Positions 1 to 51,865 of a stretch of 51,865 nt of DNA are shown here, piece after piece. The first letter of the stretch is position 1, and each line of letters opens with the position of its first letter. The stretch spans positions 1-51,865 of the IMG/VR virus record IMGVR_UViG_3300025120_000079; one strand, written 5' to 3'. A program made the translations under genes and the position numbers. Source of the DNA: a virus. Below the pieces are notes generated by a model, which was not told where the DNA came from, did not search any database, and was given only the letters and a program-made list of their open reading frames with translations.

Positions 1-2
1 AG

Positions 3-446
3 ATGAGTAAAATACTAACAGACGAATTAATAGAACAAAAACTAAAAGATCACGGTATATCAATGTATGATGGTGATGAAAACGCTTTAGATAAGCTACA
101 AGAAAAATATAATTTTAAACTAACAGACAACTGGAATGACACACCTGACTATTCTATATATACAGAAACTACAGCAGATGGCTATGAAGTATATGTTGCA
201 ACAGGCGGTGATGGTAGAAACATATGTATCAATGAAGATGTGTATTACTACGACAGCGACTTAAGCGATCCTTTATACGACGCTATGTTTGATTATAACA
301 ATCTTATATATGTAGACTCGCTTGACGCTTATTATGTGCAAGATGCTATTGACAGAGCTTGGCAAGCTTATGTAGATGAAATGGCACAAGAAGTTGAAGA
401 TGAATTGATTGAAGAAGGATATGAATGGCCTAAAGTTGAAGCATAA
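3..446 (+). CDS. Hypothetical acidic protein
   Basis: I do not recognise this family. The 147-residue product is strongly acidic and rich in Tyr and Asp, with no signal peptide or membrane segment. It overlaps the next gene by one base (TAATG), so it belongs to the same early operon. The start lies two bases from the window edge, so an upstream in-frame start cannot be excluded. A DNA-mimic or host-inhibitor role is possible for such acidic early phage proteins, but nothing specific supports it. Confidence 0.75.
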   Translation: MSKILTDELIEQKLKDHGISMYDGDENALDKLQEKYNFKLTDNWNDTPDYSIYTETTADGYEVYVATGGDGRNICINEDVYYYDSDLSDPLYDAMFDYNNLIYVDSLDAYYVQDAIDRAWQAYVDEMAQEVEDELIEEGYEWPKVEA

Positions 447-676
447 TGACAGATGAACAAATGGAAAACATAGCAGATCTAGTAGTACAAAAGCTAGTTA
501 AGTCACAGCAAGATGGTGAAATATATTTAGGTTTAGCTCAAGAAGATTTAATATTATCTGAAATAGCTAGACTTACAACTCTATTGTCATCATACGAAGA
601 GCAGGAGCATTATGAAGCCGCTGCTATTATACACGGTAAAATTAAACACTTAGAAAACAAATTAAAAAACTTATGA
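446..676 (+). CDS. Small helical protein with UVR-like motif
   Basis: The product has 76 residues, acidic and helical. Residues about 48-74 (EEQEHYEAAAIIHGKIKHLE) follow the UVR-motif pattern of UvrB/UvrC and ClpC-type proteins: acidic, aromatic-Glu-Ala-Ala, then Ile-Lys-x-Leu-Glu. In those families the motif is a helical hairpin for protein contact. The gene starts in a TAATG overlap with the gene before and ends in an ATGA overlap with the DNA ligase gene, so it is translationally coupled to the ligase. Function is inferred only as a possible adaptor. Confidence 0.75.
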   Translation: MTDEQMENIADLVVQKLVKSQQDGEIYLGLAQEDLILSEIARLTTLLSSYEEQEHYEAAAIIHGKIKHLENKLKNL

Positions 677-1500
677 TAAAACCAATGCTTGCACATAAAG
701 TCGGTAAAAAAGAAGTCGACTGGTCTGCAAAGAATTTTATACAACCAAAGCTTGACGGCGTACGTTGTATATTTACTAAAGATGGTGCGTACTCTCGTAC
801 CGGCAAACAATTTAAAAACGTAGCTCACCTTGAAGAAGATCTTGAAGACTTCTTTGCTGCCTTTCCAACGGCCGTACTTGATGGTGAGTTGTATAATCAC
901 GATCTAAAGCATGATTTTGAAAAGATCATATCTTTGGTCAGAAAACAAAAACCAACTGAAGACGACAGATCTGAGGCTGCTAATCTTGTACAATATCACG
1001 TGTACGATACTCCGTGGCTCGATGTTACCTACGAAGATCGTTACAATTGGCTAAGAACACAATTACCTATTGCAAAAACTATGACGTTAATCGCTAATAC
1101 TACGGTTGAAAGCATGGCTGAAGCTAAAATGCTACATGATGTACATCTAGCACAAGGTTATGAAGGCTCTATGCTACGTACCAACGGCTTGTATGAGCAT
1201 AAGCGATCATACAACTTACAAAAGTTTAAAGACTTTCATGACACTGAAGCTACAATTGTAGGTTATGAAGCAGGTAAAGGCAAGTTTACAGGTCTTATTG
1301 GCAAGTTTTTTATGCAAGATGATGACGGTAATAAATTTGGATGCCCAATTGGTAAAGGTTACAACTTTGCAGATCGTAAAGTAATACTAGACAATATACA
1401 CGAATATATTGGCCAAAGAGCTACATTTACGTACTTTCAACGTACAAACGCAGGTAGCTACAGGCACCCATTATTTAAAACAATTAGAAATTATGAGTAA
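673..1500 (+). CDS. ATP-dependent DNA ligase
   Basis: This is a short phage ATP-dependent ligase of 275 residues that seals nicks during replication and recombination. Motif I is KLDGVR with the adenylated Lys at residue 26. Motif III is seen as VLDGELY, motif IV as YEGSMLR, and motif V as LQKFKDF. The last about 75 residues form the OB-fold domain, ending in a GSYRHPLFKTIR-type strand. The length fits the minimal nucleotidyltransferase plus OB ligases of phages. The start overlaps the preceding stop (ATGA) and the end overlaps a 28-codon microgene by 8 bases. Confidence 0.95.
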   Translation: MIKPMLAHKVGKKEVDWSAKNFIQPKLDGVRCIFTKDGAYSRTGKQFKNVAHLEEDLEDFFAAFPTAVLDGELYNHDLKHDFEKIISLVRKQKPTEDDRSEAANLVQYHVYDTPWLDVTYEDRYNWLRTQLPIAKTMTLIANTTVESMAEAKMLHDVHLAQGYEGSMLRTNGLYEHKRSYNLQKFKDFHDTEATIVGYEAGKGKFTGLIGKFFMQDDDGNKFGCPIGKGYNFADRKVILDNIHEYIGQRATFTYFQRTNAGSYRHPLFKTIRNYE

Positions 1501-1579
1501 ATTAATATGGAAATTATATCACCAAAATATGATATCAGACGAAGTAGTACAAATTTTATTAGATAAACTATATGAGTAG
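1493..1579 (+). CDS. Microprotein, 28 aa
   Basis: This is a short reading frame running from the ATG inside the ligase stop region to TAG, giving a 28-residue peptide that starts MSKLIWKLYHQN. Its start overlaps the ligase end by 8 bases and its end overlaps the next small frame by 8 bases. That matches the tight coupling of the true genes here and fills an otherwise empty stretch. Family and function are unknown. The call rests on position and coupling only. Confidence 0.5.
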   Translation: MSKLIWKLYHQNMISDEVVQILLDKLYE

Positions 1580-1697
1580 AATAAAGACGTATAAGCATTT
1601 AATTGCAACCGATGCATTCGGTATAAGAACCAAAATTAAGAATTTTGTTAAACCAAGGGTGACAAAAGCCCTTAAAGGTAGTAAAGTAAGAGGCTAA
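1572..1697 (+). CDS. Small basic protein, 41 aa
   Basis: This 41-residue, Lys/Arg-rich peptide starts MSRIKTYKHLIATDAFG and ends KGSKVRG. Its ATG lies within the end of the preceding 28-codon frame and its stop overlaps the next gene's ATG (TAATG). It explains the interval between the ligase and the HTH gene completely. Function is unknown; the basic composition would suit a nucleic-acid-binding peptide. Confidence 0.6.
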   Translation: MSRIKTYKHLIATDAFGIRTKIKNFVKPRVTKALKGSKVRG

Positions 1698-2311
1698 TGT
1701 CACAAGACAGAAATATAAAATGGCTAAACGATAAGCATGTTATTTACAGGAGAGATCCCGTGAGTGATGTGCCTACCGTTGAAACCGCTCATTATAAATA
1801 CTATGAAAATGGTACGCACGAGTGTTATCACTTGTTTAACAGCAGAGCTAAGATAACGACGTACAGATCTTTAAAGTGGCATTTTTATGTTTTATATTTT
1901 CTTAATCAAAATAAAGGTTTATTACCTACAGATGTATATGAATTTATAGCTGACAAAGAAAACGGTTTTGTAACATTTTTTATAAGTAATATAAAACTAC
2001 AAGCTATGATAGATGATGTGTTTCAAAACGGTGGCGAACCGCCTGTTAATAAAAAACGTAAAATACTATTTAAAGACTATAGCGGGTTATCATCTAATGA
2101 AAAAATGAGTATTGTAGGAAAATTGATAGGCAGATCAAGACGTATCAATGAAGAAGCTATTTATCAATGCATGCTAGATTTAAATGAGTATGGCCAAAAA
2201 ATTACAATAGGCCGTATTGCTGGCTTGCTTGATTGTTCAGCTCGTACAATACAAAGAAACATATGCGATGAGCTTAAGAAAGAAAAAGAATTACTAAACA
2301 AACAATTATGA
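1697..2311 (+). CDS. Helix-turn-helix protein, putative regulator
   Basis: The 204-residue product has an unassigned N-terminal part. Its C-terminal segment (about residues 152-200) reads as a helix-turn-helix: a helix, then ITIGRIAGLLDCSARTIQRN, then a charged helix. This resembles HTH domains that probe DNA with an SxRTIQRxI recognition helix. It sits between ligase and sigma factor genes in the early operon, so a transcriptional or replication-initiation role is plausible but not shown. Start codon coupling by TAATG fixes the start. Confidence 0.75.
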   Translation: MSQDRNIKWLNDKHVIYRRDPVSDVPTVETAHYKYYENGTHECYHLFNSRAKITTYRSLKWHFYVLYFLNQNKGLLPTDVYEFIADKENGFVTFFISNIKLQAMIDDVFQNGGEPPVNKKRKILFKDYSGLSSNEKMSIVGKLIGRSRRINEEAIYQCMLDLNEYGQKITIGRIAGLLDCSARTIQRNICDELKKEKELLNKQL

Positions 2312-2312
2312 T

Positions 2313-2582
2313 ATGGATTTTTTACTAGGTTTTAGTTGCTTATTATTACAAATGCAGGTAACTACATTAGTGGTTGTTATTTGCAAAAAATACCCAAATG
2401 CAATATTAGGCATGGCTGGAGTTATGTTTTTTATAGATGCAATTGTATTACTTGCATGGGGATTAACTTTAAAACATTACACTGAAAATTTAAATTTATT
2501 TATTGGAGGACTTGGTTTGTCTATAGTTTCTTCATTAATTGATAAAACAATTAGATTTATAAAAATGCAAAAACAATTATGA
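2313..2582 (+). CDS. Small membrane protein (3 TM)
   Basis: The product has 89 residues, almost all hydrophobic, with three probable membrane helices at about residues 3-24, 30-53 and 61-80, and a basic C-terminal end that suggests a cytoplasmic tail. Family is not recognised. It starts one base after the preceding stop, and its stop overlaps the next microgene's start by four bases. It might act at the host membrane early in infection, for example in superinfection exclusion; this is a guess from topology and position. Confidence 0.75.
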   Translation: MDFLLGFSCLLLQMQVTTLVVVICKKYPNAILGMAGVMFFIDAIVLLAWGLTLKHYTENLNLFIGGLGLSIVSSLIDKTIRFIKMQKQL

Positions 2583-2686
2583 AAGAATTTAATGAGTGGA
2601 TGGCAAGTATCGGAAACGTATACTATGCTAATAACGAGCTAATGGAAAAAGCTTTTGATAAAATAGAACAATATGAAAAAGTATAA
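2579..2686 (+). CDS. Microprotein, 35 aa
   Basis: This is a 35-codon frame beginning MKEFNEWMASIGNVYYAN and ending EQYEKV. It starts in an ATGA overlap with the membrane-protein gene and runs 14 bases into the sigma factor gene. No other gene can occupy this stretch. It looks like a short amphipathic helix; function is unknown. Confidence 0.6.
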   Translation: MKEFNEWMASIGNVYYANNELMEKAFDKIEQYEKV

Positions 2687-3428
2687 TGTACAGAACTACA
2701 TAAGATACAAAAATGATCTTAAAAAGTCTATGCCTGAAGATAAGTTTTATGATTATTACAAACGAGATGAGCTTATTATAAAGTTTATGCCGCTTGTAGA
2801 GAATCTAGCTCGTAAGTTTTCAACAACACAGCAAGCATCAGGCGTATTAAGCATTAATGATCTTATACAGATCGGCGCAGAAGGTTTAATAAAAGCTGTA
2901 GACAAGCTTGACTGGCTAATGTTAGCTGACTCAGAAGACATAGAAAAAACATTAAAGTCGTTCTTTGCAAAACGAATAAAAGGCATCATTAGAAGACGTA
3001 TAGACATGGCTCGCGGCGGTATGAGAATACCAGAGCATAAGCTAAATGAGATACGCAAAAATCCTAAAGACAAAAAAATGGTTGAAATATTTTTCAACAG
3101 TATGTTTTTAAGTATTGACGCACAAGTAACTAACGACGATGAAGAAAATATGATGTATCAAATTGCAGATAAATCAGAGCCATACAACATACAAATACTT
3201 AATGTTTACTTAAAAGGTTTAATGGAAAAATACCTTAATAAAAACGAATATGAAGTATTAAGACTTAGTTACGGTTTAGACTGTGATAAGTTCCCTGCTC
3301 AAATAATAGCTGATAAACTTAGCATTAAAGGATCAGGTGCTTATGTGCGTGTTTCTGAGTTAAAAAAGCAAGCTGTACAAAAGCTTATAGATAATGTTGA
3401 TCACTCGCAAGTGCTTGACTTTCTGTAA
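2673..3428 (+). CDS. Sigma-70 family transcription factor
   Basis: This 251-residue phage sigma factor would redirect host RNA polymerase, probably to late promoters. Region 2 is at about residues 33-112: a LVENLARKFS helix, a DLIQIGAEGLIKAVDKLD stretch typical of region 2.2, and a basic IKGIIRRRI end. Region 4 with its HTH is at about 184-240 (LSYGLDCDKF then IIADKLSI and VRVSELKKQA). Region 1.1 is missing. The alternative ATG at 2686 is out of frame and stops after five codons, which supports the start at 2673. It is the last gene before a rare intergenic gap. Confidence 0.9.
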   Translation: MKKYNVQNYIRYKNDLKKSMPEDKFYDYYKRDELIIKFMPLVENLARKFSTTQQASGVLSINDLIQIGAEGLIKAVDKLDWLMLADSEDIEKTLKSFFAKRIKGIIRRRIDMARGGMRIPEHKLNEIRKNPKDKKMVEIFFNSMFLSIDAQVTNDDEENMMYQIADKSEPYNIQILNVYLKGLMEKYLNKNEYEVLRLSYGLDCDKFPAQIIADKLSIKGSGAYVRVSELKKQAVQKLIDNVDHSQVLDFL

Positions 3429-3491
3429 GTTAAATATGTAAAATATCAAATCAATGTGTAATTATATTAATATACCAAAACAACAAACCAT
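3429..3491 (+). promoter_or_regulatory. AT-rich gap, possible promoter
   Basis: These 63 bases are the only clear intergenic space in the first 9 kb. They contain the AT-rich palindromic run TATATTAATATA about 23 bases upstream of the ERF gene start. No Bacteroidetes TAnnTTTG element is evident and no terminator hairpin is seen. It may be a promoter for the recombination and replication genes downstream. The evidence is position and composition only. Confidence 0.25.
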
Positions 3492-4034
3492 ATGACCATA
3501 AATGAAAAGCTGGCTACTATCCAGACAAAGTTTAAATCTAAAAAATCAAGGTTTAACTCATTCGGCAAATACTACTTCAGATCAGCCGAAGACATTCTCG
3601 AAGCAACAAAACCCTATCTATTAGAGTTAGGAGTATCAGTAACGATTAATGAAGAACTAATCGCTAGTGATCCTATGCCAATACTACAAACTAGTGCGAC
3701 TGTATCTGACGGTGATAATAACATCGTTGCTACAGCTCTTGTTGGTGTAGACTTGGCTCAAAAAGGTATGCAAGTACCTCAACAGTTCGGTTCTGCTTCG
3801 AGCTACGGTAAGAAATATGCCTTAGGCAATTTATTTCTAATCGACGACACTCAAGACAGCGACGCTGTTAACACACACGGTAAAGCACCGAAAGCAAAAA
3901 ACACATTAACCTCTAAAACAGATCCTGCGTTTACAAAAGCTAAGGATTATATAAAAGCTGGAGGTAAGTTAAATGCTATAAAAGCTAAGTATGCCTTGTC
4001 TAAAGAAATCGAGGCTGAATTAAATACTCTATAA
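3492..4034 (+). CDS. erf: ERF family ssDNA annealing protein
   Basis: This is an ERF-superfamily single-strand annealing protein of 180 residues, the phage counterpart of a RecT/Red-beta-type recombinase. The diagnostic block is at about residues 100-125: SSYGKKYALGNLFLIDDTQD, matching the SYGxRYAL...DxxDxDA pattern of the family. The C-terminal 60 residues are a basic linker and a short helical end. It overlaps the exonuclease gene by one base (ATAATG), the usual annealase-exonuclease pairing for recombination-dependent replication. Confidence 0.9.
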   Translation: MTINEKLATIQTKFKSKKSRFNSFGKYYFRSAEDILEATKPYLLELGVSVTINEELIASDPMPILQTSATVSDGDNNIVATALVGVDLAQKGMQVPQQFGSASSYGKKYALGNLFLIDDTQDSDAVNTHGKAPKAKNTLTSKTDPAFTKAKDYIKAGGKLNAIKAKYALSKEIEAELNTL

Positions 4035-4759
4035 TGAAAGACGTATTAAAAAAGTTAGAAAATGACGAACACTATTATGGTAAATTTGGAAAACAATACC
4101 TTAGTAATTCTGATATTTCTACGTTACTTACAAATCCTTTAGCGCTTGGTCAACCATCAAAGCAAATACCAGCTTTCTTGGTTGGCGGGTACTTTCACAC
4201 GGCTATACTCGAACCTGAAAAACTTAAGAAGTTTAAAATAGTAGAGTCAACCACAAGAAATACTAAAGCATATAAAGAGATATCTGGCGGTGAAATGTGT
4301 TTACTACAACACGAAGTAGATAAGATCGATCTAATGACTGAAAAGGTATTAGCAAACGATATGTGTAGAGATCTTATACGCGGAATAAATGTAGAATACG
4401 AACGACCAGGTATTGCAGAGCTTGAAGGTTTAAATTGGAAAGGCAAAGCAGATATAGTAAACCACGATGAAAAACTTATTATTGATCTAAAGACTACTGC
4501 AGATCTAAATAAGTTTAAGTGGTCTGCTTCTAAGTACAACTACGATAGTCAAGCTTATATTTACAGTAAGTTATTTGGTTATGAATTTATATTTATAGCT
4601 ATAGACAAGAATACACATCAAATAGGCATATTCGACTGTTCTCCACAATTTTATGAGAGAGGAGCTGATAAAGTTCAAAGAGCATCAGAACAATATAAAC
4701 TATTTTATCAATCCGAGGATTTTGATCCTCAACAATTTTTTATTAATCAAACCCTATAA
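4034..4759 (+). CDS. RecE-like PD-(D/E)xK exonuclease
   Basis: This 241-residue nuclease resembles the C-terminal domain of RecE (exodeoxyribonuclease VIII). Visible motifs: GGYFHTAILEPE with His55; GKADIV with Asp140; LIIDLKTTADLNKFK with Asp151 and Lys153; and NYDSQAYIY with Gln173. These match the order and spacing of RecE (H, D, DxK, YxxQ). It would resect 5' ends so that the ERF protein encoded just upstream can anneal the 3' strand. The two genes are translationally coupled. Confidence 0.9.
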   Translation: MKDVLKKLENDEHYYGKFGKQYLSNSDISTLLTNPLALGQPSKQIPAFLVGGYFHTAILEPEKLKKFKIVESTTRNTKAYKEISGGEMCLLQHEVDKIDLMTEKVLANDMCRDLIRGINVEYERPGIAELEGLNWKGKADIVNHDEKLIIDLKTTADLNKFKWSASKYNYDSQAYIYSKLFGYEFIFIAIDKNTHQIGIFDCSPQFYERGADKVQRASEQYKLFYQSEDFDPQQFFINQTL

Positions 4760-4763
4760 ACAA

Positions 4764-4943
4764 ATGGCAAGAACCAGAAAAAACCAAACAAAAGTATGCA
4801 GTGTAACAGGATTAGAAACTAGCATAAACAACTTTTACAAAAACCAAACACACGTTAAAGCTGTAGATAATCTACGTCGTAACAGTAATGCTACTAAAGA
4901 TCAGATGCAGCGCATGTTTAATCAATTAAATTCTTACGTATAA
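4764..4943 (+). CDS. Small basic conserved-type protein, 59 aa
   Basis: The product is 59 residues, starting MARTRKNQTKVCSVTG. A longer in-frame version would start at 4653 inside the exonuclease gene; I choose 4764 because it begins just after the exonuclease stop and because the segment before it is not protein-like. The VCSVTGLETSINNFYKN segment has one Cys and an aromatic pair; family is unknown. It overlaps the SSB-like gene by one base, placing it in the recombination cassette. Confidence 0.7.
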   Translation: MARTRKNQTKVCSVTGLETSINNFYKNQTHVKAVDNLRRNSNATKDQMQRMFNQLNSYV

Positions 4944-5251
4944 TGGCAAGTATAATTAAAGCTAGTATTAACCTTAATGATATACCTAAAGATAAAATTA
5001 TCATAGGTAAAAAAGGTAAATACTTACCTATAACAATAACGATTAATGATGAAGTCGATCAGTTCGGCAATCAAGGTCCTATTGTTGTAGCACAATCAAA
5101 AGAAGAACGAGAGACTAAAACTGCTAAAGTTTACTTAGGTAATGTACAAGTAGTTTGGACTAACGGAGATAATGTTGCAACCGCGCCACGTGATGACCAA
5201 CCGCAGCAAGCAGCACCAGCTGCACAACCTGTAGATGACTTACCGTTTTAA
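4943..5251 (+). CDS. Putative single-stranded DNA-binding protein
   Basis: The 102-residue protein has a beta-rich body (residues about 1-75, with KGKYLPITITINDE and AKVYLGNVQVVW strands), then a Pro/Ala/Gln-rich flexible linker, and ends DDLPF. That acidic tail ending in Pro-Phe is the signature of SSB C-termini (DDDIPF), which recruit replication proteins. The body does not show a clear canonical OB-fold pattern, so the call rests on the tail, size and its place between the exonuclease and the primase-helicase. Confidence 0.75.
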   Translation: MASIIKASINLNDIPKDKIIIGKKGKYLPITITINDEVDQFGNQGPIVVAQSKEERETKTAKVYLGNVQVVWTNGDNVATAPRDDQPQQAAPAAQPVDDLPF

Positions 5252-5319
5252 TGGACGAAGAAGATTATCTAAACGTAGTTACCGACGATAATGGTAATGT
5301 GACATTAATTGAAGATTAA
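5251..5319 (+). CDS. Acidic microprotein, 22 aa
   Basis: This 22-codon frame (MDEEDYLNVVTDDNGN...) starts in a TAATG overlap with the SSB-like gene and ends 10 bases before the primase-helicase start. Eight of 22 residues are Asp or Glu. It fits the coupled gene pattern but is too short for certainty; it could instead be leader sequence for the primase-helicase gene. Confidence 0.4.
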   Translation: MDEEDYLNVVTDDNGNVTLIED

Positions 5320-5329
5320 ATTAAATTAA

Positions 5330-7039
5330 ATGCAAACAACAGAGATCAATGGATTCTTGATTGATGATTTCAATCAACATAAGCTAGAAGAAGGCAAAAA
5401 GCAGGGTACATGCCCTATTTGTTCTCACACTAGAAAACCCAAGAATCAAAAGGCAAAATGTGCGTCTTATGATTGGGAACGGGGTCTCGGTACTTGTCAC
5501 AATTGTAATACAACTTTTCAACTACATACTTACAAACGCAAAGGTGAGACTGTTAAGGTATATGAAAGACCCAAACAAGAGGTTATCAAAACACCTGACA
5601 GTAAAGTTATTGAATGGTTTAAATCAAGAGGTATATCTCAGAAAACCCTTGCTGACTTAAACGTTGGCGAGGGATCTGAATATATGCCGCAAACCGGCAA
5701 AGCCGAGAACACAATAAAGTTTAATTATTTTATAGGTGGTGATTTAATAAATATTAAATATCGCGATGGAAGAAAGAACTTTAAATTATATAAAGGAGCT
5801 GAAAAAGTATTTTATAATATTGATAGCATTGTAGGTTATGACTCTTGTGTCATAGTTGAAGGCGAAATGGATGTATTAGCTTTACATGAAGCTGGTATTA
5901 CAAACGCAATATCTGTGCCTAATGGTGCTACATTAAATACTAATAACTTAGATTATCTTGATAATTGTATTGATTATTTTGAAGATAAAGAAAAAGTTAT
6001 ATTAGCTGTAGATTCAGATGAAGCAGGTCAAGCATTACAAGCAGAGTTAATAAGAAGATTAGGATCTGAAGTATGCTATATAGCTACGTTTGATGATTGT
6101 AAAGATGCTAACGAATATTTACAGAAACATGGCAAACAACAATTGGCAGAGCGTATTTCGAGCTCACGCCCAGTCCCGCTTGAAAATGTCACGACATTTA
6201 GGGACATTGAAGACGAAGTCACAGACTTTGTACGTAACGGGTTTAAACCTGGATATCAAATTGGCTTGGAGAATTTTGATAACATCTTTTCGACTTATAC
6301 TGGTCAGTTTATTACTGTCACTGGTATTCCGAGTAGCGGGAAATCAGATTTTGTCGATCAGATGGTTATTGGCTATAACCAAAACTATGGCTGGAAAACG
6401 GCGTTTGCTAGTCCGGAAAATGTCCCAACTTACCTTCACGCGCATAAGTTAATGCGTAAGGTTTGGCAAGGCATGCCAACAGCAGCTGATATACACGGCG
6501 ATAGATGGAATAAAATAGCTGATCATTGCAATGCAAATTTCTTTCATATTGATATGGAACGATACACGCTTGAATCAGTGTTACGTAAAGGTGCTGAGCT
6601 AGTTAAACGTAAGGGTATTAAATGCCTTGTTATTGATCCGTTTAATAAAGTAAGAGACATAGACTGCAAAACAGAAGATGTTAATCGCTACACAATGGAG
6701 TACTTAACTAAAATTGAAATGTTTGCTAAAAAGTTTGATGTTTTAGTTTTTGTTGTAGCTCACCCTACTAAAATGTATAAAGACAAAGACGGCAAGATTG
6801 AAGAGCCTACAATGTATAGCATTAAAGGTGGCGGCGAATGGTACGATGCTAGTTATCACGGTATACTAGTTCATAGAGATTATGAAGCTAGAACTGTTAA
6901 AGCTAAAGTACTTAAAGTTAAGTTTCAAAACCTTGGTGAAAATCAAGCTGAAGCACATTTTAAGTGGGAACCAAAGTCTGGTTGCTTTATACCACACGAA
7001 CCAATTAGTATTGGTGACGATCCAATGCCTTGGGAATAA
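5330..7039 (+). CDS. Primase-helicase (T7 gp4 / Twinkle type)
   Basis: This 569-residue bifunctional replication protein has all expected parts in order. An N-terminal zinc-binding domain carries CPIC (28-31) and CHNC (56-59). A Toprim primase domain shows VEGEMD with Glu177 and VDSDEAGQ at 227-234. The RecA-like hexameric helicase domain has Walker A GIPSSGKS at 332-339 and Walker B LVIDP at 433-437, then VFVVAHPTK. It should prime and unwind DNA at the phage fork. The leader TTAAATTAAATG replaces a Shine-Dalgarno. A local GC rise covers about residues 274-384, around Walker A. Confidence 0.96.
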   Translation: MQTTEINGFLIDDFNQHKLEEGKKQGTCPICSHTRKPKNQKAKCASYDWERGLGTCHNCNTTFQLHTYKRKGETVKVYERPKQEVIKTPDSKVIEWFKSRGISQKTLADLNVGEGSEYMPQTGKAENTIKFNYFIGGDLINIKYRDGRKNFKLYKGAEKVFYNIDSIVGYDSCVIVEGEMDVLALHEAGITNAISVPNGATLNTNNLDYLDNCIDYFEDKEKVILAVDSDEAGQALQAELIRRLGSEVCYIATFDDCKDANEYLQKHGKQQLAERISSSRPVPLENVTTFRDIEDEVTDFVRNGFKPGYQIGLENFDNIFSTYTGQFITVTGIPSSGKSDFVDQMVIGYNQNYGWKTAFASPENVPTYLHAHKLMRKVWQGMPTAADIHGDRWNKIADHCNANFFHIDMERYTLESVLRKGAELVKRKGIKCLVIDPFNKVRDIDCKTEDVNRYTMEYLTKIEMFAKKFDVLVFVVAHPTKMYKDKDGKIEEPTMYSIKGGGEWYDASYHGILVHRDYEARTVKAKVLKVKFQNLGENQAEAHFKWEPKSGCFIPHEPISIGDDPMPWE

Positions 7040-7294
7040 ATGGCATGGGGTAAAAAGATAAGTATGGGTACATATGCGGCGTCAGAGTTAGAATTAAAAG
7101 CTTATAGATGGTGTATTAGAAATAAAATACATATTGCACCAAAAGCTATCAACGAAACGCGATGGTCTGTTGTTATAACAAACAACGGTAGAACACATGA
7201 AGATCCTAGCCATTATATTAAAGGTTTGATATGGAAGAAGATTTACGAATATTATAAATACTATTATGAAAAACACATTTCACAACGCAGATGA
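7040..7294 (+). CDS. Hypothetical basic protein
   Basis: An 84-residue Lys/Tyr-rich product, starting directly after the helicase stop and overlapping the next gene by 29 bases. The alternating hydrophobic stretch KHIHIAPKA-like to RWSVVITNNG could form a small beta sheet, and the end is a Tyr-rich helix. No family recognised. The overlap suggests coupled translation with the thymidylate-synthase-fold gene. Confidence 0.65.
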   Translation: MAWGKKISMGTYAASELELKAYRWCIRNKIHIAPKAINETRWSVVITNNGRTHEDPSHYIKGLIWKKIYEYYKYYYEKHISQRR

Positions 7295-7907
7295 AGCATA
7301 TGAAGCTTTACTTGATGAAGTTGTTATAAACGGTATAGAGTTTGACGGCACGCAGGCTATATTTAACTGCGGCTTTTATATAGCAAATCCTGAAGACAAC
7401 CATATTAAAAACAAACAACGTAACTGGAGTTTAGAATACGCTGAAGCTGAATGGCAATGGTATTTATCTGGTGATCCTAGCATTGACAAGCTTGGTGAAC
7501 TGTATGGAAAGATACCACCAATATGGGAACGTATGGCAAATGCTGATCGTGAAGTTAATAGCAATTACGGTTATCAGTGGAAACGTAAATGTCAAATAGA
7601 CTACGTTTGTGCAAAGCTTAAAACAAATCCTAATACACGTCACGCAGCAATTAGTATATACGACGGCAAAGAATATGATAAATACAAGAAAGACACACCT
7701 TGTACTTATGCTATACAGTTTACAATGATAAACAACGAGCTGTGTATGTCTGTCTATATGCGTTCTAATGACATCTGGTACGGCTTCTGTAATGATCAGT
7801 ATCAATTTTCATCATTACAAAAACTAATTGCTAGACGTCTTAATTTAAAAATTGGTTGGTATTACCACCACGCACATAACATGCACTTATATAACGATAA
7901 ATTATAA
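7266..7907 (+). CDS. Thymidylate synthase-fold enzyme, probable dCMP hydroxymethylase
   Basis: This 213-residue enzyme aligns without gaps to the catalytic half of thymidylate synthase (264 residues in E. coli). Visible residues: Glu62 in AEWQWYLSGD; the NYGYQW loop at 100-105; nucleophile Cys146 in DTPCTYAIQF; RSND with Arg166 and Asp169; and MHLY with His207 and Tyr209. The position equal to the uracil-selecting Asn177 of E. coli is Asp177 here (GFCNDQYQF). Asp is the residue found in T4 gp42 dCMP hydroxymethylase and it favours dCMP. The C-terminal folate-binding end of ordinary ThyA is missing. The two following genes encode MazG-type pyrophosphatases. Confidence 0.85.
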   Translation: MKNTFHNADEAYEALLDEVVINGIEFDGTQAIFNCGFYIANPEDNHIKNKQRNWSLEYAEAEWQWYLSGDPSIDKLGELYGKIPPIWERMANADREVNSNYGYQWKRKCQIDYVCAKLKTNPNTRHAAISIYDGKEYDKYKKDTPCTYAIQFTMINNELCMSVYMRSNDIWYGFCNDQYQFSSLQKLIARRLNLKIGWYYHHAHNMHLYNDKL

Positions 7908-7909
7908 TT

Positions 7910-8692
7910 ATGTATTATTTATACCACATACCAGGTAAAAAGATCGGCGTTACACGTGATCTTAATACCAGAGTTACCCTTATTCAAGGCTATAAGGAGA
8001 ATGAGTATGAAGTTCTTGAACAGTCAGACGATATAAGTTATATATCAGACCGTGAAATAGAACTTCAAAAGTCTTACGGCTATAAGGTCGATAGAAAACC
8101 ATATAAACACTTATTTAATAAAATGAATATAAACGCAACAGAACAAACCTCAACTTTCCCTTGTCCAATTAATAAATTAAAAGGACAATTACAGGATAAT
8201 ATAGGTCTTACTTGGAAAACAGATCACGGCCAGTTTGAAATTAATAAACGAACGATCTCATGGATAATGGCTAATGTTAAGGAATCAATGTATAATCACA
8301 ATAGATCATATGTTTATAACAAAGCTTTTTACGAAGCATTTTTAGATACAAGGCACACGCCAAAACCTAAATACGCAACTAGCGTAGATAAAATACCAAA
8401 TCGTTTTGAACTCATAAGAATATGGGCTAAAGACAGAGGTTTATACGACAAGGGCAATTCGCACACTCAATACGTAAAGCTGATGGAAGAAGCTGGTGAG
8501 CTTGCTCAAGCAATATTAAAACAAGACAAACCTGAAATACTAGATGCTATTGGAGATATGGTCGTAGTGCTTACAAACTTAGCAGAACTTGAAGGTTTTA
8601 CAATTGAAGACTGTATTGATTCGGCTTATACTGAAATATCTACACGTAGAGGTAAAATGCTTAATGGGACATTTGTAAAAGAAACATTATGA
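7910..8692 (+). CDS. GIY-YIG-like domain fused to MazG pyrophosphatase
   Basis: A two-domain protein of 260 residues. The first 60 residues resemble a minimal GIY-YIG nuclease fold: YYLYHIPGKKIGVTRDLNTR followed by a Glu-rich DREIELQKSYGY helix; the usual Tyr-Ile-Gly triad is altered (KIGVT). The last about 80 residues are a MazG all-alpha NTP pyrophosphatase, with EE193-194, Glu197 in KLMEEAGELAQAI and Glu209/Asp216 in EILDAIGDMV. The middle (70-160) is unassigned. MazG domains hydrolyse (d)NTPs to monophosphates; T4 dCTPase gp56 is of this superfamily. It lies three bases after the ThyA-fold gene. Confidence 0.85.
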   Translation: MYYLYHIPGKKIGVTRDLNTRVTLIQGYKENEYEVLEQSDDISYISDREIELQKSYGYKVDRKPYKHLFNKMNINATEQTSTFPCPINKLKGQLQDNIGLTWKTDHGQFEINKRTISWIMANVKESMYNHNRSYVYNKAFYEAFLDTRHTPKPKYATSVDKIPNRFELIRIWAKDRGLYDKGNSHTQYVKLMEEAGELAQAILKQDKPEILDAIGDMVVVLTNLAELEGFTIEDCIDSAYTEISTRRGKMLNGTFVKETL

Positions 8693-8961
8693 AAATAAGA
8701 ACTAAAGATGCTATAGTACAAGCTGTACTTAGAAAAATGGACGAACGTAGTTTAGTAGGTCAAAAAAAGTATGGGGCTACAATGATGCAAGAAATAGAAG
8801 GTCAGGAAAAAGATCTCAATCGTTTCTTGGTTGATGTACAAGAAGAACTAATGGACGCATTGCTTTATATTGAAGCTGCTAAACGCTGTTTAACTGATGA
8901 GATCGAAGAAGCTATGATAAAACGTTTTGATATAGAAGTTCATGATGAAACGACCTTATAA
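8689..8961 (+). CDS. MazG-like small NTP-pyrophosphatase-type protein
   Basis: This 90-residue all-helical protein has a GQKKYGATM segment and then FLVDVQEELMDALLYIEAAK, a QEELxDALxY core like that of phage MazG-like / dUTPase-2-like all-alpha pyrophosphatases. Acidic metal ligands would be the two Glu and the Asp in that helix. It is the second such domain in a row. The gene overlaps the preceding stop by four bases and the endonuclease gene by 20. Substrate cannot be told from the sequence. Confidence 0.7.
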   Translation: MKIRTKDAIVQAVLRKMDERSLVGQKKYGATMMQEIEGQEKDLNRFLVDVQEELMDALLYIEAAKRCLTDEIEEAMIKRFDIEVHDETTL

Positions 8962-9400
8962 ACGTAAACGTAAACGCGGGCCAGTACAGTCAAAGAAAGT
9001 ATCATATGATGGTATTAACTTTGCTTCTGGTCTTGAGCGTTATATGTATATGGCATTAAAAAATGCAAAGATCAAGTCTAAGTATGAAGGTGAAACCTTT
9101 GTATTGTTAGCTGGCTTTCATTTTGATAATGAAGTATACGAGAGATGTGCCAATGGCAAAGGTGATTACAAAAACAGAGGCTGCAAGCGTATACTACCCA
9201 TTAAGTACACACCCGATTTTATTGGTGATGACTTTATAATTGAAACAAAAGGTAGAGCTAACGAATCGTTTCCAATGCGCTGGAAGTTGTTTAAAAGATT
9301 AGTTATGACGCAGTTTCCTAACGTAACATTATATAAACCACAAAATCAAAAAGAATGCGACGAAACAGTAAAGCTAATCCTTTCGAGGCGAAGAGGATAG
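8942..9400 (+). CDS. PD-(D/E)xK endonuclease, DUF1064-like
   Basis: A 152-residue basic nuclease. After an Arg/Lys-rich start comes FASGLERYMYMALK with Glu32, then YTPDFIGDDFIIETKGR with Asp92, Glu101 and Lys103. This E...D...ExK order is that of T7 endonuclease I and DUF1064 phage nucleases, which resolve branched DNA. A substrate of recombination or packaging intermediates is likely. Two ATGs occur three bases apart (8942 and 8945). Its end is overlapped by 46 bases by the next small gene. Confidence 0.8.
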   Translation: MMKRPYKRKRKRGPVQSKKVSYDGINFASGLERYMYMALKNAKIKSKYEGETFVLLAGFHFDNEVYERCANGKGDYKNRGCKRILPIKYTPDFIGDDFIIETKGRANESFPMRWKLFKRLVMTQFPNVTLYKPQNQKECDETVKLILSRRRG

Positions 9401-9525
9401 CAAGACAAAAGTATGCTGAGCGTCAAATAGATAAATGGTGGCAATGGAGTTGGGAAGCGCGAGGCAAAGTAAAATACAAAGAACTAATAGAAATACAAGA
9501 TAGATATGGAATCAAATGTTATTGA
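9355..9525 (+). CDS. Small basic Trp-rich protein, 56 aa
   Basis: This 56-residue protein starts MRRNSKANPFEAKRIARQKY and has a run of four Trp residues in KWWQWSWEARGK. It overlaps the endonuclease gene by 46 bases in another frame and the next gene by 20. Composition and the chained overlaps support a real gene; family is unknown. It could bind nucleic acid through its basic helices. Confidence 0.65.
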   Translation: MRRNSKANPFEAKRIARQKYAERQIDKWWQWSWEARGKVKYKELIEIQDRYGIKCY

Positions 9526-9652
9526 TTATGTTTTAGCTAAATATCCTAAAACATTTAAAGATAAAAAAATATTATTAAAAGAAAACGATGCATGTTATTT
9601 TGTATCAACCAACAAAGACCAATCACCTTTAATATTAAGCAAAAAAATATGA
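9506..9652 (+). CDS. Small hypothetical protein, 48 aa
   Basis: A 48-codon frame, MESNVIDYVLAKYPKTFKDK to SPLILSKKI, lying between the Trp-rich protein and the next gene. It overlaps the first by 20 bases and the second by four (ATGA). It has a helix followed by two short beta strands. No family recognised. Confidence 0.6.
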   Translation: MESNVIDYVLAKYPKTFKDKKILLKENDACYFVSTNKDQSPLILSKKI

Positions 9653-9795
9653 GCAAACAAAAAAAACAATGGAGCCTATCAGTAGGCACTTATCCAGGTA
9701 TAGTAGTTGGAATGAGATCTTACGATGAAGAACAACAAACAACTCACGTGGTATATTTACCTTTTATAGACATAGCATTAGAAGTTTATAAGTAA
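9649..9795 (+). CDS. Small hypothetical protein, 48 aa
   Basis: The product, starting MSKQKKQWSLSVGTYPGIVV, is 48 residues. A longer in-frame start at 9592 is unlikely because the region before 9649 is coding in another frame; 9649 gives the standard ATGA overlap with the preceding stop. The stop overlaps nrdB by one base. It reads as a compact beta sheet (LSVGTYPGIVVGMRSY, HVVYLPFIDIAL). Coupling to nrdB hints at nucleotide metabolism, but function is unknown. Confidence 0.7.
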   Translation: MSKQKKQWSLSVGTYPGIVVGMRSYDEEQQTTHVVYLPFIDIALEVYK

Positions 9796-10763
9796 TGGGG
9801 TTGTTTGATAAAAGAATACCGTATAAACCTTTTGAGTACCCAGAGTATTACACAGAAGGTTGGCTAAAGCAAGCTCAAGCATTTTGGTTACACACTGAAA
9901 TACCAATGAGCGGAGATGTTAAAGATTGGAACGAAAAACTAAATGATAAAGAAAAAAACCTGGTCGGTAATATATTACTGGGCTTCGCACAGACGGAGTG
10001 CGCGGTTTCTGATTACTGGACCCAAAAAGTAGTAAGCTGGTTTCCTAAGTACGAGATACAGCAAATGGCTATGATGTTTGGATCGCAAGAAACGATACAC
10101 GCAGTAGCATACAGTTATTTAAATGAAACATTAGGACTAGAAGATTATGAAGCGTTCTTACATGAACCGGCAACGGCTGAGAGATTTGATAATCTGGTTG
10201 CTTACGACGGTGATAATTCTGTTGGTATTGGTAAAAGCTTGGCTGTATTTTCAGCCTTCGCTGAAGGAGTTAGTCTGTATAGTGCTTTTGCAGTGCTGTA
10301 TAGTTTTCAGCTTCGAAATTTACTTAAGGGTATCGGGCAACAAATGAAATGGTCTGTTCGTGACGAAAGCTTACACAGTAAAATGGGATGTAAGTTATTC
10401 CGCGATATGTGCAGTGAAAACAACCAATTATTGAATTTATGTCAAGAAGATATAGTAAAAGCTGCAGAAACCATGGTTGATCTTGAAACTAAGTATATTA
10501 ACAAGATGTTTGAGATGGGTGATATCGAAGGTATATCAGCTAATGATCTTACGCATTTTATAAAAAAGAGAGCAAATGAAAAACTTGTTGAACTGGGTTA
10601 CGCTAACCTTGGGAACCATTTCACGTATGACAAGAACGCAGCGGCTAATCTTGATTGGTTCTATCATCTTACCGGCGGGGTCACTCATACTGATTTTTTC
10701 GCAATACGGCCGACGGATTATAGCAAAGCTGGCGAAGGGGAAGACTTCGAAGATATTTGGTAA
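9795..10763 (+). CDS. nrdB: Ribonucleotide reductase class I beta subunit
   Basis: This 322-residue radical-generating subunit makes dNTPs together with NrdA encoded downstream. Metal ligands are clear: Glu68 (FAQTECAVSD), Glu99 and His102 with Tyr106 (QETIHAVAYSY), Glu157 (AEGVSLYSA), and Glu191/His194 (RDESLHSK). Spacings (31 and 34 residues) equal those of E. coli NrdB. The first ligand is Glu instead of the usual Asp while the radical-site Tyr is kept, a combination I recall from the dimanganese class Id enzymes of flavobacteria. Two short genes separate it from nrdA. Confidence 0.95.
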   Translation: MGLFDKRIPYKPFEYPEYYTEGWLKQAQAFWLHTEIPMSGDVKDWNEKLNDKEKNLVGNILLGFAQTECAVSDYWTQKVVSWFPKYEIQQMAMMFGSQETIHAVAYSYLNETLGLEDYEAFLHEPATAERFDNLVAYDGDNSVGIGKSLAVFSAFAEGVSLYSAFAVLYSFQLRNLLKGIGQQMKWSVRDESLHSKMGCKLFRDMCSENNQLLNLCQEDIVKAAETMVDLETKYINKMFEMGDIEGISANDLTHFIKKRANEKLVELGYANLGNHFTYDKNAAANLDWFYHLTGGVTHTDFFAIRPTDYSKAGEGEDFEDIW

Positions 10764-10795
10764 CATAACTAATAAAGATATAGAAGAAGACTTAT

Positions 10796-11029
10796 ATGAA
10801 GGGAAGTAAACAAAGCAGAACAGATCTGCTAGAAAAAAAGATACAAGCAGCAATAAATATAATCAAGCAATTACTAGATGAAAATGCTTATTTAAAAGAT
10901 CTAGCTGTTGGTACACTAGAAACAGTAAAGCTTATGCCTGGTTACGACAAGGCTATTGAAGAACTTAAAAATAAATTAAAAGATGGACAGGAAGAGAAGA
11001 TGGAAGTACCGGCTACTGAAGACGCTTAG
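10796..11029 (+). CDS. Coiled-coil hypothetical protein
   Basis: A 77-residue, charged, helical protein with heptad-like Leu/Ile spacing (IINIIKQLLDENAYLKDL-like region at about 17-38) and a second helix around residues 52-64. It starts 32 bases after nrdB and overlaps the next gene by 47 bases. Family is not recognised. Its place between the two reductase genes suggests expression with them, not necessarily a shared function. Confidence 0.65.
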   Translation: MKGSKQSRTDLLEKKIQAAINIIKQLLDENAYLKDLAVGTLETVKLMPGYDKAIEELKNKLKDGQEEKMEVPATEDA

Positions 11030-11252
11030 GTATACTAATAAGCTTACATCATATCAAAAAGTAGCATCGCGTATAGGTTATATGGGTGCTGGCTTTGTAA
11101 TAGCCGGGCAATGGACTATTGAACCTATATTTTTTATTATAGGTTTTCTATGTGTGATAGTACAAACATCATCACGCAAGCAATGGAACTTAGTTACTTT
11201 AAATGTTAACGGTTTAATAGCATGGATCATACACTTAATAAACGGAATATAA
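10983..11252 (+). CDS. Small membrane protein between nrdB and nrdA
   Basis: An 89-residue protein with a very basic N-terminus (MDRKRRWKYR) followed by about three hydrophobic segments at residues 32-48, 48-62 and 70-87. The basic start predicts a cytoplasmic N-terminus. It ends immediately before the nrdA ATG, so it is in the reductase operon. The pattern is loosely like small PnuC-type or membrane-anchoring phage proteins, but I cannot assign it. Confidence 0.7.
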   Translation: MDRKRRWKYRLLKTLRYTNKLTSYQKVASRIGYMGAGFVIAGQWTIEPIFFIIGFLCVIVQTSSRKQWNLVTLNVNGLIAWIIHLINGI

Positions 11253-12974
11253 ATGTGGAACAATGAATGGAAAAAAGGAGAAGATTACCCTAAGTGGGGT
11301 GATACAGACGTATACAAAAAAACTATATCAGGCGGTTACTTACTACAAGATGAAACACCTCGTGAAGCGTATCAAAGAGTTGCTAAAACAGTTGCGCGTA
11401 GACTTTACAAACCTGAATTGGCTAATACGTTTTTTGATTATATTTGGAATGGTTGGTTGTGCTTGGCTAGTCCTGTACTATCAAACACAGGGACTGATCG
11501 CGGTTTACCTATATCTTGCTTTGGCATTGATGTTGCAGACTCGATTCAAGACATAGGAAGTAAAAACCTAGAGATGATGCTACTCGCTAAGCACGGCGGT
11601 GGAGTTGGTATCGGCATAAATCAAATAAGACCCGCAGGCGCTAAAATTACAAGCAATGGAACAAGTGATGGCGTTGTGCCGTTTTGTAAAATATACGATT
11701 CTACAATACTTGCCACTAATCAAGGATCTGTCAGACGAGGAGCTGCATCGGTTAATATTAATATTGAACATTCCGATTTCGATGAGTGGCTTGAAATACG
11801 CGAACCCAAAGGTGATGTCAACAGACAATCACTTAATCTGCACCAATGCGCTGTTGTTGGCGATAAGTTTATGCGGCGAATTGAACAAGGAGATAGAGAC
11901 GCTAGAAAACGTTGGGGAAAATTACTTCAAAAGCGTAAAGCTACTGGAGAGCCTTATATTCTTTTTAAAGGTAACACAAACAAGAATAACCCCCGAGCCT
12001 ACAAAGACAATGGCTTGAAGGTACATATGACAAACATATGTTCAGAGATTACATTACACACAGATGAGAATCATAGCTTTGTATGTTGCTTGTCATCACT
12101 AAACTTAGCTAAATATGATGAATGGAAAGGAAGCAACCTTATATACCACGCTACGTGGTTTCTTGATGGCGTTATGGAGGAATTTATTCAAAGAGCAAAA
12201 GGACTTAGAGGTTTTGAAAACGCCATTCGTTCTGCTACAAAAGGACGAGCACTTGGGTTGGGTGTACTCGGATGGCACACGTATCTCCAAGAGAAGAGTA
12301 TTCCTTTTGAAGGTTTACTTGCTCAGTTTGAAACTAGGAAAATATTTTCGCAAATTAAAATCGAGTCTGAGCGCGCTAGTATGGATCTTGCTGAAGTTTA
12401 TGGCGAACCTCTGTGGTGTACTGGTACTGGTTATCGTAATACTCACCTTAGGGCTATTGCTCCCACTGTTAGCAATTCAAAGCTTAGCGGAAACATTTCA
12501 CCCGGAATAGAACCTTGGGCTGCAAATGTATTTACAGAGCAGTCTGCTAAAGGTACATTCATACGTAAAAATCCTACACTTTTAAAATTACTTAGAAAAC
12601 TTAAAATCAATAACAATGAAACATGGGATAAAATTCTGGCAGATGGTGGTAGTGTTCAAGGTCTATCTGAGCTTGACGGGGTTATGGTGGGAACACACGA
12701 TGTACCAGCTAAAGACGTTTTTAAAACGTTTAAAGAGATCAATCAACTCGAACTAGTAAATCAAGCTGGTATACGTCAGCAGTATATAGATCAGTCTGTT
12801 AGTTTAAACTTAGCATTTCCTAGTGTAGCTACACCTAAATGGATCAACCAGGTTCATATGTCAGCATGGAAGAAAGGTATTAAAACCCTATACTATACTA
12901 GAACTGAATCAGTACTTCGTGGTGATATAGCACAACAAGCTATGAGTGAAGATTGTATTGCCTGTGACGGATAA
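11253..12974 (+). CDS. nrdA: Ribonucleotide reductase class I alpha subunit
   Basis: A 573-residue catalytic subunit. Active-site residues are all present: Cys89 in PISCF, the NICSE motif with Asn261, Cys263 and Glu265, and Cys278/279 in CCLSSLNLA. The radical-transfer Tyr pair is at 547-548, and the redox C-terminus CIAC is at 568-571. There is no N-terminal ATP-cone, so the enzyme should lack dATP feedback at the overall-activity site, which is common in phage enzymes. It is the last gene of the plus-strand operon and stops 8 bases before the convergent hairpin. Confidence 0.95.
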   Translation: MWNNEWKKGEDYPKWGDTDVYKKTISGGYLLQDETPREAYQRVAKTVARRLYKPELANTFFDYIWNGWLCLASPVLSNTGTDRGLPISCFGIDVADSIQDIGSKNLEMMLLAKHGGGVGIGINQIRPAGAKITSNGTSDGVVPFCKIYDSTILATNQGSVRRGAASVNINIEHSDFDEWLEIREPKGDVNRQSLNLHQCAVVGDKFMRRIEQGDRDARKRWGKLLQKRKATGEPYILFKGNTNKNNPRAYKDNGLKVHMTNICSEITLHTDENHSFVCCLSSLNLAKYDEWKGSNLIYHATWFLDGVMEEFIQRAKGLRGFENAIRSATKGRALGLGVLGWHTYLQEKSIPFEGLLAQFETRKIFSQIKIESERASMDLAEVYGEPLWCTGTGYRNTHLRAIAPTVSNSKLSGNISPGIEPWAANVFTEQSAKGTFIRKNPTLLKLLRKLKINNNETWDKILADGGSVQGLSELDGVMVGTHDVPAKDVFKTFKEINQLELVNQAGIRQQYIDQSVSLNLAFPSVATPKWINQVHMSAWKKGIKTLYYTRTESVLRGDIAQQAMSEDCIACDG

Positions 12975-12981
12975 AAACAAT

Positions 12982-13009
12982 GAAGGGGACCTCGCTTGAG
13001 ATCCCCTTC
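12982..13009 (-). terminator. Intrinsic terminator of the late operon
   Basis: A 12-bp stem with one C-A mismatch and a four-base loop: GAAGGGGACCTC, GCTT, GAGATCCCCTTC. On the minus strand the stem is followed by ATTGTTTTTATCC, a T-rich tract, so it is a rho-independent terminator for leftward late transcription, 47 bases past the last late gene stop. On the plus strand the tail is GGTTACAGG, not T-rich, so it would only partly stop nrdA transcription. Confidence 0.85.
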
Positions 13010-13055
13010 GGTTACAGGAACTTTTGGGTATGGTACGCCCAGTTATCTTTGTTCC

Positions 13056-13196
13056 TTATTTTTTACAAACGCACTTTGCTACTGGACAGTCTTTAATATC
13101 TACAATTAATTTAGACACCAACCAGTTCCATTTACACATTAACTTACACCAGCAAGCCTGCATCCATAATCCTAGTTTTACTAATAATTTTCCCAT
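13056..13196 (-). CDS. Cys/Trp-rich microprotein, 46 aa
   Basis: This last late gene encodes 46 residues with six Cys and four Trp, starting MGKLLVKLGLWMQACWCKLM and ending DCPVAKCVCKK. Its ATG overlaps the stop of the preceding gene by one base, the usual coupling here. The CPxxxCxC end could bind zinc; the N-terminal half could be an amphipathic or membrane-active helix. No family recognised. It lies next to lysis genes and small basic proteins. Confidence 0.65.
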   Translation of the reverse strand: MGKLLVKLGLWMQACWCKLMCKWNWLVSKLIVDIKDCPVAKCVCKK

Positions 13197-13474
13197 TATT
13201 TCTTTTTCTTTTTATTTTTATAATCTTGCACTGCTTTTCTAAAAGCTGAGATTTCTTCTTTAGTAGCAGTTCCATTTTCCATTTTAATCTGCATCGCCTT
13301 CATACCTTTTCTTCCTCCAATATCTTTAAATATTGAATCTTCTTTTTGGTTACGTCTTTTTTCTAATGCTTTAACATCTACAGGAGGGTGATGATTACCT
13401 AAAGGACTTTGTTTTGCTTCCATTTTTAAAGGACATTTTTTCATAAAAGGTCCTGAGAATTTTGATGCTTCCAT
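13196..13474 (-). CDS. Small basic protein with KxSPL motif
   Basis: I place the start at 13474 (MEASKFSGPFMKKCPLKM), one base after the preceding stop, giving 92 residues; a start at 13528 would overlap that gene by 52 bases. The N-terminus carries FSGPFMKKCPL and then AKQSPLGNHHPP, a PF...K(S/C)PL signature shared with other small late proteins here. The C-terminal half is a Lys-rich helix (TATKEEISAFRKAVQDYKNK). Likely a minor virion or DNA-associated protein; function unknown. Confidence 0.7.
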   Translation of the reverse strand: MEASKFSGPFMKKCPLKMEAKQSPLGNHHPPVDVKALEKRRNQKEDSIFKDIGGRKGMKAMQIKMENGTATKEEISAFRKAVQDYKNKKKKK

Positions 13475-13475
13475 T

Positions 13476-13754
13476 TTATTTTTCTTTATGTTTGTTACAA
13501 AAGTTTTTAGCAGCTTCTTTACTACCAAAACCCCATTTTTTTAACGCCATTTTTAATTTAGTTGGTTCGCCTTTTGCGTCTTTCAAAGCACCAGCCATAC
13601 CACCAAATCTACAAGCAAATGAAACTCTACGTTTCCCTGTGCCAGATGTTTGTCTATCACCTAATGTTTTACCGGTTTCAGACTTATGCTTTGATCGCAT
13701 TTTTCTATTTTGTTTCTCGTAAGAAGCTTCTGTTATTTTAAATGGTGAATTCAT
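13476..13754 (-). CDS. Small basic protein, DUF6321-like
   Basis: The 92-residue product is very basic and begins MNSPFKITEASYEKQ. The segment GKRRVSFACRFGGMAGALKD, then GEPTKLKMALKKWGFGSKEA, matches a compact domain I know from phage and giant-virus small proteins (RRxSFCARxxGMxG...GxPTRxxLALKxWGFxSKEAA, DUF6321-like). The two Cys could bind metal. It follows the endolysin gene by two bases. Role in the virion is inferred from its late position. Confidence 0.75.
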   Translation of the reverse strand: MNSPFKITEASYEKQNRKMRSKHKSETGKTLGDRQTSGTGKRRVSFACRFGGMAGALKDAKGEPTKLKMALKKWGFGSKEAAKNFCNKHKEK

Positions 13755-13755
13755 A

Positions 13756-14109
13756 TTAGTATGTCCAAATTAAATTTTGTGATTTGTCTTTATCTATATC
13801 TATGTGTATAAAAGATTTAGCAATACCTATTCTTTTAAAACCAGCTTTTGTTAATAAGCCTAATAGTTTAAACCTATCATTAGATGTTGTGCATGATATA
13901 TCAACAGCTAAACCTTTTATATGCGAAGAGTCTGCAACACCACCTATTTTTTTATTTCTAACTTCTGTTCTATAACCAGAATTTACTTTAATAGGTTTAC
14001 CGTATTCTTTTCTTACTGCATCTAGCATGTACAGTATTTCTTTATTCATGTACTTGCCGCTACCTGGCTCATCAGGTGAATCAAATTCTTTTAGCTTAAA
14101 GTATTTCAC
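13756..14109 (-). CDS. Peptidase M15-type endolysin
   Basis: A 117-residue zinc peptidase of the M15 (D-alanyl-D-alanine carboxypeptidase-like) family, the cell-wall lysis enzyme. Zinc ligands are His63 and Asp70 in SSHIKGLAVDI and His102 in FIHIDID; Arg47 in SGYRTEV is the family's conserved Arg. It is a single-domain enzyme with no signal peptide, so it needs a holin. The gene overlaps by four bases the gene for a one-helix membrane protein, forming a lysis pair. Confidence 0.92.
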   Translation of the reverse strand: MKYFKLKEFDSPDEPGSGKYMNKEILYMLDAVRKEYGKPIKVNSGYRTEVRNKKIGGVADSSHIKGLAVDISCTTSNDRFKLLGLLTKAGFKRIGIAKSFIHIDIDKDKSQNLIWTY

Positions 14110-14267
14110 TTTTTGTTTTCTTTCTTAATGTTAATCCATTTAGAAATGGTATAACCTATAGTTATAAGTAATAATAATATTTTCAAACCGTCTTCTATGT
14201 GTGTAAAGGTAGTAATACCTAGCGCACCCGCGTTCATAGCGTATAGCTTCATATCTGATAAAGTCAT
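14106..14267 (-). CDS. Holin-like one-helix membrane protein
   Basis: Start chosen at 14267 (MTLSDMKLYAMNAGALG), one base after the preceding stop; the alternative at 14300 would overlap that gene by 32 bases. The 53-residue product has one membrane helix at about residues 27-45 (GLKILLLLITIGYTISKW) and a Lys-rich C-terminus. Size, topology and coupling to the M15 endolysin gene point to a holin or a pinholin-like protein. A second holin candidate lies at 47087-47539. Confidence 0.75.
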   Translation of the reverse strand: MTLSDMKLYAMNAGALGITTFTHIEDGLKILLLLITIGYTISKWINIKKENKK

Positions 14268-14268
14268 T

Positions 14269-14802
14269 TTATTCTCCACATTTTTTAGATGGATCTGCAA
14301 CTTGTCTCCAGTCTTGCTTGATCCAGTCTTTTAAATTTTTACTACTAGTACCTTTAACATTGCTACTACTAGATCTAACTCTTTTTCCTTTAGCCGCAGC
14401 AGAGCGTTTAGCATTAATAACCTTTTGTCTTTCTTCTTTACTCATGCTAGCAATTTTAGCCTTAGGTAAACAAACTTTCTTTGTACCTCCACCTTTTGCT
14501 TTAACTGGTTTAACTTCTTTTTTTATAGGAGAATTACCCATATTTTTAATATGTTTTTCTACTATCTTAGCCTGAGCTAAGTGCATTTTAGAAGCCTTCT
14601 TAAGTTGACTAGGAACATCTTTTAATGTTTCTTTTTTAGCTAAAGGAGTTTTACGTATTTTTTCCGCATGAGCTAAACCTACTTTATTACCATCGCCTTT
14701 ACCAGATACAGCAGCAGTTCTATTGCGCATTTTGTTCCAAGACTCTGAGTGCATTATAGTTGCATTACAGTGCAACATTGGTGTTTTTTGTTTATATGCC
14801 AT
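14269..14802 (-). CDS. Basic Lys-rich protein with C-terminal SxxG-W motif
   Basis: A 177-residue, very basic protein. N-terminal MAYKQKTPMLHCNATIMHS carries a TPM/HC motif; the middle is a Lys/Ala-rich helix; the C-terminus has VCLPKAKIASMSKEERQ, a Ser/Lys patch, then LKDWIKQDWRQVADPSKKCG. The W...W...CG end resembles DUF5872-type small proteins of phages and giant viruses. It may bind packaged DNA or be a minor virion protein. It shares one base with each neighbour. Confidence 0.7.
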   Translation of the reverse strand: MAYKQKTPMLHCNATIMHSESWNKMRNRTAAVSGKGDGNKVGLAHAEKIRKTPLAKKETLKDVPSQLKKASKMHLAQAKIVEKHIKNMGNSPIKKEVKPVKAKGGGTKKVCLPKAKIASMSKEERQKVINAKRSAAAKGKRVRSSSSNVKGTSSKNLKDWIKQDWRQVADPSKKCGE

Positions 14803-15041
14803 TATTTCTTATCTAATTTTCGCATAGCTTTATTTCTAGCACACTTCATTTTTTTTGCATAGCTAGGGCTACGTTTACGGTTAAACACTATTTGTTGGTT
14901 TAAACTACCAACAATTTTCTTTTTATTACCTTTACGGCTTTTAATCATCCAATCAGCTAATGCTTCACAGCTAAGATCTCTAAATTTACCTTTAGCATCT
15001 GGTGCATCAGAGTCTTTCCACTCAGGTCTTTTCTTTGCCAT
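14802..15041 (-). CDS. Small basic Cys-containing protein
   Basis: A 79-residue basic protein: MAKKRPEWKDSDAPDAKG, then CEALADWMIKSRKGNKKK and a Lys/Arg-rich end with Ser-Pro-Ser-Tyr. The DLSCEALADWMIKSR core is a short helix around one Cys, and a second Cys lies near the C-terminus. No catalytic motif. It overlaps the upstream gene by 20 bases and belongs to the cluster of small basic proteins. Confidence 0.7.
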   Translation of the reverse strand: MAKKRPEWKDSDAPDAKGKFRDLSCEALADWMIKSRKGNKKKIVGSLNQQIVFNRKRSPSYAKKMKCARNKAMRKLDKK

Positions 15042-15309
15042 ACTTTTTTCTTAATTTAGTTTTACACGATCTAGCAATAGAAGCTTGTTTAGGTTTTTTA
15101 CCAAACCTTGATCTTTGCTCCATAACAGTTAGTATTTGCATTTTGCGAGCAAATGACTTACCAATGTTTAATACTTTGCTACAAGTAGCTCTAGCGTCTG
15201 CCTCTGTAGCATATTTAATACTTACAGTGTCTTTAGGATTTTCATCTGTATACAACCTACGACTTGAGCCTTTAGGTTTTTTACCTGTTCCTTTTTTTGG
15301 ATCTGCCAT
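15022..15309 (-). CDS. Small basic protein with SRRLYTDENP motif
   Basis: A 95-residue basic protein. A Gly/Lys-rich flexible N-terminus is followed by SSRRLYTDENPKDTVSIKYA, a helical stretch with a Cys (DARATCSKV), MQILTVMEQRSRFGKK, and a basic C-terminal helix with a second Cys. The pattern is conserved-looking but I cannot name the family. It overlaps both neighbours by 20-29 bases. Confidence 0.7.
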   Translation of the reverse strand: MADPKKGTGKKPKGSSRRLYTDENPKDTVSIKYATEADARATCSKVLNIGKSFARKMQILTVMEQRSRFGKKPKQASIARSCKTKLRKKYGKEKT

Positions 15310-15466
15310 TACAGTCTTGCATGTTTATAAACCAGTTAGCTAATTGCTTGTCACGGCCAGTAGCTTCTTTTCTAGCTTTTAGTTTTTTAACTTTAGCACA
15401 AGTCACATCGCCTCCGTATAGTTTATTTACACGAGCTTTTAAAACTCCACGATATGCTTTTGCCAC
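15281..15466 (-). CDS. Small basic Cys-containing protein, 61 aa
   Basis: A 61-residue basic helical protein that starts at GTG (15466), directly after the stop of the gene before it. Visible: RVNKLYGGDVTCAKVKKLKA and GRDKQLANWFINMQDCNG, with one Cys in each half. Starting at GTG is unusual here but the adjacency to the upstream stop supports it. Function unknown; a member of the same cluster. Confidence 0.65.
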   Translation of the reverse strand: MAKAYRGVLKARVNKLYGGDVTCAKVKKLKARKEATGRDKQLANWFINMQDCNGRSKKRNR

Positions 15467-15595
15467 TTAACACTTACCTTTTTTCTGTTGCTTAGAAGCC
15501 CAGATGTTAGCGTATGCACTAGGATATACTTTAAATTTTTTTCTTGCTGCTGCTTTGCAAGATGCTGTTAGTTTTTTATATAATGCTGATGCCAT
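15467..15595 (-). CDS. Small basic protein with KVYPSAYANIWASKQ motif
   Basis: A 42-residue protein, MASALYKKLTASCKAAARKK then FKVYPSAYANIWASKQQ and GKC. The (K)FxVYPSAYAN(x)WASK sequence is a strikingly conserved short motif that I know from small proteins of phages and giant viruses. Its two Cys bracket it. It begins the small-protein cluster, 7 bases after the giant polyprotein gene, and is followed without a gap by the GTG-start gene. Confidence 0.75.
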   Translation of the reverse strand: MASALYKKLTASCKAAARKKFKVYPSAYANIWASKQQKKGKC

Positions 15596-15602
15596 AGTTT
15601 AT

Positions 15603-18600
15603 TTATTTATCCATTAATTCTAAAATCTTTTCAACTCTATTTTTTTCGTATCTAAGACCTCTTATCTCTTTTTTAGTAAGTCCAAACTTAGTTAATGTTT
15701 TAACTTGATCTGGTTTGTTTTCTGCTTTAATAGAATCAAACTGTCTTCTTAATTTCTGTTCCGCAGTTTCTGCTGTAGGTTTAGGTTTTAGTTTAGGTTT
15801 AGGTTTTGTCTCAGATTCAGACTGTGTTTTTACTTCTGTGGATTTTTCTTTAGATTCGTTCTGTAGTTCAATTATTTTTTTAACTCTATTATCTTCTTTG
15901 CCTAAGGCTTTTATTTCTTTTTTATTAAGACCTAAATCTAAAAGAATATCTATTTGTTCTTGAGTTTTAGTATCTTTTTTCATTGTATCAAACTCTTGAC
16001 GTTTTATCTCTGCAGGTGTAGGTTCAACTGGTTTGTCCCAACCACCATAATAAGGCAAGCCAACATCATAAGAAGACCAACCAAGAGCCATAGAAACTTT
16101 TTGCCACATTTGCGACTGCTCACTCATTATACCTCTAATGTTATTAGCTTTTTTTATAACTCTATCTATAGGTATATTAGTTGTGGCTGTTATAATTTGA
16201 GCACCAGCTAAATAAGCAGGGTTGTCTAGGCTAAAACCTTTTTCTTTCATTTCTTTCATGTTCCAGCTAAAGCTTTTTAAACCACCCACTATTTTTCTAT
16301 ACTTAGAACTTATAGCTGGTGAAAAACTTAAAGCTTCTATAGCCGCTTTTTCATACTCAGATCTTTGTTTTCCAGACTCTTCATATATTTTCATTAAAGA
16401 ATTTTTAGCAGCAACCATACCCATACCGGCTATACCTAAACCTTTAAGCTGAGAATCAATCATACCATTTGCGACTCTAGCTATTTTTTTGTCATCTCTT
16501 TTTTGTTTCTTTTCATCATCATCATCACCAAAACCTATAGCAAATAAGGCTTGTTGTAGAGCATTAAATATCACATTCTGTATAACTCCATAATAAGCTA
16601 TTCTAGATATATTTGTTTTAGCATCTCCACGACCAGCTATTAAATCTTGTAAAGAACGCTTTTGTATTCTAACGTACTGCATCGGTGTGTTAGCCCAGTT
16701 GAGTATAACACGACCAGCAGCGGAAGCTTGTTGCATACTAATTTTATCAGGTGAACTAGACTGTTGGCTTTCTTCTGCAACTAATCTAAAGTCTTGAAAA
16801 GCTTTTTCTCTAGCTAACTCTTGACTCATACCTTCTTTAATATACTTATTCATTCTGTTTCTATAGAAAGTAGCACCACCAGAAGCTATTGCAAAACTAT
16901 CCGCGTATCTTGTAAGCACAAAACCTTTACTTAATAAAAACGCTATAGCGGATTTAACTTTGTTTTTAGAATCTTTTACAGCATCTGCTATTTCAGATTC
17001 ACTTACGTTTATTTTAAGACCGTTTCTACGTTGTGTTAAATAGTCAGAGTTCATAAGCGTCATGAAATCTCCCCAAAATTGTTTTTGGTTTGCAAACGCT
17101 TTACCTGCGGCTATAATATTATTATCACCCCAATTTATAAAGTTTACAGCAGAAATTGTTTGAAGTAGTGCAGATCTAGTATTCAAGAACATTACAGCAC
17201 CAACAGAGTTGTTAACCCAGTCAAGCACAGCACTTGTTTGATCGTTATAACCAAGTCTGTTTGTACCGGCTTTCATACGCTTCAATGTGTTCTCTAAAGC
17301 TTTACGCCAGCGAGTACCATAAGCGGCTTCCATTTTATTTAAGTTTTCAGGTGAAAATATAATATCTACATTTTCTTGCCACTCTTGTTGATATTCTTTA
17401 CGGTTAACTTTATTAATACCACCAATAATATCTGTAGTTAAATTACCACCTAGCCAGTTTTTGCCAGGTTCAGGATATGGTTTGCCTTTTTGTATTGATA
17501 TTAATTGATCGGCAAAAGCCTGAAGCTTAGCATCGTCTTTTATAAAATCATTAAGCTGCGTGGCATCTCTTTTTGAAATTCCAGGTATTGACATACCTTG
17601 CTGTGTCCACATGTAAACCCTTAATGCATGTTGAAAGTTAAATTTACCAACACCTGTTTCTGTTTCTAGTGTTTTAGGTAAACCAGGAAACTGAGCTTTT
17701 AAAGCCATGAAATCATTAGCCGCAGAAATCTTAGCTTGAGTTATAGTGTCTTCAGCTCTATTATAGGTATCTATTAGGTTTGTTTTTAAGAACTCATATT
17801 GAGCTTCACCTTTTTTACCTTTACCTAATAAGCTGTATAACAAACCTTTAAAGTCTTCAGCGGAAGAAGCCATTGTAAGCCAATCAAATCTACCTTTATT
17901 CTCACCCACTGTTCTAGCTTTAGCAGCAGAAAAGTTTTTAAAAGATTCAATGCCTGAAGAGTCTTCGATCATATCATTAACTACGGTATCAAACGTTTTA
18001 CGTTTACTAGCTTTAGCAACTTGCACTTTAGATTTAACATCTATTTGATCTAAAACATCTTTAACAGCTTTTACGTTTTTAGTAGCATCATCTGCGAAGT
18101 AAAAGTCATTATAACCATCTGCAGCTTTATCTACTATCCATCTTGCTTTTGCTTGAGCCGTACCATCACCTAAACCAGTTATATTGTTTAAAGGTATATC
18201 TATGCCCAATGCTTTCATGAATTCTTTTATAGGACCATCTGCACTTTGAGGTCTAGCTGTCAATACAAATAAATCTTCGGTACCTCTTGTGTCTGCTATT
18301 TTTTTAGCAACATCAAATAGTGGTCCTTTCTTACCATCAATCACTTGCTCAAACTGACTAAAATCAAATGTAGCACCTTGAGCTTCAAGATCTGCTGCTT
18401 GTTGAGCGAATTGAGTTGCGTTTATTTTTTTAGTAGTACCATCTGGATTTATTACTATAACTTTACTATTGGATTTAGCTAGCGTATCGTCAAAATCAAA
18501 AACTCTTATTTTTTTAACAGGAGGATTAACTCTTCTTCCTTTATTTAATGCTTGATCTGCTTTACCAAGATTTTCAACAACTTTTTCTACTGGTTTAAAC

Positions 18601-21600
18601 TCATTAAAACCTAAAGAAGACGGTTCCATTTCTGAATCTCTCTTAGATGCCATAGCTTTACCTGGTGCTAATGGAACTAAATTGTCTATCATTGCTTTAA
18701 CATCTAAATCAGGGTCTGATAAACCTTTTATTATTAAATCGTTTTGTATAGCAGATGCTTGCTCTTGTTGATCTTTATTTAATCCATTGTAAAAGTCTTG
18801 ATCTATACCAAAACCACTATCTTCTGCTATTGTTTTACCAGTTAAAATATTTTTTATTTCTTGTAAATTTATTCCAGCAGCAGCAAGTCTACTTATAGGA
18901 TTATCAAATATAGTTTGACCTTTAACCAAAGTTGAATCTAAGTTTGATTTATCTAATAAATCATCATTAAATTTTGATAGGACTGTTTGGTAATAATTAT
19001 TTTTAACAGCATCCATAACAGGCTTAGAAGCATTAAACTTTATAGCCGCAATAATAGAGGCTCCTACAGCAGAAGCGGGTGGATTATGTTCTTCTCTAAT
19101 TTTTCTACCTTTCTTTTGATCTTCTTTAGCGCCTTTTCTTGTAGCGTATTTTATAGATTCTTTTGTGTTACTGTATTTAAAAGGAGCAGTTATTTTTATT
19201 AAACCACCAGTTGCTTGGTAGCTTTGTATTATTATAGCAGCTGCTATATCCAAAGACATTCCATCAGCAACAGCATTAGTTAGTTGAGTTACTACATGGT
19301 CCAGAACTTCCATGTTGTCTTTTTCCTGCTGTGCTACTTCTTCTTGAATTTTTTTGTTTTTTGATTTAGCTTTTTCTGGACTTATTTTTGCTGTTTTAGG
19401 CCCATCGTAAACTTTAGCAGCATCTAGCAACTCTTTATAATCAAGATCAATTCCTACTTTTGCTTTGCCTCTACCACTAGCGTAATACATTCTGCCTGGT
19501 TTAGCAATCCAGTTTGTTACTCCTGGAGTATTAATTGGAAGAAACTTACCGTCTGTTGTTTTACCAAATTTAATAAAATCTTTTACACCAGCTTTCTTAG
19601 CCATTTTAGCTGATGAGTACATTTTACTACCTTGTATACCATAAAAAGTTTGCTTACCACCGCTAGCCATTAAACCCGCCTCTATAGTTGCGGTATCTAG
19701 CTTGTATTTTTTAACAGCCTCCAGCATTTTAGCTTTTAAAGCTGGTCTAGTTTTTTCATTTATAGGTGGTAAATCAAAATCTAATATATCAGCAAGCTGT
19801 GTTTTAGATTTAGATTCTGTTGCTTTTATAAATAAATTATATATTTTTTCATCTGCCTTAAATTCAGCTTGACTTTCAATTCTTTTACTAGCCATTGTTT
19901 TAGATTTACCAGCAGCAACTCTTTGTTTTGCTTCTGGCTTAAGCCCAACCTCAGGTGATCTTGATACTTCGTTAGTTACAAGTCTACCATATAAGCTAGC
20001 AATACCTTTTAGTGCTTGAGCCTGTGGTGATCTCGCATTAAAGCCTTCTGCTTTCTTACCTTCAACAATACCAAACGCTTCTAAGAAATCTGCCTTGCTA
20101 ATGTTTTTGTTTTTAATAAACGGAGTAAGACCAGCACCACGCGTACCTCGTTTACCTTTAGTGTAAAAAGCTTTTAATAAACCTGTTGGAACGCCAGTAG
20201 ACGTGCCTAAGATGTCATCTGTTGCAGCTTCTGTTACTGAGCCTTCTGGTAATATTCTTAATAATTTATCAGCGTTCTTATTAACAAATTGCTGTATTGC
20301 TGTTGCATCGCCTTTTGACAGATTAGCTCTTGGATCTGTTAGTTTTTTAACAGGTATACCTATTTCACGAGCAATAACCTCAGGTGCTAAATCACCTAGT
20401 TTTTTAAAGGTCATGCTCTTTGGATCTATGCCTTTAATTTTTTCTTTAACTTGCTCTGTGATTTCTGTAACTGCTTCAGCAGGTAATAAAGAACTAGGTT
20501 TAGTTAGCTTAGTTGGTTTTTCTTCTACAACTTCTGTTACTTCTTCTGCTACAACACCTTTTGCCTCTGTAACATCAGCTGTAAACTCTTCACCTAAAAC
20601 TCTTTGTGAAGCTTCAATAGCTCTAGCTGGTAAAAACTTATTTATATAAGCAGCTAATGGCACGCCTGAGTTAGGGTTATAAGATCTAATTAAATCTAAC
20701 ACACCACGCTCGCCAGTCTCTATTTCATCAGTTAATAGCTGACGATCAAAATTTGGTGCTTGACTACGAGACTCTACTATTTTACTCGTTATAGGTTTAA
20801 ATTTTTCTATAATATCAAATGCAGCAGCTTCGCCTTGGCTATCATATAGTTCTTGAACTTCATTAGAAGCTATTTCACGATTTCTAACTGATTTTTTTAT
20901 TATACCTAAATCAACTTCACCTAGATCTTGAAGCTTTTGAGCTCTTTCTGATATTTTACCTTTTTTAATATTTTTTTGGTAATCTTTTATAAAATTATAA
21001 ACGTCTCTTCCGCTTTCAAATTCTAACTTAGAATAACCTTTTGGCCTAAAAATATCTAATATAGGTTTAGCTAAGCGCATGAAGCTTTCTTTTAAATTGT
21101 CAGTGAAAGTTATTTCTTCTTTACCAATGGCATCAGAAAAAGCAGTTAAATATTCTTCCGCTTGAACTTCAGCGCTAGCGTCTGCATAGTTTTCGTCTAT
21201 ACGTTTTTGTACTATATTACGCTCTTTTTCACTTAATATGCTTTTAAAATCTTCTACTAGTTTTAAAGCGGTCTCAGGATTAGAGTTAAATGTAGATTTA
21301 AGTATTCTATGTAAAAGCTCATGTGAACCAGCTGTTACAGATCCAACTTGTGCAGCTCTTTGCTTATTTATAAATATTTCACCTTCTGGATTTACGAATG
21401 CATCAAAGTCTGCATCTTGGCCTGTAGCTTCAACAAACTCCTCTGTCGTTTCAAAAACATTTACTTTTTCTTCACCAACAACACCTTCAACTACTTCAAT
21501 TTCTCCTTCTAATAATCGCTCATTAGCGTTGGCTCTAACTCTATCTACTTCGCTAGTAATTCTTTTATTGCTATTTGTTAAAGAACCTTTAGCTGCGCCA

Positions 21601-23654
21601 TATTGTTGCGCGGTTAATTTTCCATCAGCGTAATCTGAATTTAAATTTTCTAGCGTAGTGTTGTTTTCTTTCTTTTTATTTAATAAATCTAAAACCTCTG
21701 ACTGCTCTTCTTTAGTCATTATTTCAGAAAGCTTATTAGTATTTTCTAATAAATCTTTTAAATCTTGTTCTGTTTGATTTATTTGAATGTCAATAGCAGC
21801 TCTAAAATCTTTATTATTATTTTGAGTTCTTAGACTTTGAAGATCTGCTGTCTTTTTTATAAGATCAGCAGCTTGATTAAAAACTTGTGTTTCTGTTATT
21901 AGTGCATTTGTAACAGTGTTACCTATTGCTGTTGGTGCGCTTATAAACCCTGAGCCTAAAACACCCATTAAATAACTATTTACACCCTTTTTTGAAGCCA
22001 TAGTCTCTAACGCATTGGCAGCTGCTTTTCCTAATGTATCACCGTTTGCAATACTATTATTAACTTCCTCAACTCCAGTTTGAAGTAATTCTGTAACTCC
22101 TTCTTGATTTTGAGTCGTTACAAGGGTTAGAAAAGGTTTTAACGCTCCTGTTCTTCCTAGTAAATATTTACTAATTCCTTTAAATCCAGCATATTCTAAA
22201 CTAGCAGAAACAGCCGTTAAGGCCGCTGGTGTTGCTAGTTCTGTTTCACCGTTTCTAACTAATTTAGCCACAGCCTCAGGATCATCGCCATATAATCTTT
22301 TTGCTTTTTGTACATTATAATCAATGTACATAGGAGCTCCCATTTGAGGAATTAAACTAGCGCCTCTTGTAAGCATAGCTGGAATAACAGAAGATATAGT
22401 TCCTTCTATAGCACTTAATACACCACCAAAAAGTTCATTTCCTGATGAAAATTTTGTTTTAGAAGGATTACGCCAATCAAAATCTTTAACTATTTCACCT
22501 ACGTTTATTCTTGCTTTTTCAAGATCATCTAATTTTTTATACTGTTTTATAATATAGTTTTCAGCAGCAGCACCTATTTCCTCTTCACCTTCACCTTTCA
22601 AAAAGTCAGGTAAGTTTTCATAACCAGCCATAAAAGAAGGTACATCTTCACCTTTTAATTTTCTATCTTTTAAATCTTTCCATTTATCTGGATTTTCACT
22701 AAATAATATTCTTTCGTCAGTATCTGGATCAATAAACTCAATAGCATTAGGATCTTTTTCAGCTTTAGCTTCTATTAAAAACTCTGGAGTTTGACCCATT
22801 TCTTTCATAGATTTATCAATGAAATCAACAAAAGCTGTTTTAGTACCTTCCCAAGCCGATTCTAGACCTAGTGGCATATTTATAAGAAAAACATCACCAG
22901 CTATTTCAGCTTTGCTTTTTTTCATTAACTCGTCAATAGACTTATAATCTTTAAGTTCTGGGTCTTCAGCTAATTGATCCATGTACTTAGAAACATTATC
23001 TAGATTTTCAGCTGTTAATTGTATTTTAACTTCTTCTTCTGTTTCAACTTCACCTTCTTTTCTGTCAACTCCTGATAATGCTTTTTTTACAGAACTAAAA
23101 TCTACTTCAGGCAAAAGATCTTGAATACCGTAAGCGTCTCTAGTCTCTCCTTTTTTGAATTTTTCTAAATTTTTCTGCTTCTCGTCATATTGCTTTATAG
23201 CGTCATAAACATTTTTATCTACAGTTTCGTCTGGGGCTAAATTTAATTGATAATAAACAGCAGCTCTTTGGTCTGTTCCAGGCTTAAATTTTTTTAATAT
23301 AGCATCGGTCTTTACACCGTCAATATTATTTTCAAAGTCTTGTTGTTCTTTAAATCTTAAAGCTCTTTGGTTTATTATATCAAGATTTTGTGCAGCTATT
23401 GGGTCTAATTGTGATTGTCCATCTCCAGAATCTGAAAGATCGGATACTTCGTTTGTCTCCGCTGTTACAGTCGTATCCTTCTCCGCAACAGCAGGTTCCT
23501 TTACCTCTTCTTTAGTTTCTTCAGTAGTAGTTTCTTCAACCTCTTCTACAACCTCTTCATCAGGTTTAAAGTTTTTAAGAATTTCTATAATTTGCTCAAC
23601 ATTCAATGGAGGAAACTGAGACTGAAGTTCTATAGTTTTTTCTTCTAATGTCAT
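15603..23654 (-). CDS. Giant virion polyprotein (internal/ejection protein)
   Basis: At 2683 residues this is the largest gene. N-terminus (1-250) is acidic and low-complexity. Hydrophobic helices lie near 405-580. An HELLH zinc-protease motif is at 778-782 with possible third ligand Glu833/834. Residues 943-1028 resemble sigma-70 region 2. A HAD-type domain occupies about 1715-1880: DFDDT at 1720-1724, LTARP at 1798-1802, FADD at 1853-1856. Exact ASKR tetrapeptides occur at 1255, 1669 and 1882, the last two bracketing the HAD domain. Residues 2140-2400 have several hydrophobic helices. The last 130 residues hold a duplicated module of about 48 residues around a Lys/Pro linker. Position after the tail genes suggests a DNA-ejection protein, possibly processed. 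Confidence 0.8.
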   Translation of the reverse strand: MTLEEKTIELQSQFPPLNVEQIIEILKNFKPDEEVVEEVEETTTEETKEEVKEPAVAEKDTTVTAETNEVSDLSDSGDGQSQLDPIAAQNLDIINQRALRFKEQQDFENNIDGVKTDAILKKFKPGTDQRAAVYYQLNLAPDETVDKNVYDAIKQYDEKQKNLEKFKKGETRDAYGIQDLLPEVDFSSVKKALSGVDRKEGEVETEEEVKIQLTAENLDNVSKYMDQLAEDPELKDYKSIDELMKKSKAEIAGDVFLINMPLGLESAWEGTKTAFVDFIDKSMKEMGQTPEFLIEAKAEKDPNAIEFIDPDTDERILFSENPDKWKDLKDRKLKGEDVPSFMAGYENLPDFLKGEGEEEIGAAAENYIIKQYKKLDDLEKARINVGEIVKDFDWRNPSKTKFSSGNELFGGVLSAIEGTISSVIPAMLTRGASLIPQMGAPMYIDYNVQKAKRLYGDDPEAVAKLVRNGETELATPAALTAVSASLEYAGFKGISKYLLGRTGALKPFLTLVTTQNQEGVTELLQTGVEEVNNSIANGDTLGKAAANALETMASKKGVNSYLMGVLGSGFISAPTAIGNTVTNALITETQVFNQAADLIKKTADLQSLRTQNNNKDFRAAIDIQINQTEQDLKDLLENTNKLSEIMTKEEQSEVLDLLNKKKENNTTLENLNSDYADGKLTAQQYGAAKGSLTNSNKRITSEVDRVRANANERLLEGEIEVVEGVVGEEKVNVFETTEEFVEATGQDADFDAFVNPEGEIFINKQRAAQVGSVTAGSHELLHRILKSTFNSNPETALKLVEDFKSILSEKERNIVQKRIDENYADASAEVQAEEYLTAFSDAIGKEEITFTDNLKESFMRLAKPILDIFRPKGYSKLEFESGRDVYNFIKDYQKNIKKGKISERAQKLQDLGEVDLGIIKKSVRNREIASNEVQELYDSQGEAAAFDIIEKFKPITSKIVESRSQAPNFDRQLLTDEIETGERGVLDLIRSYNPNSGVPLAAYINKFLPARAIEASQRVLGEEFTADVTEAKGVVAEEVTEVVEEKPTKLTKPSSLLPAEAVTEITEQVKEKIKGIDPKSMTFKKLGDLAPEVIAREIGIPVKKLTDPRANLSKGDATAIQQFVNKNADKLLRILPEGSVTEAATDDILGTSTGVPTGLLKAFYTKGKRGTRGAGLTPFIKNKNISKADFLEAFGIVEGKKAEGFNARSPQAQALKGIASLYGRLVTNEVSRSPEVGLKPEAKQRVAAGKSKTMASKRIESQAEFKADEKIYNLFIKATESKSKTQLADILDFDLPPINEKTRPALKAKMLEAVKKYKLDTATIEAGLMASGGKQTFYGIQGSKMYSSAKMAKKAGVKDFIKFGKTTDGKFLPINTPGVTNWIAKPGRMYYASGRGKAKVGIDLDYKELLDAAKVYDGPKTAKISPEKAKSKNKKIQEEVAQQEKDNMEVLDHVVTQLTNAVADGMSLDIAAAIIIQSYQATGGLIKITAPFKYSNTKESIKYATRKGAKEDQKKGRKIREEHNPPASAVGASIIAAIKFNASKPVMDAVKNNYYQTVLSKFNDDLLDKSNLDSTLVKGQTIFDNPISRLAAAGINLQEIKNILTGKTIAEDSGFGIDQDFYNGLNKDQQEQASAIQNDLIIKGLSDPDLDVKAMIDNLVPLAPGKAMASKRDSEMEPSSLGFNEFKPVEKVVENLGKADQALNKGRRVNPPVKKIRVFDFDDTLAKSNSKVIVINPDGTTKKINATQFAQQAADLEAQGATFDFSQFEQVIDGKKGPLFDVAKKIADTRGTEDLFVLTARPQSADGPIKEFMKALGIDIPLNNITGLGDGTAQAKARWIVDKAADGYNDFYFADDATKNVKAVKDVLDQIDVKSKVQVAKASKRKTFDTVVNDMIEDSSGIESFKNFSAAKARTVGENKGRFDWLTMASSAEDFKGLLYSLLGKGKKGEAQYEFLKTNLIDTYNRAEDTITQAKISAANDFMALKAQFPGLPKTLETETGVGKFNFQHALRVYMWTQQGMSIPGISKRDATQLNDFIKDDAKLQAFADQLISIQKGKPYPEPGKNWLGGNLTTDIIGGINKVNRKEYQQEWQENVDIIFSPENLNKMEAAYGTRWRKALENTLKRMKAGTNRLGYNDQTSAVLDWVNNSVGAVMFLNTRSALLQTISAVNFINWGDNNIIAAGKAFANQKQFWGDFMTLMNSDYLTQRRNGLKINVSESEIADAVKDSKNKVKSAIAFLLSKGFVLTRYADSFAIASGGATFYRNRMNKYIKEGMSQELAREKAFQDFRLVAEESQQSSSPDKISMQQASAAGRVILNWANTPMQYVRIQKRSLQDLIAGRGDAKTNISRIAYYGVIQNVIFNALQQALFAIGFGDDDDEKKQKRDDKKIARVANGMIDSQLKGLGIAGMGMVAAKNSLMKIYEESGKQRSEYEKAAIEALSFSPAISSKYRKIVGGLKSFSWNMKEMKEKGFSLDNPAYLAGAQIITATTNIPIDRVIKKANNIRGIMSEQSQMWQKVSMALGWSSYDVGLPYYGGWDKPVEPTPAEIKRQEFDTMKKDTKTQEQIDILLDLGLNKKEIKALGKEDNRVKKIIELQNESKEKSTEVKTQSESETKPKPKLKPKPTAETAEQKLRRQFDSIKAENKPDQVKTLTKFGLTKKEIRGLRYEKNRVEKILELMDK

Positions 23655-23659
23655 TTAAT

Positions 23660-24760
23660 TTAAGTTAATTTGTTGTCTTGTAAAAACTTTTGTGCTTTAG
23701 CTTTTTTAGCTTCTGCTAAATCAAATACAGCAGCATCTTGCGTGACTGTAGGTATTTTGTTTGTAATAAAATGTTTTAAATAATTTTTCATAAAATACTC
23801 TTTGTATTTAGTTTCAAATAAAACTTTTTTATCTTGTGATAAAGGCAAATCTTTTTCGTAACTCCAACTATCTGAAGCTGCATTGGCGTTTTGAACCATT
23901 TGAGCATCCTCTTCAGGTGTAGATCCTTTGCTAATATAAACATTCCAAGCCGCAACTGCCTGCTGCTCTGATGTTAATAAACCCGCTACTTCAGCGTTTA
24001 TAAAAGGATTTATTTTTCTTTTAATTTTATCTAAATCAAACTTAAGCACATTTCTACCTTTTCCATCACCTATATCTATTATTTCGTAATCAAAAGAACC
24101 ATCCACATTTCTTAGTATAAATTCTTCTGATATACTTGCATTAGGAACTAGTTCTCCATTTTCTAAAACATCTTGTAGGTTAAACACCCCGATTCTAGCT
24201 AAAAGCTGTGTCATTTCTTTTTCAATACTTGGAGTAGGTGAAACTAAAAAAGTATTTGAATCTAAAATAGACTCTAAAGCTGCGCTATTTATAATTAAAG
24301 GTTGCTCAAATAAAGGTCCATCAAATTTAATAGTTTGAGTTCCATCTTCATTTAAAAATAAACTTAAATCATAACCGTCAGTTTTAGAAAAACCAGGTCT
24401 TGATTTAAATATAGAGTTTGCAACTAAATATCTATAATCGTTATTTACATCATAGTTATTAGCATCAGTAGCAGATAGTTCTCCTACAATATTTTGAATA
24501 AAATTAATAGAAATATCTGGAGCTTGATCTAATTGTTTTAGCTTTTGATTTTCATAATAACAATTACCTGTTGTACAGTTGTTATTTTTTATATCCATTT
24601 TAATTGCTGCATATTTTTTAGCCGTATCAGTATAAGCAACTTCTAATATTTTAAAATCATAATCAGAACTTTCGGACAAATATTTATCATTGTAAGCTAT
24701 TGCATTACTTTGATTTATTTGCTTAAGAAGTAAATTTGTAGTTATATTTTTATTTTCCAT
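23660..24760 (-). CDS. Putative internal virion protein
   Basis: A 366-residue acidic protein of mixed helix and strand with no recognised domain; Asn and Asp are abundant. One Cys pair sits at about residues 62-67 (CTTGNC). It lies 5 bases upstream of the giant polyprotein gene and 11 bases after a coiled-coil internal protein gene. By gene order it corresponds to a podovirus internal or ejection protein. Its stop lies within the AATTAACTTAAATTAAAT leader of the next gene. Confidence 0.65.
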   Translation of the reverse strand: MENKNITTNLLLKQINQSNAIAYNDKYLSESSDYDFKILEVAYTDTAKKYAAIKMDIKNNNCTTGNCYYENQKLKQLDQAPDISINFIQNIVGELSATDANNYDVNNDYRYLVANSIFKSRPGFSKTDGYDLSLFLNEDGTQTIKFDGPLFEQPLIINSAALESILDSNTFLVSPTPSIEKEMTQLLARIGVFNLQDVLENGELVPNASISEEFILRNVDGSFDYEIIDIGDGKGRNVLKFDLDKIKRKINPFINAEVAGLLTSEQQAVAAWNVYISKGSTPEEDAQMVQNANAASDSWSYEKDLPLSQDKKVLFETKYKEYFMKNYLKHFITNKIPTVTQDAAVFDLAEAKKAKAQKFLQDNKLT

Positions 24761-24771
24761 GCACTTGTTTA

Positions 24772-25488
24772 TTAATCAAAATTAAAAGCATCAGGTGATA
24801 ACTGAGCTAAGCTACCAAGCGTGCCTGTTAAGGCTTGAGTTTCATCGGCTCTAGCTTGAGCCATTGAAGTTTGTTGTTGTCCTAATAATGATGCTACTCT
24901 GTCTAATTCTTGCATTTGTCTTTGCTCTCTAGCGCCAAATTCAAATCTTTCTCCAGCAACTTCTGCTTGTTGTATTCTCTGACCTTCTGAAAGAGCTACA
25001 CCTTGTAATCTTCTTTGTTCTTGTATTCTAGCTCTTTCTAATGCTTGTTCTCCTTGAGCTCTTAATTTTTCATTTTGAGATTCTTGTTGCTCTATACTTG
25101 CTGCAACGCCTTTTTTACTTCTTAGCGCGGCTTGTGCTAAAGCTGTAGCACCACCAGCACCTGCTCCCGTAGCTCTTAACGTGTCTAAGGTATTAGCTAA
25201 TGATATATCAGCTTCTTCTATCTGTAATTCTGCAGATTTAGTTGCCACACCTAATCTTGAGAAAGGATTAGATAGTTGTGTAGATAAATCTGAAACCAAA
25301 CTAGATAAATTAGTAACACCTTCATAAGGATTTATAATTTGCTGTCTAGAGTTTTCTAATTGATTTAATCTGTTTTGAAGTCTATTTCTTTCAGCTTGCG
25401 CAGCTTTAGCTGCTCGCCTCGCTGAACTAGCTCCAAATAAGCCTCCAGCAAGAGAAAGTCCCATTCCTAGTATTGCTCCAAATCCCAT
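24772..25488 (-). CDS. Coiled-coil internal virion protein (T7 gp14-like)
   Basis: A 238-residue protein with a Gly/Ala-rich hydrophobic N-terminus (GAILGMGLSLAGGLFGASSA) that could insert in a membrane, then long Gln/Arg/Ala-rich helices predicted as coiled coil to about residue 215. This layout resembles internal core proteins such as T7 gp14, which leave the capsid during DNA ejection. Sequence identity to gp14 is not claimed. It precedes two other presumed ejection proteins. Confidence 0.65.
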   Translation of the reverse strand: MGFGAILGMGLSLAGGLFGASSARRAAKAAQAERNRLQNRLNQLENSRQQIINPYEGVTNLSSLVSDLSTQLSNPFSRLGVATKSAELQIEEADISLANTLDTLRATGAGAGGATALAQAALRSKKGVAASIEQQESQNEKLRAQGEQALERARIQEQRRLQGVALSEGQRIQQAEVAGERFEFGAREQRQMQELDRVASLLGQQQTSMAQARADETQALTGTLGSLAQLSPDAFNFD

Positions 25489-25503
25489 ATTTTTATATTT
25501 TTA

Positions 25504-27087
25504 TTATTGATATCCATTAGTTCTTGTAGTTGATGATCCAACCATAAATATTTTTCTTTCAGTATTTGAATAATTAGAATTATCTAACATAAACTCAGAT
25601 TCTAAAAAGTAGCCTTTAATACCGCTTAAATCTTCTCCAAATAAAACTTCACCATTTTTAGCATTAGAAACATTAAATAAATTAGCAGTATAAGTATCTT
25701 CTTTTAATTTAAAATTATTTACAAACAAACTGCTTTCCATGCTACTTAAATTTAGATAAAAATTTTCAGCAGGTAAAATACCCACAGACTGATCTACATT
25801 TGTTTGAGATTTTACTTGCCATCCAGAATCACCTTCATAGTTTATAGTTTTAAAGCTTTTAGTGATAGAAGGATTTTGATTTAATATTGTTTTAATTGAA
25901 GATGTATAATACTGTTCGTAAAAATAACCTCTTAAACCTTTGTAATGTTGAAAAAGTTTAGCGTTACTACTACTACCAGCACTTACTAAGCCTTTATAAG
26001 AATAAAAATTGTTTCTTAAACTAAATATTAAGTCTGGTATATATGAGTAAAAACTAACCCATCCATTAACTTTATCATCAAAAACTAAAGTAGACGAAGC
26101 AGGCACTGTACCTAGACTGGGATTTACACCAATAGGCTGTAACGAAAGCGTATATTGCTTGTTATGTTGATCCCAACCTCCAATTATTTTACCATTATCA
26201 CGTACTAAAGATAAATTATCTCTAAAGTAATCTACCATACCATAAGCAGATATTTCTTCTAAACCATTTAAAGACAATCTTAAAACAACATTTTGCACTC
26301 TATCTGTAAAATATTTTCTATAACCATAAGCTGCAAAGCTTTCAGGGTTTGTACTTATACCATAGTTGCCAGCATAAGCTCTTACTTGACCAATAACTAA
26401 ATCACCAGTAGTTGTTATAGATTGGCCTTCAGCAGAATAAATAGCGTCTTTATCTATTAATGCATTACTAACTTTTGCTTCTTGAAATATAATTAAATTA
26501 GTATCTTCAGCGTATAGCTTTTGTATAGAACCATTTACTGGATCTAAGCTTCTAGTTATTTCTTCTCCAACAGAAAACTGATTAGTGTTATTAACACCTG
26601 TTCTAGAATTAAATATTCCAGAGTAAATCATAGAATTAAATCTATGGTTTTGTTTGTTGTCGTCTTCTACTATATAAGCTTTAACACCTAAATCAACGTC
26701 TGTATTGTTAAAACCACCACGTATTCTAGATTCTTCTACATACCAATCGCTGTCTTGAGTAAAGTTATAAGCTCCTGGTATAAAAGTAAAGTCTTGTATG
26801 GGCCCAAAAGAAAGACTATCACCAACTGCTGGAGCTGGAGAAGGCGCTACGTTTACAGTGATAACAGATCCGCTTACCCCTGTTATATACACGGTGTTTG
26901 TGAAGGCAGCTGAACTGGCTGAATTTTGTAGTAGCTGGCCAACTGCTGGCTGGCCATTAATACCAGTTAAAGTTATACTTGTAGTTCCACCAGCATAAGC
27001 TCCAAAACCGTTTTCAACGTCAACAATAGTGTCTAGCTTCTTTATCCAAAAAGAGTTAAAATATTTAAGCTCAAGTGTTGCTGCCAT
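25504..27087 (-). CDS. Tail nozzle/stabilisation companion protein
   Basis: A 527-residue beta-rich tail protein. After an N-terminal strand, residues 34-92 form an inserted beta module (SITLTGINGQPAVGQ, ITVNVAPSP), then the body carries WYVEESRIRGGFNN, YSGIFNSRTGVNNTNQFS, QKLYAEDTNLIIFQE and LIDKDAIYSAEG. This pattern resembles the C-terminal part of the tail-nozzle proteins of crAss-like and Cellulophaga podoviruses, as I remember them. The upstream 1903-residue gene would supply the N-terminal part. Confidence in a tail role is high, in the exact name less. Confidence 0.7.
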   Translation of the reverse strand: MAATLELKYFNSFWIKKLDTIVDVENGFGAYAGGTTSITLTGINGQPAVGQLLQNSASSAAFTNTVYITGVSGSVITVNVAPSPAPAVGDSLSFGPIQDFTFIPGAYNFTQDSDWYVEESRIRGGFNNTDVDLGVKAYIVEDDNKQNHRFNSMIYSGIFNSRTGVNNTNQFSVGEEITRSLDPVNGSIQKLYAEDTNLIIFQEAKVSNALIDKDAIYSAEGQSITTTGDLVIGQVRAYAGNYGISTNPESFAAYGYRKYFTDRVQNVVLRLSLNGLEEISAYGMVDYFRDNLSLVRDNGKIIGGWDQHNKQYTLSLQPIGVNPSLGTVPASSTLVFDDKVNGWVSFYSYIPDLIFSLRNNFYSYKGLVSAGSSSNAKLFQHYKGLRGYFYEQYYTSSIKTILNQNPSITKSFKTINYEGDSGWQVKSQTNVDQSVGILPAENFYLNLSSMESSLFVNNFKLKEDTYTANLFNVSNAKNGEVLFGEDLSGIKGYFLESEFMLDNSNYSNTERKIFMVGSSTTRTNGYQ

Positions 27088-27116
27088 ATTATATTATTAC
27101 TTGTTTTTTGTTCAAT

Positions 27117-30100
27117 TTAAGATGATACTTCTTGTGATATTGGACTAACCCCTCTATCGCCATCACTCGTGCCTAAAGTAGTTATATATCCATCACCATC
27201 TATTTTAGCACTAGCTAAAGGTCTATCTGTAACAAAGCCCATGTTAGGGCTGTTAGTAAGATTTACATTGCTTGTTGTTTGATATGTTACTTTTCCTGGG
27301 TTTGCCGCTTGAAAGTTTTGATTATAAAGCTTAAACAAGTCGCTAGAACCATCACTACTTGAAATGCCGTAAGGTGAAGTACAGTCTTCATCAGTAAACA
27401 GTTGACTTACTGTGTTTATTCTATTTGATGTTGAATAGAGTACTATACCACCAACCGTAGAATTAAATGGAGCAACTAAAGCAGGTCTACCTATTGTTAT
27501 ATTATCTGAAGGTGTAATAGCTCCAATTAAAGCATTACTAAGCGTTATCTTGTTTGGATCACCTCCTACGTTAATAGCTGCTATATAAGTACTACTAGGA
27601 ATACCAGTTCCAGTTATATCTAAATATGGAGATACTGGATTTGCCGTTACTTGTGCTGCGTCTAAAATTATATTATTACCCGAATTAAAAGTACCATTTG
27701 TATTATAAGTATTGTTGGCAACAGGAGCGGTTGCTGGATCTTGTGACTGTGTTACATAACCAACACTATAAGGACCAGGTGGTGATGCAATACTTGGATT
27801 TACAACAAACCTAGCAGCTGTTGAAGCACCTGGAGCATATCTTAATACACCTCCAGAAGTAAAGTTTAAATCTTCAGTTGCAATAGTTATATCTCCAGAA
27901 GACATTTCACCTGTTGGATAATATGGTTCATCACTAAAACCGGTACCAAGAGTTCCAGGTGCTACTAATCCGCCAGATGATTTAAACTTGTATACAATAC
28001 AGTATTCACCTGGATTAACAGTACCGTCTAATACAAACGTATCTTCTCTAGATGCAGATCTAGGGTTGCATGTATTTCCAGATAAACACGCAACATTAAT
28101 AGATTGATCTGTATCAGTTGATATATATACTTTTGTTTTTAAATCATTACTTGCTTCTGTTCCGCCAGCTGCATTAGACCAATCTGTTGAAGACACAGAG
28201 CCGTTCATATCGCTTACTTGATCCCAGGTAGCGGTTTGATTTACGCTGTAAGTAACAGTTCCGTCTGCAGCAACAGTAGCAGGTCTGTAAAATATTTTAT
28301 AAAATAATTCTGTAAAACCTTGATCAGTACCTCTAAAGAAAAAACCTGCGGACAACCAAGAACCTACACCATTAACTTTATTTTTAACTAATAATTGACC
28401 AGATAATAATCCCACAGGAGATAAAGATCCATTAGCTTGAGGTACACTTTTTCCATCTATAAAAGGTCCATCCGCTAAAACACTTGAAGTAAAACCATCT
28501 GTTGAAGGATCTAAAGTTGGTAACACAGCTAAACTTGTTCCAGCTGGCATACCCGTGCTAACATTAGTGCCATAGGTACCGCTTGTTGTGTCAGTAATGT
28601 CATTATTTATATTAATATAGTGAGGTCCCATGTATAAAACAGCAAACTTAACGTTATCAGCAGAAGTAGGACCGCCTGAGAATGTTGGTCTAGTTATTTT
28701 AGTAGAAATTGTAAGAACAGCACCTCCTGTGCCTCCTCCTGTTTCAACTATGTATTCATTTCCAGTAGGTGCAGATGATGATAAAGGAGTTGTATTTGTT
28801 GGATCTTCTGTTCTATCTGGTTGACTTGAGCCCATGAAATTAAATACGCCAGTTAATAAATCTGATGTGTCTGTTCTATATCCTGCAGGCACTTGTTCTT
28901 GACCTACTGTAATACCAACATTAGCTGTTGAACACTGAACTGATTTACTAGAAAAATCTGGTAATCCAGCATTAATTAAAGCGCTAGAACCAAAAGCGTC
29001 TGTTACTTTTATGTCTAAAGAATAAAAACCAATAGGTACAGTTCCAGCAGAAGGATCTAAAGATATAGTTCCACTTGTAGAATCTATTGCAAAAAAGCCG
29101 CCAGTATTGCCAGATACTATTTCATAAAATAAATCTGTATCTGAGTTAGTAGGTACGTGAGCTCCGTTTTTAGCATCTATAGTAACAACAGTTGTAGCTG
29201 TTTGATTTATTGTAGTATCGTAAGCAGCGCAACCACCTATTATTGTTGGTGTCGTGTTTTGTAATTTACCTGTAGTTGTTAAATTATCAACGTAAGAAAC
29301 ACCAGCTAATGTATATGCAATAGCTATTGTAAAAACATAGTTTTCTCTAGTATTAGCATCATTATTAAATACAAAACTACTTCCAGCGATCGTTAATCTA
29401 AAACCACCAGGACTAGCTCCAGGAATTAAATCAAAATCTAGTGTTCTATCAGTTCCAGTTAAATCTACTACGCTTACAAGCGACATCGTAGCGCCAGTCA
29501 TATTGCTTCCAGATAAATCAACAGCAAAAAATTGAGTTGTTATAAACTTACTCAATGGATTACCTTCTGTAATATTGCTTCCACTTGCGTCTTGATTTTC
29601 AACATGCGTATAGTTTGTGTTTGTAAAACCAACCGGACCATCAAATCCTGTAAGCACGTCAGCGTTTAAATCTGATATATAACCCGTACTTGCTGTTTCC
29701 CAAAAAATATCAAGTTGAGACTCTGTTGGTTTAGTTTCATATACAGAAAGAAACGGTATCATTTCTTGAGCTGTTGCTCCAATGCCTTTAACAGTAGATA
29801 TTCTAGCAACTAAAGGATTGGTGTCTAATTGATAAAAGTTTAAAGCAGCTGTACCTCTTATATTATCTACGCTGTTTGGTAAAAAGTCTAAGTCTCTTGC
29901 TGTAGATATTGTATTTACAGTATCTGCTTTTCTTTCTGGAAAATACTGTCTGTTTTCTTCTCGTAAAAAAGAAAATATAGTATTAGGATTACCAGAAGCA
30001 GTACCAAACACTGTTTGTTTTGGTGAAAAAACTATTGTGCCTGTGGCTCCAGCAACAGTGTTAGATACTATAACAGTATCTTTAAGCCATTCTCCAGGGT

Positions 30101-32828
30101 AAATATCTCCAGAAGCAGGACCACCGTCTAAAGCTTCTACAGCGTCTCCTGGTTTAAATCTAGTTAAAGCTATACCAGTAGCCGTAGTTGCATCATAATC
30201 AAAAGTATTTGTTTGAACACTAACTGCTACAGGAGTCATAGTGCCAACTGCTAAAGTTAATGTATCACCAAAGTTTTCCACTCTACCAAAAAGCTCAACA
30301 CTACTTCTATATTGTTTTTGATCAGGACCAACTTCTGATAAATCTCTAGGTATTTTATTTATATTATCATTTATTAAAACAACATGAGCTGTTTTGTTTT
30401 GTTCATCTACAGGGAAACTAGTAGTATTGACTCCGTTTTCAACAACTGCTTGAGTAGCTAAAAACTGTAAAGTATCTGAGCTTGTTACTATAGCGGTTTG
30501 ATTTATAGTAATAGTTGTTGTAGTAGGTGACTGAGCAACGCTTGTCACAATGACAGGTTGAGCGTTGGCAAAAGTAGTTGTTAAATTATTAACTTGCATG
30601 CCAATAATTATAGTTTCTGTTGATTGCGTTTTAGTGACTGATATAGTTGTGCTTGATGAAGTAGCGCTCGCAAATCCAAGTGCTGATTGTATGTATTTAA
30701 CTTTGCTATCAGATGTTTGTGCGTCTGGATATGCATTTAGCATACCTGGTAAATAAGAATTATAATACTCTTGCTCTTGTTGTTTTACAACTACTTTATA
30801 TGAATACCAACCTATTGAATTTATATCGTATGCAAACTTAGTATTTGCAACTAAAGAATTTAATTGATCATACTTATATATATCATTAACCTGTTCTTCC
30901 GTAGTAACAACATAGGGTCCTGAGCCTGAACCTGTAACGTTTTTAACTTCTATATAGTCAGTAAACTGACCTCGTAAATAAGAACCTAAAATTGGAACCT
31001 CGTTTTGAGCTGAATAAGTTGCGTCTAAATTAAATGTAAAAGTGGTAGAACTTATAACAACAGTGTCTGTAACAGCAAAACCCAAGCCTACACCTATAGC
31101 GTTTGCATAAAGCCCAGGAGTTCCAGCTGTAGTATTGTTTAAAACTGATATAGGTGAATTAACTAACACTCTAAGCGCATTGCCAGGCCAGCCCTTAACA
31201 ACTAACGTGCTATTAGTGTAAGCAGAATATATTGTTGAACCTCCAAAAAACGTAGAACCTGATGTTGATCCAGTGTCGTTTGAAGATAAAATAACTGAAG
31301 TTTGTCTGTTGTATTTATCAGCTAATATAAAACCAACTTGGTAATTTCTGTTTTGTTTTAAAGTATGGTTTGGATATTCTATAAAATTAAAAAATTGAGA
31401 TGTTTTAGCTTGAGCAGCTATGTTATAGTTTATAGATTCAGGTGTAGTCCAAGCGTCTCTATAGTTTCCATAAATAACTCTATTACCTGATATCTCTTGA
31501 GCTCTTGCTCTTACTGGTACTTTGTCATATACTCTAGTTGTTTGAGCTTCTGATAAGGTTTTATAAGGTTTTTCTGATCTATAATTGTAGTTAAATACGT
31601 TAATATTAGGTATAGATGTTTGTAGTTCTGAAACTTCTATTGTTTCTAAAACACTTACTATTAAACTATCGCTTTCTTTGTAAAGTATGTCTATTTCAGA
31701 AATACTATAATCTGATATTAATTTACTTCCTATAGTAGGTAAAGATATTAATAATTCAATGTTGTTTACATTGTTTTCAAACCAGTCAAGTATAGTGCTT
31801 CTAAAGGCGCTTTTTTCATTACCGCTTATTAAGTAACCTTTTTGATTAGGTATAAAGCATATTTGTGTAAATGGAGCAAATGTAGAATATTCGTTGTCAT
31901 CATATCTTATTCTATAACTAAACCTAACATATCTACTTTCTAAGTAATCAGGATCTCCTGGCCAAGTGGCATCAGAAGATTGATCAGTCATGTTAGAAGA
32001 CACAAATATTAAATCTTGATTGTTAACTATCGGCACTCCAGTAAAAGAAGCGTTACCATCGCTAACAACTATCGTTGTAGCACCAGTAACTTCAATAACT
32101 TGTATATACTGACTTGCTTTTATTTGAGTTGCGCCAGTAATAGTAGAGTTTGAAATAACAAACATACCAACTAGACTGCCTCCTGAAAATGCTGTACTGC
32201 TTAAAGTAATAGTAGTTCCAGTTGAAGGCGCTGTAGCTTTACCAAAATGTTTTTTAAATAACTGTATAGGCTCTACAGGAGCAAATTTTGCTACAGATAT
32301 TTGTTGTTCATACTTGTAATAATTACCATCTGCTAAAGCTGTAGCAATATTTATTTTTCTTGGTTGATTTCTATTGTCAGTAAAAAAAAGCAAGTCTTCT
32401 ACTAAATTAACGCCTGTTATACTGTATTGTTTGTTAGAAGCAAAATTTAAAAAGTTACCTTCGACTAGAATTGTTTGAACTGGAGAAGAACCATTAAAAT
32501 CTATTAAAACTATTCTACATGTTTCGCTAGTTGGAGCTGGTGTTATTTGCGTTTCACTAGGATCTTCATATGTAGTTTGAAATAATATAACTATGTTTCT
32601 TGAATTTTCTTTTACATAACCTATAGAACTTAATACACCACTACCCGCAAAACCACCAGTACCTATTTCAGAGTTACCTAAAATGTTTTGTGCAGTCCCT
32701 ACGCTTGCAGATTCTGATTTACCTACCGTTATGTTTAAGGCGTCTCTATATTCACCCGTTGGCACAAGTCTAGAGTCTAAATCTTTATTCATTTTAGACT
32801 TTAGGAAAGTATTTTTAAGTTCAGCCAT
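27117..32828 (-). CDS. Large tail nozzle-like protein with beta modules
   Basis: This 1903-residue, Thr/Ser/Gly-rich structural protein begins with FLKSKMNKDLDSRLVPTGEY, an N-terminal block typical of nozzle/stabilisation proteins of this phage type (K(M)NKDLDxRLxPxGEYRDAxN). The middle has YSISEIDILYKESDSL- and EISGNRVIYGNYRD-type strands of a propeller-like body. At least three inserts share the TTITLS...G..V...I.G pattern. A cadherin-like element lies in the second half (FFAIDSTSGTISLDP). It would form the tail exit channel or its decorations. It ends 30 bases before its companion gene. Confidence 0.7.
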   Translation of the reverse strand: MAELKNTFLKSKMNKDLDSRLVPTGEYRDALNITVGKSESASVGTAQNILGNSEIGTGGFAGSGVLSSIGYVKENSRNIVILFQTTYEDPSETQITPAPTSETCRIVLIDFNGSSPVQTILVEGNFLNFASNKQYSITGVNLVEDLLFFTDNRNQPRKINIATALADGNYYKYEQQISVAKFAPVEPIQLFKKHFGKATAPSTGTTITLSSTAFSGGSLVGMFVISNSTITGATQIKASQYIQVIEVTGATTIVVSDGNASFTGVPIVNNQDLIFVSSNMTDQSSDATWPGDPDYLESRYVRFSYRIRYDDNEYSTFAPFTQICFIPNQKGYLISGNEKSAFRSTILDWFENNVNNIELLISLPTIGSKLISDYSISEIDILYKESDSLIVSVLETIEVSELQTSIPNINVFNYNYRSEKPYKTLSEAQTTRVYDKVPVRARAQEISGNRVIYGNYRDAWTTPESINYNIAAQAKTSQFFNFIEYPNHTLKQNRNYQVGFILADKYNRQTSVILSSNDTGSTSGSTFFGGSTIYSAYTNSTLVVKGWPGNALRVLVNSPISVLNNTTAGTPGLYANAIGVGLGFAVTDTVVISSTTFTFNLDATYSAQNEVPILGSYLRGQFTDYIEVKNVTGSGSGPYVVTTEEQVNDIYKYDQLNSLVANTKFAYDINSIGWYSYKVVVKQQEQEYYNSYLPGMLNAYPDAQTSDSKVKYIQSALGFASATSSSTTISVTKTQSTETIIIGMQVNNLTTTFANAQPVIVTSVAQSPTTTTITINQTAIVTSSDTLQFLATQAVVENGVNTTSFPVDEQNKTAHVVLINDNINKIPRDLSEVGPDQKQYRSSVELFGRVENFGDTLTLAVGTMTPVAVSVQTNTFDYDATTATGIALTRFKPGDAVEALDGGPASGDIYPGEWLKDTVIVSNTVAGATGTIVFSPKQTVFGTASGNPNTIFSFLREENRQYFPERKADTVNTISTARDLDFLPNSVDNIRGTAALNFYQLDTNPLVARISTVKGIGATAQEMIPFLSVYETKPTESQLDIFWETASTGYISDLNADVLTGFDGPVGFTNTNYTHVENQDASGSNITEGNPLSKFITTQFFAVDLSGSNMTGATMSLVSVVDLTGTDRTLDFDLIPGASPGGFRLTIAGSSFVFNNDANTRENYVFTIAIAYTLAGVSYVDNLTTTGKLQNTTPTIIGGCAAYDTTINQTATTVVTIDAKNGAHVPTNSDTDLFYEIVSGNTGGFFAIDSTSGTISLDPSAGTVPIGFYSLDIKVTDAFGSSALINAGLPDFSSKSVQCSTANVGITVGQEQVPAGYRTDTSDLLTGVFNFMGSSQPDRTEDPTNTTPLSSSAPTGNEYIVETGGGTGGAVLTISTKITRPTFSGGPTSADNVKFAVLYMGPHYININNDITDTTSGTYGTNVSTGMPAGTSLAVLPTLDPSTDGFTSSVLADGPFIDGKSVPQANGSLSPVGLLSGQLLVKNKVNGVGSWLSAGFFFRGTDQGFTELFYKIFYRPATVAADGTVTYSVNQTATWDQVSDMNGSVSSTDWSNAAGGTEASNDLKTKVYISTDTDQSINVACLSGNTCNPRSASREDTFVLDGTVNPGEYCIVYKFKSSGGLVAPGTLGTGFSDEPYYPTGEMSSGDITIATEDLNFTSGGVLRYAPGASTAARFVVNPSIASPPGPYSVGYVTQSQDPATAPVANNTYNTNGTFNSGNNIILDAAQVTANPVSPYLDITGTGIPSSTYIAAINVGGDPNKITLSNALIGAITPSDNITIGRPALVAPFNSTVGGIVLYSTSNRINTVSQLFTDEDCTSPYGISSSDGSSDLFKLYNQNFQAANPGKVTYQTTSNVNLTNSPNMGFVTDRPLASAKIDGDGYITTLGTSDGDRGVSPISQEVSS

Positions 32829-32834
32829 TTAATT

Positions 32835-34058
32835 TTAGTGTTTTATCCATTTAGATTTACCACGCATAACTTGCACTATTTCATCAAGTTTAATGTTTGA
32901 CAATCTTATTTTAGCATTTCTTAATTTAGCACTTTTATCTCTTCTTAATCTTTGAACAGTATACTCTTGCTGATTGGCTCTAGTAGAAATTATAGCGTGT
33001 AAAATATAAGCGTATAGAGCGTCTTCTGCCATCTTAGGTACTTTAGAATCTAAGTCATAAGCTAATCCATCAGATATATACTCTAATACTATTAATTTAC
33101 CTACTAAATTACTAGAAAAAGACATTTTACCTTCTCTATAATTAGGATTAAACCAACCGTTTCTTTGAGCATATTGTGGTAGTATACCATATTGTTGACC
33201 GTAAAAAACACTGTTATCAAATCCATAATAATTAGCCCAATAAGCATAGTCATCCATATTGTTAAAAAAAGCTTGACTTATTATTTTATCATTAGCTTTC
33301 TTCCATCTATCTTCTGTTATAGAAGTTCCTTCTAAATTTTCACCAAAATTATCTTGAGTAGGAATACCTTTGTTATCTTGTATAGGATTCTCGTAAGGAC
33401 TCGTTGTTAAGTTGTTAGCAGGATATATAGGTATTTTAACGCCTAGTTGATCTATATAGCACAGACTAACATAGTTCACGTAGTCTTGAGGTAAAACAAC
33501 ATTAAGGCTTGGTGGTATGTTTAGTTCTTGAGATTTGACACTTTTTAAAGTATCATAACTAAATTCTTGTAAACCTCTTTTAGCGTGAAATATAACATCA
33601 GTTCTTTTGATATCAGATATTAATTTTTGATTACCCACGTAGCCTACTAAAAAATTATTAACAATATCATTGAGCTTTATATATTCATATCCGCCATAAT
33701 TGTTTTCAACAGTAACACCGTATGCGTCTTTATTTCCATAATTTCCACCATCTAATTTTTTTAATTGAACTACAACATAAGGCGTAGATGGAACATCATC
33801 AAAAGGAGCATTTGTGAAACTTATAATATTATTAGCAACAGTATATCCAGAGGTAACTTCTAAAAAACTTCCTGGTAAACCAGTTTGACTTTTATATAAT
33901 TTAAAGTTATTTAACGCGTAATTAACTTCTGTTGAATCAGCAGATCCAAGTACTAAATTAGTGTCAAAAGTAGTTGTAAAGTCTTTTTGAGTAGTTGCTG
34001 CTACAAAAACTTGAGTGCCTTGATAATATTGTTGATTTGTTTCTGTTATTAAGCTCAT
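32835..34058 (-). CDS. Head-tail connector/ring protein
   Basis: A 407-residue protein: an N-terminal beta domain (1-105, with QVFVAATTQKDF and VVQLKKLDGG) similar to a fibre-type adhesion fold, followed by a mainly helical body. The segment RTDVIFHAKRGLQEFSYDTL, then VVLPQDYVNYVSLCY, resembles ring/adaptor proteins of crAss-like phages as I recall them. The C-terminus is a basic helix. By gene order (portal, scaffold, capsid, then this group) it is a head-tail joining protein. Confidence 0.7.
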   Translation of the reverse strand: MSLITETNQQYYQGTQVFVAATTQKDFTTTFDTNLVLGSADSTEVNYALNNFKLYKSQTGLPGSFLEVTSGYTVANNIISFTNAPFDDVPSTPYVVVQLKKLDGGNYGNKDAYGVTVENNYGGYEYIKLNDIVNNFLVGYVGNQKLISDIKRTDVIFHAKRGLQEFSYDTLKSVKSQELNIPPSLNVVLPQDYVNYVSLCYIDQLGVKIPIYPANNLTTSPYENPIQDNKGIPTQDNFGENLEGTSITEDRWKKANDKIISQAFFNNMDDYAYWANYYGFDNSVFYGQQYGILPQYAQRNGWFNPNYREGKMSFSSNLVGKLIVLEYISDGLAYDLDSKVPKMAEDALYAYILHAIISTRANQQEYTVQRLRRDKSAKLRNAKIRLSNIKLDEIVQVMRGKSKWIKH

Positions 34059-34061
34059 TTG

Positions 34062-34979
34062 TTAAGATTTTTCGTTAGATTCTTCTTGTTGTATTTGTTG
34101 AGCAGCTACTTGAATTATAGTAGGATCGTTAACAATAACACCAGAATATAATAATATTTTTTCTACAATAGAAACTTGTTCAGAAGGATGTAAGTCAAAG
34201 TTTACTGATGTACGCGGGCTATAAATATATTGAAAATTATTAGCGCTAGCAGGATTTTCAAAATTCCAAATAGGATTTTTAGGAGTTCTAAGGTATGTGC
34301 AAGAAACGTTTGAAACTATAGATGTAGGAAGTACATGTATTTTAAAATCTTTGTATTTATATACTGGAAAATATTCTGTAGGTTTTGTTAGTGGAGATAA
34401 GTTTAGTTCTAGTAATTCATTAGGTTGCACGTATTGAACTTCTTTTTCATCTTTGTGAATTACTGTTCCTAGTTTGTAAAAATCAGATAAATTTACATTT
34501 ACTACAACAGTAAAAACACCAGCAGGAATTGTTGTTAATGTTATTACGTTACTCGATATAGACCATTGAGTGTTGGGTTGTACAATGCCATCGAAAGTAA
34601 CAGTAACTAAGTTTTCATCTATATCAGAAGCAGTTATTGTAGAAAGAACATATGTTTGTTGGCTTGCAACTGTTTGAAAAGAATCACTAAGAAGTGTAGT
34701 TGAAGCGGGCAGCGTGAAGTAAGGACCTACATAACTGCAAGTTCCAGATGTTTGAAATATTGCTATTTTTTCTTTTACGTTTTTAATTCTATCTGAATAC
34801 TCAGAATCATTGTCTGGTATTCTTAATTGTTGATTTTCTGTTTCAAAATACGAATTAAATATATCTAACTGTACTTGAGTAGCAGTTTTATTGAACTCAT
34901 CAGGTGTTAAATAACCACGCTGTTCTTTGTTTAATATTAACAAGACGGTTCTATATACTGTGTTTACGTTTACTGCCAT
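34062..34979 (-). CDS. Head-tail connector/tail tube-like protein
   Basis: A 305-residue protein. N-terminal helices (VYRTVLLILNKEQRGYLTPD) resemble tail tubular or ring protein starts; residues about 100-165 are an inserted beta domain (SFQTVASQQTYVLS then VTVTFDGIVQPN and VITLTTIPAG) of a type common in phage tail proteins. The rest (FPVYKYKDFKIHVLPT, CTYLRTPKNPIWNF) looks like a second beta body. It is separated by a terminator from the upstream gene and lies three bases before the ring protein gene. Confidence 0.65.
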   Translation of the reverse strand: MAVNVNTVYRTVLLILNKEQRGYLTPDEFNKTATQVQLDIFNSYFETENQQLRIPDNDSEYSDRIKNVKEKIAIFQTSGTCSYVGPYFTLPASTTLLSDSFQTVASQQTYVLSTITASDIDENLVTVTFDGIVQPNTQWSISSNVITLTTIPAGVFTVVVNVNLSDFYKLGTVIHKDEKEVQYVQPNELLELNLSPLTKPTEYFPVYKYKDFKIHVLPTSIVSNVSCTYLRTPKNPIWNFENPASANNFQYIYSPRTSVNFDLHPSEQVSIVEKILLYSGVIVNDPTIIQVAAQQIQQEESNEKS

Positions 34980-35003
34980 TATTTATATTTGTTTAATACT
35001 AAA

Positions 35004-35023
35004 AAGGCGGCCTAAACCGCCTT
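35004..35023 (-). terminator. Intrinsic terminator downstream of the 271-residue protein gene
   Basis: A seven-base perfect stem AAGGCGG/CCGCCTT with six-base loop lies between the stop at 35043 and the next start at 34979. Reading leftward the stem is followed by TTTAGTATTAAAC, giving a run of five T with the stem end. It should reduce transcription into the connector genes relative to the capsid block. Confidence 0.75.
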
Positions 35024-35042
35024 ATAATAGTATCACTTGTTT

Positions 35043-35858
35043 TTATAGTTTTTTATCTATAGATTTATAGATCTCAACACCTTCATCTGTTTTTAAGAAA
35101 GCAGCGAATGCTGAGTAAGGGTTTTCATCAAAAGGTACATTCATTAATTTTCTACCATTTGATCCCCAAGTAAATGTTCTTTGATCACTTGATAAATTTA
35201 TTATACCAGCTTCAGAAGCTCTAATAGCTAAATTTCTTAATTGAACATTATCGTCATTTGCTAAGCTAATAAATAGTTGTGGATTGCTTCTAGCAAATAA
35301 AAGTAAATCTCTTTTAAGCTCTTTAGAACTCATAGAATTAACTTTTGAACCAATCTCTACTCTAAGAATAGCTTCTGCTTGATCTATATCAATATTTCTA
35401 GCAGCATTTAATGCATCAATTTGAAGATCTAATATTTCTAATTGATCAACAGCTTCTTCTTTAGCGCTAAACTCTTCATATAATTTACCTTTTAAAGGGT
35501 GATACAAAGATAATAACTTTTGTAAGTTTTGCTGTTCTTTTTTAACAGTTAAAGTCCCATCATAGAATCTAATGTGACCCATTGTTACTTCACCTTTCTG
35601 TTCATCTACAAGTGGTGAATCTTGGTTTGTTGCATATCTAATCTCTCTCTGCTTACCTGTTTTTTCATCAAAATAAAGCAAAGCGTGTTTTCTAGTATGC
35701 TTACCTGGAATTGTAAGAGTTAAAGGAGATTTTTTTCCTTTTAAATAATAAACTCTATCTTTAATTTCCCACGTTTGTTTTGTGGGTTTAGGAGCAGTTT
35801 TTACTGCAACCTCTTGAGGTGCAACCTCAATAGTTTCTGCTGTAGCTTTTTTAGCCAT
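35043..35858 (-). CDS. Putative head protein downstream of capsid
   Basis: A 271-residue protein between the major capsid gene and connector genes. A basic Ala/Lys/Pro-rich start is followed by a beta region (DRVYYLKGKKSPLTLTIPGK) and then long helices (DQLEILDLQIDALNAARN). No family recognised. Its own terminators on both sides isolate it as a separate transcription segment. A role in head completion is inferred from location only. Confidence 0.65.
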   Translation of the reverse strand: MAKKATAETIEVAPQEVAVKTAPKPTKQTWEIKDRVYYLKGKKSPLTLTIPGKHTRKHALLYFDEKTGKQREIRYATNQDSPLVDEQKGEVTMGHIRFYDGTLTVKKEQQNLQKLLSLYHPLKGKLYEEFSAKEEAVDQLEILDLQIDALNAARNIDIDQAEAILRVEIGSKVNSMSSKELKRDLLLFARSNPQLFISLANDDNVQLRNLAIRASEAGIINLSSDQRTFTWGSNGRKLMNVPFDENPYSAFAAFLKTDEGVEIYKSIDKKL

Positions 35859-35886
35859 AATATAATAAAATTAAATAGTTAATAAA

Positions 35887-35926
35887 AAATCCTAGGGCTA
35901 CGCTAATTGTGTAGCCCATCGGATTT
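35887..35926 (-). terminator. Intrinsic terminator downstream of major capsid
   Basis: Inner stem GGGCTAC (35895-35901) and GTAGCCC (35911-35917) with a nine-base loop, extended by an outer AAATCC/GGATTT pairing across a small internal loop. On the minus strand it is followed by TTTTTTATTAAC, so it is rho-independent. It lies 15 bases after the capsid gene stop and 29 bases before the next start. Confidence 0.85.
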
Positions 35927-35940
35927 AATTTAAGAAGTAA

Positions 35941-37410
35941 TTACACTCCTTTGAATAATACAAAGTTGTTAGCAGCTTGTGTTACTAAACATCTTTCAGA
36001 TAGGAAGTTTACTTCCATAGCATCCAATGTAGATGTAAATGCACCACCAGCAGAACCAGTTAGCCAAGACTTCATGCGACGATCATCAGCTTGTGAAGCT
36101 CTGTATCGTACGTGCAAGAAAGGTCTACGGATATTAGTTCCTAGTACTTGATCATATACTGTTGATGTTCCAGCAGGAATTAAAACTCCTTCAATAGAAT
36201 TAACACCAACAATACCTCCACGAGTTGAAGCGTCGTTCAAGTATTTCCAGTCAGTTTTGTAGAAATCATAAGATCCTCTACGGAAACCACTGAACCCTAG
36301 GTTCAACGCCATTTCTTCAGAGTTTTCAAATAAACCAAATGCAGTACCACCGGCAGTTCCACCAGAGATTGCAGCTAGCATATCATCAAAATCAAGAGCT
36401 GTTTGTCTTTGTAAGAAAAGCATGTTTTCTTCAATAGCGCCTTGAGTATCTAAGTTTTTCAAAATAGCATCAAATTCATCTAGTCCAGCAGCAGCAGTAA
36501 ATCCTACTTCTACGTTACCACGAGATTGTATAGCAGCAAATAAACCTTCAGATCCTGGTACAAGACCACTTCCTACACCAGCTCCTACAGCGGCTTGGTT
36601 ATATTCACTTTCAATCATACTCATTTCTAAGTAATCTTCAAAACGTAATCTAGTTTCCGATTCAGCTTTTAAATACCACAAGTATCCAGAAGCACCATCT
36701 TCAGTAGCAACTTCTACCCAACCAATTTGAGCCATGTCAGAACCAGATACTACGTATTGGTTTCTTAGGATAATTGGTGAGTTAGAAAATTGAGTAAGTT
36801 GAGGTTGTACGGAATTTCTAGGTTGAGTTCCAGCAGCAATAGTACCACCAGCAAGCATGCTAGTTCCTTTTGCGTAAGAAGAACCGTATACAAATACCTT
36901 AATACTACCACTTGTTAAAGCAGCTCCACCTACTACGGCAGCTCCACCAAATCCAGCAACAGCAATTGTACCTGCAGCAGCAGCACTACCTAATACGCTA
37001 GCAGTAACAATACCTTTTTCTTCAGCACCTGTAGCGGTGTCTAAAAGAACAACAGTATCATTTTCTGATATAACGTTTTGAGTACCTGGAAATCCAGCAG
37101 CAGGAGCAACTGTAATTACACCAGCGGCAAAAGTACAATTATCATAAGATATGTGTAATCTATTTTGTTCAGACCAAATTACTTGATCAGATGTCATTGG
37201 CATTTCAGCGCCAACCATGCGCAAGAAACCTGATAACGTTCTGTTTCCATAACGCTCTACTTCTTGTTCATAAATTTCAGGAAGATATTGTTGTGCAAAT
37301 GAATTGGAATCACCTGCTAAAGCACCACCATTAAATTGTAGGTAATTGCTATTCAATAGCTCCTGGGTTTGAGATGGGATTAAAGACCCAAATTGAGGAG
37401 TTAAACTCAT
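35941..37410 (-). CDS. Major capsid protein
   Basis: A 489-residue protein with the composition and layout of an HK97-fold capsid protein: N-terminal arm with YLPEIYEQEVERYGNRTLSG, an Ala/Gly/Thr-rich insert at about 90-200, and a C-terminal body containing SQADDRRMKSWLTGSAGG. Order portal, scaffold, capsid confirms it. Ala/Gly/Val-rich residues 95-190 form a likely surface (Ig-like or I) domain. No protease-cleavage site or associated maturation protease is evident next to it. A strong terminator follows. Confidence 0.85.
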   Translation of the reverse strand: MSLTPQFGSLIPSQTQELLNSNYLQFNGGALAGDSNSFAQQYLPEIYEQEVERYGNRTLSGFLRMVGAEMPMTSDQVIWSEQNRLHISYDNCTFAAGVITVAPAAGFPGTQNVISENDTVVLLDTATGAEEKGIVTASVLGSAAAAGTIAVAGFGGAAVVGGAALTSGSIKVFVYGSSYAKGTSMLAGGTIAAGTQPRNSVQPQLTQFSNSPIILRNQYVVSGSDMAQIGWVEVATEDGASGYLWYLKAESETRLRFEDYLEMSMIESEYNQAAVGAGVGSGLVPGSEGLFAAIQSRGNVEVGFTAAAGLDEFDAILKNLDTQGAIEENMLFLQRQTALDFDDMLAAISGGTAGGTAFGLFENSEEMALNLGFSGFRRGSYDFYKTDWKYLNDASTRGGIVGVNSIEGVLIPAGTSTVYDQVLGTNIRRPFLHVRYRASQADDRRMKSWLTGSAGGAFTSTLDAMEVNFLSERCLVTQAANNFVLFKGV

Positions 37411-37425
37411 AATTGTTTATTTTTT

Positions 37426-38628
37426 TTAGTTAAATTTTCTAGTTTTTATTTTAAGTTTTGTAGAATCAGCACCTGAAATTGCTTTAACTTTAAATCCGTC
37501 AATAAACACGTCTCCTTGACTAGTCCTAGCTTTAGTGTCAGTAAGGTTTTTTGATTTGTTTACAACATCTTTTACAGCATCAGCTTTTCCTTGCTCATAA
37601 AAATGAGAGGCAATCTTATCTACATTTTCAGCAGCATACATAGCCTTGTGATAACCATTAACGTCTTTAACATTGCCAGATTCGTCTAGGAACTTCCCAA
37701 CGAGGTTTGTTATATTAGACTGGTTTTCTGCAACTTTATCTATGTTTTGAATATTATACTTATATTTCTTTTCACCAACACTGATATCAAAACCTTTGAA
37801 ATCATTGCTAAAAAGCTTTTTTGTATTATCCTTAAACTTAGCGTGTTGTTGCTCGGCTTGTTCTTGTTGCTTGTTGTATCTATTGAAAAAATCCATGGCT
37901 TTTTGTTGTTCCTGAGTAACGCCCGGTCTCAACTTGATCTCGTCGTAATATTTACTCTTTGTTTCCTCTAAAAAGCTTTTGGCTTTTGCAACTTCTTCTT
38001 TAAATGCAAGTTTCTTTTTTCTTGCATCTCTTTCCTCGTCTACGTCTTCGTCTATAACAAAATCTTCTAATAAAAGATCTATATCTTCAGACTCTAAATA
38101 AGGCTTATTTTTTTTGTAATACTCTTTTAATAAAGTAACATCGTCAATGCTAGAGTAATCAGCATTTAAACGAGTATAATCTTCTATTGTCCCACCGGTC
38201 TCTTCCATGAAAGCGACTAGCTTTTCAATATTTTCAGGTAAAGGCTTACCTAATACTTTTTCATCTCTTATAGCTTCTTTAACTTCAGTTTCAGTTACTA
38301 CTTCTTCTTCTGTTACTTCTTGGATCGCAGAAAACCCTTCAACATTCTCGTTGGACTCTTGTATAGGTTTTGCCACCTCTGCGCTATCTCCGGATGGTTC
38401 TTCCACAGATACCTCCTTTGTTTCTCCGATTTGAATGGCATCGTCTTCTTCTTTTTTTATTACTACTTTTTTAACCTCTGGCTCTAATTCAATCAAAGGT
38501 TCTTTAGGATTAACACTTACTTTTGTAATATTATCCTTTGTTTCGTTAAATTTTTTTGGTGTTGTTTTCTTTTTTAATTTAAACTCACCTTCCTGCTTAA
38601 CAGGTTCATTTGTTTTTACTTCTGACAT
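37426..38628 (-). CDS. Scaffolding protein
   Basis: A 400-residue highly charged protein: Lys/Glu/Val-rich disordered N-terminal third, then acidic and coiled-coil helices (residues about 190-270 with NKQQEQAEQQHAKFKDN) and a basic C-terminal tail ending KLKIKTRKFN. It lies directly upstream of the major capsid gene and after portal, the classical scaffold position. The basic C-terminus is what binds coat protein in P22-type scaffolds. Family not named; call rests on composition and synteny. Confidence 0.8.
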   Translation of the reverse strand: MSEVKTNEPVKQEGEFKLKKKTTPKKFNETKDNITKVSVNPKEPLIELEPEVKKVVIKKEEDDAIQIGETKEVSVEEPSGDSAEVAKPIQESNENVEGFSAIQEVTEEEVVTETEVKEAIRDEKVLGKPLPENIEKLVAFMEETGGTIEDYTRLNADYSSIDDVTLLKEYYKKNKPYLESEDIDLLLEDFVIDEDVDEERDARKKKLAFKEEVAKAKSFLEETKSKYYDEIKLRPGVTQEQQKAMDFFNRYNKQQEQAEQQHAKFKDNTKKLFSNDFKGFDISVGEKKYKYNIQNIDKVAENQSNITNLVGKFLDESGNVKDVNGYHKAMYAAENVDKIASHFYEQGKADAVKDVVNKSKNLTDTKARTSQGDVFIDGFKVKAISGADSTKLKIKTRKFN

Positions 38629-38660
38629 AATATAATATAATTAAATAATTAAATAAACAT

Positions 38661-41048
38661 TTACATAAATGCGTTCATACCAGCTTCAGACTGGTTTTCA
38701 AAATCAATTGGTAAACCATCATTTTTTCTTTGGCTTATCATTTCACTTTGTTGCGTGCCTTCTATTTTTATACGCTTATCTTTTCTGTTTTCTTTATCTT
38801 GTTCTCTTGATTGTTGATTTTGAACTTCAACTTGTTTTAACTGCACATTAAACTGATGCTGCATTTGCATTTTTTGTTTATCTAGTTCAGCCTGTATTTC
38901 CATTTTCTTAATTTCCATTTCAGTTCTAGCTTGTTCATATTGAACTTTAGAACCTGAAATAGCTTCTTGTTTTTGTACTTCAGCCATAGCTGTTTTCTCA
39001 GCTGTTTCAGCTTGAGCAGCTGCTTGTGCTTTAATATTAGACTGCTGCGTAAGCATGTCTTGATTTTGTTTTTTCTTGCGCTTAATTTTAAGCATTTGAT
39101 TTGCAAGCTTAACATTTTTTATCTGTCTTAAGTCAATGGCATCATCTAAATCTATGTTGCCAGCTTGCAGCGCTATCTGAATATTAGACTCTAATTTAGC
39201 TTCTTCTTCTTCATCTGGCTCTAATTCTAAAAATATACCAAAATCATGCAAATTTAAATCTTCTATTTGTCTTAGTGTTTCAATGTTAAAAGCAGATATA
39301 GAATTTTTTAAAGACTCTGCAGTTAGTGGAAACTCTAGTGCGTCTGCTATTTTCAGAGCAATATTTTCAGCTATTCTAAGAGTTATATATAAACTAGACT
39401 GATTAATGTGTTTAGTAGCTGTATTAGACGCGCTAGCAGCTAATTTCTGTAATCCTACAAGTGTATTTCGATCTGGTAAACTACCATCTCTTGCTTCATT
39501 AAGCCCTGTTACATCACGTATCATTTGTAAGTAATACTGATAAGTATTAATTAAACTAGATATTTTAGCACCACCATTACTACTCTGTAATTCTTGAATA
39601 GGTACTTTTCCTCTGTTAAGTTCTCCATCTTGCGTAAGCGATCTACCAACAATACTACCAGTTTGAAAATACATATTTAATGCTTCGGCTGGATTGTAGT
39701 TTGTGCCATTACCTAGATCAACTTCCGCTAAACCGTCCATGTCTAAATAAACACCATCAGGTACTATTCTAGATAAAACTTGTTGAAGCTTTAAGTGCGT
39801 TAATTGTATCATATCAGCAAAGCCAATACACTTGCTAACTAAAGAATCAATTCTACCTTTATACATGCGTGGTGCACATATAGCGTAATTCATTTCTACT
39901 TTAGTAGTGTCAGCATAAGGTCTTGACATGTTTTCCGCCAACTCCCATTTAAGCATTGTGTCTGTGCCTAGTACTTTGGCACCAGTGTATAAAACCTCTA
40001 TAGATCTTGATACTCTTTCAAACATGTCGCTTTCAGGTGGATTAAATGTATCTGGCTTTTCAATAGCCTTTAATAACCCTTGATCAGTTTGTTTTATTTT
40101 AAATACTTGGTTGTGATATGTTTTGTAATCAAAATACAAAACTTGCACTGTGTTTTCGTCATAACCTCCATAGCCCGTAATATACTGTCTATTGCCAGGC
40201 ATTGCTTGTATTCTTTTTAGTTCCTCTTCAGATATGTTTGGAAATTCTTTTTTAAGTTCTGGTATTGTTATAGACTTAATTTCACCTACGTAATATATAT
40301 CGTTAAAATTAGGATCTTCTGTATAAGAATATACCATGTATGCTGGATCTACGTAATCAACAGTTACACCATTTGATGTATTAAAATTAGTTTTAGAAGC
40401 AGCAATACCGCACACGGTTAAATCCATGTTTAGTCTTTTTCTGACTAAATTATATTTATTTTGAGCCATAACAGAAGATATAGCTTCTTCTTCCGCAATC
40501 TCTATAGCTTGCTTGTAGCTTAGTTGCATATGAAGCTCTAGTTCTTCTTCTGTTTCTGGAATTAAATCAGGATTTGGTGTTTGATACAAATCAATTCCTA
40601 ATTTATTTTTTACACTTTCAATGTATTTTTTTGATAACATATCTTCATACATTTTAGAAGCGTATGAAGTTCTTTTTTTAACAGAACTAGGATCTTGCGC
40701 ATAAGCTTTTATTTCATAGGCTTTTTGTGATATACCATTAACTACTATATCTACAAATTTTGAAAGTATAGGTACTGGTTTCCAGTCTAAATTAAGATAA
40801 GACAAATCACCATTAATAGATAATTCATCTTTGTATTTCTGTATAGGCTGCTCTCCTCGAGCGTATAATCTTAAAGTGTTAAAGTTATTCCAGTTAGTTA
40901 GATATCTATTACCGTTAGTTCTACCTGATTTAAACCACTCATATTCAATAGCCATAGCAACTTGACTGCCATATTCCAAACTTGCTTTTTCTGTATCACT
41001 TACTACTTGACTTGGAAAAGCGCTATTTGAGTTAGTATATATATTCAT
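38661..41048 (-). CDS. Portal protein
   Basis: A 795-residue protein between terminase and scaffold genes. N-terminal half has RLYARGEQPIQKYKD, LNLDWKPVPILSKFVDIVVN and the helical stem-like middle; residues about 640-760 are a Gln/Lys/Glu-rich coiled coil (helical barrel-type C-terminus); it ends in a flexible acidic tail. Size and position fit the portal of large podoviruses. It starts with ATG directly after the terminase stop. Confidence 0.85.
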   Translation of the reverse strand: MNIYTNSNSAFPSQVVSDTEKASLEYGSQVAMAIEYEWFKSGRTNGNRYLTNWNNFNTLRLYARGEQPIQKYKDELSINGDLSYLNLDWKPVPILSKFVDIVVNGISQKAYEIKAYAQDPSSVKKRTSYASKMYEDMLSKKYIESVKNKLGIDLYQTPNPDLIPETEEELELHMQLSYKQAIEIAEEEAISSVMAQNKYNLVRKRLNMDLTVCGIAASKTNFNTSNGVTVDYVDPAYMVYSYTEDPNFNDIYYVGEIKSITIPELKKEFPNISEEELKRIQAMPGNRQYITGYGGYDENTVQVLYFDYKTYHNQVFKIKQTDQGLLKAIEKPDTFNPPESDMFERVSRSIEVLYTGAKVLGTDTMLKWELAENMSRPYADTTKVEMNYAICAPRMYKGRIDSLVSKCIGFADMIQLTHLKLQQVLSRIVPDGVYLDMDGLAEVDLGNGTNYNPAEALNMYFQTGSIVGRSLTQDGELNRGKVPIQELQSSNGGAKISSLINTYQYYLQMIRDVTGLNEARDGSLPDRNTLVGLQKLAASASNTATKHINQSSLYITLRIAENIALKIADALEFPLTAESLKNSISAFNIETLRQIEDLNLHDFGIFLELEPDEEEEAKLESNIQIALQAGNIDLDDAIDLRQIKNVKLANQMLKIKRKKKQNQDMLTQQSNIKAQAAAQAETAEKTAMAEVQKQEAISGSKVQYEQARTEMEIKKMEIQAELDKQKMQMQHQFNVQLKQVEVQNQQSREQDKENRKDKRIKIEGTQQSEMISQRKNDGLPIDFENQSEAGMNAFM

Positions 41049-43259
41049 TTAACTTATTATTTTTGATGAATTACCCCTGTTATCGTATCTTTTTATTCCA
41101 AGATCTACAGGTTCTAATTTAATTTTGTTTACTGGAGAATATCTATGCTTATTGCAAGCCATTAAAGCTAAGCCGGAACTAATAGAAGCATCGTGTTTTG
41201 TTCTATTGTTTATATTAAATTTAGCCCAGTCTTCTAATGTTTTTTGAAAATACATATCACCATAACCTGATTCTTTTAGCCCTACAAATGTTTCTATATA
41301 AGTTTCAATAGCAGATGCATGAGCTTGTTTTATATCTTCGCTCGAATTAGGTATACCACCTAACTCTCTTTCTGTTATAGAAAGTTTATTATACCTTCTA
41401 TCAGGTCTGTTCATTGAGAAGCCTCTATAGCCTCTTTTTTTAAAATAATATAATAATCTTGGTTTATTATTTTCTGCTAATATCGGCATACCATAAAAAA
41501 CACAAGCCATAAGCACGTCTTCAAAGAATGTTTCAGCAGTTTGAGGTCTTGCTATATATTCTAAGAAAAAATGATTAGGCGGCACGTCTTCCATTGAAAA
41601 CTTAGTAAGACCGTGTAAAGATCCTTTAGAACCTCTTTTATCTACAGTTCCTGATATGTCGTATGGATCACATCCAAACGCGCCCATAAAGTTATTTCCT
41701 GGGTGATTAGTACCATTTTTTTTATAACGTTTGTTTTGTATATGCGACGGTGGTACCCAGCTTATTTTAAATCTTCCATTTTTATTTGGAACAAATATAA
41801 CATTAGTGTCTTGCTCTGCATTTTGCCACTGAAAACTACCTTGAGTAATATTTATAGAATTTCGCATATCTTCATTGAAATCTATTTGCTCGTAAATCTT
41901 AGTTAGATTAAACAAAGACTCTTTTGACTCATCTCTGAAAGCGTGCTTAGTTGTGCGTGGAAACTGTCTATAAAACTCATTTAAAGCGTCTTGATCTTGC
42001 TTTAATCCAGCGACTTCATTATCCCAATACTCTATAACACCTAAATCTATTATCTCACCCTGTGGTCCTTTAACTGGTTTTTTAGGCGTGTCGAAGACAG
42101 GTAATCCATAAGAATCAATGTATCCTTCGTAGTTCCATTCCATAGGTATAAACAAGCTATATAATCCAGAGCGAGTTTGTCCATTCGCGTTTCGCTGCGT
42201 AACGTCTGAGTCATTATATAGTTTTTTAAAATTATCACCACCTTTGTCTAATGAGTTACTAGTTGAACCCATCATGCATTTACCTATAATTCTACTACCT
42301 AATCGTAAACACGTTTTAGTGACGCGCCAGTTGTTGAGTATGTTCGTCGGGCGTTCCCACTTGCCGCTCTCATCGTGGACGAGTAGTTTGAGTTTCTCAC
42401 CATCGTACGAGTTGTCTCCTGTGTTTTTCCAGTCAATCGTAGTGTCGAGGCCGTCGAGTTCACGAAGCGTTTGGTTGGTTTCAAGTTTCTTACGGGTAAA
42501 CTTACTTGCTGGTACTCTGTATGCGAGTTCGGTCTTTGGTCTGTCCATACCGTCCTGTATTGGTTTGAAAAAGAACGGATAGTTGACGGATATTGGTACA
42601 ACCTTGTCTGTAAACATCTTCTTTGCATCAGGCCCAGATTTTGATAGTATACCAAACCTAGAGTCGCTTGATATGGTTGCCATATTAACGCATTCCCCGG
42701 ACGCCATAAATGAGAATCCAGATCGTCTATTCTTAAGGTAGCACATCCCATATGACCTATGATCGGCCTTACAAGCTTCCCAGAATATGTAGAATAATCT
42801 GTTTGATTCCCTAAAATCTGGTTGCCCAACATCAATCTTGGACCACTGCAAGTACATATAGTGAGTACCAGTAATGTAAGTAGCCACATTCTTATTATAG
42901 AACCAAAAGCCTTCTTCCCTGCGGACGAACTCATTATCGATGTAATCATACCATTTTTCCTTAAAGTCTAACGGATATTCTTCCCAATCAAATACAGACT
43001 TTATTTTTTTTAATACTTTAGGGTATTCCGTATACTCCCATTTATTAGTTTCAAACTTATGTATTTTTTTAGCTTTAGGTAAAGCTATTTTTAAGTTTTG
43101 TATTTCGTATATATCACCTATTATACCGTCTCTACTTATAACAATAATATCATGCTCTTTGTTATATCCGTACTCCCATTTTTTATAACGGTTCATACGA
43201 TTTAAAACCTTAGGTTTTACGTGATCTTTTAAAACTTTGTATAACGTTTGTTCGTACAT
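41049..43259 (-). CDS. terL: Terminase large subunit
   Basis: A 736-residue DNA-packaging motor. The ATPase has a degenerate Walker A KNRRSGFS (176-183) and Walker B LLVHDE (292-297), then MGSTSN coupling motif near 332. The RNase H-like nuclease has a FGCDPYD acidic motif near 530 and further acidic residues toward the C-terminus. The segment 213-320, around Walker B, is about 50 percent GC (42300-42600) while its neighbours are about 30 percent; codon use differs there. It overlaps the preceding small gene by one base. Confidence 0.95.
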   Translation of the reverse strand: MYEQTLYKVLKDHVKPKVLNRMNRYKKWEYGYNKEHDIIVISRDGIIGDIYEIQNLKIALPKAKKIHKFETNKWEYTEYPKVLKKIKSVFDWEEYPLDFKEKWYDYIDNEFVRREEGFWFYNKNVATYITGTHYMYLQWSKIDVGQPDFRESNRLFYIFWEACKADHRSYGMCYLKNRRSGFSFMASGECVNMATISSDSRFGILSKSGPDAKKMFTDKVVPISVNYPFFFKPIQDGMDRPKTELAYRVPASKFTRKKLETNQTLRELDGLDTTIDWKNTGDNSYDGEKLKLLVHDESGKWERPTNILNNWRVTKTCLRLGSRIIGKCMMGSTSNSLDKGGDNFKKLYNDSDVTQRNANGQTRSGLYSLFIPMEWNYEGYIDSYGLPVFDTPKKPVKGPQGEIIDLGVIEYWDNEVAGLKQDQDALNEFYRQFPRTTKHAFRDESKESLFNLTKIYEQIDFNEDMRNSINITQGSFQWQNAEQDTNVIFVPNKNGRFKISWVPPSHIQNKRYKKNGTNHPGNNFMGAFGCDPYDISGTVDKRGSKGSLHGLTKFSMEDVPPNHFFLEYIARPQTAETFFEDVLMACVFYGMPILAENNKPRLLYYFKKRGYRGFSMNRPDRRYNKLSITERELGGIPNSSEDIKQAHASAIETYIETFVGLKESGYGDMYFQKTLEDWAKFNINNRTKHDASISSGLALMACNKHRYSPVNKIKLEPVDLGIKRYDNRGNSSKIIS

Positions 43260-43537
43260 TACTTCTTAGATCTACCTTCAGCAAAACCTTTAAAAGTTCT
43301 TTCTTCTTTAACTTCTTTTGGTTTATCGTTTAATAAGTTTTCCTCTTCTTCAATGCGGCTAAGTATTTCAAAGGCATCGAATATAGCAAGCTTTTTAGTA
43401 GCTGCGGCGTTTTTAAGTCTGTCAGCTGATATATCATCATCTGAATCAACAATAGCTTCTTTAGCTACTTTGATTAACTCCTCAACTGCTCGCTGCCCAG
43501 CTTGGATTATATTCTTCTTCGTTTCCTTGGTATTCAT
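43259..43537 (-). CDS. Small protein upstream of terminase (possible small subunit)
   Basis: A 92-residue helical acidic-to-basic protein: RAVEELIKVAKEAIVDSDDD, then SADRLKNAAATKKLAIFDAF and a Lys-rich end. Small terminases are helical DNA-binding proteins of about this size and lie just before terL, so it may be the small subunit; it has no recognised HTH. It overlaps the double-GroES gene by 56 bases. Confidence 0.6.
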   Translation of the reverse strand: MNTKETKKNIIQAGQRAVEELIKVAKEAIVDSDDDISADRLKNAAATKKLAIFDAFEILSRIEEEENLLNDKPKEVKEERTFKGFAEGRSKK

Positions 43538-44087
43538 ACTTAATTACAATATCATTAGATTTCATACAATAAAGTCGTTTGTCTTCGACTAAAAACTCCC
43601 ACTCACTGTTAGGAGTAAACCCTACAAGATCACCTGGGCTTATATTTAGCGCTTTTAAGGACTTATTGCCATATTTAAGTATACCAATAAGGTTTGCCTC
43701 TTTATCTAGCGTTAGATCTTGTTTGCTTTTTATAGGTGTTATAAAGCATCTGTTATTTATAGTTTTCCAGTTATTTTTATTTTTGTATAAATATATCTGA
43801 TCAACTGCGCAGAAATAGTAATCGTCTTTAAAATAAGATCTGCTTTTTTTCTTCTCACCTTTCATGTCATAAAACGTTCTAAACACGTTTTGATGTATGA
43901 TTATTATAGCGCCTTTCTTTATAGGTGTTGAAAAGGCGGCTGGAGTTTCTACAACTCTAGCCAACCTGTTTACAAACTTCCAGTTTTCAATTTTAGTATT
44001 TACAACTAATTTTTTATTACCTACGTTAACAGTATTGCTGTATTTATCGCCAACTGGTTCAACGATAAAATCGTATAGACTCTTCAT
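43482..44087 (-). CDS. Double GroES-fold protein
   Basis: A 201-residue protein that looks like two tandem GroES barrels. First copy (about 5-102): FIVEPVGDKY, KLVVNTKIEN, VVETPAAFSTPIKKGAIIII, and a VDQIYLYK closing strand. Second copy (about 112-186): LIGILKYGNKSLKALNISPG, DLVGFTP, EDKRLYCMKSNDIVIKYE. These match GroES elements GxVLxVGxG, VKVGDxVxF and EEVLIMSESDIL. No flexible mobile loop like that of GroES is obvious. It lies beside the terminase, so it may act in packaging or assembly instead of folding. A separate GroES occurs at 50714-50974. Confidence 0.75.
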   Translation of the reverse strand: MKSLYDFIVEPVGDKYSNTVNVGNKKLVVNTKIENWKFVNRLARVVETPAAFSTPIKKGAIIIIHQNVFRTFYDMKGEKKKSRSYFKDDYYFCAVDQIYLYKNKNNWKTINNRCFITPIKSKQDLTLDKEANLIGILKYGNKSLKALNISPGDLVGFTPNSEWEFLVEDKRLYCMKSNDIVIKYEYQGNEEEYNPSWAASS

Positions 44088-44314
44088 TAATACTCTAAAT
44101 CATACTCAACTGATACTGCCATATTGGAATTAAACTTTTTCCAAGGCAATACTTCGTTGTTTTTCTTTATATGTATGTTATAAGAATTGTCAGACTGATT
44201 AAATAAAATATATGCTATTTCATGACCACCATAGACTTGTTGACCTACAGAGTAGTGCATAGCATCATTTTTGTAATCAGACCCAATACTAATTTTTCTT
44301 ATAACAGAGTCCAT
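44087..44314 (-). CDS. Small hypothetical beta-rich protein
   Basis: A 75-residue protein, MDSVIRKISIGSDYKND..., alternating short strands (MHYSVGQQVYGGHEIAYIL, YNIHIKKNNEVLPWKKF). It shares one base with both neighbours, so it is coupled to the double-GroES gene. No family recognised. Confidence 0.65.
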   Translation of the reverse strand: MDSVIRKISIGSDYKNDAMHYSVGQQVYGGHEIAYILFNQSDNSYNIHIKKNNEVLPWKKFNSNMAVSVEYDLEY

Positions 44315-44565
44315 TATGCTTCTGTTTCAGTTTCTTCTGGTTTTTCTATTTCAGTATATTCACCAGTTTCTATATCAATTTTAATAGCCCCGTATTTCTT
44401 TTCTAAATCTACTTTATGTTCTTCAATTGTAGAATTAATACCACCTATTTCATGTAATAATCCATGTTTTTGAGCTTCAAGTATTCCAATGTCGTTTAGA
44501 ACAACTTTTAATTTTTCTTGTTGAGTTTTAATAAAATCTAACTCTTTTTCTGTAATTTTTGCCAT
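44314..44565 (-). CDS. Coiled-coil hypothetical protein
   Basis: An 83-residue helix-rich protein with an acidic tail. MAKITEKELDFIKTQQEKL then LEKKYGAIKIDIETGEYTEIE; the KYG...IDIETGEYTE turn and a Glu-rich C-terminus are seen in small phage structural proteins. It follows a 61-base gap and the AATTAACTTAAATTAAAT leader and shares one base with the next gene. Confidence 0.7.
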   Translation of the reverse strand: MAKITEKELDFIKTQQEKLKVVLNDIGILEAQKHGLLHEIGGINSTIEEHKVDLEKKYGAIKIDIETGEYTEIEKPEETETEA

Positions 44566-44626
44566 TTGATTTAATTTAAGTTAATTGTTTTATATTTATA
44601 TAGTTACTTGTGTTTTAGTAAATCTA
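44566..44626 (-). promoter_or_regulatory. AT-rich gap with repeated leader, possible promoter
   Basis: These 61 bases are AT-rich, with TATATAAATATAAAA on the minus strand and then AATTAACTTAAATTAAAT, the 18-base string also found before the giant polyprotein gene. The gap lies before the terminase-side block, where a late promoter could be. I cannot identify -33/-7 elements with confidence. Confidence 0.3.
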
Positions 44627-44884
44627 CTATTCAGGTAGATCTTCATACCCATCTGCGTAATCAGCAGGTAAATATGATTCCATATCACTTACTTGCTCAG
44701 CGCTACATTCGTCTTTGTAAAAGTCGTTAGATAATAACCAAACAAAGTGATCTTTAAGACGCTGCAGCTGGTCTTCTGTAGTTTTAGAGTCTGCAGCTTC
44801 TGCTAACTGACCATCTACTTGACCTACAATAACTGCTTTGTGGCTATCTGGTGTGTTTTCTGATGTTATTGTGTTTCTATACAT
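44627..44884 (-). CDS. Acidic hypothetical protein
   Basis: An 85-residue acidic protein, MYRNTITSENTPDSHKAVIV ... AEQVSDMESYLPADYADGYE. Helical middle; Asp/Glu-rich end. No family recognised. It lies 22 bases downstream of the fibre gene and ends at the start of the AT-rich gap. Confidence 0.65.
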   Translation of the reverse strand: MYRNTITSENTPDSHKAVIVGQVDGQLAEAADSKTTEDQLQRLKDHFVWLLSNDFYKDECSAEQVSDMESYLPADYADGYEDLPE

Positions 44885-44906
44885 TTTTTTTTATTTATTG
44901 TTATTA

Positions 44907-46388
44907 TTAAGCGTTTTCTAATGCTGTTACTTTTGCTGATAAATCTTGTATTGCTTTTACTAAAACTGGTACTAACTTTCCATAACTTAACTCAAGTTTC
45001 TCTGGGTTTTCGTCATATACCAATCTTAAAGTATCATCGTCCAATGCTTGTACTTCTTGCGCTATAAAACCAAAGTCTTTTTTGCCTTTATTTGCTGAGT
45101 AAAATTCTTCTCCGTTTGCGTCTGTTTCTGGTCTATTATCCCAAATAAACTCTCTTGGTTGTAAAGCATCTATAAAAGCAAGTCCGTATTCTAAATCTTT
45201 TATTTCTGATTTATCTCTTTTGTCTGATAATGAAGTTATAGAAGTAACTGCACATCTTAAAGCAGTAACGCTTGAATTACCTAAAGTTATTTCATTAGTA
45301 GCAGTAATTGAACTTGGTGCTGCGGAATAACCTACTACAGTTAAATTACTGCCACTTGTTATAGCTTGTCCCGCTAATCTACCCAAAGCCGTGTTTTGAG
45401 TACCACTTGTTAAACTCCCTAATGTAAATTGACCTAATCCCGTGTTACTTGACCCGCTTCCTGAGGCTTGACCAGAAAATAAGCCTATAAAAGTATTAGC
45501 AAATCCAGTGTCATTTCTACCTGCGTGATATCCAACACACACTCTTGAGTTTGCAGTGTTAGCGTAACCAGCTTGATATCCTATATTTGTGTTATCATTG
45601 GCTGTTGTAGAAGTATATCCAGCTTGATAGCCAACATTAGTTGTGTTAGTTCCAGAAGTATTTGAGTAACCAGATTGATGGCCTATTGAAAGATGTCCAG
45701 CTGCGGTGTTATTACGTGCAGATTCAGAACCAATTACAACAGAATTGTCTCCGTCTAAATTTAAACCAGCACTTCTTCCGATTGCCACACTAAAACTTGC
45801 TTCACTTGTAGAACCAGCAGAATGTCCTATAAATACACTAAATTGAGTGTCGGCAGTTTTGCCAGCTAATGCGCCTATAAAAACCGCACTTGATGCGTTT
45901 GTAGCACTTTGTGCTGCTTGATATCCTAAACTTACACTTTGATAATATGAAGCAAATGGACCCTGCGCAGCTTGGTAACCAATAGCAACAGCATTTCCGC
46001 CATTTATTCCAGTAGAACTATTAAGTGCTTGATAGCCTACAACAACACTACCATTATAAACAGTACTTGATGAGGCAATAGCTTGACTTTTGTACGCATC
46101 AAAACCTATAACCACATTACTGCTTGAACCGACCAGAGCCTCTCCAGCATTTTCCCCAATAACTAAATTACCAGTTGCTCCAGATAATCCTGATGGTATA
46201 TTTATAAAGTAAGCTGAATCATTTGCTAAATCAACACTTACGTCACTTAAACCATTTAAATCTGTTGCACCCCCACCTATATTCCCTGGTGCTATTTGCT
46301 TCATGGTTGTGCCTTGATAACCTACTAAAGCATCTATTTGTGTTGGATCTGTTTCTACTGTAAAAGCTGAAAATTTTATATTTGCCAT
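44907..46388 (-). CDS. Tail fibre with S74 intramolecular chaperone
   Basis: A 493-residue fibre or spike. The central part (about 70-370) is made of YadA-head-like repeats such as NVVIGFDAYKSQA, VVVGYQALNS and AVAIGYQAAQ, predicted to be a trimeric beta roll. The C-terminus (386-493) is a peptidase S74 chaperone of endosialidase: SLSDKRDKSE with the cleavage Ser near 388 and GFIAQEV at 440-446. It would trimerise the fibre and then cut itself off. Receptor-binding role is inferred. Confidence 0.88.
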   Translation of the reverse strand: MANIKFSAFTVETDPTQIDALVGYQGTTMKQIAPGNIGGGATDLNGLSDVSVDLANDSAYFINIPSGLSGATGNLVIGENAGEALVGSSSNVVIGFDAYKSQAIASSSTVYNGSVVVGYQALNSSTGINGGNAVAIGYQAAQGPFASYYQSVSLGYQAAQSATNASSAVFIGALAGKTADTQFSVFIGHSAGSTSEASFSVAIGRSAGLNLDGDNSVVIGSESARNNTAAGHLSIGHQSGYSNTSGTNTTNVGYQAGYTSTTANDNTNIGYQAGYANTANSRVCVGYHAGRNDTGFANTFIGLFSGQASGSGSSNTGLGQFTLGSLTSGTQNTALGRLAGQAITSGSNLTVVGYSAAPSSITATNEITLGNSSVTALRCAVTSITSLSDKRDKSEIKDLEYGLAFIDALQPREFIWDNRPETDANGEEFYSANKGKKDFGFIAQEVQALDDDTLRLVYDENPEKLELSYGKLVPVLVKAIQDLSAKVTALENA

Positions 46389-46405
46389 TTTATATTTTTA
46401 TTTAT

Positions 46406-46570
46406 TTAAGGTGCTATTTCTTGTACCATGAAATTAGTACCAACTTCTGTTATACACTTGTCTCCGTTCTCGGCTAGTATAAAAAACTCTACAGGTGACG
46501 GACCTCCACCACCTGCTATTGTTAAAGGGACTGCTAGTATAGCGTTTGCGTTACCTAGTATAGTTGGCAT
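46406..46570 (-). CDS. Small hypothetical virion-type protein, 54 aa
   Basis: A 54-codon frame between the fibre gene and a structural gene: MPTILGNANAILAVPLTIAG, then GGGPSPVEFFILAENGDKC and an EIAP end. It starts two bases after the gene before it. The beta strands and one Cys suggest a small decoration or fibre-adapter protein. Gene is convincing by spacing and composition; family unknown. Confidence 0.65.
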   Translation of the reverse strand: MPTILGNANAILAVPLTIAGGGGPSPVEFFILAENGDKCITEVGTNFMVQEIAP

Positions 46571-46571
46571 A

Positions 46572-47081
46572 TTATCTTAATGCTATTATTTTTGTTGCTG
46601 TAGTATTACTTGAATTAACTCTTTTTACCTGTAGTGGTATAAATGAAGAATCAGGTATATTTTCTAAAACAACAGCTTGATCGCTTGATGCGGGCACTAC
46701 TGATATGTTACCAGTTCCACCTACAAATAAACTAAAACCTTCACTATCGCTAGCGCCTGCATTAGCTCTATATATTTCATAAGGCAAACTTCCGGTTAAA
46801 GATGCAGAAACTACTAAGTTAGTGTTGTTGGTTACTGCTGTTACCGTTACCGCAGTTAACACACCTGAATTATTTGAATACAATACATCTCCTATAGCTA
46901 CTCTGTTAGAATAACCAGTATTACTTGGATTAGAAACACCTAGAAAATTAGCAGAAGCATCTGTAATAGTTGTGCCTGTTCCTGCGCTACTTGTTCCTGT
47001 TATATAAGCATCTGGCTCTGGAATATTAATAGTATCACTTGGTACTACATTTAAAGCTTGTGTTGGTTGATTACTTGCCAT
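46572..47081 (-). CDS. Beta-rich virion protein
   Basis: A 169-residue Thr/Ser/Asn-rich protein. The stretch TGTSSAGTGTTITDASANFL ... LTAVTVTAVTNNTNLVVSAS belongs to the beta-module type inserted in the tail proteins farther downstream. The rest is short strands (SLFVGGTGNISVVPAS). Probable decoration or fibre-associated virion protein, by composition and location only. Confidence 0.65.
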   Translation of the reverse strand: MASNQPTQALNVVPSDTINIPEPDAYITGTSSAGTGTTITDASANFLGVSNPSNTGYSNRVAIGDVLYSNNSGVLTAVTVTAVTNNTNLVVSASLTGSLPYEIYRANAGASDSEGFSLFVGGTGNISVVPASSDQAVVLENIPDSSFIPLQVKRVNSSNTTATKIIALR

Positions 47082-47086
47082 TTTTT

Positions 47087-47539
47087 TTATTTATTACTTA
47101 TTGATTTAAACTTTTCTGCACCGCGTGAGCCAAAATATGCTACATACACAGTTGTTGTTAATGTTTTTAATAGATTTATCCACTCTTGTTCTACAGTGAA
47201 ATCTATATAGCCATGACTATCCACCCATATAAAAGATACAGTCATTATTGTTAAAAATATTAAACTCATTGGTCTAGTATTTTTACTAAGCCAAGAGTCT
47301 GAACTCATATCGCTTTCCCATCGCTTTGATACTTCTTGTGCTTCAACTATATCTTGTTCTAGTAGTTTTAAAGCCATTTCTTTATCAGGTGGCGGCAAAG
47401 CTTCATCTTTATCGATTAAATTTTTTACAACACCTAATAAGCCTTTGTCTGGTAATACGTCTGCTAGTGAATCTAATACTCCAGATTTACCAAGCAGAAA
47501 CTGACCGACTTTAGTTTCTTTAAATTTTTTTTTAGGCAT
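47087..47539 (-). CDS. Holin (3TM superfamily type)
   Basis: A 150-residue protein. An N-terminal amphipathic part (VGQFLLGKSGVLDSLADVLP), a Glu/Lys helix, then RPMSLIFLTIMTVSFIWVD (90-108) and a second membrane segment LLKTLTTTVYVAYFGSRGAE. This C-terminal block is characteristic of the holin_3TMs family, which permeabilises the membrane for lysis. It is at the other end of the late arm from the endolysin. A second holin-like gene sits next to the endolysin. Confidence 0.85.
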   Translation of the reverse strand: MPKKKFKETKVGQFLLGKSGVLDSLADVLPDKGLLGVVKNLIDKDEALPPPDKEMALKLLEQDIVEAQEVSKRWESDMSSDSWLSKNTRPMSLIFLTIMTVSFIWVDSHGYIDFTVEQEWINLLKTLTTTVYVAYFGSRGAEKFKSISNK

Positions 47540-47840
47540 TTTTATAAGCCTCGACTTCCCAAGGCAAGTTTTTTGCTCCTTCGTTCATTTTAGATCTTGG
47601 GTATATTTTACCTTTCCAGTAAACATTTTTATCATCATAATCTAAATCACCACGTTTCATTTGATCTATGTGAACCATTTCGTGGTCTATAACATCTTGA
47701 GTCATTGAAGGATCTACGTCTTTATTTATAATAATAGTTCCATTGTTGTTAGCTTTACCCATAACATTAGCTTCCATATCTACATGATATATTGGAGTGT
47801 TATCTAATTTATAAGGAGGATTTGTTAGTTTAAAAGCCAT
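47532..47840 (-). CDS. Small HExxH metallopeptidase-like protein
   Basis: A 102-residue protein with DHEMVHIDQMKRG: HEMVH at 53-57 is a zincin HExxH motif, and Glu95/97 (PWEVEAYK) can serve as third ligand. It is small, like the minimal virion-associated or maturation metallopeptidases seen in phages. It overlaps the holin gene by 8 bases. Role could be in virion maturation or in lysis; substrate unknown. Confidence 0.75.
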   Translation of the reverse strand: MAFKLTNPPYKLDNTPIYHVDMEANVMGKANNNGTIIINKDVDPSMTQDVIDHEMVHIDQMKRGDLDYDDKNVYWKGKIYPRSKMNEGAKNLPWEVEAYKNA

Positions 47841-47841
47841 G

Positions 47842-47997
47842 TTATTTTTTATAAGGAAACATTTTATTTAATGCATCTTTTCTGGCTTCACAACCACAGG
47901 GGATATTAAGTCCCCTGCTCATTGTGTCAACCATTTTTTTGATACCAGTAGCTTTAGTAAACTTCTCTACGCTGTCTCCTAAACCTGTTGATTTCAT
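47842..47997 (-). CDS. Small CGC-motif protein, 51 aa
   Basis: A 51-codon frame, MKSTGLGDSVEKFTKATGIK, then VDTMSRGLNIPCGCEARKDA and a MFPYKK end. The IPCGCEARKxxLNKMFPY segment is a recognisable conserved pattern of small phage proteins with a CxC that may hold metal. It lies 2-3 bases from both neighbours, completing the operon. An inverted repeat in it (AGGGGA/TCCCCT) is inside the coding region. Confidence 0.75.
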   Translation of the reverse strand: MKSTGLGDSVEKFTKATGIKKMVDTMSRGLNIPCGCEARKDALNKMFPYKK

Positions 47998-48000
47998 AAT

Positions 48001-48405
48001 TTACGGAGTATAAATACAATCTGTGTATTGTGCGAAAGTAGCAGCTTGAGTAATTAATATTTTCCCATTTTGCCCTGATTGAGCAGCTGGAGTTTGAAAC
48101 AAAGCTGGTACTGCGCCTAGTGTAGATACTACACCTCCTGGATTAGCTACTAAAGCCGCATTGATTGCGTCTGTTGCATCTTTTTCTCTTGTTGCAGAAG
48201 TAGTATTTTGACTTGCTGCTCCTGTTACTCCAGGTACAGTTATTGTGTATAATGAAGTAGCAGTAGAATCTGTTTTTATAACTACAGTTGTAACGTTTGC
48301 TGCATTTGTTACAGAGCTAATGCCTGCGATTTTACCAATTGATATTAATGTTTCAATGCCGTCACCTGCTACAGGTCCTGCATTTACTTTTAAATAATTT
48401 GCCAT
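48001..48405 (-). CDS. Virion protein with beta module
   Basis: A 134-residue protein without Cys except near the end; beta-rich (VVIKTDSTATSLYTITVPGV) then a helix (SATREKDATDAINAALVANP) and further strands. Probably a decoration or tail-associated protein. Its ATG is preceded by AACAAAAA and by an (ACTAAC)5 repeat on the minus strand, in a 65-base gap. Confidence 0.65.
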   Translation of the reverse strand: MANYLKVNAGPVAGDGIETLISIGKIAGISSVTNAANVTTVVIKTDSTATSLYTITVPGVTGAASQNTTSATREKDATDAINAALVANPGGVVSTLGAVPALFQTPAAQSGQNGKILITQAATFAQYTDCIYTP

Positions 48406-48410
48406 TTTTT

Positions 48411-48440
48411 GTTAGTGTTAGTGTTAGTGTTAGTGTTAGT
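48411..48440 (-). repeat. Perfect tandem hexamer (ACTAAC)5
   Basis: Five perfect copies of GTTAGT on the plus strand, read ACTAAC on the minus strand, lie 5 bases upstream of a virion gene start in a 65-base gap. It replaces the usual AATTAAAT-type leader. Slippage could change spacing between any promoter or leader and the start codon, so phase variation of this gene is possible. No other tandem repeat of this kind is seen in the window. Confidence 0.9.
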
Positions 48441-48470
48441 GTTTGGCTGGGTTTTACAGATCCCTACTGT

Positions 48471-48824
48471 TTATTTTCTTTTACCCATGCAGTGCATTTC
48501 TGCTGGTGACTCGTGTCCCATGGTTAAAGGCGTTGCATGTTTTGACATCCATGATCTTCCACCGCTTGCGTCTTTAGCGACTGGATTATCTGTCAATAAA
48601 TCTTTTCTTTCTTGTTTTACTGATTCACCTTTTCTTTTACCATAATGATGGTTTTGAGCCGGTGACTCGTGACCCATTTTATATGGGCTCATTTCAGCTG
48701 GACTTTTATGTCCCATTTTCATAGCTGAGTCTTTATGACCCATTTCTGCCGGTGAGTGCCCCATTTGAGGTCCTCCTTTTTTCTTTTTTCCGGCGTCAGG
48801 GCCGTATCCAAATCCTTTAGGCAT
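48471..48824 (-). CDS. MGHxSPAEM repeat protein
   Basis: A 117-residue protein with five MGH copies at residues 21, 28, 37, 50 and 102, four followed closely by SPA (for example MGHKSPAEM, MGHESPAEM). It is basic, His/Met-rich, with one Cys near the end and GKRK repeated at 62 and 114. No fold predicted. Metal binding by His/Met or a role as a modular linker is possible. It is 12 bases from the next gene. Confidence 0.7.
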   Translation of the reverse strand: MPKGFGYGPDAGKKKKGGPQMGHSPAEMGHKDSAMKMGHKSPAEMSPYKMGHESPAQNHHYGKRKGESVKQERKDLLTDNPVAKDASGGRSWMSKHATPLTMGHESPAEMHCMGKRK

Positions 48825-48835
48825 AATATTAGTTT

Positions 48836-49144
48836 TTATTTGTGGTTTATATTGTTTTTTCTTGTAAATTCATCATGCAAATGCGCGGCAGATCCATGGT
48901 GTTTTTTGTCGTACTTCATATCTCCTGCTAATTTTGAAATATGTTTTTCATCAGCAGTCATTTTTTCATCGCTGTGCCCGTGATGATCATCATATAATAC
49001 ATCTCGCTTTAGATAATCTATATGAGCCGCGTCGTCTCGCTCAGTAGCTTTATAATTTTCTTTAGTAACTTTCGTGTCAGCATGATCCATGCAACACTTA
49101 GCATTGCCCGTATATTTTCCGTAATGTCCTTTTTGATATCCCAT
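48836..49144 (-). CDS. His/Asp-rich small protein
   Basis: A 102-residue protein with 14 or so His, mostly in HHGHSDEKMTADEKHISKL and KKHHGSAAHLHDEF. A CC pair lies near residue 17. The segment AAHIDYLKRDVLYDDHHGH echoes VHIDQMKRGDLDYDDKNVYW of the HExxH protein at 47532 (HIDxxKRDxxYDD), suggesting a degenerate relative without the HExxH. Metal binding is likely from composition; function unknown. Confidence 0.7.
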   Translation of the reverse strand: MGYQKGHYGKYTGNAKCCMDHADTKVTKENYKATERDDAAHIDYLKRDVLYDDHHGHSDEKMTADEKHISKLAGDMKYDKKHHGSAAHLHDEFTRKNNINHK

Positions 49145-49175
49145 TTTAAAATTGTTTTGCTGTGTTTATTTTTAG

Positions 49176-49532
49176 TTAACCTAGTCTAAAGCTTTTACCT
49201 ATTAAAGATCCAGCTTTAAAAACTTCCTCCATTTGTTCTGGCGTTATTCCAGAATCAATAGCTTTATCATAAGAAACCTTTGTTTCTGACTCTGCTTTAC
49301 TACATCCTTTAGAAGCATCTTTATAAGCTGATTGAGTTATAGTTCCATTGTTTCTTCGCTCTAACAAAACTTTACAAGTGTTTTTACTTGTAGATCCTAA
49401 TCCTTTTACAATATCGTCTTGCAGTCTTTGAAAAGCTTGTCTGTTAGAAGCGTATACCATACCACCTGACCCTGAGGTGTATGCGCCTTCTAATGGAGAT
49501 TTGTTTAAAAAAGGTGTTGAAAATTTTGACAT
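49176..49532 (-). CDS. Small virion-type protein with PFLNKSPL start
   Basis: A 118-residue protein whose start MSKFSTPFLNKSPLEGAYTS carries the PF..KSPL signature shared with other small late proteins. A helical middle with two Cys (KNTCKVLLERR, ASKGCSKAESETK) follows. Family not recognised; likely minor structural or packaged protein. Confidence 0.65.
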   Translation of the reverse strand: MSKFSTPFLNKSPLEGAYTSGSGGMVYASNRQAFQRLQDDIVKGLGSTSKNTCKVLLERRNNGTITQSAYKDASKGCSKAESETKVSYDKAIDSGITPEQMEEVFKAGSLIGKSFRLG

Positions 49533-49535
49533 AAT

Positions 49536-49748
49536 TTATTTTTTAGAACAACCAAAGTTCTTAGCGTAATTAGCCATTTTAACTACAGCTGTTTTATACT
49601 TATCTTTATTTTTCATAACAGCACTAGCGGCTTCACAAGTAGATTTACCTGGCATATTTTTTTTTACCCAGGAAGTAAACTTACCTTTATTTTCTTCTTT
49701 TATTTCTGGAAAAGGCTCATGACCTTTAAAAAATGGAGAACTATACAT
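49536..49748 (-). CDS. Small basic protein with SSPFFKGHEPF start
   Basis: Start placed at 49748 (MYSSPFFKGHEPFPEIKEEN), because 49766 would overlap the gene before it by 26 bases while this overlaps by 8. The 70-residue product has GKFTSWVKKNMPGKSTCEAA then KMANYAKNFGCSKK, a helical domain with two Cys. It carries the SPF start signature. Function unknown. Confidence 0.65.
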   Translation of the reverse strand: MYSSPFFKGHEPFPEIKEENKGKFTSWVKKNMPGKSTCEAASAVMKNKDKYKTAVVKMANYAKNFGCSKK

Positions 49749-49962
49749 CTTTGTATACTTTAGCACATTGAGTTATTGGCTTACCATTGTAGTAACTTTT
49801 AGCCTTTAACACCTGCATGCCTGTTATACCAGAACTAGAACCAACTCCGTGCGGTCTTCCAGTCTGATCTAATGGTCCGTCCCATATCGCGTTTTCACCT
49901 ACAACTCCGTGTACGTTTTTAGACGCCATCGTAGCATCATAATTTGGATCTGTTTTATGCAT
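49741..49962 (-). CDS. Small hypothetical protein, 73 aa
   Basis: A 73-residue protein beginning MHKTDPNYDATMASKNVHGV, then GPLDQTGRPHGVGSSSGITG and one Cys near the end. Gly/His-rich loops suggest a small structural protein. Family not recognised. Four-base gap to the upstream gene. Confidence 0.6.
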   Translation of the reverse strand: MHKTDPNYDATMASKNVHGVVGENAIWDGPLDQTGRPHGVGSSSGITGMQVLKAKSYYNGKPITQCAKVYKDV

Positions 49963-49966
49963 AATT

Positions 49967-50275
49967 TTATTTTTTATATTTAGTTAAAGGTGTTGGTAAA
50001 ATTCTATCATACATACCATCCACTGCTTGACCTGTGATTCCAGGTATTTTATTTTGTAAGCCTCCTAGTGCCACTGGATTCATAGGTGATTGCATCATTT
50101 GATTAGCTTGAGGCATACCTGTCATAGGATTTATTGCAAACATTCCTACTGGACTGCCTTCAGCTTCTTCTTTAGCTTTAATTTTTTCAACTAATTCAGG
50201 CGGTAAATTTTTAGCTTGTTTAGCTGTTAGTTTTAATGGCGCTTCAATGCCACTTGGAAGTTTGTAATTATCCAT
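49967..50275 (-). CDS. Hypothetical Met/Pro-rich protein
   Basis: A 102-residue protein: a helical start (LKLTAKQAKNLPPELVEKIK), then a Pro/Met/Asn-rich segment (AINPMTGMPQANQMMQSPMN) and a basic end. It may be a minor virion protein. No family recognised; it starts one base before the wHTH gene stop region. Confidence 0.6.
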   Translation of the reverse strand: MDNYKLPSGIEAPLKLTAKQAKNLPPELVEKIKAKEEAEGSPVGMFAINPMTGMPQANQMMQSPMNPVALGGLQNKIPGITGQAVDGMYDRILPTPLTKYKK

Positions 50276-50276
50276 G

Positions 50277-50717
50277 TTATCTATCTTTGTCGTTGTTTAC
50301 ATTATAAATGGCTTTTGTCATAACTTTGTCAGTATATGTGTCGCCATTAATTATCTTATTTCTTCTACCAGTATTTATATCTTCTTCACCAAGCATTATT
50401 CTGTATATTCTACTTATTAATTGCTTGCCTTTAAATGATACTTTATATATATGGTATTTCTGAGTTGTTCTGTTTCTGTGTCTCCACACAACTATCCAAC
50501 CTTCTTTTAGCAGCCTGTTCCATCTGCGATTATCCCAGCTGTATGAGTATACACCCATTTCAAAATCTTTTTTAGTAAAAAAATCTATACAGTCAAGATA
50601 TATAAGAAGCTCTAGATCTGCATCATTTAAATTATTGTTTTTACAAGCCCATTTTCTTATGATGCGGTAGTGCTTCATTAGGTTTAATTCTCTAATGTCA
50701 CTAGCATCTAGTCTCAT
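50277..50717 (-). CDS. Winged-helix-like protein
   Basis: A 146-residue protein with a MarR-like or phage-regulator wHTH appearance: LMKHYRIIRKWACKNNNLND, LELLIYLDCIDFFTKKDF, then SWDNRRWNRLLKEGWIVVWR as the recognition helix and wing, HRNRTTQKYHIYKVSFKGKQ as the beta wing. It sits just after GroES at the start of the late arm in this window, so it could control late expression. DNA binding is inferred from pattern. Confidence 0.75.
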   Translation of the reverse strand: MRLDASDIRELNLMKHYRIIRKWACKNNNLNDADLELLIYLDCIDFFTKKDFEMGVYSYSWDNRRWNRLLKEGWIVVWRHRNRTTQKYHIYKVSFKGKQLISRIYRIMLGEEDINTGRRNKIINGDTYTDKVMTKAIYNVNNDKDR

Positions 50718-50974
50718 ACTACAACAACTATATCTGCAGATTTAATTACGTGATACGAATTATCACCAACTTCTATTTTGTGACCAGCGTGACGATCAAA
50801 ATATATAGTGTCTTTTTCTTTGACACCTGATACTTCTTCACCTGCAGATACAACATTTGCTTTTACATAGCGTATATCCTCACGTTGATTTTCAGCAAGA
50901 AGTAAACCACCTTTAGTTTTAGTAGTACCTTCTTTTTCTTTTATTATAATTAAATTTCTACCTATTGCCTTCAT
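50714..50974 (-). CDS. groES: Co-chaperonin GroES
   Basis: An 86-residue GroES/Cpn10. Barrel strands RNLIIIKEKEG, VKANVVSAGEEVSGVKEKDT and YHVIKSADIVVVV are clear; the mobile loop that contacts GroEL is about residues 17-31 (TTKTKGGLLLAENQ). It overlaps the groEL stop by 17 bases and the wHTH gene by four (ATGA). It would cap the phage or host chaperonin to fold virion proteins. groEL precedes groES here, the reverse of the bacterial order. Confidence 0.93.
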   Translation of the reverse strand: MKAIGRNLIIIKEKEGTTKTKGGLLLAENQREDIRYVKANVVSAGEEVSGVKEKDTIYFDRHAGHKIEVGDNSYHVIKSADIVVVV

Positions 50975-51865
50975 CTATTCTTAAATTATTGATTACACAA
51001 TCAGTAGATAATATTGTTGTTGCTACAGAAGCTGCATTTTGAAGAGCGCTCTTGGTGACTAGTAGTGGATCTATAATACCCGACTTAATCATATTTACCA
51101 TTTTTCCTGTAACCACATTGTAGCCTTGTCCTTTTCTTGTTGGTGTCTTTCTATCAGATTCTAGACCTGCGTTTTCAAGTATAGTTTTAAAAGGGGCTTT
51201 TATAGCTTCTAATAAAACTGTTTCACCTATTGACTTGGCTGTTATATTCGTTGCAGCGTTTAATAGAGCAATACCACCACCAGGAACAATCCCTTCTTTG
51301 ATAGCAGCTTTAGTAGCACAGATAGCGTCTTCTACTCTATCTGTTTTTTCTTTTAATTCTATTTCTGAATTAGCACCTACTTTTACAATTGCTATTTTAG
51401 CAGACAGCATGGCTAATCTTTTTTCTAGCTTTATAACCTTATTAGGATTTTTCTCTTTAACTAGTTCTTTTTTAAGAGTTTTTATAACATCATTAATCTC
51501 TTCGTTTTCTTCTTCTATTTGAAGCACGGTATCTTCATGTGATGTAACGCTTTTTAAACATGTTCCTAAATGATCAACTTGTATCATTTCCATGTCATCA
51601 CCAAGGTCTTCGTTTATAATTGTAGCTCCGGTGAGTAGCGAAAGATCTTGAAGTATTTGTTGTTTATTAACACCGTAAGTTGGTGCGTTTATAACATTTA
51701 CTTTGATATTACCTTTCATTTTATTCATTGCTAGAGCTGATAAAACACCTTGTTCTAAATCGCCTATAATAAGCAAAGGTTTGTTGTTTTTTATTACGTA
51801 CTCTAGCACAGATTGAATCTGTCGTATTGTATCAACTGGTGATTCTAGTAAAAGCACTAGTGGCT
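50958..51865 (-). CDS. groEL: Chaperonin GroEL, 5' part cut by window edge
   Basis: The C-terminal about 302 residues of a phage-encoded chaperonin; the 5' end lies beyond the window (the frame is open to base 51865, and a GTG at 51857 is not the true start). Seen: apical segment NKPLLIIGDLEQGVLSALAM, VINAPTYGVNKQQILQDLSL, and the intermediate/equatorial VEDAICATKAAIKEGIVPGG, YNVVTGKMVNMIKSGIIDPL and SALQNAASVATTIL. The bacterial GGM tail is absent; it ends LRIDEGNR. Confidence 0.95.
   Translation of the reverse strand, partial: PLVLLLESPVDTIRQIQSVLEYVIKNNKPLLIIGDLEQGVLSALAMNKMKGNIKVNVINAPTYGVNKQQILQDLSLLTGATIINEDLGDDMEMIQVDHLGTCLKSVTSHEDTVLQIEEENEEINDVIKTLKKELVKEKNPNKVIKLEKRLAMLSAKIAIVKVGANSEIELKEKTDRVEDAICATKAAIKEGIVPGGGIALLNAATNITAKSIGETVLLEAIKAPFKTILENAGLESDRKTPTRKGQGYNVVTGKMVNMIKSGIIDPLLVTKSALQNAASVATTILSTDCVINNLRIDEGNR

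Follow-up and report, generated by a model that had tools for sequence, protein, structure and literature searches.

A compact candidate dCMP 5-hydroxymethylase and its MazG-like gene partner in an uncultivated phage

The window, by which we mean the whole stretch of DNA analysed, corresponds to one whole IMG/VR virus record, 51,865 bases long and classed as linear. On its plus strand, an ATG-initiated ORF (7266..7907) encodes a 213-aa protein that we propose as a candidate compact dCMP 5-hydroxymethylase of the ThyA fold, on the basis of matches to PF00303 and phrog_160, residue alignment and an AF2 model. Upstream in the same plus-strand gene run lies a TOPRIM primase/helicase (5330..7039; phrog_239, 3e-82), followed by a conserved 84-aa ORF with no family match (7040..7294), which overlaps the start of the candidate gene and occurs in most of 80 loci. 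Only 2 bp downstream of the candidate gene, a 260-aa protein (7910..8692, plus strand) joins a GIY-YIG-like N-terminal domain to a C-terminal MazG/PRA-PH-like NTP pyrophosphatase domain (residues ~160-258; phrog_1992, 5e-35; PF03819, 8.5e-8; PF01503, 7e-6). The genes for the small (9795..10763; PF00268, 2.7e-57) and large (11253..12974; PF02867, 3.5e-90) subunits of ribonucleotide reductase (RNR) follow downstream on the same strand as part of a nucleotide-supply cluster. In some relatives, a JmjC-type protein (PF08007) and other cupin/oxygenase-like proteins adjoin the RNR genes (L033:15258-16408; L031:13383-14102).

The structural half of the window contains a GroES-like gene (43482-44087) and a GroEL gene (50958-51857) cut by the contig end. 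Because the GroEL ORF runs off the right end and many related records measure 55-71 kb, the window appears to be a fragment of a ~60-70 kb genome. IMG/VR holds 365 related stretches. The terminase is 63% identical to that of a Manatee Spring metagenome phage and 43.5% identical to those of the Flavobacterium elemo phages, with matches to Cellulophaga phages as well; a crAss-like origin, considered from gene sizes, was rejected on these terminase matches.

The 213-aa protein matched PF00303 (Thymidylat_synt) with an E-value of 7e-25 and 88 bits (cut-off 24.3) and phrog_160 at 4.6e-39, and fell far under all of the NCBIfam thymidylate synthase (TS) cut-offs, with 77 bits against a cut-off of 327 for the best model. 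Its closest PDB sequences were MilA (1.5e-18) and then T4 gp42 (T4dCH; 7e-15), with ThyA behind both, and its profile scores were 89 bits for MilA, 75 for T4dCH, 71 for ThyA and 53 for AfhB. An AF2 model built from 28 sequences reached a mean pLDDT of 88.3 and a pTM of 0.86, and VIA-align placed it nearest to the AfhB structures 9iqc (Z 22.4) and 9iqu (22.2), tied with MilA (21.9), followed by T4dCH (19.2) and E. coli ThyA (19.0). The stop codon comes 4 residues past Tyr209; the last ~50 residues of ThyA, and the C-terminal tail that seals the TS active site, are absent. This short C-terminus does not reflect a local frameshift, because the same length is the family rule: 66 relatives are also 213 aa long, and most of the others differ by a few residues.

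The protein was aligned with E. coli ThyA, T4 gp42, SPO1 gp29 and a wider set of TS-fold enzymes. In ThyA numbering, with its own numbering in brackets, it keeps Glu58 (E62), Trp80 (W87), Tyr94 (Y101) and Arg126 (R125) in the first half and Cys146, Arg166, Ser167, Asp169, Gly173, His207 and Tyr209 in the second. The ThyA-fold core, consisting of the nucleophilic Cys146 (codon 7701-7703), Glu58, Asp169, His207 and Tyr209, is complete. The first-pass annotation had named Glu62, Cys146, Arg166, Asp169, His207 and Tyr209 as retained TS residues, and the alignment confirmed each of them; the likeness did not extend to the whole phosphate site, where ThyA Arg127 has become His and the Arg21 loop is missing, or to the absent C-terminal residues. 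Owing to the two changes at the phosphate site, phosphate binding must differ from that of T4dCH. The adjacent Arg pair that T4dCH uses for phosphate (123', 124') is Arg-His in the window, the second residue being His in 78 of 81 family sequences and Gln in the other 3, and Arg-Arg occurs in the relative L096 and in copy 2 from Bacteroides phage BF486P2. We treated the pair as an accessory rather than a family-defining feature, since SPO1 gp29 has Arg-Gln. Arg220 of T4dCH, part of its water network, aligns with Asp211 of the window protein.

Two residues characteristic of ThyA, Asn177 and Leu143, are replaced by Asp177 (codon GAT, 7794-7796) and Asp143 (codon 7692-7694). Between Cys146 and Tyr209 the protein aligns with ThyA without gaps, and the Asn-Asp pair is shared with T4 gp42 (GFRND, against GFCND in the window), so that the register is secure and the residue at the site is Asp177, not Asn176. 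Asp occupies this position in 80/80 family sequences that reach it, the window included (alignment of 81; one contig stops before position 177). The gene is under purifying selection, with dN of 0.05-0.18, dS of 0.57-2.1 and dN/dS of roughly 0.06-0.13 against seven relatives. Such conservation, together with the prevailing 213-aa length and low dN/dS, indicates that Asp177 is not a chance substitution and bears out the earlier reading of an Asp at the Asn177 site of a ThyA fold. Like T4 gp42, the protein has Thr at position 147; in MetaGPA, positions 177 and 147 were the two that best distinguished the TS-family proteins of cytosine-modified phage contigs from the others (PMC8670742).

Asp177 by itself argues only for cytosine as the base, since, according to the account of Liu and Santi (1992) given in PMC8670742, the Asn-to-Asp change turns TS into a dCMP methylase. 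A more specific signature comes from the ternary structure of T4dCH, in which Asp145, three residues before Cys148, activates a water together with Ser94 and Tyr96; D145N, Y96F and S94N each abolish activity, and TS carries Leu at the Asp145 position (PMC6400193). The window protein matches these residues with Asp143-T-P-Cys146 (DTPC), which makes Asp143 the putative water-activating residue, and Ser99-N-Tyr101 (NSNY).

Enzymes of the TS superfamily also include the 5-hodCMP synthases (PMC13390438), and a flavin-dependent dCMP 5-hydroxylase of this kind, providing 5-hydroxycytosine for direct glycosylation, would share several features with the window protein. The newly solved AfhB of phage HY126 (PDB 9iqu/9iqc) heads the structural matches, is of similar compact length, and carries both Cys146 and Asp177. 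However, in the HMMER alignment AfhB shows Phe in place of both Glu58 and Tyr209, Asn in place of Asp169 and Glu at the -3 position, and has lost Gly173; all four residues are kept in the window protein, which has Asp143 at -3. Its profile score against AfhB is also below those against MilA and T4dCH, and no glycosylation genes were recognised. We therefore consider hydroxylation of dCMP very unlikely. Sphingomonas phage PAU gp182 (L101:1183-1890), annotated as a thymidylate synthase, shares with AfhB the replacement of Glu58 by Phe and of Asp169 by Asn, has the motif EYPC, likewise lacks Gly173 and Tyr209, and is probably a dCMP 5-hydroxylase.

The engineered TS described above raises a second alternative, a dCMP methylase forming 5-methyl-dCMP, as ThyA N177D does. 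Less credible still, it is opposed by two hydroxymethylase features of the window protein, the Asp at -3 where TS has Leu and the Ser at the Val93/Ser94 site, and by the loss of the TS tail, which in TS closes the active site so that hydride transfer can occur. An enzyme acting on dUMP, whether the phage's own thymidylate synthase or, like SPO1 gp29, a dUMP hydroxymethylase, would suit both the ThyA family membership and the presence in related records of one PF00303 gene per genome and no ThyX. It is more improbable again, because Asn177 is found in all presumed dUMP enzymes compared (EcThyA, D6E, Arcadia, G, SPO1 gp29, KWBSE and Molly), against Asp throughout the window family; SPO1 gp29 combines Asn177 with Asp at -3. 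Least probable of all is the ribonucleotide CMP as substrate, as in MilA, the best-scoring solved homologue, whose preference is set by Ala176/Lys133 and reversed by A176S/K133R (PMC5175136), since Ser167 and Arg125 (the ThyA Arg126 equivalent) of the window protein are the residues of dCMP and dUMP enzymes, which indicates a deoxyribose substrate.

The linkage of the candidate hydroxymethylase gene to its MazG-like neighbour is invariant. The two genes are adjacent in 79/79 loci where the sequence continues, usually with a 4-base overlap or a 2-5-base gap, and with a small ORF between them in three. A strict MazG motif expression was unmatched by 17/80 of the MazG ORFs. The N-terminal domain of one homologue of the 7910..8692 product matched MUG113 at 2.9e-4, just under the cut-off. 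TS and PRA-PH proteins co-occur on cytosine-modified contigs in the MetaGPA study. By analogy with T4 gp56, we propose that the MazG-like protein may act as a dCTP/dNTP pyrophosphatase partner.

Taken together, the signature residues, the nearest solved homologues, the invariant MazG neighbour and the occurrence of homologues beside or near beta-glucosyltransferase (beta-GT) genes in phages VPE25, ATCCB and COW86c make dCMP 5-hydroxymethylation the best explanation, and the 213-aa protein very probably has this activity. The likely dCMP hydroxymethylase of the first-pass annotation is thus supported, through Asp143, Ser99-x-Tyr101 and Ser167/Arg125, residues it had not named.

If the protein works as T4 gp42 does, Glu62 would open methylene-tetrahydrofolate, Cys146 would attack C6 of dCMP, and Asp177 would protonate N3 of the cytosine. 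The C5 methylene intermediate would not be reduced but would be trapped by a water that Asp143, Ser99 and Tyr101 hold in place, giving 5-hydroxymethyl-dCMP and tetrahydrofolate. The MazG-like partner would probably hydrolyse dCTP to dCMP, which would provide the substrate and also prevent the incorporation of plain cytosine into new DNA; gp56 has the same dCTP-hydrolysing role in T4. Host kinases and the host DNA polymerase would then bring 5hmdC into DNA. On this basis the phage probably alters the cytosines of its own DNA, escaping host defences.

The downstream route to modified DNA was not seen. Among 24 records (the window and 23 related ones), we recognised no DNA polymerase A/B, ThyX or T4-type dNMP kinase (PF21448), and no beta-GT, GT-1 or carbamoyltransferase, although absence from the models is not proof of absence from the genomes. 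The first-pass annotation had seen no glucosyltransferase, which is right for the window and holds for the related records, of which G003 (64.6 kb) appears near-complete: its two ends fall at genes that are next to each other in the gene order of the window, and the additional ~13 kb contains mostly tail-like and small ORFs. The annotation of an elemo isolate lists neither a DNA polymerase nor a TS gene. Since no phage kinase or polymerase was recognised, the host probably supplies both, and 5-hydroxymethylcytosine (5hmC) may be left bare or be decorated by an enzyme that we did not recognise. The phage group, lacking a recognised family A/B DNA polymerase, yet has a primase-helicase, a sigma-like factor, an Erf protein, a ligase and RNR. 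Literature searches on crAss-like hydroxymethylases and on 5hmC in Bacteroides or Flavobacterium phages found nothing relevant.

A broader reading, which we offer tentatively and hold to be rather doubtful, is that a group of uncultivated relatives of marine flavophages use 5hmC, either bare or decorated by the host, in place of cytosine. They would do so by means of a two-gene module, a minimal dCMP hydroxymethylase and a GIY-YIG-like/MazG fusion, with no DNA polymerase, dNMP kinase or glucosyltransferase of their own. The host polymerase would then have to incorporate 5hmdCTP. If true, the module would be a stripped-down version of the T4-type pathway, its GIY-YIG-like domain possibly cutting unmodified DNA. 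The assignment of the 213-aa protein as a dCMP hydroxymethylase adds a large and otherwise uncharacterised phage group, with Flavobacterium/Cellulophaga-like terminases, to the phages for which cytosine hydroxymethylation is predicted, and offers a minimal 213-residue enzyme for structure-function work. It also suggests that a few residues sort Asp177 enzymes into hydroxymethylases, hydroxylases and methylases. Should the genomes contain 5hmC, this would bear on the restriction of these phages, on Type IV defence against them and on their sequencing.

The gene pair is also present in a different phage type (L054/L055 and L096), with hydroxymethylase homologues 74% and 66% identical to the window protein, respectively. 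In L054 and L096 it is preceded by a 315-aa protein, a 300-aa orphan and a PLP-dependent enzyme (PF00291); the L055 sequence breaks off before reaching the first two of these. The 315-aa protein scored a sub-threshold 20.6 bits against the T4 beta-glucosyltransferase family PF09198 and aligned with T4 BGT in hhalign at a probability of 82% over 66 columns. A PDB profile search with the L054 protein gave no match and its AF2 model reached a pLDDT of 43, so the beta-GT likeness rests on the HMM and hhalign results over ~66 residues. These genes form a candidate cytosine hypermodification cluster (L054:7242-11392; L096:4491-9285) consisting of a protein with a beta-GT-like N-terminal stretch and a phrog_13881 C-terminal half, the orphan, the PLP enzyme, the hydroxymethylase homologue and the GIY/MazG protein. 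We came across no description of this cluster, which is possibly more novel than the window hydroxymethylase itself.

On this assignment, the window protein is a compact new representative of the known dCMP hydroxymethylase family, not a new kind of system. In a 35-row tree, its family groups with BF486P2 copy 2 (98/94) and weakly with T4 gp42-type enzymes (83/71). Asp177 changes three times on this tree, which fits one gain with losses as well as several gains, and the deep forks are unsafe because several branches are long. Among the closest known enzymes is T4 gp42 (PDB 1b5d/6a9a), which shares Asp177/179, the Asp at -3, Ser-x-Tyr, Thr147, Glu58, Cys146, the MRSND motif and the lack of the TS tail. 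The window protein is, however, 33 residues shorter, with a shorter C-terminus, ~25% identity in the structural alignment, His at the Arg124 equivalent and no Lys28 loop, and its gene has a MazG-like fusion rather than gp56 as partner and no beta-GT neighbour. The CMP 5-hydroxymethylase MilA (PDB 5jnh) is 29% identical, with Asp186 and Asp at -3, but has a large C-terminal helical domain in addition to its CMP-selecting residues. The TS-like proteins of Enterococcus phage VPE25 and Lactobacillus phage ATCCB (35-36% identity; VPE25 36%) share Asp177, Asp at -3 and Ser-x-Tyr but are longer (269-281 aa) and have a beta-GT nearby; VPE25/VFW DNA resists bisulfite conversion (PMC4999554). Bacteroides phage BF486P2 encodes, as one of two paralogues, a very divergent Asp177 TS-fold protein (L001:17168-17929) with Leu at Glu58; it is annotated as a dCMP hydroxymethyltransferase, and its activity is doubtful or different. 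The dCMP 5-hydroxymethyltransferase of the same phage (WAX06796) is 46% identical to the window protein over its full length and has the same catalytic set, differing in its 226-aa length and in belonging to a different phage, whose genome also carries the divergent paralogue and a dUTPase.
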